IMG/VR virus record: IMGVR_UViG_3300042516_001195
Location: 1 to 46,225 of that record
Reading direction: 5' to 3' (one strand)
DNA from: a virus
Length of the DNA stretch: 46,225 nucleotides
In this document: positions 1 to 46,225 of the stretch, in pieces
How the letters are laid out: every line of letters starts with the position of its first letter
Numbering within the stretch: position 1 is the first letter of the stretch
The notes under the pieces: generated by a model
Told to the model about the DNA's origin: nothing
Databases searched by the model: none
What the model saw: only the letters and a program-made list of their open reading frames with translations
Position numbers and translations under genes: made by a program

Positions 1-69
1 AAAGCCCCACACCCTGACCTCGATCTCCTCACTGCTTAGTTGCTGGTTCGGCTGGTTTTGTTGCGTCAA
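1..69 (-). CDS. Holin-like membrane protein, phage A copy (partial, cut by window start)
   Basis: The first 23 codons of a homologue of the two-membrane-segment protein at 38814-39296. The frame reads LSSEEIEVRVWGF, matching LSSEDIEVRVWGF in the complete copy, and runs off the window at base 1. The start is a TTG at 67-69. It has a GGAG Shine-Dalgarno seven bases upstream, and both TTG and SD are conserved in the complete copy. The ATG present inside the other copy (codon 8) is absent here, which argues that TTG is the true start of both. It overlaps the lipoprotein gene 29-241 in another frame. Confidence 0.6.
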   Translation of the reverse strand, partial: MTQQNQPNQQLSSEEIEVRVWGF

Positions 70-241
70 TTTGCTTCTCCAAGATAGGGGCCACTAAATA
101 TTCAGGGCAGTCTTGAGTGAACAAGCACCGGGGCTTGGAGCATTCAGGCTTGTGGAAATTGTCCGGGTTTTGGCAAGCGTAGCGGTAAGTGTTGTCACAC
201 CCCACCAGCGCCAGCAAAACAAAAATCAGTGCAATTTTCAT
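29..241 (-). CDS. Small cysteine-rich lipoprotein of the lysis cassette (copy A)
   Basis: 70 aa. Residues 1-14 form a lipoprotein signal peptide (KIALIFVLLALVG) with a lipobox LVGC and lipidation Cys15. The mature part has five more cysteines and ends in a Lys/Pro-rich tail. The ATG overlaps the stop of the 52-aa gene (ATGA). It is almost identical to the copy at 39256-39468; only the last residues differ. Position between small membrane proteins and a holin-like gene suggests a role at the envelope during lysis or superinfection, but no family was recognised and the function is unknown. Confidence 0.7.
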   Translation of the reverse strand: MKIALIFVLLALVGCDNTYRYACQNPDNFHKPECSKPRCLFTQDCPEYLVAPILEKQIDATKPAEPATKQ

Positions 242-396
242 ATGCCTAGTTTCTCCAAGAAGGCTTCAATGACTCGGTTGGCGATCTCTGGGGGCAAGAA
301 CTGAAGAAACTTAAACCCCACCCAAATAAAGGCAAGGTAGCAGTTGATTTTGATCCACTTGTCAAAACCATCTTTGGCTTCTTTCCACTTGTCCAT
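238..396 (-). CDS. 52-aa membrane-associated protein (copy A)
   Basis: Starts MDKWKEAKDG at 396, one base after the stop of the 163-aa gene. A charged amphipathic N-terminus is followed by one hydrophobic stretch (INCYLAFIWVGFKFLQFL) and a charged C-terminal helix. The protein sequence is identical to 39465-39623. A longer upstream reading frame exists but lies inside the 163-aa gene and has no advantage. Function unknown; the neighbourhood is the lysis cassette, so a holin or antiholin role is possible. Confidence 0.65.
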   Translation of the reverse strand: MDKWKEAKDGFDKWIKINCYLAFIWVGFKFLQFLPPEIANRVIEAFLEKLGI

Positions 397-397
397 G

Positions 398-889
398 TCA
401 TGAACCGCACCCGTAGTCAGAACAGTAAAAGACAATTTCCAGAATGCCCCAGAAGAGGATGATCGCAATGACAGAGATAAGCGTGATGGCAATGGTCAAC
501 TCAATCACCTCTTTGCGTCTCTTGGCTGCGTTGACTGCACGGGCAGCTTCTCTGCGCTGCTCGGCAACATCCTCTTGGTTCATCTCCGCAACACGCTGCT
601 GGATGTTGTTCCAGATGTCCATGTTGTTGGTGGAAAAGAACATACCCTTGAGTTGTTCCTCGAAATCCCTTTGAGCCTTCAGCGCCAGTTCGATCTCAAT
701 GGCCTTGCCCATGTTGGAGCCGCCAGCCTTCTTGGCCTCTTGCGCTGCCTTAGTGGCCGTGTGCTTGGCATCAAAGTACTTGCCGATCAGCGGGCCAAGG
801 CTTGAAACATCATCAACAGTCGCTGATGCCTTTTTGATCATGTTGACAGCCGCGCTCACAGCGGCCATAGCAGAAATTGGATCGATCAT
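398..889 (-). CDS. 163-aa helical protein with C-terminal membrane anchor (copy A)
   Basis: Begins MIDPISAMAAV, an Ala-rich N-terminal amphipathic segment. It continues as a charged coiled-coil-like middle (residues about 45-125) and ends in a hydrophobic segment (TIAITLISVIAIILFWGI) with a short cysteine-containing tail. This is a C-tail-anchored architecture. The start ATG overlaps the stop of the 26-aa gene (TAATG). The protein is identical, residue for residue, to the product of 39625-40116, while the DNA differs at many third positions, so the protein is under purifying selection. No family recognised. It is placed with lysis genes and could be a virion or lysis-timing protein. Confidence 0.75.
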   Translation of the reverse strand: MIDPISAMAAVSAAVNMIKKASATVDDVSSLGPLIGKYFDAKHTATKAAQEAKKAGGSNMGKAIEIELALKAQRDFEEQLKGMFFSTNNMDIWNNIQQRVAEMNQEDVAEQRREAARAVNAAKRRKEVIELTIAITLISVIAIILFWGILEIVFYCSDYGCGS

Positions 890-969
890 TACAGCCCCCT
901 AACAACAACTAAGGCGACCTGTAGTAGCCACCACACAACAACAATACCGATAGCAAGTTTCACTCTCAT
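889..969 (-). CDS. 26-aa single-span micro-membrane protein (copy A)
   Basis: MRVKLAIGIVVVWWLLQVAL then a short basic end. Nearly the whole peptide is one hydrophobic helix. The ATG overlaps the stop of the 30-aa gene (ATGA) and its own TAA overlaps the next ATG, so translation is coupled. The second copy at 40116-40196 differs at two conservative residues (I/L, L/V), evidence that this tiny gene is really translated. Role unknown; a pinholin-like or regulatory peptide of the lysis cassette is one possibility. Confidence 0.6.
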   Translation of the reverse strand: MRVKLAIGIVVVWWLLQVALVVVRGL

Positions 970-1058
970 GAAAATGCCCAAGTGAGAATACGGAGACAAT
1001 AGAGGACAAACCCCGTAAGAACTGCTGCTCCCAAAATGGCAACAGCAAGATCTTTCAT
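966..1058 (-). CDS. 30-aa single-span micro-membrane protein (copy A)
   Basis: MKDLAVAILGAAVLTGFVLY followed by CLRILTWAFS. It is a single membrane helix. The start overlaps the stop of the transglycosylase gene (ATGA) and the stop overlaps the next ATG. The counterpart at 40193-40285 has the same length and pattern (MKEWAVSFIAAVLLVGVVIW) but only moderate identity, so the pair are diverged homologues. Conservation of length, order and overlaps in both cassettes supports a real gene. Function unknown. Confidence 0.6.
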   Translation of the reverse strand: MKDLAVAILGAAVLTGFVLYCLRILTWAFS

Positions 1059-3283
1059 TGCACACCGTACTGAGGCAACATTCCAATTCCGTAGTTGGCT
1101 AATGGATCGGTGGTAATCCTGTTTAGCAATCCTGGGACTCTAGGAGTTGTGTTTGGCAACATCCGATTTTGAAATGGTGCGCTAGTAATTGCAGAACGAA
1201 CCAATGGCCGACCAGCAACAGCGGCCAACAAGCTTGGGTTACCAGAACTAGCAGCGGCAACACCAGCAGCACCAACATCAAGTGGGCTTATGCCGGGAAC
1301 ACTACCAATCCTTGCTACGTTCTGGAAGGCAGTTGGAAAGGCAGCAGCAGCGTTAGATACGGCCTGAAGTTCAGCAGGAACAATCTTTCCAGCAGCAGCA
1401 CGTTGACCCAACTTAGCACCAGATACATCACCAGTAGCTGCATTCAATGATTTCTCAATGGTATAGCTCTTGGCAATGTCTTGACGAGCCTGTTTAAAGT
1501 TACTCATCACATCTGGTTGATTGAACTTTTGCAGGTTACGTTCTGCAAGATCTTCAAGTTGTTGAGAGGCAAACTTTTGCGCCCTTCCCAAGCTTATATT
1601 TCTTGCATCGCCAGATGATAAGTTTGTTTCAGCATCACCCCGCAACCTTTTAATTTGCTCAACCAGACCATCGCCATTAAAACTAAGCTGCTTAAGTCCG
1701 TTAAGAACATTAAGTTCAGCACTGACATCTGTAGTGTTAGCAAGCTTTTGCAAATCAGCAATACGCTTATTGACATCACCAATAAATGTGCGATCTGTGT
1801 AGTAAGCAGGGTTGGACCTCAAAGCATCGTAGGCTTGACCTTTGACTTCCCGGTACTGCTGCAAAACTTGAGGAGTGATCGGTGTATCAGGAGCAAGACC
1901 CAAAGCCTTACGAGCCTGAGTGTTGATGACTTCCTGATTCTTGATAGAAGCAACCTGACTTGTCTGTTGTTTGCCAGAAAAACCCTCAAGCAATCGATTC
2001 AAAATCGTAGGATTGACTTGAGAAGGCGGCAGTGTTGCACCCTGAGCAACAGCTTGTTGAGCAACTTGTTGTGATTGCGTTAAAGGAGCCACCTGACGAG
2101 GTGTTGTGGCTGCACCAGTAGCAGCAAAAGGAGCAGCAAGCAAAGTGCCAGCAAGTATTTCGTTACTCAACTGAGCAGGGTTGACAGTACCAGTTTCTGC
2201 CAACTGAGCAGCAGTAGAGGAAACAGCACCACCACCAGCAGCAGAACCAAGATTCTGTACGGCAGCAGCAGTACGTGGAGCGGCTTGAGCAACAACCCTA
2301 GGTGTAGCAGTCGCCAATGAACGCTGAATGCCACCAGGAAGAGCTAGGTTGAGTGGATCAGTCAATGCCGTACCGAGACTACCAACAAGCAGTCCGGGGC
2401 GCTCCTGAGCCGTTTTAGCAACCCCACTAATGATGTCGCTGATGGACTGTGTAGGAGCAGCAGGAGTAGGTGCAGCAGGAGTTCTGCCCATGTACTCATC
2501 AGAAACTCCAAGACTACCCAAGACATTTTGGATGCCTGTATTGATCAGGTTACCAGCACCCATTGCCAATTGGCCTGTGGTTGTCTTGCCACGAAACACA
2601 TCCAAAGGATTGAAGCTGGCACGAACGTCTTGCAAGAATTGATTAGGTGGCTGATTAGCTTGCGCTCTAACAGCGTCAACAATGTTGGCTACGTTTGGTG
2701 TTGGACGGTTAGTAGGTGCTGGCGCTGGTGCAGCAGAGAACGGAACAAAGTCATCAGCCGCTTGTTGAGTAGGCTGCATTGAGCGTGTACTTTGCTGATC
2801 ACCCATACCCTGAGGAAAAGAAACATCGATTGCGGTGTCTCTTCCCTTTTGAGGTGCTGCCTCAAATGGAACAAAATCATCGTCTGTAGGTTTAGACATA
2901 AAGTTTTGGACCTTCTTCACATAGTTTTGGGTTTCTTTGAATGGTGGAACTCCACCATACTTTTCCACATTACCAGGACCGGCGTTGTAAGCAGCAAGAA
3001 CCAATTCAGGTGAAGAAAAGCGTTGGCTCAGTTGACCAAGATACTTCACGCCACCACGGATGTTGTCAGCCCAATCCATGCGGTTAACGCCAAGATCTTT
3101 GGCAGTACCAGCCATCAACTGCATTGGACCAAACGCAGTCTCTCCTGATCGTGTTTTAGGACCACGAGCATCAAACTTGCCACCAGACTCAGCTTCAATA
3201 ACGCCTTGCACCAAAGACAGAGGAACCCCTTGGCGCTCTGCCTCTTGAGCAGCGAATGCAAAGATTTCGTCTTTAGTTGCCAT
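1055..3283 (-). CDS. Virion lytic transglycosylase / DNA-ejection protein (742 aa)
   Basis: Residues 1-130 are an SLT-type lysozyme-like domain: catalytic Glu32 in IEAESGG, then GPMQLM (52-57) and AAYNAGPG (97-104). These are the usual marks of soluble lytic transglycosylase domains. The remaining ~600 residues are Ala/Gln/Pro-rich and helical, as in ejection proteins of short-tailed phages. The inferred role is to leave the capsid with the DNA, cut peptidoglycan and help build the channel across the periplasm. It is the last of three consecutive large ejection-like genes; its ATG overlaps the preceding stop (TAATG). It sits at the very point where the repeated lysis cassette begins. Confidence 0.85.
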   Translation of the reverse strand: MATKDEIFAFAAQEAERQGVPLSLVQGVIEAESGGKFDARGPKTRSGETAFGPMQLMAGTAKDLGVNRMDWADNIRGGVKYLGQLSQRFSSPELVLAAYNAGPGNVEKYGGVPPFKETQNYVKKVQNFMSKPTDDDFVPFEAAPQKGRDTAIDVSFPQGMGDQQSTRSMQPTQQAADDFVPFSAAPAPAPTNRPTPNVANIVDAVRAQANQPPNQFLQDVRASFNPLDVFRGKTTTGQLAMGAGNLINTGIQNVLGSLGVSDEYMGRTPAAPTPAAPTQSISDIISGVAKTAQERPGLLVGSLGTALTDPLNLALPGGIQRSLATATPRVVAQAAPRTAAAVQNLGSAAGGGAVSSTAAQLAETGTVNPAQLSNEILAGTLLAAPFAATGAATTPRQVAPLTQSQQVAQQAVAQGATLPPSQVNPTILNRLLEGFSGKQQTSQVASIKNQEVINTQARKALGLAPDTPITPQVLQQYREVKGQAYDALRSNPAYYTDRTFIGDVNKRIADLQKLANTTDVSAELNVLNGLKQLSFNGDGLVEQIKRLRGDAETNLSSGDARNISLGRAQKFASQQLEDLAERNLQKFNQPDVMSNFKQARQDIAKSYTIEKSLNAATGDVSGAKLGQRAAAGKIVPAELQAVSNAAAAFPTAFQNVARIGSVPGISPLDVGAAGVAAASSGNPSLLAAVAGRPLVRSAITSAPFQNRMLPNTTPRVPGLLNRITTDPLANYGIGMLPQYGVQ

Positions 3284-4836
3284 TATTGACCTACTACGAA
3301 AATAGAGCCATCAGGTTTCTTAATTTGGACTGCGCCAGTTGACTTGCTACGCCCCGCTGTAAAGCCAGAAGGGAGAACTGGAGCGCCCTGTGAGCCGCCA
3401 CGTTGCCAAGAACTAATCTGTTCTGTTAAGAACTGATTGACTTTTGGATGGTTGTAGATCCTTGGGTTGTCAGGTGAATTCTGCCAAGCAGTAAACACAC
3501 CCTTTGGATCACCAGTGTAGTTATCCAAGAAAGTCTGACGAGCAAGATCTTTGTCCGCAGCAGCAATTTCAATTGCAGACAAGTACTTGGTAACAAACTT
3601 GGGATCTGTCACACCAGTAGTGGCCTTATCAACGATAGAGCCTTCAAATGCGTTGGCGTTACCCTTGATGCTTTCCAGACCTTTAAGAACACCCTCAGAG
3701 CGTGTCTTGTTGAACATACTGACGTTGCCAACAAAAGAGTCAAACTTGTCGCCAACACCTGGAATCGCACGAATGTACGATGCACCAGTTGCAAGGAACT
3801 CGGTTGCCTTGTTTGGATCAAGTTGTTCAGCAGCGTTGTACAGATACTCAGCAGAGCGTCTACGATCACCAACAGTCAGAGCAGAATCTTGCGCTGTCTT
3901 AGTAAACTCGTTGTAACGATCAGCAGCAGCTTTGTTAATTGCTTCTTGAGCCGGAGAAAGTGAAGCGATAGCGCCTCCTCTTGTGGTCGTAGCACCGCCA
4001 GTGCCTGGAGCAGTTGTTGTAGATGCTGGGCCACCAAGAAGAGATGCCCTAGGCACAAATTCAAATTGTTGAGTTCTTGGATTCAGCACTCGTTCAACTT
4101 GACCCGCTGCTTGACCAACAGCCCTAGCACCTTCAATTGTGCTAACTGCTTGTGCTGAACCCGGAATAGCCATTTGCTGAATACTGCCTTGAGGTGTAAT
4201 GCCAAGCATAGTATTGGCTGACACTTCAGGAGGAGTCGTCAAGATTCTTGACTCCATATATCTCTGCACAGGAGCAGAAGAGAAGCCACCTGTCAGTGGG
4301 TTGTATTGACTTGCAACACCATCCTTTTGAGTTGGCAAACCACGCAAGATTTCCATGTTCGGATTAAGCAGCAAATCACCCTGAACACGAGGTTGCAAAG
4401 CAGTGATGGTCTCTCGGATTGGGCCTTGTACTGTTGGAGGCAGTCGCAAAACATCCTGCAAAGCATTCTGGATGTTGAAAGGCAAACCCTGTGCGCGAGC
4501 AGTAGCCAATTCATTCTGACGAGCCTCAACATCAGGAGTTACTGGTCCTGTGAACTGTGGGCTTGACTCATTGAACTGTGTAGGCAAGTATTTCTGTTGA
4601 AAGCCAGCAACAGCTTGACGATCAGCGGCCTTTTGTTGTGCCTCTGTAATAGCTTTTTGAGCAGTTGTGTATTGATCAGGAACACTAAGAGCAGAGCGCA
4701 AACCCATAGAAGGGTCATTGCTTAACAAAGAGCCAAGCAAGAACTGTGTAGTGGCTTGCTTTTGAAGATCTGCCCTTTCCTGTTCACCAAGACCAGTAAG
4801 AGCAGCGTTTGACAATAAGCCAAAATTGATGGGCAT
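3283..4836 (-). CDS. Internal virion / DNA-ejection protein (517 aa)
   Basis: Starts MPINFGLLSNAAL. Low-complexity, rich in Ala, Gln, Thr and Pro, with predicted helical stretches, no signal peptide and no catalytic motif that I recognise. Its size and place between the 444-aa Gln/Ala-rich protein and the transglycosylase match the block of internal virion proteins in P22- and T7-like phages. The assignment rests on position and composition only. Confidence 0.6.
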   Translation of the reverse strand: MPINFGLLSNAALTGLGEQERADLQKQATTQFLLGSLLSNDPSMGLRSALSVPDQYTTAQKAITEAQQKAADRQAVAGFQQKYLPTQFNESSPQFTGPVTPDVEARQNELATARAQGLPFNIQNALQDVLRLPPTVQGPIRETITALQPRVQGDLLLNPNMEILRGLPTQKDGVASQYNPLTGGFSSAPVQRYMESRILTTPPEVSANTMLGITPQGSIQQMAIPGSAQAVSTIEGARAVGQAAGQVERVLNPRTQQFEFVPRASLLGGPASTTTAPGTGGATTTRGGAIASLSPAQEAINKAAADRYNEFTKTAQDSALTVGDRRRSAEYLYNAAEQLDPNKATEFLATGASYIRAIPGVGDKFDSFVGNVSMFNKTRSEGVLKGLESIKGNANAFEGSIVDKATTGVTDPKFVTKYLSAIEIAAADKDLARQTFLDNYTGDPKGVFTAWQNSPDNPRIYNHPKVNQFLTEQISSWQRGGSQGAPVLPSGFTAGRSKSTGAVQIKKPDGSIFVVGQ

Positions 4837-4845
4837 AAAAACTCC

Positions 4846-6180
4846 TTACAAGCCAAGTACGCCAAGCAAGCCCGAGCGTTGTGTTTGTTGTTGCTGCATA
4901 CCAGAACCACCGCCAACATTGAGACCCAATGCTTGGTTGATGATCTGTTGTTGTTCCAGTGGCAGATTGCGGATTGCATCCAATTGCGCCTGAGAGAACT
5001 GCTGTTGTGCAGCACCCTGTTGAGCCAACTGGTTAGCTCCCGCAAATCCCATTTGCTGACCTTGACCAGCCACATTAGCAAGTTGACCAGAAGCGCCAAG
5101 ACGTTGTTGGTTAGCTTGAAGGCCAGCACCTTGATTAGCTAGGTTGGCTTGCAAAAAGTTCTGAGCATTTGCCAAGCTGGCTTGGTTTTGTGCGGCAGCA
5201 CTAAATTGGCTTGCTTGGTTTGTGGCCGCTTGATTTGCCAAGCTAGTTTGCTGTTGATTTTGCGTATTAAGCTGACCAACATTGAAGTCAAAGCCTTGGT
5301 TAGCCAAAGCAGCACGTAGCAAAGCATCTTGGTTTGCTTGAGCCGAACTCAAACCTGCTTGTTGATTGGCAAGACCAAATTGACCAGCCAATTGCAAAGA
5401 CTGTTGTGTGGTAGCAGCATCTTGAGCTTGATTCAACTGCTGTGCTTGCATGGCACGAGCAAGATCAGCCTCAGAGGCTCTTTGTGCAGCCTCATAACCA
5501 GCAGCATTTTGTTGAGCAACTAAACGAGCAGCATTTTCGCCAAAAGCACGGTTGGTTTCAGCTTCAGCAACACCTTGGCGCGAACCACCGAAAGCCTTAG
5601 CCGCAGTAGCTTGAGCAGAAGTTTGTTGCTGTTGTAATTGACGCGAACGCTCAAGGTCAGCCAAACTTTGGTTTGTCACTGCTTGAGTGTAAGGATTCAT
5701 GTACTGTTCAATGTTCTGGTTCAAAAAAGAACCAGCTTGAATATCACGTATATTTTGTCGAGCCTGTGGAGCAATTTGGCCCAACGCTTCAGATGTTACG
5801 TTAGCGCCACTTACCCTGTCAGCAGCAATACGCTCGGCATTTACATCACGAACTGCATTACGGCCAAGTTGTGCGGCTTGGGCTTGTGCGGCAGAATAGC
5901 CTTGGGCGGCCACATCTTGTGCATTAACCTGTTGAGGGCTATACAAACCAGCACTTGTTGCTAGGTTGGCAGAAGTGTTAAGTTGACGCATCTGTTGACT
6001 GTTTGGGTCAGCAAACTGTCGAGCAACGGCGAAAGATCGCTGCTGATCAGGAGTAAACCCAGCAAACTCTCGGGCTTGCAATCCTTCAGAAACACCTGTT
6101 GCTCGGGTTACGTTTCCAAGAAACGCATCACGCAGTGCAGGATCAAGCTGCTGCGTACTTTGGCTGCTACCACCAGACAT
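4846..6180 (-). CDS. Gln/Ala-rich internal virion protein (444 aa)
   Basis: The start is ATG at 6180 (MSGGSSQSTQQLDPALRDAF), preceded by a strong GGAGGT seven bases upstream. An upstream TTG in frame lies inside the preceding gene and is less likely. The N-terminal part carries the DPALRDAFLGN and EFAGFTPDQQ motifs, which I associate with podovirus ejection-type proteins. From about residue 90 on it is strikingly repetitive, built of Ala, Gln and Asn (QAQAAQL, LANQAATNQ, LAGQFGLANQQ), which predicts long helices. Probably ejected with the DNA or forming the inner core. Confidence 0.6.
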   Translation of the reverse strand: MSGGSSQSTQQLDPALRDAFLGNVTRATGVSEGLQAREFAGFTPDQQRSFAVARQFADPNSQQMRQLNTSANLATSAGLYSPQQVNAQDVAAQGYSAAQAQAAQLGRNAVRDVNAERIAADRVSGANVTSEALGQIAPQARQNIRDIQAGSFLNQNIEQYMNPYTQAVTNQSLADLERSRQLQQQQTSAQATAAKAFGGSRQGVAEAETNRAFGENAARLVAQQNAAGYEAAQRASEADLARAMQAQQLNQAQDAATTQQSLQLAGQFGLANQQAGLSSAQANQDALLRAALANQGFDFNVGQLNTQNQQQTSLANQAATNQASQFSAAAQNQASLANAQNFLQANLANQGAGLQANQQRLGASGQLANVAGQGQQMGFAGANQLAQQGAAQQQFSQAQLDAIRNLPLEQQQIINQALGLNVGGGSGMQQQQTQRSGLLGVLGL

Positions 6181-6182
6181 AA

Positions 6183-6584
6183 TTACACCTCCGTTGAAAG
6201 CCAATAATGTGTTGGCTTCATGTTGAATTTAGTGACAAAAGTTCTTGACCAGCCCTTACGCCCTGTTAAGGTGATCTTACGGCATCCCATGTCTTCAGCG
6301 AACTTCTGAATATGGGGGGTTAGCGTTTCTAGTTCATCTAGATTGCCACCAGCCAAAAAAATGTGCAATACCCTCATCCTTGGAAAGTTTTGCACTTGCG
6401 TCACTACAGCACTATTACTACTAGGCCATAGCTGCATTGAGCCATCTGCGATGCAATCTGCTACATCTTGAATGTTATAAGTGTTATCGTATTCTAAAGC
6501 AGGTTCAAGTATTTTCTGTACTTTTTGGAAAAGCAAGGCCCATAGTGGTAATTCACCATCGACCTTGTACTTTTCATAATCCAT
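6183..6584 (-). CDS. Conserved phage virion-region protein, GNAT-like (133 aa)
   Basis: Starts MDYEKYKVDG at 6584, where TGATG couples it to the tail hub gene. The second half (RVLHIFLAGGNLDEL ... GCRKITLTGRKGW) resembles the acetyltransferase-like proteins often found among structural genes of short-tailed phages. That family link is from memory and unverified. It lies between the gp10-like hub and the ejection proteins, so it may be a minor virion component. No catalytic residue can be named with certainty. Confidence 0.5.
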   Translation of the reverse strand: MDYEKYKVDGELPLWALLFQKVQKILEPALEYDNTYNIQDVADCIADGSMQLWPSSNSAVVTQVQNFPRMRVLHIFLAGGNLDELETLTPHIQKFAEDMGCRKITLTGRKGWSRTFVTKFNMKPTHYWLSTEV

Positions 6585-8059
6585 CAGCGCATACTTCCAA
6601 GCTTGCCATCGAAACGAATAACACCTACTCGCCAATCAGTAAGATCAACACCTTCAATCTTTACCGAGACCTGCCGCCCAGTAAGACGTACACTTGTTGG
6701 TGAATTTAAAGAGTAAGGCCCGTAGTTGTATTCTGTTGCATTGGGATACAGCTTGGTGCTAAACCGCACTTGTACATCACCAGCAGTCATTTCATCAGGG
6801 ATGAGGCCAGTTAATGTCATTAACCTGTCTCCAGCACCCAACTCAACAGGCCCAGACTCCGCAAACAATGTCTGACCGTCATAAGCAAAGCCAACCTCAT
6901 GCTCATACAGATACCCATCTGTTGACATCAGCAGTGGGTTAGAGAAAATCCCACGGTCTGTACCACAAGTACGGGCCAATGTACCAATTGCCCAATGGTT
7001 TTCACGATAGTTGTATGTGACATACGAATCACATTCGTTAGAGGCAGAACTTGGATAAAACCACCAAATCTCACCAAATGTAGAATTGTGAACACAATAA
7101 ACTTTAGAAGATTGTGTAAAGTTCAGATTCTTAAATATGTAGTCGCCAACATCACATTTGATTGGTTTTACAAAACCATCGTAAATCCAGAAACCAGAAT
7201 CAGACATCCAAATGCAAGCGTTATCAATAACAGCAACAGACTGTTTTGAGATAACCCCACAACCAGCGCCAATACGTTCAAAACCGTAAATAAAAGGTGG
7301 GCCAATATAGGTTGCTGTGTGTACATCTACGTTTGTAAACAGTATTGTTGCTCCGCGAATCCGCTTTGCACACATCAAAGAGCCAATAGTGGTTAGCTCA
7401 AAATCACCCGCTTGGTTGGTTGCAGCAGGTGACCATACGGTGTTGTTTTCTTGATCGCACCACGCAATCCTGCGAGTGTTACCACCTGCTCCCAAAGCAA
7501 AGATAAATCGCTCTTGCGTAACAATCAATCCAGTGCAATCTATTGGCGCATTAGTAATGGGCGCAGCATCATTTGATGTATTCAATTGCCACTCTAGCAA
7601 TCGTCCATCTTTGGTAGAGCAAGCCACAAGATACTCACCAAAGGTATCTAGACTCCATGTTGTTGCAGGGATAAACTGACCAAGATCGGGTCTTGCTACA
7701 CCATAAGCAGAACTGCCATAAGTGCCGTATCCATAGCCAATCTTCAGCAAAGCATCTGCATTACCAGTGACCAAACTGGTTGGCGAAATGTCAAATACAG
7801 TGCCATTCTCATTCATCACGTATAGATTTGAATGTGTGCCAATAGCAATTCGTCTATTGTTGGAGTTGTCGCGCCAATTAATAAGGCCACGAGCAAGTCC
7901 ACTCATCTGAGTATTAGAACGTTTTCTCCAGCCACCAACAGGACGGATTGTGTTCTCGTACCAGCGAACCAAGTTAGATCCATTCCAGCGTCCTTTTGAT
8001 TGGTACTCAGTACCGTTCTTATAGACACCTGGGGGTATTTGAAGTGGGATGTAGGCCAT
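6584..8059 (-). CDS. Tail hub / packaged-DNA stabilisation protein, P22 gp10-like (491 aa)
   Basis: Begins MAYIPLQIPPGVYKNGTEYQ. The N-terminal PPGVYKNGTEYQ...RWNGSNLVRW...PVGGWRKRS block is typical of gp10-type tail hub proteins. It is followed by repeated Trp/Gly beta-strand units (GTHSNLYVMN, AWCDQENNTVW, IWMSDSGFWIYDG) expected of a beta-propeller. In P22-like phages this protein closes the portal-adaptor channel and holds the packaged DNA. It lies upstream of the ejection proteins and downstream of the fibres. Confidence 0.7.
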   Translation of the reverse strand: MAYIPLQIPPGVYKNGTEYQSKGRWNGSNLVRWYENTIRPVGGWRKRSNTQMSGLARGLINWRDNSNNRRIAIGTHSNLYVMNENGTVFDISPTSLVTGNADALLKIGYGYGTYGSSAYGVARPDLGQFIPATTWSLDTFGEYLVACSTKDGRLLEWQLNTSNDAAPITNAPIDCTGLIVTQERFIFALGAGGNTRRIAWCDQENNTVWSPAATNQAGDFELTTIGSLMCAKRIRGATILFTNVDVHTATYIGPPFIYGFERIGAGCGVISKQSVAVIDNACIWMSDSGFWIYDGFVKPIKCDVGDYIFKNLNFTQSSKVYCVHNSTFGEIWWFYPSSASNECDSYVTYNYRENHWAIGTLARTCGTDRGIFSNPLLMSTDGYLYEHEVGFAYDGQTLFAESGPVELGAGDRLMTLTGLIPDEMTAGDVQVRFSTKLYPNATEYNYGPYSLNSPTSVRLTGRQVSVKIEGVDLTDWRVGVIRFDGKLGSMR

Positions 8060-8065
8060 GATGTT

Positions 8066-8722
8066 TTATTGGTTAGGTAGGTTAGACACAAACGTCATGG
8101 TAGCAATAGCTGATGGGATTGCTGGCCTAGTTGGGCTTGTACTTGCAGGAAATGCCTCAAGAGTAACATCAAGACTTGTGACTCTCCCAACAATTTCAAT
8201 GTAGTCACCCGCTGATAGACTTTCCATGAAGTTTAGTGCTGCAACAATGTGAGATGCGTCACCAGTAGACTTACGAGCGGCGACATGAAAACGACTGTTT
8301 GAATTGGGAATGTTGGTTCCGTTTTTGCGAAACCATATATCAAAGTCCTGACCATCGTTGCTTACATTCTTGATTTGCAAAGAAAACTGCAAATTCCAAA
8401 TTCCATCTACAGCAACTGTAATCCGTGAATTGCTGGCAATGCTTACGCCATTAGAAAAGTCTGTACTTGGAAAGAAAACAGGATAGGCATCAGTTGTACT
8501 GGTAGCAACTTGGTCTGTTTCGTTATGAAAAGCACCATAGGGAAAGTTAAGGTACTTTCCACCAGAAGGGCCAATCAAAGAACCAATGACGTTAACAATC
8601 TTGGTAAAAAACAACCTCAAGATGCCATTGTTTTGGTTCTGGACATCCTGAGAATAGACAGCACCCGACAAGCCTAAAGAAGGCAAGGCAGGATTGTCTA
8701 ATTGTTGTTTGATGTTAGCCAT
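8066..8722 (-). CDS. Jelly-roll-like tail or virion-surface protein (218 aa)
   Basis: After a short helical N-terminus (MANIKQQLDN) and a hydrophobic loop (LRLFFTKIVNVIGSLIG), the rest alternates as beta strands: SRITVAVDGIWNLQFSLQIK, FDIWFRKNGTNIPNS, LSAGDYIEIVGRV. This pattern resembles C1q/TNF-like trimeric domains on phage fibres. It lies within the tail genes; the ATG overlaps the preceding stop (TAATG). Likely receptor-facing or decoration, by inference. Confidence 0.5.
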   Translation of the reverse strand: MANIKQQLDNPALPSLGLSGAVYSQDVQNQNNGILRLFFTKIVNVIGSLIGPSGGKYLNFPYGAFHNETDQVATSTTDAYPVFFPSTDFSNGVSIASNSRITVAVDGIWNLQFSLQIKNVSNDGQDFDIWFRKNGTNIPNSNSRFHVAARKSTGDASHIVAALNFMESLSAGDYIEIVGRVTSLDVTLEAFPASTSPTRPAIPSAIATMTFVSNLPNQ

Positions 8723-8928
8723 TAGAGTCCGAAAATCTTTTTAACCATCTCAGCAGCAACACCTGGACCGAGCAATACAGCAGCAATTACCGCATAAAGC
8801 AGATACTCAATTTTTGCCATGCGCTTGGAGCCTGACTCAAAAGATTTTTGGATGCCCTCATAGCGATGAGCGCAAACTTGCTCATGCGTAGTCAATCTGG
8901 CCTCCGTTGCATCTATCTGTTCGCTCAT
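8722..8928 (-). CDS. XhlA-like small membrane protein (68 aa)
   Basis: A charged coiled-coil N-terminus (EARLTTHEQVCAHRYEGI) precedes one membrane helix (YLLYAVIAAVLLGPGVA), the architecture of haemolysin XhlA-type proteins that assist phage lysis. A relative at 40282-40461 shares ATEARL-THE-VCA-RYE in its N-terminus but has a different anchor. In phage B the relative sits directly before the lysis cassette, while here it is 7 kb away among tail genes. Family call moderate. Confidence 0.5.
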   Translation of the reverse strand: MSEQIDATEARLTTHEQVCAHRYEGIQKSFESGSKRMAKIEYLLYAVIAAVLLGPGVAAEMVKKIFGL

Positions 8929-8931
8929 GGC

Positions 8932-9375
8932 TTACTCCGGCTGAGTAGGCCATTGGGTGTCCCAAGGAAAGCCTGGTTGCGCCGTAATGTCGCGCAGTGC
9001 TTGGCGGTAGGTGGCCCATGCGGCTTTGTCCACTGGCGCGTCTGCCACCTGTGTCCAATCGCTGCCCTTGAGTTTATCAGTACGCTGACTGCGAGTCTTT
9101 TCGGCTTGCTCTGCGTCCTTGATTGCTTTAGCCTCTTGATCCATGTCGGCCACGCTGTACTTGGTGTACCACTTGCCGTCAATCTGCTCAAGGCCGTCAG
9201 CAAAGCCAACTTGGTAGCGTGTCGGCTGCGCCTGTGGGCCTTCAAAGACCACATCAGCGCCCAAGTCGTTGATAAGGGTTTCGCTCAGTTGCGGAGGCAT
9301 TGAGGTGTTGGAGTGCATTGCACGGAACTCACCCTCGTACATCACTGCGCCTGTCTGTCGGATTCTGATTTGCAT
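8932..9375 (-). CDS. Tail fibre assembly chaperone-like protein (147 aa)
   Basis: Starts MQIRIRQTGAVMYEGEF. The C-terminal third carries KLKGSDWTQVADAPVD...WATYRQALRDI...GFPWDTQWP, the recognisable signature of phage tail assembly chaperone / fibre assembly proteins (RxxRxxxLxxSDWTQ...WxxYRQALRD). It directly follows the 637-aa fibre gene, the expected place for a chaperone of that fibre. Confidence 0.65.
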   Translation of the reverse strand: MQIRIRQTGAVMYEGEFRAMHSNTSMPPQLSETLINDLGADVVFEGPQAQPTRYQVGFADGLEQIDGKWYTKYSVADMDQEAKAIKDAEQAEKTRSQRTDKLKGSDWTQVADAPVDKAAWATYRQALRDITAQPGFPWDTQWPTQPE

Positions 9376-9384
9376 AGTTGTTCC

Positions 9385-11295
9385 TTATGCGATTGCCAAG
9401 AAGATGTAAGTCGCGCTGCTCACGTTCACATTCGTTGCAGAGACTTGGTTGACCACAAAGCCTGTGCTGTCAGTGTCAATGGTGTCGTCCGTTGTGACTT
9501 CTGCTGCCGTTGTGTTGAGGCTGAGGTGCGGATCGTTACCGCTGACGATACCTCGCGCTGTGTCCCAGACGTACCAATCACCAGTGTCGTCAGTGCGCTT
9601 GATCATCACAAACCTTGCGCCGCCAGTGAAGCCACAGTTGATTGTCTGACTGCTGCCATTGCCTGTGTAGCTGCCGACTTTGCTTACGCCGGGGCAAGTT
9701 GCAAATAGGTAGGCAACAATACTACCACCACTATTATTTACCTCCACTCTTGTTCCAACTGTAAATACCGAAGAAGTTGGAGTCGTTGAATTCCAATAAA
9801 GTGAATTAGTAATAGGTGAACCCGCAGAATTCAATCTCAAAGCTTGAGTGTTGGGTAAAGATGCAGAATAAACAGCCCAGTCTTCAACATAACTTCTGCC
9901 TTTAATAATCATCAACTCAGGCACTGCTGCCAAGTTGTGCGCCACAGTCCGTGCAACTCCCGTCCCCGTATAGCAAACCTCATCAAAGAAGCCGGGGGCG
10001 CGTCTGAAGAACCAGTTAATAGTTGTGTTACCAGTTCCATTTATTGCGCTGTTAAAACTTGTTCCAAGAGAAATACCATCCATATTAAATGATGTTATAT
10101 CTTGTGTGGATGAACTAGTTGTTTGTTCAGCATCTGTGTTTGTTGTAGCAAGATAATTTGCCCTTCCTCTTAATCTATCTGCAACAGTAGTCGCATTACC
10201 TGAAGCCCCTCTAATTTGGTCAATCACCAAATCTGGTGGGAAATTTAAACCTGAAATAGTTGCAGCAGAACCAGTACCAGTTCTTATTGCTGGAGAAAAC
10301 ACACTCGTACCCGTTGTCGGCACTTTCATCGGGCCACGGCGTATGGCTATGTAGATGTAGGTTTGAGAACCAGACAAGCCACGTGCTTCAAATCCTGTGC
10401 TTGTTGGGAACCCATCGCCGCCAACTGTCTCGGCGTCCGATTCATTAGCACGGAGCCAATTTCTACCACCGCTACGGTTAGACCAGCCGCGCATGGTGTC
10501 TGAAATTTGCCACAGGTCACTTGCTGTGCTACTTTTCCACATAACCCACTGCGGCTCATATCCAAGATTTACAGTTGCATTTGCAGAGCCATCAGTCGTA
10601 AACGACCCACACGAAATCACGTTGTCCGTACCCGTCAGGCCAAAGCCTCCTGCGTCATGGGCGAAGACGTAGGCTACGTAGGTGCGACCAGAAGCGTTAT
10701 AAAGCGAAGAACCTCCATCAAGAGTAAATGACGTACCTCCAACGGAAGAAAGCCATGAAAACGTCTGCTCAGACCCTGTTGTATTTAAATATATAAATTT
10801 ACTTGTCCCAAGAGACCTGTGATAGACCATCCATTGATCTGCGTCGCTAGTACATTTAATAATGATGCAACCGGGATTTGAGGTGAGAGAATGGTTAATT
10901 ACTTGGTTTGTCCCATTCCCCGTATACGTCACCACATCAAAGAACTTTGGCTGCTCTCTGAAGGTCCATGAAGCGTAGGTGGAGCTACTGGCATTACTAC
11001 CGGGGCCAGTAGTAAAACCTGTTGTTCCAAAAGAAGTGATAAGGTTGGCTGAAAATGCTGACGCATTAGTTGCGTTAGAAAGTAAGTAGTTACCCGCGCC
11101 CCTTACCGTGTCTTCCAAAATATTATCGCCAGCAGCACTTCGTAATTTTCTCCACACCAGCCCGCCCTTGCCCGACAGATCAATGCCATTGGTGATAGTC
11201 TGTGTAGAGCCGTTGCCTGTGTAAAGGTAAGTGCTGAAACATGACTCTATATAATTTGCGTCTTCTGATACTTGACTACTGTTACTACTAAACAT
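9385..11295 (-). CDS. Large tail fibre with repeated YTGNGS-type domains (636 aa)
   Basis: Starts MFSSNSSQVSEDAN at 11295 with AAGGA eight bases upstream, overlapping the end of the homing endonuclease by eight bases. The protein consists of about four homologous units of roughly 150 residues. Each opens with YTGNGS/T-Q-I and contains P-vm-iK / W-v-D / GF-V / YIFLAIA-type strands (YIYIAIRRGPM, YVFAHDAGG, YLFATCPG). Such repeats occur in fibres of aquatic phages. It presumably projects from the tail and contacts the host surface. Earlier in-frame starts lie inside the endonuclease gene. Confidence 0.7.
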   Translation of the reverse strand: MFSSNSSQVSEDANYIESCFSTYLYTGNGSTQTITNGIDLSGKGGLVWRKLRSAAGDNILEDTVRGAGNYLLSNATNASAFSANLITSFGTTGFTTGPGSNASSSTYASWTFREQPKFFDVVTYTGNGTNQVINHSLTSNPGCIIIKCTSDADQWMVYHRSLGTSKFIYLNTTGSEQTFSWLSSVGGTSFTLDGGSSLYNASGRTYVAYVFAHDAGGFGLTGTDNVISCGSFTTDGSANATVNLGYEPQWVMWKSSTASDLWQISDTMRGWSNRSGGRNWLRANESDAETVGGDGFPTSTGFEARGLSGSQTYIYIAIRRGPMKVPTTGTSVFSPAIRTGTGSAATISGLNFPPDLVIDQIRGASGNATTVADRLRGRANYLATTNTDAEQTTSSSTQDITSFNMDGISLGTSFNSAINGTGNTTINWFFRRAPGFFDEVCYTGTGVARTVAHNLAAVPELMIIKGRSYVEDWAVYSASLPNTQALRLNSAGSPITNSLYWNSTTPTSSVFTVGTRVEVNNSGGSIVAYLFATCPGVSKVGSYTGNGSSQTINCGFTGGARFVMIKRTDDTGDWYVWDTARGIVSGNDPHLSLNTTAAEVTTDDTIDTDSTGFVVNQVSATNVNVSSATYIFLAIA

Positions 11296-11968
11296 TTTTG
11301 ATTTCCTTACAGTTATCAAAGTGCCAACGGTTAGCTGTGTTAACAGCTACTGCTTTTTGACAATGAGGGCACTGAACTTTTTGTTTTGGAATGCCTTTTC
11401 GATGTGCACTCATTTTGGAGCAAGCCTCAACAGTATGAGTTTTGCCTTTCATTGGGCTGGGCCTACCTTTTAAAGCCTCTGATACTTTACTTTTTGTTTC
11501 TTCTGACGGACGGTAATTAGTTTCAAGACGTGCCTTAGCAATGTTTTTACGGCCCTGCTCGGATTTGGGTTTACGCATATTGTTTTGATGCTCTTCCGAG
11601 AAAACCCTGCCTTTAAACTTTTCACGCATCATTTGCTTATGTTCTTCAGTGTGCTTGTACCCCTGAGCGCCATCACCGCCATCAGTCATATTGGTTAGTT
11701 TAAAACCCAAGTCACGCATTTCAGCGATTAGCAAACACTCAAGGTCAAGCGCCTGTTTGTCAGATACGTTTTCTACCAGCTTAATAACAATTGGCGCCAT
11801 GCCAAGACGCATCAATTTGCGAATTTTGCTGAGCTTAAGTGATTTGCGCTGGACATAGTATTTGGCTTCTGCAACGTGAGCATTACAACGCTCCCCACTG
11901 CCCTTGCCAACATAAAATGGCAAGTTGTTGCGTGGGTCAATTAGCGTGTAAATGTAAGATGCGTTCAT
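11288..11968 (-). CDS. GIY-YIG homing endonuclease with NUMOD3 repeats (226 aa)
   Basis: The N-terminal GIY-YIG core has YIYTLID (residues 5-11) and FYVGKG (18-23). The middle repeats short basic units of NUMOD3 type (HTEEHKQMM, FSEEHQNNM, PSEETKSKV, KGRPSPMKGKTHT). The C-terminus has a CPHC ... H-x-C finger (residues about 199-217). Such enzymes nick a defined target and spread their own gene. It is inserted between two tail fibre genes and overlaps the downstream fibre start by eight bases. It is a mobile gene and not needed for virion assembly. Confidence 0.85.
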   Translation of the reverse strand: MNASYIYTLIDPRNNLPFYVGKGSGERCNAHVAEAKYYVQRKSLKLSKIRKLMRLGMAPIVIKLVENVSDKQALDLECLLIAEMRDLGFKLTNMTDGGDGAQGYKHTEEHKQMMREKFKGRVFSEEHQNNMRKPKSEQGRKNIAKARLETNYRPSEETKSKVSEALKGRPSPMKGKTHTVEACSKMSAHRKGIPKQKVQCPHCQKAVAVNTANRWHFDNCKEIKNV

Positions 11969-11970
11969 TT

Positions 11971-12747
11971 TTACACCGTGTAGTTCTTGCCAGCGTCTGA
12001 TCCGTACCAGTTGGTCCCGTCAGCCGTGAACACATACTTGTCCAGCTTGGATGCAGTGGCAGTGATCGTTGGCGCAGTCGCACTAGGCCACTTCACAGCA
12101 GAAGGCCAAGTCACTGTGCGTGAGCCTGTACCGTCTTGCTTCAACAGCATGATGAAACTTCTGCCAGCAGTGGCTGTTGGGAATGTGAATGTGCAGTTGC
12201 CTGTCAGCGTCAGGATCTGGACTGAGCCGTTGGCCAGATCAATCGTGTAGGTTGTGCCAGTGTTGGCTGTTGCCACTTCCTCGGTGTACCCGTTGGTGAA
12301 CGTGCCAGCCTCAATCGTCTTGTTCGTCACCGTCTGCGTGGCAGTCGTACCCACAACGCCGGTCAGCGTATTGTCAGCGTAGGCAATCGTCTTGTTGGTC
12401 AGCGTCTGCGTACCTGTCAAGGTCACATCGGCGCCAATGGCCGTTCTGAAATCTGAAGCACCCAAGGCCGACACAGAGTTGTCTGCGTTAAACCTAGGAA
12501 ATGTCACAGCAGACGGGTTTGTCACTGTGAACAAGTTTCCGCCCAAAGTGGTGGCCCCAAGGTTTGTCCTAGCCCCTGACGCTGTTGCCGCACCAGTTCC
12601 ACCCTTGTTAACCTTCAGCACTGGACCAGGATCAAACAAAGCATCAATGCTGTCAAAGTCCGCATTGATCTTTGTTCCCCAACTGTCAGTTGACGCGCCA
12701 ACTTCTGGTTTGGTTAAGCCGAGGTTGGTTGTTGTGGTATCTGCCAT
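11971..12747 (-). CDS. Tail fibre protein (258 aa)
   Basis: Start at 12747 (MADTTTTNLGLTKPEVG) with AGGAA upstream; an in-frame upstream start is less well supported. The N-terminus LGLTKPEVGASTDSWGTKIN is a widespread phage fibre motif. Next come VNKGGTGAATASGARTNLGA and LTGTQTLTNKTI, both classic fibre repeats, and a C-terminal beta domain ending YVFTADGTNWYG. It may form part of the adhesion apparatus with neighbouring fibres. The next gene downstream is the homing endonuclease. Confidence 0.75.
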   Translation of the reverse strand: MADTTTTNLGLTKPEVGASTDSWGTKINADFDSIDALFDPGPVLKVNKGGTGAATASGARTNLGATTLGGNLFTVTNPSAVTFPRFNADNSVSALGASDFRTAIGADVTLTGTQTLTNKTIAYADNTLTGVVGTTATQTVTNKTIEAGTFTNGYTEEVATANTGTTYTIDLANGSVQILTLTGNCTFTFPTATAGRSFIMLLKQDGTGSRTVTWPSAVKWPSATAPTITATASKLDKYVFTADGTNWYGSDAGKNYTV

Positions 12748-12755
12748 ATAAATTC

Positions 12756-13343
12756 CTAGTGAATTTTTGTCCAAGCTTGAGATTCATTTGCAACTGGAGT
12801 CCAGGTGCTAGAATTGTTTGACACTGGTGTCCAACTTTCTGCTATATCTGAAATTTTTGTCCAAGTTGCGCTAATGTCATTGATATCATTCCATGATTCT
12901 GGAATGTCAACTTCATTTTCCCACTTTTTGCGAACAATTATATTTACTGTTGAGGCGCAAGAAAGTATAGCCGATGGGCTAGTAATGTAAATAGCAGAAG
13001 AGGCAAACGCACTGGATGCTGCTAATACAGACCTAGCATTGAGTTCAACATTGGATGCCGCTGCAATGCTGGATATTGATGAGATGGTGGCCTGACCTAC
13101 TGCATATCTCAAAGCACTTGCGCTTATTTCGCTGTCTGATGCAATAGTTGCTTGTCCAACAACATATCTGAAGGCGCTGGAGCTGATGGCGCTGTCGGAT
13201 GCGATTGTGGCCGCAGCCCCATAAACAAAATTGGCGCTGGCAGTCAGTGCGCTTTCGGACGCAAGCGTAGCTGATGCCGAGTAAATATTAGATAAATTAC
13301 TCGAAAAAGGTGCAACAGAAAACGCTGAAACGCCAAATAACAT
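12756..13343 (-). CDS. Repeat protein of the tail fibre cluster: Ala/Ser repeats plus Trp decapeptide repeats (195 aa)
   Basis: Two repeat families are stacked. Residues about 18-100 are four units of about 20 residues built on ATIASDS-IS-SALRY-VGQ. The C-terminal ~47 residues are five decapeptides with Trp at position 3 (ESWNDINDIS, ATWTKISDIA, ESWTPVSNNS, STWTPVANES, QAWTKIH). One hydrophobic stretch lies between them. The start overlaps the stop of the 89-aa gene (TAATG). No family recognised; position suggests a fibre or its tip. Confidence 0.6.
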   Translation of the reverse strand: MLFGVSAFSVAPFSSNLSNIYSASATLASESALTASANFVYGAAATIASDSAISSSAFRYVVGQATIASDSEISASALRYAVGQATISSISSIAAASNVELNARSVLAASSAFASSAIYITSPSAILSCASTVNIIVRKKWENEVDIPESWNDINDISATWTKISDIAESWTPVSNNSSTWTPVANESQAWTKIH

Positions 13344-13612
13344 TAAGCGTCCTCTGCGCCTTCAAACTCGGGCTTTTGCTTGATGATGGCGTACAGGGCA
13401 GCGCGGTCAGCACCAGCCACATACTCGTCACCAGCAACTTGCACCTTGCCAGCGGAGAGTGGCTGCTTGCCAGCTTCACGGGCTTCTTTGGATGCGTAGC
13501 CGTAGAAGGTCACTTCAGTGCCTTTGCCTTTGAAGTCTTCTTGAACAGCACCGATGTTCCAGTATGTCGCGGGGATGCCGAAGTCTGTATCGACTGATTT
13601 GATGAGGGCCAT
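13343..13612 (-). CDS. 89-aa conserved tail-region protein (copy A)
   Basis: Begins MALIKSVDTDFGIPATYWNI; short beta-rich sequence with a helical acidic end (EFEGAEDA). It differs from the product of 40484-40753 at one residue (YAIIKQ versus YQIIKQ), and the DNA is nearly identical too. It follows a large fibre gene in both phages A and B. Function unknown; the constant association with the fibre suggests a small virion or fibre-related protein. Confidence 0.7.
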   Translation of the reverse strand: MALIKSVDTDFGIPATYWNIGAVQEDFKGKGTEVTFYGYASKEAREAGKQPLSAGKVQVAGDEYVAGADRAALYAIIKQKPEFEGAEDA

Positions 13613-13624
13613 GATTTCTCCTAT

Positions 13625-16339
13625 TTAAGCAATAACTGCAAGTCGGCGGATTGTACCGCCCGAGTCTTTTATCTCAACGTAGCCTTGGATGGTCAAAGCC
13701 ATGTTTGCTGTGTATGTACCGAAACGCACGTTGCCTGTTCCTTTGGGTGTCAGAGAAAGGTCAATGTTGGTGTCTGTGCCAGCAACACTAAATGCAGGGG
13801 CAGAACCTGCAACAGAACCTGTAGCTTGTAAAAAATTAACGGCTGATGCAGTATGAATTACAGATAGTTGCGTTGTGCTTAAATCGGTTCTAAGTCCTAC
13901 AGAGCCAGAACCTTTGCTTGCAAGCACAATATTAACTGACGCATCAGAACCCTGAGCAGAAATTACAGGTCTTCCACCAGTAGCCGCCCCCGTCACCTGT
14001 ACGAAGTTCACAGCAGAGGCTGTGTGGGCTACACGGAGTTGTTCTTGTGCAGCGTTGTTGGTGTACAAACCAATCTGCGATGTGCCTTTACTGGACAATC
14101 CCAGAAAAATGTTTGTATCCGAGCCTTGCGCTGTGATTAAAGGGCCGTTACCTGCTGTTCTACCTTGAACTCCAAGATAATTAACGCCAGTTCCGCCAGC
14201 ATCAAAAAGACGCAATGCCTCACCGCCCGGAGTTCTAAGCGACATTGTGCTACCAATGGATTGCACAGTCGTCCCAGACCCCACAGTCGCATAAGCAGCA
14301 GCACCGCTACCACCGCCACCTGAGAAGGTCACAGTGGGTTGTTCAACGTAGCCAGAGCCAGCGTTGGTGATGGTGAAGGATGTTTGAACAGCGTAGTTCA
14401 GGTTAAATGTTGCGCCTGTTCCTGTGCCTCCAGTAACAGATGCGGGGTTTGTCGGTGTAGTTGAGTATGTACCAAACCGTGTAACCGTTACGCTCGTAAT
14501 GACCCCTGCTGAAACTGTAGCCACAGTCAGTTGTGTCGTTTGCGTAGTTGCAGTTCCGCCAACAACAGTCAAAACATCGTTAACTGTATAGCCAGTCCCA
14601 CCAGATTGAATGCTTGTAATTCCGTTGATAACTGCGGTGGCTGTTGCAGTAGCTTGAACCCCGCCAGCAGTGGTCGGTGCGCTGATAGCAACCGAGGGGA
14701 CGCTCGTATACCCACTACCAGCAGCAGTCCTCGTAATCGCAGTAACAGTACCGCCGTTGCTGATGTTTACCCCGTTTGCTCCAGTGGAGATGTTGACCGT
14801 AGGTGCGCTAATGGTTGTCGTTCCAAGCGAACCAGATACGGCAGAGCCAATGTTGATGTTGGTCGTGGAGCCAGAAACGCCAGCAGTGCCGATGTTGACC
14901 GTTTTCAAACTGCCTGAAATAGTTGCGCCGCTTGCAAACGCAGCCGTTTGCGCTCCAGTCGAGGTGGCTAGTGCTACCGTTCCAGCAGCGTTTACAGATG
15001 CAAAGTTACTTGTACCGCCAATGTTTAATGTGCCTTGAACACCCAGAGTCCCATCAACGTATGCGTTAGCGCCAGCAACAAAGTTCCCGTTTGCCCTTAA
15101 AGCACCGCCTACAGCCAAACTGCTTGTGTCCAGCTTTACGGCATTGTTGGCGGTGTTGTACTGATAAACAGCGTCTGTTGTACTGCCAACCGTGTAAACG
15201 CGGTTTATTGCGGTGCTGTCGATGAATAATCCGTTAGGGGTTACATCTTGGAAACCAATGTAGAAATTATTGACAGGTGTTGCGGTACTGACATCCCATG
15301 CTGTGCCAAGGTTGTATTCCCAGATGTCATCGCCAATCGTTCCGAGCACCCACATCTTCAAGCCATCATCACTTAGGTTTACTTGGTTAGCTGCACCCTC
15401 TTGCACCACAACGCTGTAGAAAACTCCACCGTAAGAAGCGGTAGATACGTCCCATGCAGTTGAAAGCGTGTATTGGAAAACTGTATCCTGAGACGTTCCA
15501 ATCACATACATTATTGTGCCGTCTGGCTTAAACCATAAACCAGTTGGCGTACCTTCTTGTGACGCAACGTTAAATGACTTGCTTGCATAGGAAGCTGTAG
15601 CAACGCTCCAAGCCGTTCCAAGGGTATATTGGAAAACTAGGTCACTTGCGCTTCCAATAACAAACATTGACAAACCATTAGGCTGGAAAAAAACATCTTG
15701 CGGTGAGTTGTCTTGAGCCGAAGTTGAAAACGTAGTAACAAACGTGGCAGTCGTGATGTCCCATGCAGTGCCAAGCGTGTACTCGTTTACGTCATCACCA
15801 GTGCTTCCGTTGACATACATCTTTGTGCCATTGTTGCCAATGAACAAACCCGTTGGTGATGATTCCTGACTTCCAATAAAGAAGCTATTGCCAGAGTAAA
15901 GCCACCCTGTGATGGTGTCGTTCTCGTTGAACGCTGAGTCACCTGTTGCAGTGGTTACAGCAACTTCTGTGAACGTACCGGCATTGGGGGTTGTGCCGCC
16001 GATTGCAGGGGGTGTTGCCAGTGTGTCAGTCGATGCCGCCCGTTCTGCTGGGTAAGTGACAAAGACATCCTTTGTCCCAGCAGAGAAGTTGACAGCAGTG
16101 CCGCCATTGCTGGACTCCAAGATGGTGTCACGCGACAGCACCGTGCCAGATGCCGTGTATGTGCCGATACCCACTTCCCACTCATTGGCCGCAGCATTGA
16201 CGATGCCGTAATAAGTGGTGTTGGCATTGCCAATGACAGAAAACGACTGAAACCCAGCCAATGCACCACCCAGGGTGATTGATCCAGTTCCAGTTGTCTC
16301 AGAAGTCTCTCTGACCCTATCTTTAAGCACCAAGGCCAT
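13625..16339 (-). CDS. Large modular tail fibre with beta-propeller-like repeats (904 aa)
   Basis: The N-terminus (MALVLKDRVRETSETTGTGS) is a common phage fibre anchor domain. Residues about 150-395 contain five to six repeats of about 48 residues of the form GTxMYVIGxxxDxVFQYTLxTAWDVSTAxY, suggesting a beta-propeller. Then come GSGYTSVPxV-type beta repeats, Gly-rich strands, and repeated HTASAVNFVQVTGAATGG / ISAQGSD units. The last ~30 residues (KGTGNVRFGTYTA...IRRLAVIA) are shared almost exactly with the phage B fibre at 40863-43184. Probable receptor-binding fibre. Confidence 0.75.
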   Translation of the reverse strand: MALVLKDRVRETSETTGTGSITLGGALAGFQSFSVIGNANTTYYGIVNAAANEWEVGIGTYTASGTVLSRDTILESSNGGTAVNFSAGTKDVFVTYPAERAASTDTLATPPAIGGTTPNAGTFTEVAVTTATGDSAFNENDTITGWLYSGNSFFIGSQESSPTGLFIGNNGTKMYVNGSTGDDVNEYTLGTAWDITTATFVTTFSTSAQDNSPQDVFFQPNGLSMFVIGSASDLVFQYTLGTAWSVATASYASKSFNVASQEGTPTGLWFKPDGTIMYVIGTSQDTVFQYTLSTAWDVSTASYGGVFYSVVVQEGAANQVNLSDDGLKMWVLGTIGDDIWEYNLGTAWDVSTATPVNNFYIGFQDVTPNGLFIDSTAINRVYTVGSTTDAVYQYNTANNAVKLDTSSLAVGGALRANGNFVAGANAYVDGTLGVQGTLNIGGTSNFASVNAAGTVALATSTGAQTAAFASGATISGSLKTVNIGTAGVSGSTTNINIGSAVSGSLGTTTISAPTVNISTGANGVNISNGGTVTAITRTAAGSGYTSVPSVAISAPTTAGGVQATATATAVINGITSIQSGGTGYTVNDVLTVVGGTATTQTTQLTVATVSAGVITSVTVTRFGTYSTTPTNPASVTGGTGTGATFNLNYAVQTSFTITNAGSGYVEQPTVTFSGGGGSGAAAYATVGSGTTVQSIGSTMSLRTPGGEALRLFDAGGTGVNYLGVQGRTAGNGPLITAQGSDTNIFLGLSSKGTSQIGLYTNNAAQEQLRVAHTASAVNFVQVTGAATGGRPVISAQGSDASVNIVLASKGSGSVGLRTDLSTTQLSVIHTASAVNFLQATGSVAGSAPAFSVAGTDTNIDLSLTPKGTGNVRFGTYTANMALTIQGYVEIKDSGGTIRRLAVIA

Positions 16340-16349
16340 GAGGAATCCT

Positions 16350-16748
16350 TTAAGTCAATGTAATGTCCAAATCGCCAGCAGGGATGCGAATGATGTCGCC
16401 ATCGTTGATCGTGCGCGATGAACTTAGTGCAGCCCAGCCCAGCATATTGCCGGATGTAAGTGCATCAAAAATCGCAACGTGTGTAATCGTTCCCCAATTG
16501 CCACCAGATGCCGCCGCAAACTCAATGGCCGCTGCGTTTGTGGCCAATGTGGGTGATGTACCAGACACACTGATTGTGCCTGTCACTTTTCGTGCGTAGC
16601 CATTGCCGGACACCTCAGTACCGCCACCAGCATCAGATGGCGCAGCCGTAAATAGGCCAACATACCAAGCTGTTGGGCGTGTAGCTGTATTGGTCGTAAA
16701 CAAAAAGTTTAGAACCAAATTTTCGCTGTAGTCTGTAAACGATGACAT
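16350..16748 (-). CDS. Small tail protein, Gp80-like (132 aa)
   Basis: Starts MSSFTDYSENLVLNFLFTTN; contains PTAWYVGLFTAAP, GYARKVTG, THVAIFDA and GWAALSSSRTI. These make up a pattern I recognise from small tail-fibre-associated proteins of many phages (often labelled Gp80-like or tail fibre protein). Mostly beta. It lies between the adaptor gene and the large fibre, probably linking tail and fibres; exact role unknown. Confidence 0.6.
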   Translation of the reverse strand: MSSFTDYSENLVLNFLFTTNTATRPTAWYVGLFTAAPSDAGGGTEVSGNGYARKVTGTISVSGTSPTLATNAAAIEFAAASGGNWGTITHVAIFDALTSGNMLGWAALSSSRTINDGDIIRIPAGDLDITLT

Positions 16749-16751
16749 TTA

Positions 16752-17372
16752 TTACCCCAAAGTTTTGGCTCTGACAACAGGAGTTGAAGAAACAGAAGCC
16801 CGTTGATCTGCTACTTCAATATCCCCCAGTGTATTGGTGTATAACTGACTCCATACTGCTAGACGCTCATCGTCTTTAAGGTATGGAGAGGCTTCAAGCA
16901 AAGACCCGTACAGATACAAGTCTGGGGCATATGCCAATAGCCAGTTGCTTGTGTTTGCGTTACTCAGTGCAGGAATCTTAGCATAGTAGGTAAGTTCTGC
17001 CGAGTATGTCGTGTCTGGACTTGGGATAAATTCAATCTGACTACCAACAATTGTGTAGTACAGCGGTTGTCCAGGAGCCATGTAGCTTGAAGCTTTGAGT
17101 TCGTCACCTTGAGCCTCAGTTACAAACTTCAACCTAATAATAGGATTGGTGTTAAGCTGAAATTCTTTCGCCTGAAGCCAATCAGTTGGGTAGGCAAAGA
17201 ATTGAGTATCAATTTGGCCCTCTGCACGAACAACCATTTGTCGTGTACGAACTTTTCGATTGAATTTTGCTTCAGCAAGGGAAATAAAACTCGGGATGAT
17301 TGATGTCAAATCATCACGGTTTAGATAATCCGCTATCGTGCTTTTAAGCTCCGCAAATGTATCAAGTGCCAT
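16752..17372 (-). CDS. Head-to-tail adaptor protein, gp4/SU10-adaptor-like (206 aa)
   Basis: Starts MALDTFAELKSTIADYLNRD. The N-terminal helix pair with LAEAKFNRKVRTRQM, the FAYPTDWLQAKEF core and the C-terminal LLAYAPDLYLYGSLLEASPYL helix form the typical pattern of ring adaptors that bind under the portal. Length is normal for that family. Its start overlaps the end of the glycosyltransferase gene by 11 bases. It would connect the portal at 20663-22807 to the gp10-like hub. Confidence 0.75.
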   Translation of the reverse strand: MALDTFAELKSTIADYLNRDDLTSIIPSFISLAEAKFNRKVRTRQMVVRAEGQIDTQFFAYPTDWLQAKEFQLNTNPIIRLKFVTEAQGDELKASSYMAPGQPLYYTIVGSQIEFIPSPDTTYSAELTYYAKIPALSNANTSNWLLAYAPDLYLYGSLLEASPYLKDDERLAVWSQLYTNTLGDIEVADQRASVSSTPVVRAKTLG

Positions 17373-18027
17373 TTTCTACATCCCTACACGCTATTGTGTG
17401 TTCATGCTTGAATTCAAACGAACCAATGTGGTGAACCTCTTTTGAGAGATCTTGGTCAATATATGTTTTTGTGCCGTTTTCAGCGGCTCTGCGACAAAAC
17501 CAAACATCTTCACCCATGTAGTCTTGTGCGTTTGGAACCCAAGGGATAGCAAACCAAGGATATTCCATTGTCTTGTAGACCTCGGCTTTGACAAGCATTA
17601 CGCCCATGCCGCAGTAATCTACATCAACCAATCCGGTTGAATGGTCCTCAGTATATACCCTCTGAATTGTTTTGGCATCCTCATCCTTACCATTTTTGCG
17701 GACAGCAATAGGTTCGGTGGGAAATCTACGCTTGGCATAGTTGGCGCAAACAATCCCGATATCGTGCTTCAGTAGACGAATGATGGTGTCCTTGGGAAAC
17801 CGCATATCACTGTCAAGCCACATCGTATGAGTACAACCAGCTTCAATGGCTGATTTAGCCAAATCCTGACGCTGTGCTGACAACAAAGTGCCAGAACTTG
17901 TGTACAAAACTACCTTGTGGTGGGATGAACCCACCGTAAATCCAACTAAACGTGCCAGATCGTAGGCAAATCCAGCGTTAACAAAGTCCCGTGTTGGGAT
18001 CAAAACCCCAATGGTCTTACTGTCCAT
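17362..18027 (-). CDS. Family-2-like glycosyltransferase in the head operon (221 aa)
   Basis: Begins MDSKTIGVLIPTRDFV, a Rossmann-like GT-A start. Residues 69-76 read MWLDSDMR, giving the DxD metal/nucleotide-sugar motif at 72-74. Later CGMGVMLVKAEVY, MGEDVWFCRRA (acceptor-side acid) and HHIGSFEF complete a GT-A fold. The expected reaction is sugar transfer from an activated nucleotide sugar. Substrate and target are unknown; its place between a head protein and the adaptor suggests modification of virion or host surface. Both ends overlap neighbouring genes, so it is integral to the late operon. Confidence 0.7.
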   Translation of the reverse strand: MDSKTIGVLIPTRDFVNAGFAYDLARLVGFTVGSSHHKVVLYTSSGTLLSAQRQDLAKSAIEAGCTHTMWLDSDMRFPKDTIIRLLKHDIGIVCANYAKRRFPTEPIAVRKNGKDEDAKTIQRVYTEDHSTGLVDVDYCGMGVMLVKAEVYKTMEYPWFAIPWVPNAQDYMGEDVWFCRRAAENGTKTYIDQDLSKEVHHIGSFEFKHEHTIACRDVENGT

Positions 18028-18341
18028 TAAACTTCTCCAGGTCGTGTGCGAAATGCTCGGTTGTCAGGGTCGTTGAGCCAACGCTTCATATAAGCTTGGT
18101 CATCAAGTTTTCCTTCAGCTTTCATTTTATAAAAGAGTGCCATAGGAATCGATGCAACATGGTGCATATCGCCTTTCCAGTTGGCTCTTTCATCAAATTG
18201 ATTGAATTTCTGTTGGTTGTCAGCAACAACTCCAGACAAATCCATGATGGTTTCGATCACTGCCTCATCCGTAGCATCATCGTAATGCCACATTTTTTTT
18301 GTTCCCGTGATGGGATCAAAGTCAAAAAGTTTAGATGTCAT
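18027..18341 (-). CDS. Conserved small head-region protein (104 aa)
   Basis: Starts MTSKLFDFDPITGTKKMWHYD; ends RWLNDPDNRAFRTRPGEV. The pattern L-DPITG..K.WHYD...FDERA.WKGDMH.VASIP followed by WLNDP-NR-FRTRPG is a set I know from proteins just downstream of the capsid gene in many phages. Probably a minor head protein of unknown action. It is separated from the capsid gene by a strong terminator and overlaps the glycosyltransferase start (TAATG). Confidence 0.6.
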   Translation of the reverse strand: MTSKLFDFDPITGTKKMWHYDDATDEAVIETIMDLSGVVADNQQKFNQFDERANWKGDMHHVASIPMALFYKMKAEGKLDDQAYMKRWLNDPDNRAFRTRPGEV

Positions 18342-18355
18342 AGTCGTAAGAGGAT

Positions 18356-18386
18356 AAAAAAAGGGTGGGTAATTAGCCCACCCTTT
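18356..18386 (-). terminator. Rho-independent terminator after the major capsid gene
   Basis: Read on the minus strand: GGGTGGG, a seven-base loop, CCCACCC, then a run of seven T. It begins a few bases after the capsid stop codon at 18391. Because late genes continue downstream, it probably reduces rather than ends transcription, so capsid protein is made in excess over connector and tail proteins. Confidence 0.85.
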
Positions 18387-18390
18387 TTGA

Positions 18391-19371
18391 TTAAGCCTGA
18401 ATCGTGCTATTCAGGTCGTAAACAGCGCCGTGGGCTTTCTCGTTCTTCACCTTCAAGCCCCACTCGACCAACAGCATACGCTTCTCAGCGTCACCTGTTT
18501 TGGCGAGTTCGACTGTCTGGAAAGGACGCAGGAAAGCAACGCTTGCGTATTCTGGATCAACCACGAACACATCACGTTCACGCTGGAAGCGGTTAGCAAC
18601 AATGCTGACGTTACCAAAGTCGGAAACGTAAATATCGGCTGCACCGATGATGGTCGATGGCTTAGGACCAGTGACGTTGAAGCGCTGACCAGCGATGCCA
18701 GCCATCTTAGACAGGTTCTGCTTGTTGACAGGACCAGCCATCACGATGGAAGGAGAACCGCCTTGTGTCCAGACTTTCTGGATAACGTCCTTCAGCAACA
18801 CTTCGCTGAACGAACGCAAGTCGCCAGCAGTGGCATCTGTACGGTCATCAGTAGGAATGGTTGTGTAAGAAGGATCGCCACCGCTTGCACCTTCGTTGGT
18901 GTTGGTCTTCAAGAAGGCCAACAGAGCGCCAGTTGTACGGGCAGCAGAAGTGGAGCCAGCAGCAGCGGCTTGGTTGGCCAACATTGTGGCTTCCATGTCG
19001 CGCTTGATCTCAGCAGACTTCTTAGCCATTTGATAGCTCAGTTCGCTACGGCGACCTGCTTTGTCAACAGCTTCCAAAGTACCAGCAATGATCACATCCT
19101 TACGGCTGATCTGGGTGTAGTTACCCAAACGAACTGTAGGAACTGCGGCTGTGAACGAGGTAACGTCATCACCTTCGATCTGGGCGTTAGTAGTAACGGC
19201 AGATGCAAGGTCGTCTGTTTGCCACTCAAAGAAAGTATTGGACACGTTCTCACGGCCAATGTTGCTCATGAATGGGGTCTCTTCTGGCGAGATCTGATAG
19301 ATCACGTTGGAGAGGTCTTCCCGAATGCCTTTAGCGTCATATCGGGTATAGGTGTTGGTAATTGCTGCCAT
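18391..19371 (-). CDS. Major capsid protein (326 aa)
   Basis: Starts MAAITNTYTRYDAKGIREDL, with ISPEETPFMSNIGR at 27-40, then FEWQTDDLASA, RLGNYTQISRKDVIIAGT, GPVNKQNLSKMAG and ADIYVSDFGNVSIVANR. These are the motifs of the DUF5309 / SU10-type HK97-fold major head proteins, and length fits. GAGGA lies upstream of the ATG. It follows the scaffold gene, as expected, and is followed by a strong terminator. Confidence 0.9.
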   Translation of the reverse strand: MAAITNTYTRYDAKGIREDLSNVIYQISPEETPFMSNIGRENVSNTFFEWQTDDLASAVTTNAQIEGDDVTSFTAAVPTVRLGNYTQISRKDVIIAGTLEAVDKAGRRSELSYQMAKKSAEIKRDMEATMLANQAAAAGSTSAARTTGALLAFLKTNTNEGASGGDPSYTTIPTDDRTDATAGDLRSFSEVLLKDVIQKVWTQGGSPSIVMAGPVNKQNLSKMAGIAGQRFNVTGPKPSTIIGAADIYVSDFGNVSIVANRFQRERDVFVVDPEYASVAFLRPFQTVELAKTGDAEKRMLLVEWGLKVKNEKAHGAVYDLNSTIQA

Positions 19372-19380
19372 GATAAATCC

Positions 19381-20367
19381 TCAGATAAACTTTTCAAAAA
19401 GGGATGCGGCATCTCTGACGCTTCCGGTCTGTGCAAGACGTTTTTTTGCGTTGTTAATATCACCAGACTTGGAACTCACGCTACCCACCGAACCTGGAGT
19501 TGCCATACGTGGTGCTTTTTTAATCTTCGCTTGGAGTTCTGGACGTTTACTCATCATCTGGTCAAACTTCCACGCCTTATGGAGTGCAAGCAATGCCCGT
19601 GAATCAGTAATGCCGTTCAGTTCCTGCTCGGAAAAGCCCATGCTCTGACCGTATTCCATCAAAGCTTTACCTTCTGCTTTGGCCTTCTCTGGAGAACTCC
19701 ACTCTGGAATTTTCTCTTTCAAAGCAACAACTTCTTGTGCCAAAACAGATTGGATCTGCTTCTGTTGTTCAGCTTGTTGCAATTGCTGTAACCGCATCTG
19801 CTCTGCTTGAATCGCATACTTCTGTTGATTACGCCGCTGATGTGATGTCCATTGACGGGCATATTCAGTCGGGTCTTCAACTTCTAAACGATTCCAATCA
19901 GGCTCTGGTGGCTCAAACTCCTGCAATTTCTGCTGTAATTGCCCCAATATCTGAGCGTATTGTTCACGCTCTCCACGTACTTGCTGAAACTCAGACTCCA
20001 CAAATTTGCGCTCTTCTGCCAGTTTCTGCGTTTTCCGTGTGTAGTCAGCTTCACGTTGATAGCCTCGGATCAACTCTTCCTTCGGGACTTCGATTTCTTT
20101 GCCATCAACTTTGACGACAAATTTCTCTTCCTTCTGGGGTTGCTCTTCAGCCTCTTCGTCTTCGCCTTCTACTTCCTCCGAGGGTTCTTCTGTTTCATCT
20201 TGCGGCTCCGCAGATTCCACCTCTTCAGACTCAGGTTCGGATTGCTCCTCCTCTGGTTGCACCTCTGCACCAGTGTCAACACCCTCTTGAGTGTCTAGCA
20301 TGGATGCAAAGCTCTGTGCTGCTTGGTTTACTGTAATCGAACCGACTGCTTGTGCGTTATCGGACAT
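19381..20367 (-). CDS. Capsid scaffold protein (328 aa)
   Basis: Residues about 30-85 are extremely acidic (PEEEQSEPESEEVESAEP). VVKVDGKEIEVPKEELIRGY is a motif common in scaffold-like proteins beside SU10-type capsids. The centre is Gln-rich coiled coil (residues ~110-230) and the C-terminal 60 residues are basic, as in scaffolds that bind the coat. It lies directly upstream of the capsid gene. Role: guiding procapsid assembly. No protease was seen nearby. Confidence 0.75.
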   Translation of the reverse strand: MSDNAQAVGSITVNQAAQSFASMLDTQEGVDTGAEVQPEEEQSEPESEEVESAEPQDETEEPSEEVEGEDEEAEEQPQKEEKFVVKVDGKEIEVPKEELIRGYQREADYTRKTQKLAEERKFVESEFQQVRGEREQYAQILGQLQQKLQEFEPPEPDWNRLEVEDPTEYARQWTSHQRRNQQKYAIQAEQMRLQQLQQAEQQKQIQSVLAQEVVALKEKIPEWSSPEKAKAEGKALMEYGQSMGFSEQELNGITDSRALLALHKAWKFDQMMSKRPELQAKIKKAPRMATPGSVGSVSSKSGDINNAKKRLAQTGSVRDAASLFEKFI

Positions 20368-20376
20368 ATTTACCTC

Positions 20377-20661
20377 TTAAATGATTTCTGGATTTTTACG
20401 GGGACGACCACGAGTTCTAGCTAAAGCAACTTCTGCCATCTTTCCGGTATCCATAACAGAACGCAGCTTAGATCGCAGAATATCTACCGTGGTCAAAAGC
20501 AAATAAGCTTGCTCTCTAATCGGACCCTCCATTAACTTGGAGGCCCGAATCTCACGGTAACAATCATCCTCAATCTTCTTTAGCATTTCTACCAGAAGTT
20601 CGTCCTCTAGTAGAAGTTTTGCTCTGTCACCTCTTGCGAGGTTAATTTCTAAATCATCCAT
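20377..20661 (-). CDS. Conserved small head-operon protein with basic tail (94 aa)
   Basis: Mostly helical (LEDELLVEMLKKIEDDCYRE); the C-terminus TRGRPRKNP is AT-hook-like and could touch DNA. It lies one base downstream of the portal gene's end and upstream of the scaffold. Function not known. Confidence 0.6.
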   Translation of the reverse strand: MDDLEINLARGDRAKLLLEDELLVEMLKKIEDDCYREIRASKLMEGPIREQAYLLLTTVDILRSKLRSVMDTGKMAEVALARTRGRPRKNPEII

Positions 20662-20662
20662 G

Positions 20663-22807
20663 TCACATCATAGGTTGGGGCTGTTGAGGCACTTGACTCA
20701 TTGCAGCTTGTTGACGGATTAACTCTCGGTCTTTATTCATCGCAGCATTTATTTCTGCACTTTGAATTTGTACACCGTATTTCAATTCTAGCTCATATCT
20801 ACGCAAGATACCATCTTGTTCAATACGATCACGTTCCCGGTCATCAGCCAGTAATGCTTTTTCACGGTCCAATTGCAATTCAGCAGCTTTCTTTTCAATA
20901 TCAGCCTGAATAGATTGAGCCTGAACCTGCGCCAGCATTTCTTCTGGAGTGGGTTTAGGTGGTGGTGGCTCTGGCAATTGGAAATCAGCAGGTAACTGGT
21001 TAAAGTAATTCTGCGAATCCTTAATGCCAGCCAACTGAAGCATCTTGTTCAATGTGTTGGTGTACTGTTGTATAGAAACAACAGGATTATTTGGCCCGGT
21101 TTCTTTAATCAACATTTCCTGACGCATTGCCACTTGATTCAGAATATTGATGCGGTCTTCAATTGTTCCGTCACCAACACCAACATTCACGATGACATCC
21201 ATATTGGAATCCCATGAACGGGGGTCGATTGGCACAAATGTATTTCGCAGACGAATCATTCGGGCACGGTCTTGGTTTTCCACAACCAACTTGAGGATGC
21301 CTGTAAACAGCTTACGCAAGCCAGTTTCAGCAAAGATACGGGCAATCATTTCAATGTGCTGGTGAGCAGCATTGACAGTGGCAGACACAGCAGCCTTGGT
21401 AGTGCTTTGCAGTGCATCAGCATCTAAGCCAGCAGCGGCCTTGGAAATGCCTGTACGGGTCTGCTTGATGTCGTCCAAGTAGTCCAGCATGGGGAATGCT
21501 GCTTGACCAACAAAAGGAGTTGTAAAAGGCTGGACCATTCCTGGCGCTCTCATGCGGATAACAGCACCAACTTCAGTGTTCAACACATCTTCCATGTTGG
21601 CCTGACCCTCGACAATTGCTGTACGGGGGTGAATGGATTGGGCCAAGGAATCCAAAATGCCACGTTGGACATTGGATTTGATGCGCTGAATGTCCATGAC
21701 CACATCAGCAGGACACATACCAAAGAAGGTGTGTGGCTCTGGATCTGGGCAGAAGTCAGCAAACTGTCGCTCAGAAACAATCTCGTTACGGATTACCTTG
21801 TTGCTTGTACCGATAGTGCAGATACGGCGCATCTCCGCAATGCCATCACCATCAAAGTCCACCTTGAGGTAGCCCTCAATGTACAGAACACTCTTGCTGG
21901 ATGGGTCACCGTTATTAGAGGTGCTAAGAACAGCAAAAGGGTTACGAGCTTGATACTCTTGGTTGTTGTCAAAGTCGTTGCCGTTGCCTGATGCTTCGAC
22001 CATTTCGTCATAGTCATAACCCATAGCAACCAAGTCGCTGACGGTCTTCATTGTGCGGTGACCAACAAATGTAGCCTCATCAATGGACTTAGCACGGCGA
22101 TCAATCAAGAACTCTTCTGGTGGCAATGCCTCAATCCTGACTTTGCCTGTTTTGATGCGGCGTTTAATCTCAACGTCATACATCATTGGAGGAGGGGTCA
22201 TGATGGCCTGAGCCTGATTCATTGGCTCCATTCCAGGCACTGGATACTCACGGACAGCAGAGATCTCAACGTCTGGATTCTCAATCAGCATCATCATGCT
22301 TTGCTCGTCAAGCATGGAGAAAGACTCAGCACTGACCTCAACTGACTCATCCCACCAGTACTTCACGATGCCGCACTTACGCACCAACGCATCTTTGAAA
22401 GCAGAGTGCAGGATCTTAAATCCGGGGTTGTCACGCTTAAAGATGAAGTCAACGTAGTCAGTGGCTTGTTCAGCATTCTGGATGTCTTCTGCCCCTTGAG
22501 GCATAAACTCAACCACACGCTCTGGGCCAAAGAAAATACGCATCAAGCTTGGCAGGATCCCTTGTACGGTATCTCGCACATCCATCGATACGACTTGTGA
22601 GCGACCATCTTCCTCATCGCCAAATGGTGCGCCATAGTAATAACCAGTAGCCAAGGCACGATTACCGCCAATGTCGTCATCAATAAACGAGATGGCATCG
22701 TAAATCTCAGCAGAAATAACTCCTTGAAGTTCTTCCTCTGACATTACCTCATCGCCCTCCATTTGGCCTTGCAGGGTTTCTGCCATCAACATTGGGTTCT
22801 CGTTCAT
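20663..22807 (-). CDS. Portal protein, P22-like (phage A, 714 aa)
   Basis: Contains VSMDVRDTVQGILPSLMRIFFG near residue 80, a hallmark of P22-like portals (clip/stem entry), and EALPPEEFLIDRRAKSI, FVGHRT, IEGYLKVDFDGDG, FGMCPADVVMDIQRIK, RTAIVEGQAN and SKAAAGLDADALQSTT. The C-terminal 130 residues are a charged helical barrel rich in Gln. Length fits the family. It forms the dodecameric DNA gate and docking site for terminase and adaptor. It differs clearly from the second portal at 43184-45184. Confidence 0.9.
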   Translation of the reverse strand: MNENPMLMAETLQGQMEGDEVMSEEELQGVISAEIYDAISFIDDDIGGNRALATGYYYGAPFGDEEDGRSQVVSMDVRDTVQGILPSLMRIFFGPERVVEFMPQGAEDIQNAEQATDYVDFIFKRDNPGFKILHSAFKDALVRKCGIVKYWWDESVEVSAESFSMLDEQSMMMLIENPDVEISAVREYPVPGMEPMNQAQAIMTPPPMMYDVEIKRRIKTGKVRIEALPPEEFLIDRRAKSIDEATFVGHRTMKTVSDLVAMGYDYDEMVEASGNGNDFDNNQEYQARNPFAVLSTSNNGDPSSKSVLYIEGYLKVDFDGDGIAEMRRICTIGTSNKVIRNEIVSERQFADFCPDPEPHTFFGMCPADVVMDIQRIKSNVQRGILDSLAQSIHPRTAIVEGQANMEDVLNTEVGAVIRMRAPGMVQPFTTPFVGQAAFPMLDYLDDIKQTRTGISKAAAGLDADALQSTTKAAVSATVNAAHQHIEMIARIFAETGLRKLFTGILKLVVENQDRARMIRLRNTFVPIDPRSWDSNMDVIVNVGVGDGTIEDRINILNQVAMRQEMLIKETGPNNPVVSIQQYTNTLNKMLQLAGIKDSQNYFNQLPADFQLPEPPPPKPTPEEMLAQVQAQSIQADIEKKAAELQLDREKALLADDRERDRIEQDGILRRYELELKYGVQIQSAEINAAMNKDRELIRQQAAMSQVPQQPQPMM

Positions 22808-22816
22808 ATCAATTCC

Positions 22817-23203
22817 TTAGCGTGAACCAAAAAATGGCAGTAAGCCAGATTGGGTGTTTTGCAGCAAAGATGGAATACCTCCAACGGTATTGTTTGCCAT
22901 GTTTGCGTATGGGTTCATGTTGCCCATAGCGGGGATAGTGACCCTGTTCTGTGGATCTTTGTCAGACTGAATGCTGTATTCAAAAGCAGAACGGGCCATA
23001 TCGCCACCAGTAGCACCGGGGGCTGTAACTTGGTTGTACAAGTTCATAGCTGGTTGGATTTGTTGACCAATAGATTGGGTGGCAATATCACCTACTGCTT
23101 GCGGAATTGAACTTGCCGCTGCTTCAGTTGCCGCAGTTCCCATTGCATCAGTAGCAACTTGTGGAACCATTGACTTTAAAAACTCCATAATGATTGGCAT
23201 CAT
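22817..23203 (-). CDS. Hypothetical head-operon protein (128 aa)
   Basis: Begins MMPIIMEFLKSMVPQVATDA; Ala/Gln/Asn-rich with little charge, ending in SLLQNTQSGLLPFFGSR. No signal peptide cut site or membrane helix is convincing. Its start overlaps the stop of the 146-aa gene (ATGA). Lies just upstream of the portal gene; no family recognised. Confidence 0.55.
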   Translation of the reverse strand: MMPIIMEFLKSMVPQVATDAMGTAATEAAASSIPQAVGDIATQSIGQQIQPAMNLYNQVTAPGATGGDMARSAFEYSIQSDKDPQNRVTIPAMGNMNPYANMANNTVGGIPSLLQNTQSGLLPFFGSR

Positions 23204-23640
23204 GATTCATCATCCTCTGTGTCGTATTCGGTTTTAGCCATCATCAGCATATTCTGCTGACCCTTGGTCATCTTTTGGGTAATGGGTCCACCAGTAAGCC
23301 ATGCCGAGCAAGTACGGTCACCAGCACACTTAAAGTCAAACAACTCGCAGTAACCCAGATCTGCGGCTTCTTGTACGTCAGTGGCGTACCCATCTTCTTC
23401 TTGATCAATTCCCTTAACAATGCAATCCAGCATTTCAGGAGTTTGAATAAATGCAGCACAGTTACCGCAGCGCATTTCCTGAACGTCATCAATGGATACT
23501 TTCCAAATGTCGGCTAGGTTCTGCCAGTATTCTTCGTTTTCTTCTTCTGGATTGGCAGGGCCATAGTCAACATTCTTAATAGCCCAATTCCTGTTTTTCA
23601 GGTTGGCTTTGATGTCGTATGTCGCAATGGGGCATTTCAT
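23200..23640 (-). CDS. Cysteine-rich conserved phage protein (146 aa)
   Basis: Starts MKCPIATYDIKANLKNRNWA. Six or more cysteines are in metal-site-like spacing: CGNCAAF near residue 80, then YCELFDFKCAGDRTCSAWLTGGP. A metal or iron-sulphur site is plausible but not proven. I have seen related sequences beside portal genes in aquatic phages, without an established function. The acidic tail ends TEDDES. Confidence 0.6.
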   Translation of the reverse strand: MKCPIATYDIKANLKNRNWAIKNVDYGPANPEEENEEYWQNLADIWKVSIDDVQEMRCGNCAAFIQTPEMLDCIVKGIDQEEDGYATDVQEAADLGYCELFDFKCAGDRTCSAWLTGGPITQKMTKGQQNMLMMAKTEYDTEDDES

Positions 23641-23643
23641 GAT

Positions 23644-23895
23644 TTACCACTTTACTTTGTTTGCCCAGAAAGCTGCACTCATCTTTCCTTTGGCAATATT
23701 CTCTGCGTGTCGTGCTTTGAAGGCTTCGTTTCTCTTGGAGCCATCAGGACTACCAGAAACACCTTGTTGTCCAAAGCGGATCAACTTCACTTGGTCACCA
23801 GACTTTGCCAGTACTGCGTGACTTTTCTTGGGGTGGCCTGGAGTCTTCTTTGGTTTGTTATAACCAGAAAACTCTTCAGACCCACGCTTGATCAT
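23644..23895 (-). CDS. Conserved small basic phage protein (83 aa)
   Basis: Basic protein with VKLIRFGQQGVSGSPDG and FKARHAENIAKGKMSAAFWANKVKW, a very conserved end seen in many phages near the terminase. ATGA overlap with the 48-aa gene. Function not established; the basic character suggests nucleic-acid contact. Confidence 0.65.
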   Translation of the reverse strand: MIKRGSEEFSGYNKPKKTPGHPKKSHAVLAKSGDQVKLIRFGQQGVSGSPDGSKRNEAFKARHAENIAKGKMSAAFWANKVKW

Positions 23896-24038
23896 TTCTT
23901 TTTAGCAGTCTTGGCTGCTTGTTTAAAGTCCTTGGCGGTAGGAGCGCCTTTGCTCCCAACAGGACGCATCTTTTCCTTGGAACCAGCTTTAATGCGTTCT
24001 TGCTTCGCATTAATATTGGCATAAAGGCCTTGTTTCAT
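23892..24038 (-). CDS. 48-aa basic protein
   Basis: MKQGLYANINAKQERIKAGS and a Lys-rich end (KQAAKTAKKK). It contains MRPVGSKGAPTAKDFKQA, a pattern seen in short phage proteins beside the terminase. Start and stop both overlap neighbours (ATGA on each side), supporting coupled translation. Function unknown. Confidence 0.6.
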   Translation of the reverse strand: MKQGLYANINAKQERIKAGSKEKMRPVGSKGAPTAKDFKQAAKTAKKK

Positions 24039-24217
24039 TTCTTGCTCCGGTTGGTAGCGGTACGTTGACCACGCATAGGCATCTTGGCTTCGGACATCGC
24101 AATCGCAACGGCCTGATCCCTAGACTTGACCTTTTGACCAGAAGAAGACTTGAGCTTCTTGTCTTTGAATTCACCCATTACTTTGCCAATTTTCTCGGCG
24201 GCTTTGTCCATCTTCAT
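24035..24217 (-). CDS. DUF6496-like small protein (60 aa)
   Basis: Start MKMDKAAEKIG at 24217 with GGAGA seven bases upstream; longer in-frame starts would run into the terminator. The core VMGEFKDKKLKSSSGQKVKSRDQAVAIAMSEA is the typical DUF6496-type motif (broken here by one or two residues). It is the first gene after the terminase terminator and so begins the portal-capsid operon. Function unknown. Confidence 0.65.
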   Translation of the reverse strand: MKMDKAAEKIGKVMGEFKDKKLKSSSGQKVKSRDQAVAIAMSEAKMPMRGQRTATNRSKK

Positions 24218-24257
24218 AAGAAGTCTCCAAAAAGGTACGGGAATATTACCATACGGC

Positions 24258-24285
24258 AAAAAAAGAGCCACGTATTAGGTGGCTC
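24258..24285 (-). terminator. Rho-independent terminator after the terminase operon
   Basis: On the minus strand: GAGCCAC, a seven-base loop, GTGGCTC, then seven T. It starts 17 bases after the large terminase stop. It separates the terminase operon from the portal-capsid operon, which must have its own promoter or rely on readthrough; no convincing sigma-70 promoter is visible in the 40 bases left. Confidence 0.85.
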
Positions 24286-24302
24286 AAGTTCTTTGCAAGG
24301 AG

Positions 24303-25697
24303 TTAAACTAAACCACGAATCAGCCTTTTTATCGGCTTACCCCATGAACTGCTCTTTCCCCAAGAAATGGTGGCAGCATCTGAGGCAAATGTCAACACAA
24401 ACGCATCAGCCATGTCAGGAGATTTCAGTCCCCTGCGTCTAATATCGTCCTTTGACTCAATTTTTATCTTGCCATTAGAGGTAAATGTGTACCGGACTGT
24501 AGCCAATTCGGCAATCAAATCCTCGTTATTGGGTATCTTGCAGTCCCGTTTCTCCAGCCAAGCCTTAGCTTTGTGCCACAACTCAGCCCTGAGATTAAGA
24601 TAAGTACCACCCATAGCCGGACTTTCAGACACGTTGATCCCACGGGCAGGAAGGTTCAACTCCCTTAACCGATCCACCACACCAGCCCCCAGACCGATAC
24701 TGTCAACCAGGATCTCGGTAGGACGGTTCTTATGGTCACAAGCTTCGTACTGAGCCACCACAGCACCCGTCAATTGCATCAGGTCCAAGTTCCTCCACCT
24801 CTCAAGAGTATGCACCACGTTAGATTGACGCTTACACAAAACTGACGAGTCGGAACCAAACCGCGCAACGTCCAGCCCCCAAACGATGGGAGCATCCTCG
24901 TAGGCACGGGTATCTCTATGTTTGGCAGTATCTAGTAGCTCCATAGGGATGATGGTGTCGTCATCACTTCTAGGAAACTCTCCAAGAACACGGATACGGA
25001 AGGCGTTACTCTCCTCTCCGTACCTGGACTTCATGTCATTGACGTACTCATCACTGACCCGTTTGGAGTCAACGCAGGACACCCGCTTAGTCCACCACTC
25101 GTCTTTTAGTCGGTTGTGTGTGTCAAAAAAGAACCCGGAAGACCGGACAGGGTTACCCAAAAGGATGGTCAAAGCATTGTGACCAGACATAGAACCAGCA
25201 GCGGCCTCAAACACCGCTTCAGGCACACCAGAAGCCTCATCAGCCACCAGCATAACGTTATCCGAGTGAACCCCTTGCAAAGCTTCAGGTTGTTCTGCTC
25301 TACTCGTTCTAGCAGAGATAAACGCTTCAGTAGAACTGGCCTTCAGTTCAATACGTTCCTGTTTGACATCAAGAAGATCTTGGATAGGTTGGGGTAGTTC
25401 CTTAACCCATCTCTTGAGTTCGGCAAACAAAGCATCATAGAGTTGGGCAGAAGTGGGAGCAGTAACCACCACCTTTACCGGATACCTTGTCAACAAGAAC
25501 CAAAGCATAGCCCAAGAAGCGGTTGTACTCTTACCAACCCCGTGGCCGGAACGGATGGAGATTTTCCTCTCTCCTGTCGCCACAGCATTCAGAAAGTCCT
25601 GTTGCCATTCATCAGGCTCTACTCCTAGAACCTCTTTTACAAACTTAACAGGGTCGTTTCTGTAAAGCTTAATAAACTCAATAAACGGGTTATTCAT
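24303..25697 (-). CDS. Terminase large subunit, phage A (464 aa)
   Basis: ATP-driven packaging motor and headful or site-specific nuclease. Walker A is GHGVGKST (51-58), Walker B VMLVADE (148-154). Then LLGNPVRSSG (coupling motif) and FRIRVLGEFP at the linker. The nuclease RNase H fold has GLDVARFGSD (Asp276), EILVDSIGLGAG, and SPDMADAFVLTF for the last acidic residues. Full length. It overlaps the small subunit by eight bases and precedes a terminator. It differs clearly from the partial terminase at 45663-46225. Confidence 0.95.
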   Translation of the reverse strand: MNNPFIEFIKLYRNDPVKFVKEVLGVEPDEWQQDFLNAVATGERKISIRSGHGVGKSTTASWAMLWFLLTRYPVKVVVTAPTSAQLYDALFAELKRWVKELPQPIQDLLDVKQERIELKASSTEAFISARTSRAEQPEALQGVHSDNVMLVADEASGVPEAVFEAAAGSMSGHNALTILLGNPVRSSGFFFDTHNRLKDEWWTKRVSCVDSKRVSDEYVNDMKSRYGEESNAFRIRVLGEFPRSDDDTIIPMELLDTAKHRDTRAYEDAPIVWGLDVARFGSDSSVLCKRQSNVVHTLERWRNLDLMQLTGAVVAQYEACDHKNRPTEILVDSIGLGAGVVDRLRELNLPARGINVSESPAMGGTYLNLRAELWHKAKAWLEKRDCKIPNNEDLIAELATVRYTFTSNGKIKIESKDDIRRRGLKSPDMADAFVLTFASDAATISWGKSSSWGKPIKRLIRGLV

Positions 25698-26133
25698 TGT
25701 TTTCCAATGTAACGACTTCTGCCTTTAAATGCTTCAAAGCTTGAAGATGTAAATCACCCATATTGATATTCACCTGCGTCTTAGACGTATCCCCATATCC
25801 CTCCGGGTCCAGCTTACCAGCCAACCACTTCCTTGTATCCACCTGAAGTCTCGCCTTATTCACCCCAGAGTTACTGCTCTCATCCACTTGGTCAGCAATC
25901 TCCAAAGCCTCCTCAGCTAACTTCTCAGCCTTCAACTTCCTCGCATTGATAACCGCAGTCCTTCTCTCTTCCGTATGGTTTATCCAAAAAGAAAGCATTG
26001 GCCTAGAACACTCAATGAACTCAGCCAACCTGCCTATCGTCATCCCCTGCGCTATATGAGCAGTAACAAACTCTATCCCCCCCATCTCCTCTATCTTCTT
26101 CTCCAGCGCCCTTCTCATAGGATATCCAGCCAT
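25690..26133 (-). CDS. Terminase small subunit (147 aa)
   Basis: An N-terminal helix-turn-helix (GMTIGRLAEFIECSRPMLSFWI, residues ~30-51) and a long charged helix (RKLKAEKLAEEALEIADQVD). It then carries RLQVDTRKWLAGKLDPEGYGD, the signature of phage small terminases/Terminase_5-like proteins. AAGGAG stands before the ATG. It recognises phage DNA and hands it to the large subunit. The control region with GGGTAAACCC sites lies just upstream. Confidence 0.85.
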   Translation of the reverse strand: MAGYPMRRALEKKIEEMGGIEFVTAHIAQGMTIGRLAEFIECSRPMLSFWINHTEERRTAVINARKLKAEKLAEEALEIADQVDESSNSGVNKARLQVDTRKWLAGKLDPEGYGDTSKTQVNINMGDLHLQALKHLKAEVVTLENNE

Positions 26134-26276
26134 ATCTTCTCCTTGATTTAGTGTCTACAAATTCTAATCCTAATTTGAAACAAAATTTTTTTTGGAAAGG
26201 CTTGTCTGTTTGTCGATGTGTGTTCGATGTCTGTTTGTCTACTGCCACAGACCGCACCCCTCTTTCCATCAAGGGG

Positions 26277-26286
26277 GGGTAAACCC
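26277..26286. promoter_or_regulatory. GGGTAAACCC operator-like site 1
   Basis: GGGTAAACCC, an inverted repeat (GGGT/ACCC) with two central bases, followed by TA. One of a family of dispersed sites in phage control regions. Confidence 0.5.
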
Positions 26287-26327
26287 TACTGTACGCATCC
26301 ACAGCCCTGTGCGCCCATCCAGCACCA

Positions 26328-26352
26328 GGGTAAACCCCAATAGGGTAAACCC
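26328..26352. promoter_or_regulatory. GGGTAAACCC operator-like sites 2 and 3 (tandem)
   Basis: Two copies of GGGTAAACCC at 26328-26337 and 26343-26352, start-to-start 15 bases apart in the same orientation. The second is extended to TAGGGTAAACCCTA. Close paired copies are typical of cooperative binding by a DNA-binding protein. Confidence 0.55.
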
Positions 26353-26361
26353 TAAGCCCTA

Positions 26362-26403
26362 GATAGTTATGATTTATAACCATCGATAGTTATGATTTAT
26401 AAC
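26362..26403 (+). repeat. Two 19-bp direct repeats at a 23-bp period, each an imperfect palindrome
   Basis: GATAGTTATGATTTATAAC occurs at 26362-26380 and again at 26385-26403. Each copy contains arms GTTAT and ATAAC around five bases. It may be an iteron or the operator of a dimeric protein. It lies ten bases after a GGGTAAACCC pair. Confidence 0.7.
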
Positions 26404-26643
26404 GAGTTGTCTCATAGGTGTGTAGAGTGTTGATGTATCGATGTGCTTAGGGTTGCCTTGTAGTTTTATCTTGTTGTCTGTCTATGCTCTGGAATCCCTA
26501 GTCTCCCTCTATGCTCTCCCTCTGTACGCCCTCTATCTAGTCTTGTCTTATCCCCTACAGTTATAGGACACCTTGACCTTGGGTTGTATGTGTTTCGGGA
26601 TCCTTACTGTGGCTACAAAATCAAATGAATTCTTTAGCACCAA

Positions 26644-26653
26644 GGGTAAACCC
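26644..26653. promoter_or_regulatory. GGGTAAACCC operator-like site 4
   Basis: GGGTAAACCC followed by TATTAGGG, about 125 bases before the first rightward gene. Same core as the other sites. Confidence 0.5.
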
Positions 26654-26778
26654 TATTAGGGATTTGGAGGGGTCAATAGAATCAACGACTTACAGCAACT
26701 GGCACGAATCTTTCCTGCTATATAGGTGAGAGAGCAGACTTTTTGCCCCTCATGTTCACCAACTATCAAAGGAATGAA

Positions 26779-26985
26779 ATGAACAATCTCACACAAGATC
26801 AGGCTTACAAAGTCGCAAGACGTATGCAAGACCATTACGGCAGTTTTGCAAGCGCTATTGCATGTGCCTACATGCTGGCAGACCAAAGCAACAGGGAAAC
26901 CCTGTTAACAGCCTTTGCAGACCTTTTTGGCCGTGTCCATGCCGATATGGTTGCTTATGAGCAATTTCAGAATCAAGGGGCTTGA
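26779..26985 (+). CDS. Hypothetical early protein (68 aa)
   Basis: ATG at 26779 has AAAGGA six bases upstream and is preferred over two upstream in-frame starts without SD. MNNLTQDQAYKVARRMQDHY, then a helical Ala-rich stretch (FASAIACAYMLADQ) and FADLFGRVHADM. No known family; soluble, helical. First gene of the rightward operon ending at 28724. Confidence 0.6.
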   Translation: MNNLTQDQAYKVARRMQDHYGSFASAIACAYMLADQSNRETLLTAFADLFGRVHADMVAYEQFQNQGA

Positions 26986-26986
26986 A

Positions 26987-27184
26987 ATGGAACATGAATA
27001 CACCACAACCCTTAACGGCGGCATTGTCACTGTAGTGCTTGACCTTGAAGCACCGTCTTACCTTGATAGATTGATATCGGTCAACTTTGAATGCACCGAT
27101 GTAACGTCAATCCTTGACAAACAAACCTTGGCAGCATTGTCAATGGAAGCGGAACGCGCCTATTCAGGCGATATCAGGGAGTAA
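26987..27184 (+). CDS. Hypothetical early protein (65 aa)
   Basis: MEHEYTTTLNGGIVTVVLDL: a short beta-rich start followed by a helical, acidic end. AAGGGG stands upstream; the start is one base after the previous stop. The order of strands suggests a small alpha/beta fold. No family recognised. Confidence 0.6.
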   Translation: MEHEYTTTLNGGIVTVVLDLEAPSYLDRLISVNFECTDVTSILDKQTLAALSMEAERAYSGDIRE

Positions 27185-27190
27185 ACCAAA

Positions 27191-27286
27191 ATGAAAAGCT
27201 TTTTACTTGACCTGATCTATGCATGCATTTTCGCTGCAACCATTGGCGCACCTTTTGTGGCTTATTTCATCATTTATGGGGCTTGA
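27191..27286 (+). CDS. 31-aa single-span membrane peptide
   Basis: MKSFLLDLIYACIFAATIGA then a second hydrophobic half ending FIIYGA: one membrane helix. It starts six bases after the previous stop and ends one base before the next ATG. Too short for most gene callers; supported by its fit into the operon only. Confidence 0.45.
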   Translation: MKSFLLDLIYACIFAATIGAPFVAYFIIYGA

Positions 27287-27287
27287 T

Positions 27288-27404
27288 ATGACAGATGAAC
27301 AAATCAGACATTACTACGATACGCATTTAAATATGACGTTGAAAGAACTGTCTCAAATGACAGGCAAAACAATAAAAGAACTTAAGAAAATAATCTTAAG
27401 TTAA
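27288..27404 (+). CDS. 38-aa helix-turn-helix-like peptide
   Basis: MTDEQIRHYYDTHLNMTLKE followed by LSQMTGKTIKELKKIILS. The second half (TLKELSQMTGKTIKELKKIL) has the spacing of a helix-turn-helix DNA-binding motif. A small regulator is possible but unproven. Starts one base after the preceding stop. Confidence 0.55.
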   Translation: MTDEQIRHYYDTHLNMTLKELSQMTGKTIKELKKIILS

Positions 27405-27437
27405 CCATCAAATTAATATATTCACGGAATGATCAAA

Positions 27438-27623
27438 ATGAAAACATATATAGTGACAATTGTTCGATCTAGTTTTGTTGAAATTACAGTTGATGCCAAC
27501 AGCAAAGATGAAGCTGAAGCATTGGCCTGGGCAGAACAAGATCGTATGCAGTATGAGTGGAATCCCTCTGATGATTGGGAAACACTCAGCATCGATCAGA
27601 TGTTTGCGAGGGAGGAAGCATGA
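27438..27623 (+). CDS. Hypothetical early protein (61 aa)
   Basis: ATG at 27438 lies nine bases after ACGGA; an ATG three codons earlier is too close to that SD. MKTYIVTIVRSSFVEITVDA with EAEALAWAEQ and an acidic Trp-containing end fits a small beta-alpha-beta protein often seen in phages. The stop overlaps the next ATG (ATGA). Confidence 0.6.
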   Translation: MKTYIVTIVRSSFVEITVDANSKDEAEALAWAEQDRMQYEWNPSDDWETLSIDQMFAREEA

Positions 27624-28378
27624 AAAACCCTTACAAAACTATTCTGGAATCACTGGGTTTGCCCTACAAAACCATCCTTGGTGAATCGTCTGCTAAGACA
27701 ATCAAGGGCGAATCCATTGGTTACCTGACAGGAATCGTCTACCTTAAACCCGATCACAAAATTTGTTCGATGGCCCGATCAGCGGGTTGTATGTTTGGCT
27801 GTTTGGAATCGGCGGGACGGGGCGCATTCAATTCTGTACAGCAAGCAAGGATTAGCAAAACCCGATTCTTTTATGACAATCAGCAAGCCTTTTTGTTGTC
27901 GTTTGCTGCCGATGTTTGGTCTATTCAAAACAAAGCCAAAAAGCAAGGGTTCACCCCATTGGTTAGACCTAATGGGACATCAGATATCCCTTATGAGAAT
28001 TTGATTGTTTGGGACAACAAAAACATTTTCCAATTGTTTCCCGATGTGCAGTTTTACGATTACACAAAACACCCAGCAAGGAACCTGACAGGCAAAACTG
28101 CTGGCAACTATGATTTGACCTATTCTTTTAGCGCTGTCACACCTAAGCCCATCACAATCAAGGGTCTACAGAATCCAAACAATTCCAGGGTGGCTGTTGT
28201 TTTCCAAAAGCAAGCTGACATTCCTTTGAACTTTAGGGGTTGGGATGTGATCGATGGGGATAACACTGATGTGCGACACATAGAACCCAAAAATGTAGTG
28301 GTGGCTTTGTACGCTAAAGGAAAAGCCAAAAAAGACACATCAGGGTTCACTCAGATCTTAGGAGTGCACTATTCATGA
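27620..28378 (+). CDS. GP88-like cysteine-motif phage protein (252 aa)
   Basis: Residues 49-61 give C-x7-C-x3-C (ICSMARSAGCMFGCL) followed by ESAGRG. Later come LVRPNGTSDIPYEN (~114-127), FYDYTKHPARN (~145-155), YDLTYSFS (~164-171) and a C-terminal DGD/RH segment. This combination is typical of the GP88-like family in phages, whose biochemical role has not been settled. The cysteines may bind a metal or cluster. It is the largest gene of the rightward operon and overlaps both neighbours by ATGA. Family call from memory. Confidence 0.6.
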   Translation: MKNPYKTILESLGLPYKTILGESSAKTIKGESIGYLTGIVYLKPDHKICSMARSAGCMFGCLESAGRGAFNSVQQARISKTRFFYDNQQAFLLSFAADVWSIQNKAKKQGFTPLVRPNGTSDIPYENLIVWDNKNIFQLFPDVQFYDYTKHPARNLTGKTAGNYDLTYSFSAVTPKPITIKGLQNPNNSRVAVVFQKQADIPLNFRGWDVIDGDNTDVRHIEPKNVVVALYAKGKAKKDTSGFTQILGVHYS

Positions 28379-28551
28379 AAATTGATGTCCGTTTTTTCAT
28401 TGTCGTTTGGGATCAAGACAATGGCCCTGACATAAAAGCTGTCTCTGAAAACGAATTCTTAGACCATGAGGGAGAGATAACTTATGACCGATTCACTGTC
28501 CGTGAAAACGGGGTCTCACAAATTTGCTTAACTAAAGGGCTTTCATCATGA
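28375..28551 (+). CDS. Hypothetical early protein (58 aa)
   Basis: MKIDVRFFIVVWDQDNGPDI, beta-rich start, acidic middle. Overlaps the GP88-like stop and the next start by four bases each (ATGA), supporting coupled translation. No family recognised. Confidence 0.55.
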   Translation: MKIDVRFFIVVWDQDNGPDIKAVSENEFLDHEGEITYDRFTVRENGVSQICLTKGLSS

Positions 28552-28724
28552 AAACAAAAAACCAAATTGGTCAAATTGGAGTTATCACTACCCAGGATAG
28601 TGTGTCCCTGTGGACAGTCACCGGGGTGCATGAATTGGGTCTAATCGTTTGCTTATGCGACAACTTAGAACAATCGCAAAACGTCAGCAGCGAGAATTTT
28701 TGGGTGTTGGTTGACAGTCTTTAA
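28548..28724 (+). CDS. Hypothetical early protein (58 aa)
   Basis: MKTKNQIGQIGVITTQDSVS, ending FWVLVDSL. Predominantly beta with two nearby cysteines (VCLC). Last gene of the rightward operon, followed 18 bases on by a terminator. No family recognised. Confidence 0.55.
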   Translation: MKTKNQIGQIGVITTQDSVSLWTVTGVHELGLIVCLCDNLEQSQNVSSENFWVLVDSL

Positions 28725-28742
28725 GTGACAATTCCAAAGAAT

Positions 28743-28766
28743 CCCGGATTCGTTCCGGGTTTTTTT
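28743..28766 (+). terminator. Rho-independent terminator of the rightward small-gene operon
   Basis: CCCGGA, five-base loop, TCCGGG, then seven T. It lies 18 bases after the last stop codon. Confidence 0.9.
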
Positions 28767-28780
28767 GGGTTTGCCAAGTT

Positions 28781-28794
28781 AGTGAGTACTCACT
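28781..28794. promoter_or_regulatory. Perfect 14-bp palindrome (operator-like)
   Basis: AGTGAGTACTCACT, a perfect palindrome. A near-copy with the same arms lies at 28948-28961. It stands just before a possible promoter (TACAAT at 28819). Confidence 0.55.
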
Positions 28795-28830
28795 TCAAGC
28801 GCATCGATTTAAAAGGTCTACAATCGATTT

Positions 28831-28890
28831 TCCGAGTTTTGGCATAGTAGGTATGCACCAGCACAAAAAGCCGCTTCTATGGGCTTTTTG
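28831..28890 (+). ncRNA. Possible small RNA with terminator
   Basis: A TACAAT hexamer at 28819-28824 could start a short transcript near 28831 that contains the hairpin GCATA-N5-TATGC (around 28842-28856). It would end at AAAAAGCC...GGCTTTTT (28865-28889), a hairpin with A and T runs that can terminate in either direction. The -35 match is poor, so this is only a candidate; the hairpin may simply be a bidirectional terminator for the two converging operons. Confidence 0.3.
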
Positions 28891-28947
28891 AGGGCATTCT
28901 AGGGGCATTGTCACTGGTGTCTCATGCGCTGCTGTGTTTTCAGGTGA

Positions 28948-28961
28948 AGTGAGTGCTCACT
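28948..28961. promoter_or_regulatory. Second AGTGAG-N2-CTCACT palindrome
   Basis: AGTGAGTGCTCACT: same arms as 28781-28794 with centre TG in place of TA. The two centres are 167 bp apart. Confidence 0.5.
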
Positions 28962-28973
28962 TTCACTCTATTA

Positions 28974-28983
28974 GGGTAAACCC
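28974..28983. promoter_or_regulatory. GGGTAAACCC operator-like site 5
   Basis: GGGTAAACCC within TTAGGGTAAACCCTA, 13 bases after the second palindrome. This copy lies between converging genes rather than at an operon start. Confidence 0.5.
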
Positions 28984-29055
28984 TAGGTCGGGGGTGAAAA
29001 ATGAGGGTTTTCAAAAAAAACTCATTTGGTATTTCAGAAGTGAAGTTAACCAATT

Positions 29056-29090
29056 TTTGAGATCTCAAAGTTTTTGAAAGTTTTGAGATT
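29056..29090. repeat. TTTGAGATCTCAAA palindrome plus a further TTTTGAGAT copy
   Basis: A perfect 14-bp palindrome at 29056-29069 and a half-site TTTTGAGAT at 29081-29089. Together the three arms could form alternative hairpins at the end of the leftward early operon. No T-run follows on the minus strand, so a terminator is doubtful. Confidence 0.45.
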
Positions 29091-29107
29091 CCAATGTATT
29101 TTGTATT

Positions 29108-29371
29108 TCAAACGAATTTAAAGAGATTCTCTATTGTTTTATTTAGAGCATCTATTTCATCCATCTTTTTAATTGACCACATTCTCTTTTGACCATGCCA
29201 ACCTAATACTGGTCCTCTGTGGCAATCAGGACATAATGCAACGCAGGTATATTGAAGCCCTTGTTTGATATGGTGGGCCTCACTTGGTCCAGGGGCATCA
29301 CACACTGAGCAAGGCAACTCTTTAATGTTTGCCAGATGTATGCGCTCTTCTTTGTTTAATTTGTTGTTCAT
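29108..29371 (-). CDS. HNH nuclease, Ref-like (87 aa)
   Basis: ATG at 29371 (MNNKLNKEERIHLANIKELP) overlaps the previous stop (ATGA); earlier in-frame starts are inside that gene. Zinc/HNH residues: CSVCDAPGPSEAHHIKQG, then LCPDCHRGPVLGWHGQKRMW. Paired CxxC motifs with HHI and CH-G...HG-R match the short recombination-enhancing (Ref-like) HNH nucleases. Probably a DNA nuclease acting in recombination or host DNA breakdown. Last gene of the leftward early operon. Confidence 0.75.
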   Translation of the reverse strand: MNNKLNKEERIHLANIKELPCSVCDAPGPSEAHHIKQGLQYTCVALCPDCHRGPVLGWHGQKRMWSIKKMDEIDALNKTIENLFKFV

Positions 29372-29694
29372 CCGACATTCCTGGCTTCTGCTCGGGCTGA
29401 GTACTGAGTGGTGCGCCATACTTCTATTCGGGCTTGGGCAGCAGTCATCAGCCAGCGATAGTTCTCCTCACGCTCTACAGATACTTTGATGCCCTCAAGG
29501 ATCTCAATGTAGTCAGGGTGAGCATAGGCGTATATCTCTTGCTTACCCAACACTGTCTCTTGACAACCCTTCATCAGCTTTGCTTTCACTGACTTCCGCA
29601 TTTCCTCTAGGTACATCCGGTTTGCTTTCGCTTGGGCGTACAAAGGAGCCGTGTCCATTAAATACTGGATGGCTTTGTTTGGGTTTATCTCCAT
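29368..29694 (-). CDS. Conserved phage hypothetical protein (108 aa)
   Basis: MEINPNKAIQYLMDTAPLYA; contains AKANRMYLEEMRKSVKAKLM, YAHPDYIEILEGIKVSVERE and LMTAAQARIEVWRT. This is a very recognisable phage early-region family seen beside Ref-like or RusA genes, without known function. Helical and charged. Start region overlaps the 108-aa ribbon-type gene by about 150 bases in another frame. Confidence 0.7.
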   Translation of the reverse strand: MEINPNKAIQYLMDTAPLYAQAKANRMYLEEMRKSVKAKLMKGCQETVLGKQEIYAYAHPDYIEILEGIKVSVEREENYRWLMTAAQARIEVWRTTQYSARAEARNVG

Positions 29695-29869
29695 GCACTA
29701 ATCTCCAATGCTTCTCAGCTAATCTACGAATGCCTTCTGACAAGGAGCCATTCCCCGCCAGCATCAATGCTTGTTCGTGGACAGGACCAACCCTTGCTCG
29801 GATAGTCCGTCCTTCTTCACTGATCTTTTTACGACCAGCACCTTTTCTTGAGCCGCCACGTTGTTTCAT
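29543..29869 (-). CDS. Small basic GGSRKGAGRK-type DNA-binding-like protein (108 aa)
   Basis: Start MKQRGGSRKGAGRKKISEEG at 29869. The N-terminal GGSRKGAGRK motif followed by RTIRARVGPVHEQAL...SLSEGIRRLAEKHW looks like a ribbon-helix-helix type DNA-binding protein. The C-terminal ~45 residues overlap the next gene in another frame and look disordered, so this end may be little constrained. Could be a small regulator. Confidence moderate because of the long overlap. Confidence 0.6.
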   Translation of the reverse strand: MKQRGGSRKGAGRKKISEEGRTIRARVGPVHEQALMLAGNGSLSEGIRRLAEKHWRLVHGDKPKQSHPVFNGHGSFVRPSESKPDVPRGNAEVSESKADEGLSRDSVG

Positions 29870-29892
29870 GGCTTGAATTATAAGCCACAAAA

Positions 29893-30378
29893 TCAAACTG
29901 GTTGGGCAATTTCAATGATTGGTCTAGCCTTTTTCAGACGGATTTCTTCTCCAACAATGAACAATGCTTGCTCCATCTCTCTGACCGAACAGTCGTCTAG
30001 TTGGGCATCATGAAGGTCCATGATCAGCCTGACAGCGGTCATTTCTGGTCCTGTAAAAGCAAAGCTGCCTCTTTCAACACCTCTTTTACCCATTGTGTAG
30101 ATGGCATCCTGGGCGGCTTTGATCTCTGTTGCCCAATCAGCACCCAAGTCATCACGGACACGGGCCATAGCTTCTGTCATGTTCACAGCGTTTATCAGCA
30201 CATCAACGTGTGCTTTTGTGCCCTGACCCGTCAAGATGGAGTCCAAGGCTTCATGGTTCTTCAGCTTTAGTGCCACACCAGCAGTTGGCAAGGCTCCTAC
30301 CTTCTTCATGCCAGCAATGACCCAACTCATGTTGTCAACACGGACACCACGGGGTTTGTAGTTACTTTTTTTTCGCAT
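29893..30378 (-). CDS. Conserved phage hypothetical protein (161 aa)
   Basis: ATG at 30378 (MRKKSNYKPRGVRVDNMSWV). The basic N-terminus is followed by long helices (HVDVLINAVNMTEAMARVRD, IKAAQDAIYTMGKRG) and the FAFTGPEMTAVRLIMDLHDAQLD end. This family occurs in betaproteobacterial phages next to RusA; no role is known. Possibly binds DNA through the basic end. Confidence 0.6.
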   Translation of the reverse strand: MRKKSNYKPRGVRVDNMSWVIAGMKKVGALPTAGVALKLKNHEALDSILTGQGTKAHVDVLINAVNMTEAMARVRDDLGADWATEIKAAQDAIYTMGKRGVERGSFAFTGPEMTAVRLIMDLHDAQLDDCSVREMEQALFIVGEEIRLKKARPIIEIAQPV

Positions 30379-30390
30379 CACTTAATTCCA

Positions 30391-30819
30391 TTACAAAAGA
30401 TGCTCTTGCACCATTACTTCGACCATGCCTATGGTCCCGTACACCTTAGTTGCATGAAGAGACACCACCTGACTGTCGTCCTCAAACACAACCCCATTCA
30501 TACCGTCAAATATTGCTTTGACAAAGTTATCAATGTCACTTCTTTTGGTTGGACGCTCTTCACCTGATAAACAGGCTTTAAATCGCTTTTTAGGGTAGGA
30601 GGCTGGGATGGGTAGGGTAATGTAAATACAGGCCACTATGGGGCCTTCTAGGGGCTTCTGTGACCCCATTGCTTGTCTAGCAGCATCAGAAACCTTGGTT
30701 TCGTAGTCAACAGTGGTCTTGGGGCTGTAAGTTGAGACAAACTTGCCTCGTCTAGCAAACCTTGGGCGACCCTTGGGAACTGGTGTACCTTCAACTTGAA
30801 AGATTACCGAAAAGGTCAT
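30391..30819 (-). CDS. rusA: RusA-family Holliday junction resolvase (142 aa)
   Basis: Start MTFSVIFQVEG at 30819 (ATGA overlap with the DUF1289 gene). PVPKGRPRF (14-21) is the substrate-side loop. SDIDNFVKAIFDGMNGVVFEDDSQV (94-118) carries the acidic residues Asp95, Asp97, Asp114/115 and Lys101 of the RusA active site. It resolves four-way junctions made during recombination-dependent replication, in keeping with the ERF and SSB-like genes at 35.8-36.7 kb. Slightly longer than the usual ~120 residues. Confidence 0.9.
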   Translation of the reverse strand: MTFSVIFQVEGTPVPKGRPRFARRGKFVSTYSPKTTVDYETKVSDAARQAMGSQKPLEGPIVACIYITLPIPASYPKKRFKACLSGEERPTKRSDIDNFVKAIFDGMNGVVFEDDSQVVSLHATKVYGTIGMVEVMVQEHLL

Positions 30820-31007
30820 GTCCTGTCCTTGTATCTGTTGTATCTCCAGGCTTTTGCTTCTTTGTCTATGCGTTGCCAGATCTGCTCTTTGTCGTGCTGT
30901 TCCATCTCGTTCCACAAAGCAACTTCCATGTAAGTTCTGCCACAGCCCTTACACACCTCGTCATACAAGGTTGTACAGACTGCTATGCAAGGACTGTCAG
31001 GCCTCAT
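30816..31007 (-). CDS. DUF1289-family protein (63 aa)
   Basis: PCIAVCTTLYDEVCKGCGRTYMEVALWNEM is the DUF1289 signature: four cysteines (PCIxxCT...CxGCGRT) and the following EVALW helix. These are short Pseudomonadota proteins likely to bind a metal; their function is not known. Coupled to rusA by ATGA. Supports a pseudomonadotal host. Confidence 0.85.
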   Translation of the reverse strand: MRPDSPCIAVCTTLYDEVCKGCGRTYMEVALWNEMEQHDKEQIWQRIDKEAKAWRYNRYKDRT

Positions 31008-31125
31008 TCTTTTCCTTTAACGTAGCCCAAGCCGTCTCGTTGCACTTGGCGCATTGGTAGTGGTAGTGGTTGCGGTCTGGCGCGGGGGTCAGTATCCAGC
31101 GGTGTTTACATTGGGTCATCGTCAT
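30997..31125 (-). CDS. 42-aa zinc-ribbon-like protein
   Basis: Start MTMTQCKHRW at 31125 with GGAGGT five bases upstream. Metal ligands: CKH near residue 6, HYHYQCAKC near 23-29. The pattern C-x-H...C-x2-C suggests a single zinc knuckle. Overlaps both neighbours slightly. Likely a nucleic-acid-binding accessory. Confidence 0.55.
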   Translation of the reverse strand: MTMTQCKHRWILTPAPDRNHYHYQCAKCNETAWATLKEKNEA

Positions 31126-31282
31126 CTTCCACCTCCATGTGATCCAGCAACACTTGCGCTTTGGCGATTTCAAGGCATCCGATGGCGGTTGCCACCATCA
31201 ACGTCTCGTCGTACTTGTGTACCACCTCCAGCAGCTCATCCACCAGCTTCTGGGACAGCGATCCTTGGTAGTCGTAGGTCAT
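31106..31282 (-). CDS. Hypothetical helical acidic protein (58 aa)
   Basis: MTYDYQGSLSQKLVDELLEV; nearly all helical, ending in EVEDDDDPM. The ATG overlaps the stop of the 112-aa gene (ATGA) and the end overlaps the start of the zinc-ribbon gene. No family recognised. Confidence 0.55.
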   Translation of the reverse strand: MTYDYQGSLSQKLVDELLEVVHKYDETLMVATAIGCLEIAKAQVLLDHMEVEDDDDPM

Positions 31283-31617
31283 GTGTTCCCCCTTGCTCGG
31301 ATGGCGGCGGCTTTACCATCTAACAATTCAACACCATCTTTTCCACCTATGTATCCCCATGAGGCATCACGGCGATGTTCTTCATCTGGCTCCACCAACT
31401 TTGCACACGCCTCTCTTTCAGCCTCAACAGCCTCACGCATTGCCACACAGGCATAGCGTTTGCAGGTCGGGCCACATGAATGAATGTCCCACTTGTACTT
31501 CTCGTCTTGGTCGGCACGGACAAGGGCAACAAGGCGTTCAATCTCTGGCATAAAGTCTTTAAACAAACCCCAATCGTCACCCCCAGCCTCACGGGCCATG
31601 TCTATCGTGTCTCTCAT
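31279..31617 (-). CDS. Hypothetical protein (112 aa)
   Basis: MRDTIDMAREAGGDDWGLFK, FMPEIERLVALVRADQDE, ERE-ACAKLVE-DE. This resembles short host-range phage proteins of unknown role in which an EREACAK-type helix recurs (annotated only as hypothetical). Contains a CGPTCKRYAC cysteine cluster. Start overlaps the preceding stop (ATGA). Confidence 0.6.
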   Translation of the reverse strand: MRDTIDMAREAGGDDWGLFKDFMPEIERLVALVRADQDEKYKWDIHSCGPTCKRYACVAMREAVEAEREACAKLVEPDEEHRRDASWGYIGGKDGVELLDGKAAAIRARGNT

Positions 31618-32477
31618 GTGTTATTTTCCTTAAGTTCAGCTTGAATGGCATAAAGCAATTCATAACCAGTAAAGCGATACATTAGCTCGTCAATCTTCTC
31701 AGGTGTCAGCTCAACCCATTGCCGCTGTGCTGCGGGTGGGGTGGTGTAGAGGTCTGTCAATATAGGGGGCGCACAAACATTCCAATCGACTACGCCATTT
31801 TCAGCAACGTACCCCACAGGCTCCCCGCGCTCCGCGCTTTGCACAGGTGCTGGCTTTGACTCGTGCAACGTAATCTTCCCAGTGCCTTTTGGCAAAAGTC
31901 CATACATCGTGTCAGGGAACACCATGTTGGAATCTGACCCAACTTCACTGATTACAGGGATGTACTCCACTGGTGTGACAGGCTTGTCACGATCAGCTTT
32001 GGCTTTGTCCAACGCCTCTGCCGTGTTAAATCGTATGGAAGGCCCCTGCACAGGCTTGTAAAATTCCACAAAGGGAATCGGTTTAGCCATCAGCTTCTCG
32101 CCATCCCACCAGACCTTTGACACCTGAGTGCCATCAGCGGGCTCATAGTCCAGCCCCAACTCTCTGGCGTTCTCTGCCTTCTTGTCGAGGGCTTCCATAC
32201 GTTTGTATGTGTCTTCAATTCCTGCCTGATAGCCAGCGTCATACGCATCCCATCCTTCGCATTCACAAACATAGCGGTCAGCGTTGTGGCTGGCGTTACG
32301 ATCAAACCCGTGTGGGGCTTTAGGGTGTGGGTTGCACTTTGGCTCCCGCACAGGTGCTGAACGGGCTTGCTTGATGGCGGTGATTCTTTTCCCAACCGTT
32401 TCACATGGGTACGCAGCCTGTATGGATTCAAGTGTCTCCAGCGCCAAGTCCAATGCCAATTCTTCGTCTTTGGTCAT
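31614..32477 (-). CDS. Hypothetical phage protein (287 aa)
   Basis: MTKDEELALDLALETLESIQ; the N-terminal helix repeats in the neighbouring 77-aa protein (MTKDEIKIHN), so both may share a short module. The middle has PHGFDRNASHNADRYVCEC and KVWWDGEKLMAKPIP; the C-terminus RQWVELTPEKIDELMYRF is a motif common at the ends of phage hypothetical proteins. Domain order looks mosaic, and no enzymatic motif is visible. Confidence 0.6.
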   Translation of the reverse strand: MTKDEELALDLALETLESIQAAYPCETVGKRITAIKQARSAPVREPKCNPHPKAPHGFDRNASHNADRYVCECEGWDAYDAGYQAGIEDTYKRMEALDKKAENARELGLDYEPADGTQVSKVWWDGEKLMAKPIPFVEFYKPVQGPSIRFNTAEALDKAKADRDKPVTPVEYIPVISEVGSDSNMVFPDTMYGLLPKGTGKITLHESKPAPVQSAERGEPVGYVAENGVVDWNVCAPPILTDLYTTPPAAQRQWVELTPEKIDELMYRFTGYELLYAIQAELKENNT

Positions 32478-32707
32478 GACAGCATCCCCTTACGCTCTGC
32501 GTTGATCAGCATCAGGCGGTCAAGCTCCAACACCACTGCGGCCTTAAACACTTCAGGCTCCAAGTCGGTTTGCTGACCACAAGCAGCCAAAGTAATTAAC
32601 AGGGTGTTGAGAACCACAGAACTTTCATAGCTCTCAACAATAGGTTTGATCTGTTGAAACATTGCTTCAACAGCAGCGTTGTGTATTTTGATTTCGTCTT
32701 TAGTCAT
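32474..32707 (-). CDS. Hypothetical protein (77 aa)
   Basis: Start MTKDEIKIHNAAVEAMFQQI at 32707, overlapping the preceding stop (ATGA). Helical protein with one hydrophobic stretch (VVLNTLLITLAACG), perhaps amphipathic. Ends in a helical tail (AVVLELDRLMLINAERK). The first five residues match the neighbouring 287-aa protein. Confidence 0.55.
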   Translation of the reverse strand: MTKDEIKIHNAAVEAMFQQIKPIVESYESSVVLNTLLITLAACGQQTDLEPEVFKAAVVLELDRLMLINAERKGMLS

Positions 32708-32901
32708 TTGGCATCCTTCCATTCCCAGCCAAAGCACAACCGCATCATCGTTCGATGCAGCCAAATTGGCTTTTCCTTTATATTGATTTGAAGACCCCCA
32801 ACCCAATAACCGCCAGCATATTTAGGGTTGAGGTCTGCGAAGATGTAATTTTTTGGCCCATCCAGCTCTGACTCGTAGTCTTTCCAAAAGTCATTGCTCA
32901 T
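32704..32901 (-). CDS. Hypothetical protein (65 aa)
   Basis: MSNDFWKDYESELDGPKNYI; Trp-rich (GYWVGGL, PIWLHRTMM, FGWEWKDAK). ATGA overlap on both sides. A related short type appears in other phages but I cannot name a family. Confidence 0.55.
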   Translation of the reverse strand: MSNDFWKDYESELDGPKNYIFADLNPKYAGGYWVGGLQINIKEKPIWLHRTMMRLCFGWEWKDAK

Positions 32902-33224
32902 ATTGCGCTACCTTTTCTTGCACAAGGCCAACGATTGGACAAAGTGACCTGGACGTATATGTCTGCGGCCAAATGGCGCTCAGATGGCACTCGCTCTAAA
33001 GATTGTTTAATCATGTCTCCCATCTGCCCCACCGTCACAACCCCCGGTGGAATGCAAATCGTGATCCCTGATTGCGAATCAGCAACACCTGAGATGTAGC
33101 CATAGGCCCATACGGGCATTGTTGTCAGCCTTGTGTACAAGTCCTGTCCAGTAAATAGGATTGAGCTTTGCTGGGCTTGTGCGCCACAACAAAGCACCGC
33201 CAAGATTAATGCTACGGCCTTCAT
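32898..33224 (-). CDS. Secreted Rap1a/Tai-family-like protein (108 aa)
   Basis: Signal peptide 1-17 (KAVALILAVLCCGAQA) with cleavage before QQSSI. The mature part has FTGQDLYTRL, GYISGVADSQ, ICIPPGVVTVGQM, ERVPSERHLAADIYVQ and a final WPC. That is the pattern of the Rap1a/Tai family, first described as periplasmic immunity proteins against type VI secretion amidases and also common in phages. Two conserved cysteines could pair. No amidase toxin gene lies beside it; inferred location is the periplasm. Confidence 0.75.
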   Translation of the reverse strand: MKAVALILAVLCCGAQAQQSSILFTGQDLYTRLTTMPVWAYGYISGVADSQSGITICIPPGVVTVGQMGDMIKQSLERVPSERHLAADIYVQVTLSNRWPCARKGSAI

Positions 33225-33502
33225 GCTGTGTACTCAATAGCTTGAAGTTTGGAAATCCTAGTGTTGATCTCGGTCACAGTCTTTTGATAGTCGGCCATGA
33301 TCTTTTCCTTTTTGGCTTGCAAGGCTGCAATCTTCTGTGCGCGAGGATCGTAGTTGTCCGGCACTTCAATCTCAATTTCTTGCTGACCAACGTATGTACG
33401 AAATTCGTCATCATCTACCTTGGTGTAAAAAACGAGGTACTCGCCTTCGTCCTCCCAAGAATATTTGCTGTAGAAGATGTGAACAGTGGTTTTGACTTTC
33501 AT
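33221..33502 (-). CDS. Hypothetical protein with coiled-coil end (93 aa)
   Basis: MKVKTTVHIFYSKYSWEDEG; the beta-rich acidic front (EIEVPDNYDP) is followed by a coiled coil (AQKIAALQAKKEKIMADYQK). First gene of the leftward operon ending at 29108; its ATG lies about 60 bases downstream of the GGGTAAATCCC/TATATT element. No family recognised. Confidence 0.6.
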   Translation of the reverse strand: MKVKTTVHIFYSKYSWEDEGEYLVFYTKVDDDEFRTYVGQQEIEIEVPDNYDPRAQKIAALQAKKEKIMADYQKTVTEINTRISKLQAIEYTA

Positions 33503-33560
33503 TGCGTTTCCTTTTATGCCGTCATTGGCAAGACAATTATTTATTGAGATAAAGCAAATT

Positions 33561-33577
33561 AATATAGGGATTTACCC
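33561..33577 (-). promoter_or_regulatory. Candidate phage promoter/operator: GGGTAAATCCC then TATATT (leftward)
   Basis: On the minus strand GGGTAAATCCC is followed immediately by TATATTAAT, which can be a -10. About 60 bases further is the ATG at 33502. The same arrangement appears rightward at 35110-35126. There is no good -35 match, so an activator or a phage-specific factor may be needed. Confidence 0.55.
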
Positions 33578-33780
33578 TAATCTAACTCACCGTTTTGAAG
33601 CTTGATCATGTAACCCCTGATTCTTTCAACAGAGCCAGGGCCATACATCTTTGTCAACCACTTAATCCGAACAGGCGTTAAGACCTTTTGCTTGGTTGAC
33701 TGATACGTTCCATACAGAACTCTGGCCTCACCAAGCTCAATCATGTATTGGTCGCTATCAGTTGGCTTCATCCAGGTCAC
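33577..33780 (-). CDS. Hypothetical protein (67 aa, or 64 aa from the internal ATG)
   Basis: Starts at GTG 33780 or ATG 33771 (MKPTDSDQYMIELGEARVLY). Basic end with TPVRIKWLTKMYGPGSVERI, which resembles short phage proteins near replication genes. Overlaps the 38-aa gene end. The stop lies in the GGGTAAATCCC element. Confidence 0.5.
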   Translation of the reverse strand: MTWMKPTDSDQYMIELGEARVLYGTYQSTKQKVLTPVRIKWLTKMYGPGSVERIRGYMIKLQNGELD

Positions 33781-33874
33781 CAGTTAATCGGAGTGCTTGG
33801 TCAATGATGTGTGCTGGGTAAGGCACTCCTTCACGCACCTTGTCCAGTATTTGCATTGCTTGGTAATGGCTCAT
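33758..33874 (-). CDS. 38-aa hypothetical peptide
   Basis: MSHYQAMQILDKVREGVPYP, then AHIIDQALRLTGDLDEAN. Start overlaps the stop of the DUF1376 gene (ATGA) and its end overlaps the next gene. The helix-rich pattern of AMQILDKVREG...IDQALRLTGD looks like a small helical domain or DNA-binding helix pair. Support is from coupling only. Confidence 0.5.
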   Translation of the reverse strand: MSHYQAMQILDKVREGVPYPAHIIDQALRLTGDLDEAN

Positions 33875-34647
33875 GCCTTCCTCAATACTTGGTTGATTTG
33901 TTGACGGATGTGGTCAGGCATTGGAGCAGCCTTTTGTCTGTCAGCAGCAATCTGAAGCAACACAGGGTCAGGACCGGAATGTTGGGCAGGAACTGTTGTC
34001 CGCGCAACGTCAGCAGCTTGTTGGGCAAAGGTCTTGTTTTCTTTAATTTCAAAAACATCTTGCCAACCACTAGTGATGGATTTTTCAAGTACTGCCTGAA
34101 TGTCCTGCCCAGCATCCTTAAACTTTTTAAGCTTTGCAATCAAAAGCTCGATAGCCTTTTCCGTTGGTGGTTTCTTCATCTTTTTCCGCATCTCAAGAAA
34201 TGCGTACCAAGTCTCCAAAGGAATCCATTCAGGCCAAACATAGGAAGCGACAGCGAACTTCTCCTTCTTTGGTTCTTGGTTAATGGTTATTGGTTTATGG
34301 TTATTGGTTGGTTGAACGTCCGTTGAACGGATGCTTGACCTGCGTTCAGCGGATGCTTTACCAGCCTTAGACGCTTGCTCAACTTTTGAGTGGTAATGTT
34401 GTATTTCCTTGTCTGCCCTTGGAGAAACAAAGCCAGCATCAGTGGAGACAAAGAACTCATTCAGGACTGTAAGAACGTCCTGCTCCTGATCCCTCATGCC
34501 TATTTGACGAGCAATGTCTCGCTGTCTGATGGGCTGCTCATGGAGGTAATAGAAGTCCAGAAGCCTACGATAAGCAAGGTCTTCAATCAAGGAAAGATGA
34601 CGAGTGTGACTAGCGTAGTCGCCAATGTGAAATTGGTAGTAGTGCAT
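33871..34647 (-). CDS. DUF1376-domain replication protein (258 aa)
   Basis: Start MHYYQFHIGDYASHTRHLSL at 34647, the standard opening of DUF1376 proteins; an in-frame ATG at 34746 would add 33 residues without domain similarity. EDLAYRRLLDFYYLHEQPI (winged-helix core) follows. Residues ~90-130 are a linker and the C-terminal part (VWPEWIPLETWYAFLEMRKK...) is a second helical domain found in phage replication proteins. Likely role: recruiting the host helicase or primase to the phage origin; inferred from family and position. Confidence 0.75.
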   Translation of the reverse strand: MHYYQFHIGDYASHTRHLSLIEDLAYRRLLDFYYLHEQPIRQRDIARQIGMRDQEQDVLTVLNEFFVSTDAGFVSPRADKEIQHYHSKVEQASKAGKASAERRSSIRSTDVQPTNNHKPITINQEPKKEKFAVASYVWPEWIPLETWYAFLEMRKKMKKPPTEKAIELLIAKLKKFKDAGQDIQAVLEKSITSGWQDVFEIKENKTFAQQAADVARTTVPAQHSGPDPVLLQIAADRQKAAPMPDHIRQQINQVLRKA

Positions 34648-34755
34648 GATTTTCCGTTCAAAACCCCACTTCAGAAGAAACGCACAGGCAGGTGGAAGGG
34701 GACACTTTTCGGTCGGGTAATTAGTCCGACCTAGCCTGGGTTTCATTAAACTATA

Positions 34756-34908
34756 TCACTTTATTCCGGCTCTGGAATAAGTCTTCATTTCTTTACGCTC
34801 AGTAGTCTTTGCCACAACATTCACGTTCATGTTTGACTTCTCTGTTTTGGTAAACAAAGAAGACGGTTTGGAGCGCCAATCAAAGGGGCTTGGTTTGGTA
34901 GATTTCAT
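34756..34908 (-). CDS. 50-aa basic hypothetical protein
   Basis: MKSTKPSPFDWRSKPSSLFT; Lys/Ser/Thr-rich, no obvious fold. AAGGA lies six bases before the ATG. Overlaps the end of the 63-aa gene by 29 bases. Possible small regulator, by position at the front of the replication gene. Confidence 0.5.
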   Translation of the reverse strand: MKSTKPSPFDWRSKPSSLFTKTEKSNMNVNVVAKTTERKEMKTYSRAGIK

Positions 34909-35071
34909 GTAATTCCTTTAGTCGCTTCTTAGAAGCAATCTCTAGTGCTGTTGCTAGGACCGCAACAATACCAGCTTCTAGATCATCTGGGTGCAGCAAT
35001 GGCTCCAGTTGATCGGTGGCATGGACTATTAGCTCGTAAGCTAAAGCAAATTCGTGTGTTTGGTGGCTCAT
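34880..35071 (-). CDS. Hypothetical helical protein (63 aa)
   Basis: MSHQTHEFALAYELIVHATD; two to three helices (LEAGIVAVLATALEIASKKR), similar to short prophage proteins. First gene of the leftward replication operon, facing the rightward operon across a 111-base promoter gap. Confidence 0.55.
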   Translation of the reverse strand: MSHQTHEFALAYELIVHATDQLEPLLHPDDLEAGIVAVLATALEIASKKRLKELHEIYQTKPL

Positions 35072-35106
35072 GGGATGAGCCTAACGCAAGAAAACAGAAA
35101 AATCTA

Positions 35107-35126
35107 TTAGGGTATATCCCTATATA
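35107..35126 (+). promoter_or_regulatory. Candidate phage promoter/operator: GGGTATATCCC then TATATA (rightward)
   Basis: TTAGGGTATATCCC is followed directly by TATATAAAC, about 60 bases before the ATG at 35183. The leftward element at 33561-33577 has the same layout and distance. No typical -35 at 17 bases. Lies in the divergent gap 35072-35182. Confidence 0.55.
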
Positions 35127-35182
35127 AACACCATAAAAAGCTTGATACATTCACATCTGCTTTAACAAAAAAGGAGATATCA

Positions 35183-35335
35183 ATGAATGTTCAAGCACTA
35201 AGAAAAGTAAGGAAGTTGTTCTGCGTCAATGGTGTTCCAACACACATCCAACGTCATAACTGCAAGCAGTGGGTCAAGTCAATTCGCTTCCTGGGCGACA
35301 AGTGGCTCCTCGCAACTCCGGTAACAAAATCATGA
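35183..35335 (+). CDS. 50-aa basic early protein
   Basis: A very strong AAGGAG stands before the ATG. MNVQALRKVRKLFCVNGVPT, strongly basic (KVRK, RHNCKQWVKSIR), with two cysteines. First gene of the rightward recombination operon. No family recognised; a small nucleic-acid-binding protein is possible. Confidence 0.65.
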   Translation: MNVQALRKVRKLFCVNGVPTHIQRHNCKQWVKSIRFLGDKWLLATPVTKS

Positions 35336-35640
35336 GCAACGTAATCAAAACCACCTTTGCTGGCAAAAGCCCATTTCGTAACGTCAAGGAAGTAGACCTC
35401 ACTACCTTGCGTGTTACTACTGATCAACCAAAGAAGCGTGTTGCTCGGTTTTACAAATACGACTCTGTGTTTAAAGATCTTGACATAGGGAAATCCATCT
35501 CATGCCAACCGAAAGATTGCGATAAGGTTGCACAAGCACTGCGCTCTTACGTCATACGCAATAAAAAGCCTTGGCTTGTTAAGGGACAGATGTACTACAC
35601 CAAGACCACAGCCCGTGTATTTGTATTGGAGATGAAATGA
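35332..35640 (+). CDS. Hypothetical protein (102 aa)
   Basis: MSNVIKTTFAGKSPFRNVKE, basic, beta-rich, with KPWLVKGQMYYTKTTARVFV at the end. ATGA overlap with both neighbours. Similar in feel to short early phage proteins; function unknown. Confidence 0.6.
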   Translation: MSNVIKTTFAGKSPFRNVKEVDLTTLRVTTDQPKKRVARFYKYDSVFKDLDIGKSISCQPKDCDKVAQALRSYVIRNKKPWLVKGQMYYTKTTARVFVLEMK

Positions 35641-35825
35641 AAGACTTTTTGCAACAGGCCAAAGAAGACTTGCATGATGTGCAGTATTGCCCCTACTGCA
35701 TGGAACCTCGTAACGACAAACGCTCTTGCTGTGGTGAGAACCACTTCTTAGAGTTCCAAGACTTTGATGATGAGACACAAAATCAAATCATCCAAGACGA
35801 ATATGACTCAACTATCTGGAAATAA
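35637..35825 (+). CDS. Zinc-finger-like protein (62 aa)
   Basis: MKDFLQQAKEDLHDVQYCPY; CPYCM near 18-22 and SCCGEN near 31-36 give a possible Cys4 site. The acidic C-terminus resembles other short finger proteins of phages. ATGA overlap with the previous gene; the next starts one base after the stop. Confidence 0.6.
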   Translation: MKDFLQQAKEDLHDVQYCPYCMEPRNDKRSCCGENHFLEFQDFDDETQNQIIQDEYDSTIWK

Positions 35826-35826
35826 A

Positions 35827-36474
35827 ATGTCTATTTATAAAAAACTGAGTGATGTAAGAGAACACTTCCATGAGTTGGAATTGAAGAAGACGGGGCATAA
35901 CAAGTTCGCTGGCTACAAGTATTTTGAACTTGGAGACTTCTTGATTCCTGCGCTTAAAGTGTTGAAAATTTACGGCATTGTTTCTGTGATTTCTTTTGGA
36001 AAAGAAGTTGCAACCTTGAGGCTGATTGACATTGACAAGCCAGATGACTTCATTGAAATCGCCTCTCCCATGTCATCTGCGGCTCTTAAAGGGGCGCATG
36101 AAATCCAAAACCTTGGGGCAGTACAAACCTACCTCCGCAGGTATTTGTGGGTTGCTGCGCTTGAGATTGTTGAACACGATGCAATCGACTCGTCTGACAA
36201 AGTAACAGATGAAGGCATCAAGAAAAAAGGTAACGCACCAGTAGTCACACCCCGTGGTGGTATTGGTGACGATCTCCCACAAGACATCAAAGAATTCCTG
36301 ACTGACTTGGCAGCAGGAGCAACAGAGTTGGTTAACCAGGGTAAGGCTAAAGATGCTCTTGCCTTGATTGACGAACAGGCTTTGGAGGCTGATCAGCGTG
36401 TCTGGTTGGCTAACCAAATGCCTTCCACCGTGCGTTCTGCACTAAAGAAAATTAAAGAGGTAAATAATGGCTGA
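35827..36474 (+). CDS. erf: ERF-family single-strand annealing protein (215 aa)
   Basis: Starts MSIYKKLSDVREHFHELELK; KTGHNKFAGYKYFELGDFLI (21-40) is the ERF-family signature. YLRRYLWVAALEIVEHDAID (about 105-125) is the other conserved block. The C-terminal part is a helical region with less conservation. It anneals complementary strands for recombination and perhaps genome circularisation. Followed at once by the SSB-like gene (overlap eight bases) in the common ERF-SSB arrangement. Confidence 0.85.
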   Translation: MSIYKKLSDVREHFHELELKKTGHNKFAGYKYFELGDFLIPALKVLKIYGIVSVISFGKEVATLRLIDIDKPDDFIEIASPMSSAALKGAHEIQNLGAVQTYLRRYLWVAALEIVEHDAIDSSDKVTDEGIKKKGNAPVVTPRGGIGDDLPQDIKEFLTDLAAGATELVNQGKAKDALALIDEQALEADQRVWLANQMPSTVRSALKKIKEVNNG

Positions 36475-36721
36475 TTTCGACAATACAAACCGTGGATCGT
36501 TGTTCAAGAACGACAAAAAAACAGAGGAAAAGCACCCAGATATGAGTGGTTCCATCAATATTGATGGCATCGAATACTGGATTTCTGGATGGAAAAAGAA
36601 GAGCAAGGCAGATGTAGGATTTATCAGCCTGTCTGTGCGCCCTAAAGAACAGACGCGCCAATCAAGCCAGCCAACCCAAAAAGCCAAATCAGACAATTGG
36701 GATGATGATCTGCCCTTTTAA
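36467..36721 (+). CDS. Small SSB-like protein with acidic DDDLPF tail (84 aa)
   Basis: Contains SGSINIDGIEYWISGWKKKS and VGFISLSVRPKEQ, beta strands as in a half-size OB-like protein. After a Gln/Ser linker it ends in DNWDDDLPF, which copies the C-terminal interaction tip of bacterial SSB (DDDIPF). Placed after erf. It might bind single strands, or mimic the SSB tip to attract host repair enzymes; the core is smaller than the usual ~110-residue OB fold. Confidence 0.65.
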   Translation: MADFDNTNRGSLFKNDKKTEEKHPDMSGSINIDGIEYWISGWKKKSKADVGFISLSVRPKEQTRQSSQPTQKAKSDNWDDDLPF

Positions 36722-36818
36722 TTAATAACGGGGAAAGCGGATGCTGCGAAAAGGAAATGAGGCGCTGATCTCTATGTCAGCCGCAGACGTAGCGAGTACC
36801 CACCTTCAAGGAATGAAT

Positions 36819-37130
36819 ATGAACTTCAAAGAATTTTTCAGCAGCAATCCTTTGGACCTTTTCCCAAGGGTAAGAAAAGACGATCCCATAACCTCGTTTG
36901 AAGCAGCAGACAGCATCAAAGAAGTCTCTGCCAAGCATCACAAGATAATTCTTGAGTGCTTAGAAAAGAACGGGCCGCTTGGCAAAGATGGCATTGCAAG
37001 GCTAACTGGCCTTGAGAGCAATCAAGTTGCAAGACGCTTAAACGAATTAAAGGTCATGTGCCTTATCGTTTTGACAGGCAACACAGTCAAATCAAACAGT
37101 GGTCGTAATGAAAGAGAGTGGACAGTATGA
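36819..37130 (+). CDS. Winged-helix DNA-binding protein (103 aa)
   Basis: Start MNFKEFFSSNPLDLFPRVRK at 36819 with AAGGA six bases upstream (in-frame starts at 36741 and 36813 are less well placed). KHHKIILECLEKNGPLGKDG, RLTGLESNQVARRLNELKVM is a clear winged helix like MarR-type domains. It could be a regulator of early or late genes. The stop overlaps the MazG-like start. Confidence 0.65.
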   Translation: MNFKEFFSSNPLDLFPRVRKDDPITSFEAADSIKEVSAKHHKIILECLEKNGPLGKDGIARLTGLESNQVARRLNELKVMCLIVLTGNTVKSNSGRNEREWTV

Positions 37131-37432
37131 GCTTTGCAGAAATTGAACTTGAAGTTATCCGTTGGGGTGAGGCCCGTCAGATTGTCCAGCACAGCAATCC
37201 AAGAGCGCAAGCCATTAAAACACTTGAGGAAGTTGGTGAGCTAATTCAAGCTATCACTGACAATGACAGAGAGGCCATGATTGACGCATACGGCGATATT
37301 CTGGTTACCCTTGTCATGGGTTGTGCCACTGCTGATTTGGACCTTGTAAGCTGTTTTAAACACGCCTATGAACAGATTAAAGACCGCAAGGGTCATCTGT
37401 CACCAGAAGGAATCTTTATCAAGGAGTCGTGA
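37127..37432 (+). CDS. MazG-like nucleotide pyrophosphohydrolase (101 aa)
   Basis: KTLEEVGELIQAI (32-43) and DAYGDILVTLVMG (53-65) give the EExxE...ExxD-like metal site of MazG/dUTPase-type all-alpha hydrolases, with Asp replacing the first Glu of the second motif. MazG enzymes break down nucleoside triphosphates and may lower ppGpp signals. Overlaps winged helix and next gene by a few bases. Confidence 0.7.
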   Translation: MSFAEIELEVIRWGEARQIVQHSNPRAQAIKTLEEVGELIQAITDNDREAMIDAYGDILVTLVMGCATADLDLVSCFKHAYEQIKDRKGHLSPEGIFIKES

Positions 37433-37704
37433 TGATTGATAAAATCCTTGACGAACGAGGCAAGCGTTATGGCAAGTTTGTTGATGTTGCCAGAGCAACA
37501 AGTGCAATCCAAGAAGCAGTGTTTGAGCAAATGGAGCTTGATAAACTAAACACACTTGCACCAGATCAAACCGTTGCGCTTGACATGATCTGCCACAAAC
37601 TTGCAAGGATTGCTATTGGTGATCCAGATTACGTTGATAACTGGATCGACATTGCTGGATACGCTCAACTTGTTGCAGACCGCTTACAAGGACTTGAGCG
37701 TTAA
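37432..37704 (+). CDS. DUF6378-like phage protein (90 aa)
   Basis: Start MIDKILDERGKRYGKFVDVA at 37432 (AAGGAG five bases upstream); a GTG three bases earlier also fits. ILDERGKRYGKF, ALDMICHKLARIAIGDPDYVDNWIDIAGYAQL is the recurring set of the DUF6378 type. Associated with MazG genes. Its TAA is read on the other strand as the stop of the endolysin (shared TTAA). Confidence 0.7.
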   Translation: MIDKILDERGKRYGKFVDVARATSAIQEAVFEQMELDKLNTLAPDQTVALDMICHKLARIAIGDPDYVDNWIDIAGYAQLVADRLQGLER

Positions 37705-38315
37705 CCGCCAAACAATGCCAAAGCTTGATTGGTGTGCTTGATTCGGTCATCAAGGCCGATAGTGCCGCCATTGATCTTCTTTGTCAGAGCCAAGTGATTC
37801 CCAGACTCAGCAATTGCGTTGAGCTTCTGGGTATCCCAAAACCACCCAGCCGTTAGAGCAGCGTACTGAGGTGTAGCAACCAAGTCAGGCTCCATGATGA
37901 AGTCCACACCCAAAGCCTTGCCAGCATGGTGATAGTTGGCAGTACCAGTTAGCTGAATACAACCACGGCCACGAAACCTATAGCCATCACCAGAAGCCTC
38001 ATCCCGATTTGACATACGGTTACTGTAAATACGGTTTGCAATCTTCTTTGGTTGACGCTCATAAGCAGCAGCTTCTTCAGGTGTAAATCCCCATGTTCTA
38101 CGAGGTGTACGGGGGAACAACTTTAACAGGGTGGCAGCACGGTAATTCAGGTTCTCTTCCAACACCCTGAAGTTGGCACTCTCATGACCACATTGACCAA
38201 TGAATGCGGCCATTTGCATAGGGCTTGTGATGCCAAACCGCTGAAATGTGTGGTTCAGCGCATCAGCCCACTCAGGCGCAATGTGTAGTTGTTTTAGTTG
38301 ATCAGTTGTTACCAT
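37701..38315 (-). CDS. GH19 endolysin (204 aa)
   Basis: Cell-wall hydrolase of the chitinase-like GH19 family. GQCGHESANF (41-50) with Glu45 as likely acid, LEENLNY following, and GYRFRGRGCIQLTG (about 115-128) as substrate loop. No signal peptide, so release depends on a holin. Overlaps the Rz gene by 14 bases. Shares its stop codon TTAA with the rightward operon, with no terminator between. Confidence 0.9.
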   Translation of the reverse strand: MVTTDQLKQLHIAPEWADALNHTFQRFGITSPMQMAAFIGQCGHESANFRVLEENLNYRAATLLKLFPRTPRRTWGFTPEEAAAYERQPKKIANRIYSNRMSNRDEASGDGYRFRGRGCIQLTGTANYHHAGKALGVDFIMEPDLVATPQYAALTAGWFWDTQKLNAIAESGNHLALTKKINGGTIGLDDRIKHTNQALALFGG

Positions 38316-38817
38316 TGATGATGCTCCTCATGTTTTCGTAAGCTGCCACACAAGCATTTAGCTGGTTGATAGCTTTGTCGCCTTCCGCTGCAATCTCTGC
38401 AATCAGTCTCAAGGTTTCGCGCTCGGACTGTCCTGGATCACTAGGAGCTTGGTCAGGCGGTCCACTAGGTTTGCTTCCCGCTTCATTGCTATCTCTGGCG
38501 GCAACGGGGGGATTTGGGGTGGCTTGTACGCAACTTGGGGAGGGGAGCCGCACCCTACCAGCAGCAATGAGCTTATTAAGATCAGTTTGTTTTTGAGAGA
38601 CAACATCATTGGCTTTCCTCAGTTCAGTTTCTTTGTCAGCAACAACCTTTGCCATTGATTGCTCTTTGGCTCGGGACTCCTCATTTTTCTTGGCGATCTC
38701 AGCTTGCATCTCAACATCACGATCACCCCAGCCACTTTTATATCCGTACTTGTAGATTCCAAATAGGGCAAGCAGCACAAGCAGCACTGCTATGCCCGTG
38801 CGCTGTATTGACGTCAT
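38302..38817 (-). CDS. i-spanin Rz-like (171 aa)
   Basis: N-terminal membrane anchor (GIAVLLVLLALFGIYKYGY, residues 7-25) followed by a long periplasmic coiled coil (QAEIAKKNEESRAKEQSMAK, KETELRKANDVVSQKQTDLN), a Pro-rich turn and a C-terminal helix. Typical inner-membrane spanin that joins the o-spanin to fuse inner and outer membranes. ATGA overlap with the holin-like gene. Confidence 0.8.
   Translation of the reverse strand: MTSIQRTGIAVLLVLLALFGIYKYGYKSGWGDRDVEMQAEIAKKNEESRAKEQSMAKVVADKETELRKANDVVSQKQTDLNKLIAAGRVRLPSPSCVQATPNPPVAARDSNEAGSKPSGPPDQAPSDPGQSERETLRLIAEIAAEGDKAINQLNACVAAYENMRSIINGNN
38409..38609 (-). CDS. o-spanin Rz1-like lipoprotein nested in Rz (66 aa)
   Basis: MMLSLKNKLILISSLLLVGC: lipoprotein signal with lipobox LVGC and Cys20, followed by a Pro-rich stretch (PPQIPPLPPEI). 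It lies entirely inside the Rz-like gene in another frame, as in lambda Rz/Rz1. GAGG lies upstream of the ATG. Outer-membrane partner of the i-spanin. Confidence 0.85.
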   Translation of the reverse strand: MMLSLKNKLILISSLLLVGCGSPPQVAYKPPQIPPLPPEIAMKREANLVDRLTKLLVIQDSPSAKP

Positions 38818-39296
38818 GATGCTTCCTTACGCGCAAGTGCTATTTCTGCGCGTTCATCATCAGGCTCTTGATGCTCTGGTGGTGTTGTGGGAGGTGGTCC
38901 AGGTGTCCATGTCTCATCAAGTTCAGGATTCTTGTATCCCATCCAGTTGAAGTCGGGCATTGCAGGTGGTGGTGCAACGTAAACCTGTGGAGGAGGGCTT
39001 GGTGGTGCTACAGGAGGAGGATTTAAGGTCTTGGCCGCACCAGATACAGCACGTTTACCAACAATACCCCCAATACCCCCAACGATCAGTAGCACGATGT
39101 CGTTCAGCATCTTGGTATATGCCTGATCGATAGGAGCCATCGACTTGATAGGTTGGGTCACAAAGGTAACCGAATACAGCAATGCTGCAACGATCCCCGC
39201 AAGGATTAGCGTGATCATGATGACCACGAAACCCCAAACCCTTACCTCAATATCTTCACTGCTTAGGTGTTTCATTAGAAGGTTTTGTTGCGTCAA
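38814..39296 (-). CDS. Two-span holin-like protein with Pro-rich tail (160 aa)
   Basis: Two hydrophobic segments (VVIMITLILAGIVAALLYSV; DIVLLIVGGIGGIVG) separated by about 25 residues, then a Pro-rich tail (PPPVAPPSPPPQVYVAPPPA). The start is TTG at 39296 with GGAG upstream, conserved in the copy at 1-69; an ATG at 39275 is an alternative. Precedes Rz. A class II holin is the best guess; the long Pro-rich cytoplasmic or periplasmic tail is unusual. Confidence 0.6.
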   Translation of the reverse strand: MTQQNLLMKHLSSEDIEVRVWGFVVIMITLILAGIVAALLYSVTFVTQPIKSMAPIDQAYTKMLNDIVLLIVGGIGGIVGKRAVSGAAKTLNPPPVAPPSPPPQVYVAPPPAMPDFNWMGYKNPELDETWTPGPPPTTPPEHQEPDDERAEIALARKEAS

Positions 39297-39468
39297 TTTG
39301 TTTCTCCAAGATAGGGGCCACTAAATATTCTGGACAGTCTTGAGTGAACAAGCACCGGGGCTTGGAGCATTCAGGCTTGTGGAAATTGTCCGGGTTTTGG
39401 CAAGCGTAGCGATAAGTGTTGTCACACCCCACCAGCGCCAGCAAAACAAAAATCAGTGCAATTTTCAT
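39256..39468 (-). CDS. Small cysteine-rich lipoprotein of the lysis cassette (copy B)
   Basis: 70 aa; same lipobox LVGC with Cys15 and the same cysteine pattern as 29-241. Identical up to the last eight residues, where ETPKQ replaces EPATKQ. Overlaps the holin-like start by about 40 bases in another frame. Confidence 0.7.
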   Translation of the reverse strand: MKIALIFVLLALVGCDNTYRYACQNPDNFHKPECSKPRCLFTQDCPEYLVAPILEKQIDATKPSNETPKQ

Positions 39469-39623
39469 ATGCCTAGTTTCTCCAAGAAGGCTTCAATGAC
39501 TCGGTTGGCGATCTCTGGGGGCAAGAACTGAAGAAACTTAAACCCCACCCAAATAAAGGCAAGGTAGCAGTTGATTTTGATCCACTTGTCAAAACCATCT
39601 TTGGCTTCTTTCCACTTGTCCAT
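39465..39623 (-). CDS. 52-aa membrane-associated protein (copy B)
   Basis: Same product as 238-396: MDKWKEAKDGFDKWIKINCY, then a hydrophobic stretch and a helical end. ATG one base after the preceding stop. Function unknown; placed in the lysis cassette. Confidence 0.65.
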   Translation of the reverse strand: MDKWKEAKDGFDKWIKINCYLAFIWVGFKFLQFLPPEIANRVIEAFLEKLGI

Positions 39624-39624
39624 G

Positions 39625-40116
39625 TCATGAACCGCACCCGTAGTCAGAACAGTAAAAGACAATTTCCAGAATGCCCCAGAAGAGGATGATCGCAATGACA
39701 GAGATAAGCGTGATGGCAATGGTCAACTCAATCACCTCTTTGCGTCTCTTGGCTGCGTTGACTGCACGGGCAGCTTCTCTGCGCTGCTCGGCAACATCCT
39801 CTTGGTTCATCTCCGCAACACGCTGCTGGATGTTGTTCCAGATGTCCATGTTGTTGGTGGAAAAGAACATACCCTTGAGTTGTTCCTCGAAATCCCTTTG
39901 AGCCTTCAGCGCCAACTCGATCTCAATGGCCTTGCCCATGTTGGAGCCACCGGCCTTCTTAGCCTCTTGCGCTGCCTTGGTGGCCGTGTGCTTGGCGTCA
40001 AAGTATTTGCCAATCAGCGGCCCAAGACTTGAGACATCATCGACCGTTGCCGATGCCTTTTTAATCATGTTGACAGCCGCGCTCACTGCGGCCATCGCGG
40101 AAATCGGATCGATCAT
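39625..40116 (-). CDS. 163-aa helical C-tail-anchored protein (copy B)
   Basis: Amino-acid-identical to the product of 398-889, although the DNA carries many silent changes in the N-terminal third. Architecture: amphipathic Ala-rich start, long charged helix, C-terminal membrane helix and CSDYGCGS end. Overlap TAATG with the 26-aa gene. An in-frame upstream start is inside the micro-protein genes and is less likely. Confidence 0.75.
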   Translation of the reverse strand: MIDPISAMAAVSAAVNMIKKASATVDDVSSLGPLIGKYFDAKHTATKAAQEAKKAGGSNMGKAIEIELALKAQRDFEEQLKGMFFSTNNMDIWNNIQQRVAEMNQEDVAEQRREAARAVNAAKRRKEVIELTIAITLISVIAIILFWGILEIVFYCSDYGCGS

Positions 40117-40196
40117 TACAGCCCCCTTACGACAACTAAGGCGACCTGCAATAGCCACCACACGACAAGTATGCCTATGGCGATTTTAACCCTCAT
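40116..40196 (-). CDS. 26-aa single-span micro-membrane protein (copy B)
   Basis: MRVKIAIGILVVWWLLQVAL and a short tail; homologous to 889-969 with two conservative changes. Start and stop overlap both neighbours (ATGA, TAATG). Confidence 0.6.
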   Translation of the reverse strand: MRVKIAIGILVVWWLLQVALVVVRGL

Positions 40197-40285
40197 GACA
40201 GCACCCAGATAAATATCTTGGCGCACCAAATGACTACCCCAACCAGAAGGACCGCAGCAATGAAGCTAACGGCCCATTCTTTCAT
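40193..40285 (-). CDS. 30-aa single-span micro-membrane protein (copy B)
   Basis: MKEWAVSFIAAVLLVGVVIW then CAKIFIWVLS; matches 966-1058 in length, hydrophobic pattern and position but is much more diverged. ATGA overlap with the XhlA-like gene. Confidence 0.6.
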   Translation of the reverse strand: MKEWAVSFIAAVLLVGVVIWCAKIFIWVLS

Positions 40286-40461
40286 TTGAGTATCCACACA
40301 GCCGAGAATATCGTCCCGGCCATTGACAATATCATGATCCCGGCAGTCTTGAGCAGGATGCCTTCAAGACGTTTGAGCCTGGCGTTAATTTGCTCATAAC
40401 GGATGGCGCAGACTTCCTCGTGAGTGGACAGTCGTGCTTCTGTGGCGTTGATGTTGGTCAT
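40282..40461 (-). CDS. XhlA-like small membrane protein (phage B, 59 aa)
   Basis: Start MTNINATEARLSTHEEVCAI at 40461. The coiled-coil half is homologous to 8722-8928 (ATEARL-THE-VCA-RYE); the C-terminal membrane helix (AGIMILSMAGTIFSAVWIL) is different. XhlA-type proteins help lysis together with a small holin, and here it directly precedes the tiny membrane-protein genes. Confidence 0.6.
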   Translation of the reverse strand: MTNINATEARLSTHEEVCAIRYEQINARLKRLEGILLKTAGIMILSMAGTIFSAVWILK

Positions 40462-40483
40462 TACGCGTCCTAGATCAAGACGC

Positions 40484-40753
40484 TTACGCGTCTTCTGCGC
40501 CTTCAAACTCGGGCTTTTGCTTGATGATCTGATACAGGGCAGCGCGGTCAGCACCAGCCACATACTCGTCACCAGCAACTTGCACCTTGCCAGCGGACAG
40601 TGGCTGCTTGCCAGCTTCACGGGCTTCTTTGGATGCGTAGCCGTAGAAGGTCACTTCAGTGCCTTTGCCTTTGAAGTCTTCTTGAACAGCACCGATGTTC
40701 CAGTATGTCGCGGGGATGCCAAAGTCTGTATCGACTGATTTGATGAGGGCCAT
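40484..40753 (-). CDS. 89-aa conserved tail-region protein (copy B)
   Basis: One residue different from 13343-13612. GGAG lies eight bases upstream of the ATG. Again downstream of a large fibre gene. Function unknown. Confidence 0.7.
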   Translation of the reverse strand: MALIKSVDTDFGIPATYWNIGAVQEDFKGKGTEVTFYGYASKEAREAGKQPLSAGKVQVAGDEYVAGADRAALYQIIKQKPEFEGAEDA

Positions 40754-40863
40754 TTGGGTTTCTCCGTTGTGAAATAAATCTTTGTTGGGTCAGGTTTAGG
40801 TGCGTGAAAGTCAATTTCACCCGACCCACGAGGTGTTATGTGAAGGTCAACCAAGTCTTCCAT
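40651..40863 (-). CDS. Possible 70-aa protein overlapping the 89-aa gene
   Basis: ATG at 40863 overlaps the fibre stop (TGATG), a typical coupling signal. MEDLVDLHITPRGSGEIDFH, then HAPKPDPTKIYFTTE in the otherwise empty 110 bases; the remaining part lies in another frame inside the 89-aa gene. The corresponding gap in phage A is only 12 bases, so this segment is specific to B. Confidence 0.35.
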   Translation of the reverse strand: MEDLVDLHITPRGSGEIDFHAPKPDPTKIYFTTEKPKWPSSNQSIQTLASPRHTGTSVLFKKTSKAKALK

Positions 40864-43184
40864 CACGCCACTACCGCAAGTCGGCGGATTGTACCGCCCG
40901 AGTCTTTGATCTCAACGTAGCCTTGAACAGTCAAAGCCATGCTTGCTGTGTATGTACCAAAACGCACGTTGCCTGTTCCTTTGGGTGTCAGAGCAAGGTC
41001 GATGTTGGTGTCGTTTCCTTGAGCAGACAAAACAGGCGCAACACCAGCAGTTGTGCCTGCAACTTGCAAGTTGTTAATTGCTGCGTTTGTTCCATCAATA
41101 CGAAATTGAGTTGCACCAGAGTTTCCAGACCGAATAACAACTGCGCTAGTACCTTTTGAGGTAATTATTAAAGCAGCATTGGCATCAGACCCTTGGGCAG
41201 AAATCGTTGGCGCACCACCAGTAGCCGCCCCCGTCACCTGCACGAAGTTCACAGCAGAGGCTGTGTTCGCAATACGGACTTGCTCGGTGGCAGTGTTGTT
41301 TGTGTACAGTTGAATGGCCGATGTACCCCAAGAGGTAATGCCCAGACCTGAGTTACCACCACCAGAAACTGTTTGCGCTCCAATTACAGGGCGACCAAAC
41401 GGTGAGCTAACGGCAAAAATAAAGTCGGTTGCAGTTCCGCTGGAGTCCCTAACACGCAACGCCTCACCAGCCGGAGTGAGAAACGACATTGAAGCGCCAA
41501 GACCGCGAACAACCGTACCAGCACCCACAGTCGCATAAGCAGCAGCACCGCTACCACCGCCACCTGAGAAGGTCACAGTGGGTTGTTCAACGTAGCCAGA
41601 GCCTGCTGTTCCGATAGAAATTGCGGAAACACCAAAATTCAAATTAAATGTTGCGCCGGAACCAGTACCACCAGTAACACTGACAGGGTTTGTTGGAAGT
41701 ACCGTGTATGCACCCTGATTTGTTACTGAAATGGCTGTGATTACGCCAGCAGATACTGTGGATACGGTGGCTGTTATTGCGGTTGAAAAAGTACCTCCAA
41801 CAAATGTAATCGTATTTCCTACGGTATACCCGGTTCCACCAGAAACAATGGTTGGTGTCCCAAAGTTACGCATCGTTATGGTCGCAGTGGCTTGAACCCC
41901 CCCTGCTGTCGTTGGCGCAGAAACTGCAACAGTTGGGGTGCTTGTGTAAGCAGACCCGTTTGCCGTTAATGTCAACGCAGTAACAGTACCGCCGTTGCTG
42001 ATGTTCACCCCTGAGCTGCCGGGAGCGAGGTTGATGGCTCCTGTGCCTTTGGATTGGAAGACTTGGGAGATGTTGGTGTCGGAGCCACGCACGCCAAATA
42101 TAGGGGCTGCTCCCGCTGCTGAACCAGTAACCGTGGTTTGGTTAGCGATTGTCCCAGCAGTGTGGATTACGCGAAATTGTTCTGAGCTACCAGCACCGCT
42201 AAAGAAACGATGGGGTTGACCGCCTTTAGCTTCAAACAGTAGTGCAATTGCTGCATCGCTACCTTGTGCGCTAATTACCGGAGCACCACCAGTAGCCGCA
42301 CCCGTCACCTGCGCATAGTTGACTGCGGAGGCTGTGTGAGCTACAGCAAGCTGAGTTGTAGAAGTCGAAGATTGGATAAAGGTGGTTCCAGTACCCGCCA
42401 CACCAAAAATTGCATTGTTTCCTGATGCAATAAGTGTTGGCGTTGTGGCTGCGCCAGTAGCAGTCCAAAATCTAGTTGATCCTGTGCCAAGGTTTGTTGT
42501 CCCCGTAGCAGTCAGCGTAGTAAACGTACCCGCAGCAGGGGTTGTCGCCCCAACGGTAGTCCCGTTTATCGTGCCGCCTGTGATGGCTACAGCATTGGCA
42601 TCTTGCTGGGCCATTGTGCCCAAGGTGCCGTCGATGCCAGTCAAGACGTTGATCTGGTCTTGCAGGTCCACCAGTGTGTCCAGCACCTGTTGGCTCGTGC
42701 CGCCGCCGGAGGTCACCAGCTTGATCTTCTCGGCCAGGTCAGGTGCTACGACCTCACCCACGTTCATCTCACGGCCAGTGGACAGGGTAATAACCAGTGA
42801 GCCGTCGAAGTCGATGCGAGCATCTACCACCGACACGCCGTCTTGGCCATCTTGACCGTCTTGGCCGTCCTTGCCGTCCTTGCCATCACGGCCTGGCAGA
42901 CCGTCTCGGCCCGCTGGACCGTCCTTGCCCGCCGGGCCGTCCTTGCCGTCCTCACCGTTCTTCAACGAGGCGACTTTGCTCTGGATGTCGTAGTTCAGGC
43001 TGTCGAACTTGCCCTCGAAATCCGATTTGATCTTCTTGAGACCTTGGATCACCAGCTCGGCGCTCTTGCCGATGGAGATTTGCCTTTGCTCTTCCAAATG
43101 GGCCATCGCCGATTTTTGAAGCTCCAGCACAGCCGTCATCTGCTCATCGGCTGTCATCCCTTCGAGGTTTTTCAACAGTTCCAT
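40863..43184 (-). CDS. Collagen-like tail fibre, phage B (773 aa)
   Basis: N-terminal helices (1-75, LEGMTADEQMTAVLELQKSA) are followed by 13 uninterrupted Gly-X-Y triplets (77-115, GKDGPAGKDGPAGRDG...), which would form a triple helix. Next VVDARIDFDGSLVITLSTGR and a beta-rich fibre body with repeated HTASAVN-QVTGAATGG, YTSTPTVAVSAPTTAG and GSGYVEQPTVTFSGGGG. The last residues KGTGNVRFGTYTA...IRRLAVVA match phage A's fibre end. Start overlaps the portal stop (TAATG). Confidence 0.8.
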   Translation of the reverse strand: MELLKNLEGMTADEQMTAVLELQKSAMAHLEEQRQISIGKSAELVIQGLKKIKSDFEGKFDSLNYDIQSKVASLKNGEDGKDGPAGKDGPAGRDGLPGRDGKDGKDGQDGQDGQDGVSVVDARIDFDGSLVITLSTGREMNVGEVVAPDLAEKIKLVTSGGGTSQQVLDTLVDLQDQINVLTGIDGTLGTMAQQDANAVAITGGTINGTTVGATTPAAGTFTTLTATGTTNLGTGSTRFWTATGAATTPTLIASGNNAIFGVAGTGTTFIQSSTSTTQLAVAHTASAVNYAQVTGAATGGAPVISAQGSDAAIALLFEAKGGQPHRFFSGAGSSEQFRVIHTAGTIANQTTVTGSAAGAAPIFGVRGSDTNISQVFQSKGTGAINLAPGSSGVNISNGGTVTALTLTANGSAYTSTPTVAVSAPTTAGGVQATATITMRNFGTPTIVSGGTGYTVGNTITFVGGTFSTAITATVSTVSAGVITAISVTNQGAYTVLPTNPVSVTGGTGSGATFNLNFGVSAISIGTAGSGYVEQPTVTFSGGGGSGAAAYATVGAGTVVRGLGASMSFLTPAGEALRVRDSSGTATDFIFAVSSPFGRPVIGAQTVSGGGNSGLGITSWGTSAIQLYTNNTATEQVRIANTASAVNFVQVTGAATGGAPTISAQGSDANAALIITSKGTSAVVIRSGNSGATQFRIDGTNAAINNLQVAGTTAGVAPVLSAQGNDTNIDLALTPKGTGNVRFGTYTASMALTVQGYVEIKDSGGTIRRLAVVA

Positions 43185-45184
43185 TATTTCAACTCCGAGG
43201 TGATGCGGTCAAGAAATGCCTTCTCTATCTTTTCCGACATCTGCAACTCGACCATCTTGCTCTTGTTCTTCATGTCAGCTTCCTTGAGCATCAACTCAGC
43301 GATCTTCACCCGCTTGTCGAACTCGTTGGACTCGTTGCCTGCTGGCAGGTTCTTGGTTGTCGATGCGATCACCTTGGCCTGCACCTCCTGCGGCATGAGC
43401 TGCGCCTCGGCCATCAGCTTGGTCGCCTCTGCCCGGTTCTGCTCGGCCTGCGTGGTGTTCACCGCGATCTGAGCCTGCGCCGCTTGCATGGCCAACTGCT
43501 GCTGGGCCTGCTGCATGGCTTGTGCCTGTGGGTCTGGCTGGCTCATCTGGTCCAGCGCTGCCATCAGTTCGTAGCGGTTGGAGAGGCTGGAGTTGCCCAA
43601 GATGCCCTTCAAGATCAGCGGCAGCACTGGCGTGTTTGGACCCAGTGTCTGCAAGAGACCAATGAACTGCTGCTGCTCGTACTCACGGGCAATGATGCCC
43701 AGCGTCGCCGTTGGCACGAACTTCATGTCCACGCTCGGATAGCGCTCGGGGTCGAACTGCATGTACCTGAACGCCGCCTTTTGGATGAACGGGATCAGGA
43801 AGTCTTCTTGGAAGTTGACCAGCGTGCGCTTGTACTTCTTGATGATCGTGGCCACAGCCATGCTCATGCCAGCACCGTCTCGGCTGACTTGGCTGACCAT
43901 GCCTTGGCTGTCCAGCGTGCCAGTGGCTTGCAAGAGCATACGCTCGAACTCTTTGGCCGTGTTCAGGTTGTTCAGGCTCGTCTCGCCGAACTTGAACGGG
44001 TACAGAATCTCGGCTGGGTTGCCGTTGACCATGAACGCTTTGCCTGGCTTGACCTCGAACCGGGCGCCGCGTGGCAGTCGGGTGGCGTCCATGCCCATCA
44101 TAGGTGAGGTCGTCAGGGCCAGCGAGTCTAAGTGGCTCCTGACTTGAGCGTCAATCGCCTTTTGCATGTTGTAAGACTTTTCCACCGTGCCACGGCCGAG
44201 CAGGCGGTTGGGCACAGTGTCGTCTTGGTAGCTCAGGACCGGGCGGTCCTTCATCATGTACGGGTTCTCTTCCGCTTTGAGCAGCAGACTGCCGTTGGCG
44301 ATCACAACAATCGCCTCGACCATGTCCGAATAGTCCTCAGCCGCTGAATCGTCAGGGAACAAGTCCTCGACCTCAGTGTCTTCCTCTGTTAGGTATTCGC
44401 GTGGCACCAGACCGTAGTACTTCAACAGCAGCACTTTTTCATCGCGGTACTGACTCATCTCCTGAGTCGGCTCCAGATCGGTGTCCTCATACGTTGGGGT
44501 GATGTTCACCTTGCGGTAAATGCCCTTTTCGATGCCTTCGACGATCTTGTGGATGCCCACATACGACTCAATCGCCACGCCCATGCAGTCGTCTACAGAC
44601 GTGCCGTTGGGGTCAAACAAGAAGTTTTTCGGGTTGACGGGCATGATTTTGACCGCAATCCGGCTTTTTTCCACCACGCCGATGGCCGCTTGGCCAACTT
44701 GCCCTGGAATTGCCTGTGTTGCTGGTTCAAATATCTTTTCCGTCTTCACGACGATCTCGCCGATGCCTGTGCCGTAGATTTCGGCCATCAGCTCGATCTG
44801 ATCAATCGCTTTTCTGATCTTGTCCTGCTTGAAGTCCTCCATGAGCTGGTTTTTCAGCACTTCAACGTCCAACGGACTGCCGTTGACGTCTTTAAGGTCG
44901 TCTTCAATGTCGAAAAAGTCGCCTTGCCCGAAGATCGCTTCCATGATCTCCGCGTGCCGGGTCTCCACCGCCTGCTGGGTAGCAGGAGTCACGATGCGTG
45001 AGCGCTCTGACTCGCGTGTTTTGTCTTCGGAAGCCCACTCACCACGGAAAATGCGCTCGTATTCGAGGTAATCGTCCAGAAAGTTGGTGTTGCGGTAGTC
45101 GCGCCAGCGGTCGCAATGGTCAACGACGAAAGCCGTCAGCTCCTTGTCGTTCTCTGTCGGCTCGTCGAACTCATTTTGATCCAT
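43184..45184 (-). CDS. Portal protein, P22-like, phage B (666 aa)
   Basis: Opens MDQNEFDEPTENDKELTAFV; RSRIVTPATQQAVETRHAEI near residue 65, PVNPKNFLFDPNG, GRGTVEKSYNMQKAIDAQVR and a long Gln/Ala helical tail (QAQAMQQAQQQLAMQAAQAQ). These fit a P22-like portal distinct from the phage A portal, with which I see no clear sequence match. The gene is noticeably GC-rich compared with phage A. It lies next to the terminase, separated only by the homing endonuclease. Confidence 0.8.
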   Translation of the reverse strand: MDQNEFDEPTENDKELTAFVVDHCDRWRDYRNTNFLDDYLEYERIFRGEWASEDKTRESERSRIVTPATQQAVETRHAEIMEAIFGQGDFFDIEDDLKDVNGSPLDVEVLKNQLMEDFKQDKIRKAIDQIELMAEIYGTGIGEIVVKTEKIFEPATQAIPGQVGQAAIGVVEKSRIAVKIMPVNPKNFLFDPNGTSVDDCMGVAIESYVGIHKIVEGIEKGIYRKVNITPTYEDTDLEPTQEMSQYRDEKVLLLKYYGLVPREYLTEEDTEVEDLFPDDSAAEDYSDMVEAIVVIANGSLLLKAEENPYMMKDRPVLSYQDDTVPNRLLGRGTVEKSYNMQKAIDAQVRSHLDSLALTTSPMMGMDATRLPRGARFEVKPGKAFMVNGNPAEILYPFKFGETSLNNLNTAKEFERMLLQATGTLDSQGMVSQVSRDGAGMSMAVATIIKKYKRTLVNFQEDFLIPFIQKAAFRYMQFDPERYPSVDMKFVPTATLGIIAREYEQQQFIGLLQTLGPNTPVLPLILKGILGNSSLSNRYELMAALDQMSQPDPQAQAMQQAQQQLAMQAAQAQIAVNTTQAEQNRAEATKLMAEAQLMPQEVQAKVIASTTKNLPAGNESNEFDKRVKIAELMLKEADMKNKSKMVELQMSEKIEKAFLDRITSELK

Positions 45185-45208
45185 TTTTGACCCCTGAAAT
45201 TACCACCG

Positions 45209-45682
45209 TCAAGGCTTGTTCGACAGGTAGTTTATTGCGGATTGCAAGACAAGCACATTGTCTTTTGCGTTGCCAAGCATTGTATTGCAGTACTGGCAAA
45301 GCAACCCCCTTACTTTACCCGTTTCATGGCAGTGGTCAACAAACAGCCTGCGCTTGAGGTTGTTTTCGTGCGTTTTGCAGATTTTGCATGAGCTGTTTTG
45401 CGCAGCCAACATCGCTGCATATTGCTCTTGGCTCAACCCATACAACGCTTTTAAACTGTAGCCACGCGATCTGTCTTTATTAACTCTATAGTATTCAGTT
45501 AGCTTTTGTTTTTCTTTTGCTGGATTTTTTGCGTAATTGATCTTTCTGTTCGCCTTTGCGCAATCCAAGCAGTAAGACGACAAACCTGTTTTCTTGGATT
45601 TATCTTTGCCAAACGCGGAAAAAAACTTATCCTGCTCGCATTTTGGGCATCGCTTTGTGGCTTCAGACACCAGAGATAACAT
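45209..45682 (-). CDS. HNH (endonuclease VII-type) homing endonuclease (157 aa)
   Basis: Start MLSLVSEATKRCPKCEQDKF at 45682 (an ATG at 45700 is also in frame). Zinc-type pairs CPKC (12-15) and CLDC (38-41), then CKICKTHENN and LFVDHCHETGKVRGLLCQYC, the core of the endonuclease VII / HNH family. AT-rich compared with the GC-rich terminase and portal on either side, a mark of a mobile insertion. Its start overlaps the terminase end. Confidence 0.85.
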   Translation of the reverse strand: MLSLVSEATKRCPKCEQDKFFSAFGKDKSKKTGLSSYCLDCAKANRKINYAKNPAKEKQKLTEYYRVNKDRSRGYSLKALYGLSQEQYAAMLAAQNSSCKICKTHENNLKRRLFVDHCHETGKVRGLLCQYCNTMLGNAKDNVLVLQSAINYLSNKP

Positions 45683-46225
45683 CAAGTGGCTCCCAATCAT
45701 CAGACTCGTCGTCTTGAAAGTAAGACGTCACCGCGAGCTGGTCAATATAAGACAGGGCGTCGGGTAGATCGTCGTGCACCCCCTGAGAAGGGAATAGCAA
45801 AAGCTGGTCCACGAACGTGTCCCAGTCTTCTTCGCTGTTCAGGACGATTCTACCGTGTTCAAATCGGCCTTGCAAAGACCAAATCACCCTGTCTGTTTTC
45901 TTCCGATTGCCATGCGTCAGGTCCACAATATGACTGTAGACGTTGTTTTTTCGCATCAAATCCGACAAATACGGCAGAACCGCGTTCTTGAGCGCGCCTC
46001 TTTCGATGCCGATGGACAGCGGGCGATAGTCCCGCATCTTCATCAGTATCTTCGCCGCCGTTTCGCGGATATCCCAGCGTCCGTGCTCGATCTCTTTCAC
46101 GAACCACTTGCCGTCGTCCGTCACCTTCACCACCGCAATCGCCGACTCGTCCAGCCTTTTTTTGCTGTTGGCCGCCTGCTTGGCCACTTCTTCAAACCCA
46201 GCCAAGTCGACTGCCACGAAGTAAC
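45663..46225 (-). CDS. Terminase large subunit, C-terminal nuclease part, phage B (partial, cut by window end)
   Basis: The frame runs through the window end (YFVAVDLAGF). Nuclease residues: VAVDLAGF (first Asp), LSIGIERGALKNAV, and VHDDLPDALSYIDQLA (last Asp residues). This is the RNase H-like domain of a T7/DNA-maturase-like or terminase_6C-like subunit. The ATPase half lies outside the window. Not homologous in detail to the phage A terminase at 24303-25697. GC-rich like the portal. Confidence 0.85.
   Translation of the reverse strand, partial: YFVAVDLAGFEEVAKQAANSKKRLDESAIAVVKVTDDGKWFVKEIEHGRWDIRETAAKILMKMRDYRPLSIGIERGALKNAVLPYLSDLMRKNNVYSHIVDLTHGNRKKTDRVIWSLQGRFEHGRIVLNSEEDWDTFVDQLLLFPSQGVHDDLPDALSYIDQLAVTSYFQDDESDDWEPLDVISGV

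Follow-up and report, generated by a model that had tools for sequence, protein, structure and literature searches.

The nucleoid occlusion factor SlmA belongs to the TetR family and is reported to antagonise FtsZ when it is bound to DNA, with two dimers on each site, and an E. coli cell is described as holding 300-400 SlmA copies and 24-52 chromosomal sites (PMC4423959). The published 12-bp consensus of the SlmA-binding site (SBS) is GTGAGTACTCAC (PMC3116907). An in-vitro consensus oligonucleotide, SBScons (AAGTAAGTGAGCGCTCACTTACGT; PMC4423959, with the same oligonucleotide in PMC7468209 and PMC9974302), was reported to be bound tighter than two native sites (PMC4423959). A lethal division block by SlmA in the presence of multicopy tandem SBS is described in published work, and with such sites a 4-fold rather than a 40-fold increase of SlmA was reported to be enough (PMC4117426). 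Residue R73 is described as needed for FtsZ regulation, the R73D protein being defective, and structures of SlmA have been solved (database entries). In the open-access literature, no description of SlmA sites on phage genomes was found among the matches listed.

Layout of the convergent interval

The window, i.e., the whole stretch of DNA that was analysed, is a 46,225-base IMG/VR virus record, and the interval under study is the convergent gap between a + strand operon and a - strand gene. An earlier note, made from the letters alone, had placed in this gap a terminator, palindromes, a TACAAT box, a hairpin, a near-copy of the first palindrome and a GGGTAAACCC site, all of which were found there. 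The features of the gap and of its surroundings are as follows:

24303-25697, - strand: terminase large subunit (TerL); PHROG 2, E 6.7e-50, with TerL matches in named phages
27620-28378, + strand: Gene product 88 (GP88) family gene of the + strand operon; PF17338, E 2.9e-36
28743-28759, + strand: terminator of the + strand operon; 6-pair stem with 5 G-C pairs, then a T run (terminator scan)
28776-28799, no strand: site 1, SlmA-binding-site-like; palindrome core 28781-28794, which includes GTGAGTACTCAC
28810-28915 (approximate), no strand: conserved core between the two sites; in other phages partly the 3' end of an HNH-like gene
28819-28824, + strand: TACAAT box; -35 box not recognised
28865-28889, both strands: terminator-like hairpin with arms AAAAAGCC...GGCTTTTT, flanked by A and T runs
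28943-28966, no strand: site 2, SlmA-binding-site-like; palindrome core 28948-28961
28974-28983, + strand: GGGTAAACCC, exact copy (5 in the window)
29056-29069, no strand: third palindrome, TTTGAGATCTCAAA; in the window only
29108-29419, - strand: converging gene, 103 aa; PHROG 1588, function unassigned in PHROG

The core of site 1 is a perfect 14-bp palindrome, AGTGAGTACTCACT, and that of site 2 is a near-copy of it, AGTGAGTGCTCACT; both sites lie about 3.1 kb upstream of the TerL start. The hairpin at 28865-28889 had been taken for a second terminator. It does form in a single-sequence fold and has the A and T runs of a terminator, but it is absent from the list of the terminator scan. Similarly, the promoter scan listed no + strand promoter at the TACAAT box. 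No Pfam match was obtained for the converging 103-aa gene, whose product looks HNH-like by our own reading.

Rarity and conservation of the palindromes

The AGTGAG palindromes are found at only two places in the 46,225 bases when one mismatch is allowed, which gives 4 strand-matches against 0.01 expected from 100 shuffles; at three mismatches there was no excess in the window (6 against 6.94 expected). Relatives were gathered by protein homology, not by the palindromes; the 80 best loci were taken for each of two genes, the HNH-like one and GP88, and in the profile collection of relatives a strict limit and an overlap filter were applied. The gap could be aligned in 37 loci including the window, corresponding to 30 distinct sequences (the loci L008 and L087 are one contig). 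Among the 220 alignment columns of these 30 sequences, window included, 37 are invariant, and 16 of them fall within the 28 palindrome columns (p 1.4e-7). The view that this gap holds control-type DNA under selection is thus borne out, since conservation is found outside the terminators, in the palindromes themselves.

By profile score, at least two sites are present in 35 of the 37 loci, and a single site is kept in L004 and L005. The left site and the right site nearest to it are 166-170 bp apart in 29 of these 35 loci, and 159 (four loci), 177 or 194 bp apart in the others. In many relatives a third SlmA-like site stands where the window carries GGGTAAACCC. Conservation in related phages holds for the AGTGAG pair but not for the third palindrome at 29056-29069, which was found in 0 of the 36 other alignable loci. 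A blastn search with 28600-29300 gave no match in 50,697 named phage records. Between the sites, TACAAT or TAGAAT stands at the box position in 24 of the 30 distinct sequences. In all 14 tested relatives that share only the core (a fifteenth, L112, was left out), the HNH-like gene has its stop codon within this core, so that the conserved block consists in part of a displaced gene end.

Likeness to SlmA-binding sites

The 12-bp SlmA consensus is exact in site 1 and has one difference in site 2 (GTGAGTGCTCAC). For comparison beyond the core, a profile was built from 336 distinct phage sites, which reads GTWAGTRAGYRCTYACTWAC; its core was set by the search and its flanks were free. On this profile SBScons scores 32.4 of 35.3 possible, and the E. 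coli sites SBS17 and SBS12 score 10.9 and 9.6, with background fractions of 2e-6 to 5e-5 for the scores of the published oligonucleotides. In the window, site 1 is the best place (26.9 of 35.3 possible) and site 2 scores 21.3, and no other non-overlapping place scores above -3.

The flanks GTT, GTA or CGA stand at 320 of 488 phage half-sites, against 17 of 180 half-sites of bacterial pairs; in the E. coli oligonucleotides SBScons, SBS17 and SBS12 together, 5 of the 6 half-sites have them. In the 20 array loci that were obtained by protein homology only, GTT or GTA was found at 39 of 62 half-sites. Because these flanks match those of published SlmA sites and were not imposed by the search, they support the reading of the phage sites as SlmA sites. 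The window itself is partly off consensus, with GTT and TGA at site 1 and TGA and GAA at site 2, so that the GTW flank of the 20-bp form GTW...WAC, present at 277 of 488 phage half-sites, is present at 1 of 4 in the window.

Site clusters in other viruses and in bacteria

A pattern of paired sites on the 14-bp core was found in at least 120 viral stretches, against 0 for a composition-matched control. From the fetched viral loci 148 distinct arrays were obtained, with 2-5 clustered sites each and a few spanning more than one cluster; most of these loci were fetched with site patterns, and 20 of the 160 protein-homology loci carry an array by the strict definition. TerL was found with two TerL profiles in 66 of the 148 array loci, and the array lies 5' of TerL in all 66, at 83-3633 bp, a range into which the window fits with its distance of about 3.1 kb. 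The arrays are outside supported genes in 144 of 145 cases (3 of the 148 were left out for length). Among 118 of them, 78 stand between divergent genes, 24 between genes in tandem and 16 between convergent genes. Twenty-two virus records (34-128 kb), all picked from records already known to carry sites, contain 63 copies of the strict 14-mer and none of the reversed control; it forms one cluster in 16 records, is present as a single site in 3 and stands at more than one place in 3. Sigma-70-like promoters are no commoner at the arrays than expected (16 against 19.9, and 13 against 19.8 for the opposite strand). No site cluster was found in nine named phage records with two different patterns, and short blastn queries built from arrays gave weak matches only.

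Some loci have features of their own. L014 and L054 carry two separate site clusters per contig, of which one in L054 is near the HNH-like gene and the other about 3 kb off. In L142, L148-L150, L153, L155, L159 and L160 the order is array, G tract (GGGGGGTGGGGGG), G+C-rich inverted repeat, AT-rich tract and gene; this region, which lies toward the terminase side, could be a packaging or replication site. GGGGC follows directly after the sites in L422, L426, L440, L470 and L486, with repeat units of about 30-33 bp in several of them. In Rhizobium phage B1VFA (L570, MT770738.1), 28 places are within one mismatch of AGTNAGYRCTNACT, against 1 for the control. They are mostly AGTAAGCACTTACT-like, dispersed over 122 kb, and related to the window site but distinct from it, and they are perhaps operators of the phage's own regulator.

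The exact copies of the GGGTAAACCC repeat in the window are all on the + strand (26277-26286, 26328-26337, 26343-26352, 26644-26653 and 28974-28983), the first four lying between the + strand operon and the terminase side, and with up to one mismatch 10 are found against 1.66 expected. In the fetched phage loci 237 copies occur in 110 of 163, the reversed control being rare, and the repeat is common both in loci that carry arrays and in loci that lack them (105 against 2 and 101 against 4 for the control). A host motif is not indicated, with 136 matches against 131 for the reversed control in 31 bacterial genomes.

In a genome collection of 84,980 species the pair pattern was found in 77 stretches, about 58 of them from Actinobacteria by record name; the remaining matches are from Bacillota, Nannocystis, a few alphaproteobacteria and one betaproteobacterial bin (L563). 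The occurrence of core pairs in such varied bacteria means that the core alone is not unique to SlmA. In the actinobacterial loci among L493-L568 and in the alphaproteobacterial L538, L550 and L566, the core pairs have other flanks, e.g., CGG, and they are probably operators of other regulators. The L563 contig carries a terminase large subunit with 75.5% identity to a named one and, by our own reading, appears to encode a phage portal as well. Exact 14-mers are not enriched in 60 genomes of the order of L563 (19 against 25 for the reversed control), and 4 of the 19 sit on this phage contig. Furthermore, in 229 genomes of the class the strict motif shows no general excess, with a few exceptions such as 27 against 11.

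SlmA homologues in the order of L563

SlmA passed the curated cut-off in 47 of the 60 genomes of this order, including the L563 bin, and in 1 of 14 control genomes, which was taken to be E. coli. Four homologues from the order are 45-47% identical to E. coli SlmA. They keep SEAALYRHF, T33, F65 and N102 and have R73 replaced by L and R101 by K (residues counted on the E. coli sequence). The leucine at position 73 is a point against a division block in such hosts.

Proposed function of the palindromes

On the evidence of sequence, the window palindromes are best read as an SlmA-recruiting element that most likely acts as a DNA-borne division inhibitor, to which we give a probability of roughly 0.4. 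According to this proposal, the two palindromes would form a small SBS cluster for the nucleoid occlusion factor of the host, and each site would take an SlmA dimer of dimers; it is DNA-bound SlmA that antagonises FtsZ. During phage replication, genome copies loaded with SlmA would become distributed through the cell and interfere with assembly of the Z-ring. The host would then stay undivided during infection, and a phage protein would not be required. Division block is our first choice because a replicating phage with at least two near-consensus sites would resemble a 2xSBS plasmid. The sequence, clustering, conservation and position of the sites come from this analysis, and the specificity of SlmA and the multicopy-site division block come from the papers; from these we infer a host that has SlmA, the binding of SlmA to these sites, and division block as the selected function.

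The steps of this proposal differ in strength. That host SlmA binds the predicted sites seems quite probable. The proposal as a whole is supported by the consensus in site 1, the profile and its flanks, the at least 120 paired stretches against none, the conservation, and the SlmA of the L563 bin. The lack of chromosomal enrichment, the non-unique core, the off-consensus window flanks and the nine named phages without clusters count against it. If SlmA does bind, division block may be given about even odds, regulation of the late region or packaging would be distinctly less likely, and some other use less likely still.

In the main rival reading, the same host protein serves the late region instead, as repressor, activator or DNA organiser for the terminase operon or for packaging, or perhaps as a timer of copy number, SlmA being titrated by the replicating phage DNA. 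We consider this unlikely on the whole, while the position of the arrays speaks for it: upstream of TerL wherever TerL was detected, almost always outside supported genes, mostly between divergent genes and at one place in most whole records. This fixed place is not predicted by division block alone, and it points to late transcription or packaging as an alternative function or an additional one; for a candidate pac/cos packaging site, the feature observed is the location of the arrays upstream of TerL. V. cholerae SlmA is reported to activate transcription at chb (PMC5519180), and an SBS placed between the -35 and -10 boxes to repress lacZ, but an E. coli SBS upstream of the promoter is described as leaving lacZ unaffected. 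The missing excess of sigma-70-like promoters also speaks against such a use, as does the situation in the window and its nearest relatives, where the sites lie between converging genes and TerL is about 3.1 kb away.

Another binder, i.e., a phage regulator, the terminase small subunit or another host TetR-type protein, with convergence as the origin of the likeness to SlmA sites, is improbable in our judgement. The core pairs in Actinobacteria, Bacillota, Nannocystis and alphaproteobacteria and the dispersed related site of phage B1VFA are consistent with it, but the bacterial pairs differ from the phage sites in their flanks. Two candidate DNA-binding families, RHH-like phage proteins by our own reading, were found in 15 and 12 of the 148 array loci, against 89 and 91 of 324 others, and were rejected as binders since they are not associated with the arrays. 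The small RNA that the earlier note had thought possible is highly improbable; it would start at the TACAAT box (28819), end in the hairpin (28865-28889) and have site 1 for an operator. The conserved box, the terminator-like hairpin downstream of it and the centre of site 1 about 30 bp upstream would suit this reading, but no -35 box accompanies it, and in relatives part of the core belongs to the 3' end of the HNH-like gene. When the 30 sequences were folded together on the + strand, only pairing between the palindromes was obtained, with a double change in 1 of 11 pairs, and no conserved fold of the core. Rfam gave no family at threshold, the single snoRNA match (E 0.14) being below the cut-off. 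In single-sequence folds the + strand is ordinary (z -1.2) and the - strand is stable (z -5.1), being closed at its base by the two inverted palindromes; the latter result, the only fold that stood out, points the other way.

If division block through captured SlmA is the right reading, phages would halt host division by DNA alone, using a checkpoint protein that is active only when bound to DNA, and a recurrent non-coding element of many environmental phages would be explained. It would also give a clue to the hosts of the array phages, namely bacteria with SlmA, and this reading is testable directly in E. coli K-12 with existing SlmA constructs. More generally, we tentatively propose, with less than even confidence, that many environmental phages disguise their DNA as nucleoid, whether the genes around the element are divergent, tandem or convergent. 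Near-consensus SlmA sites in clusters would set nucleoid occlusion against the host cell itself and would make each genome copy a division inhibitor. Such a takeover step would consist of DNA and would not need a phage protein.

Comparison with known systems

The SBS of the E. coli and V. cholerae chromosomes share with the phage sites the 12-bp consensus and the 20-bp flank preferences. On the chromosomes, as described in the sources, the sites are dispersed (24-52 in E. coli), and the two native examples compared are off consensus, whereas those of the phages occur in clusters, lie mostly between genes and are for the most part upstream of TerL. The engineered multicopy 2xSBS plasmids pHC534 and p2SBSK have, like the phages, at least two sites on multicopy DNA, and they are reported to make SlmA block division; unlike the phage case, they are man-made and phage-free, and SlmA was raised about 4-fold. 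The Kil peptide of phage lambda is described as stopping host division, as is proposed here for the phage sites. However, Kil is a phage peptide, whereas the agent proposed here would be phage DNA together with a host protein.
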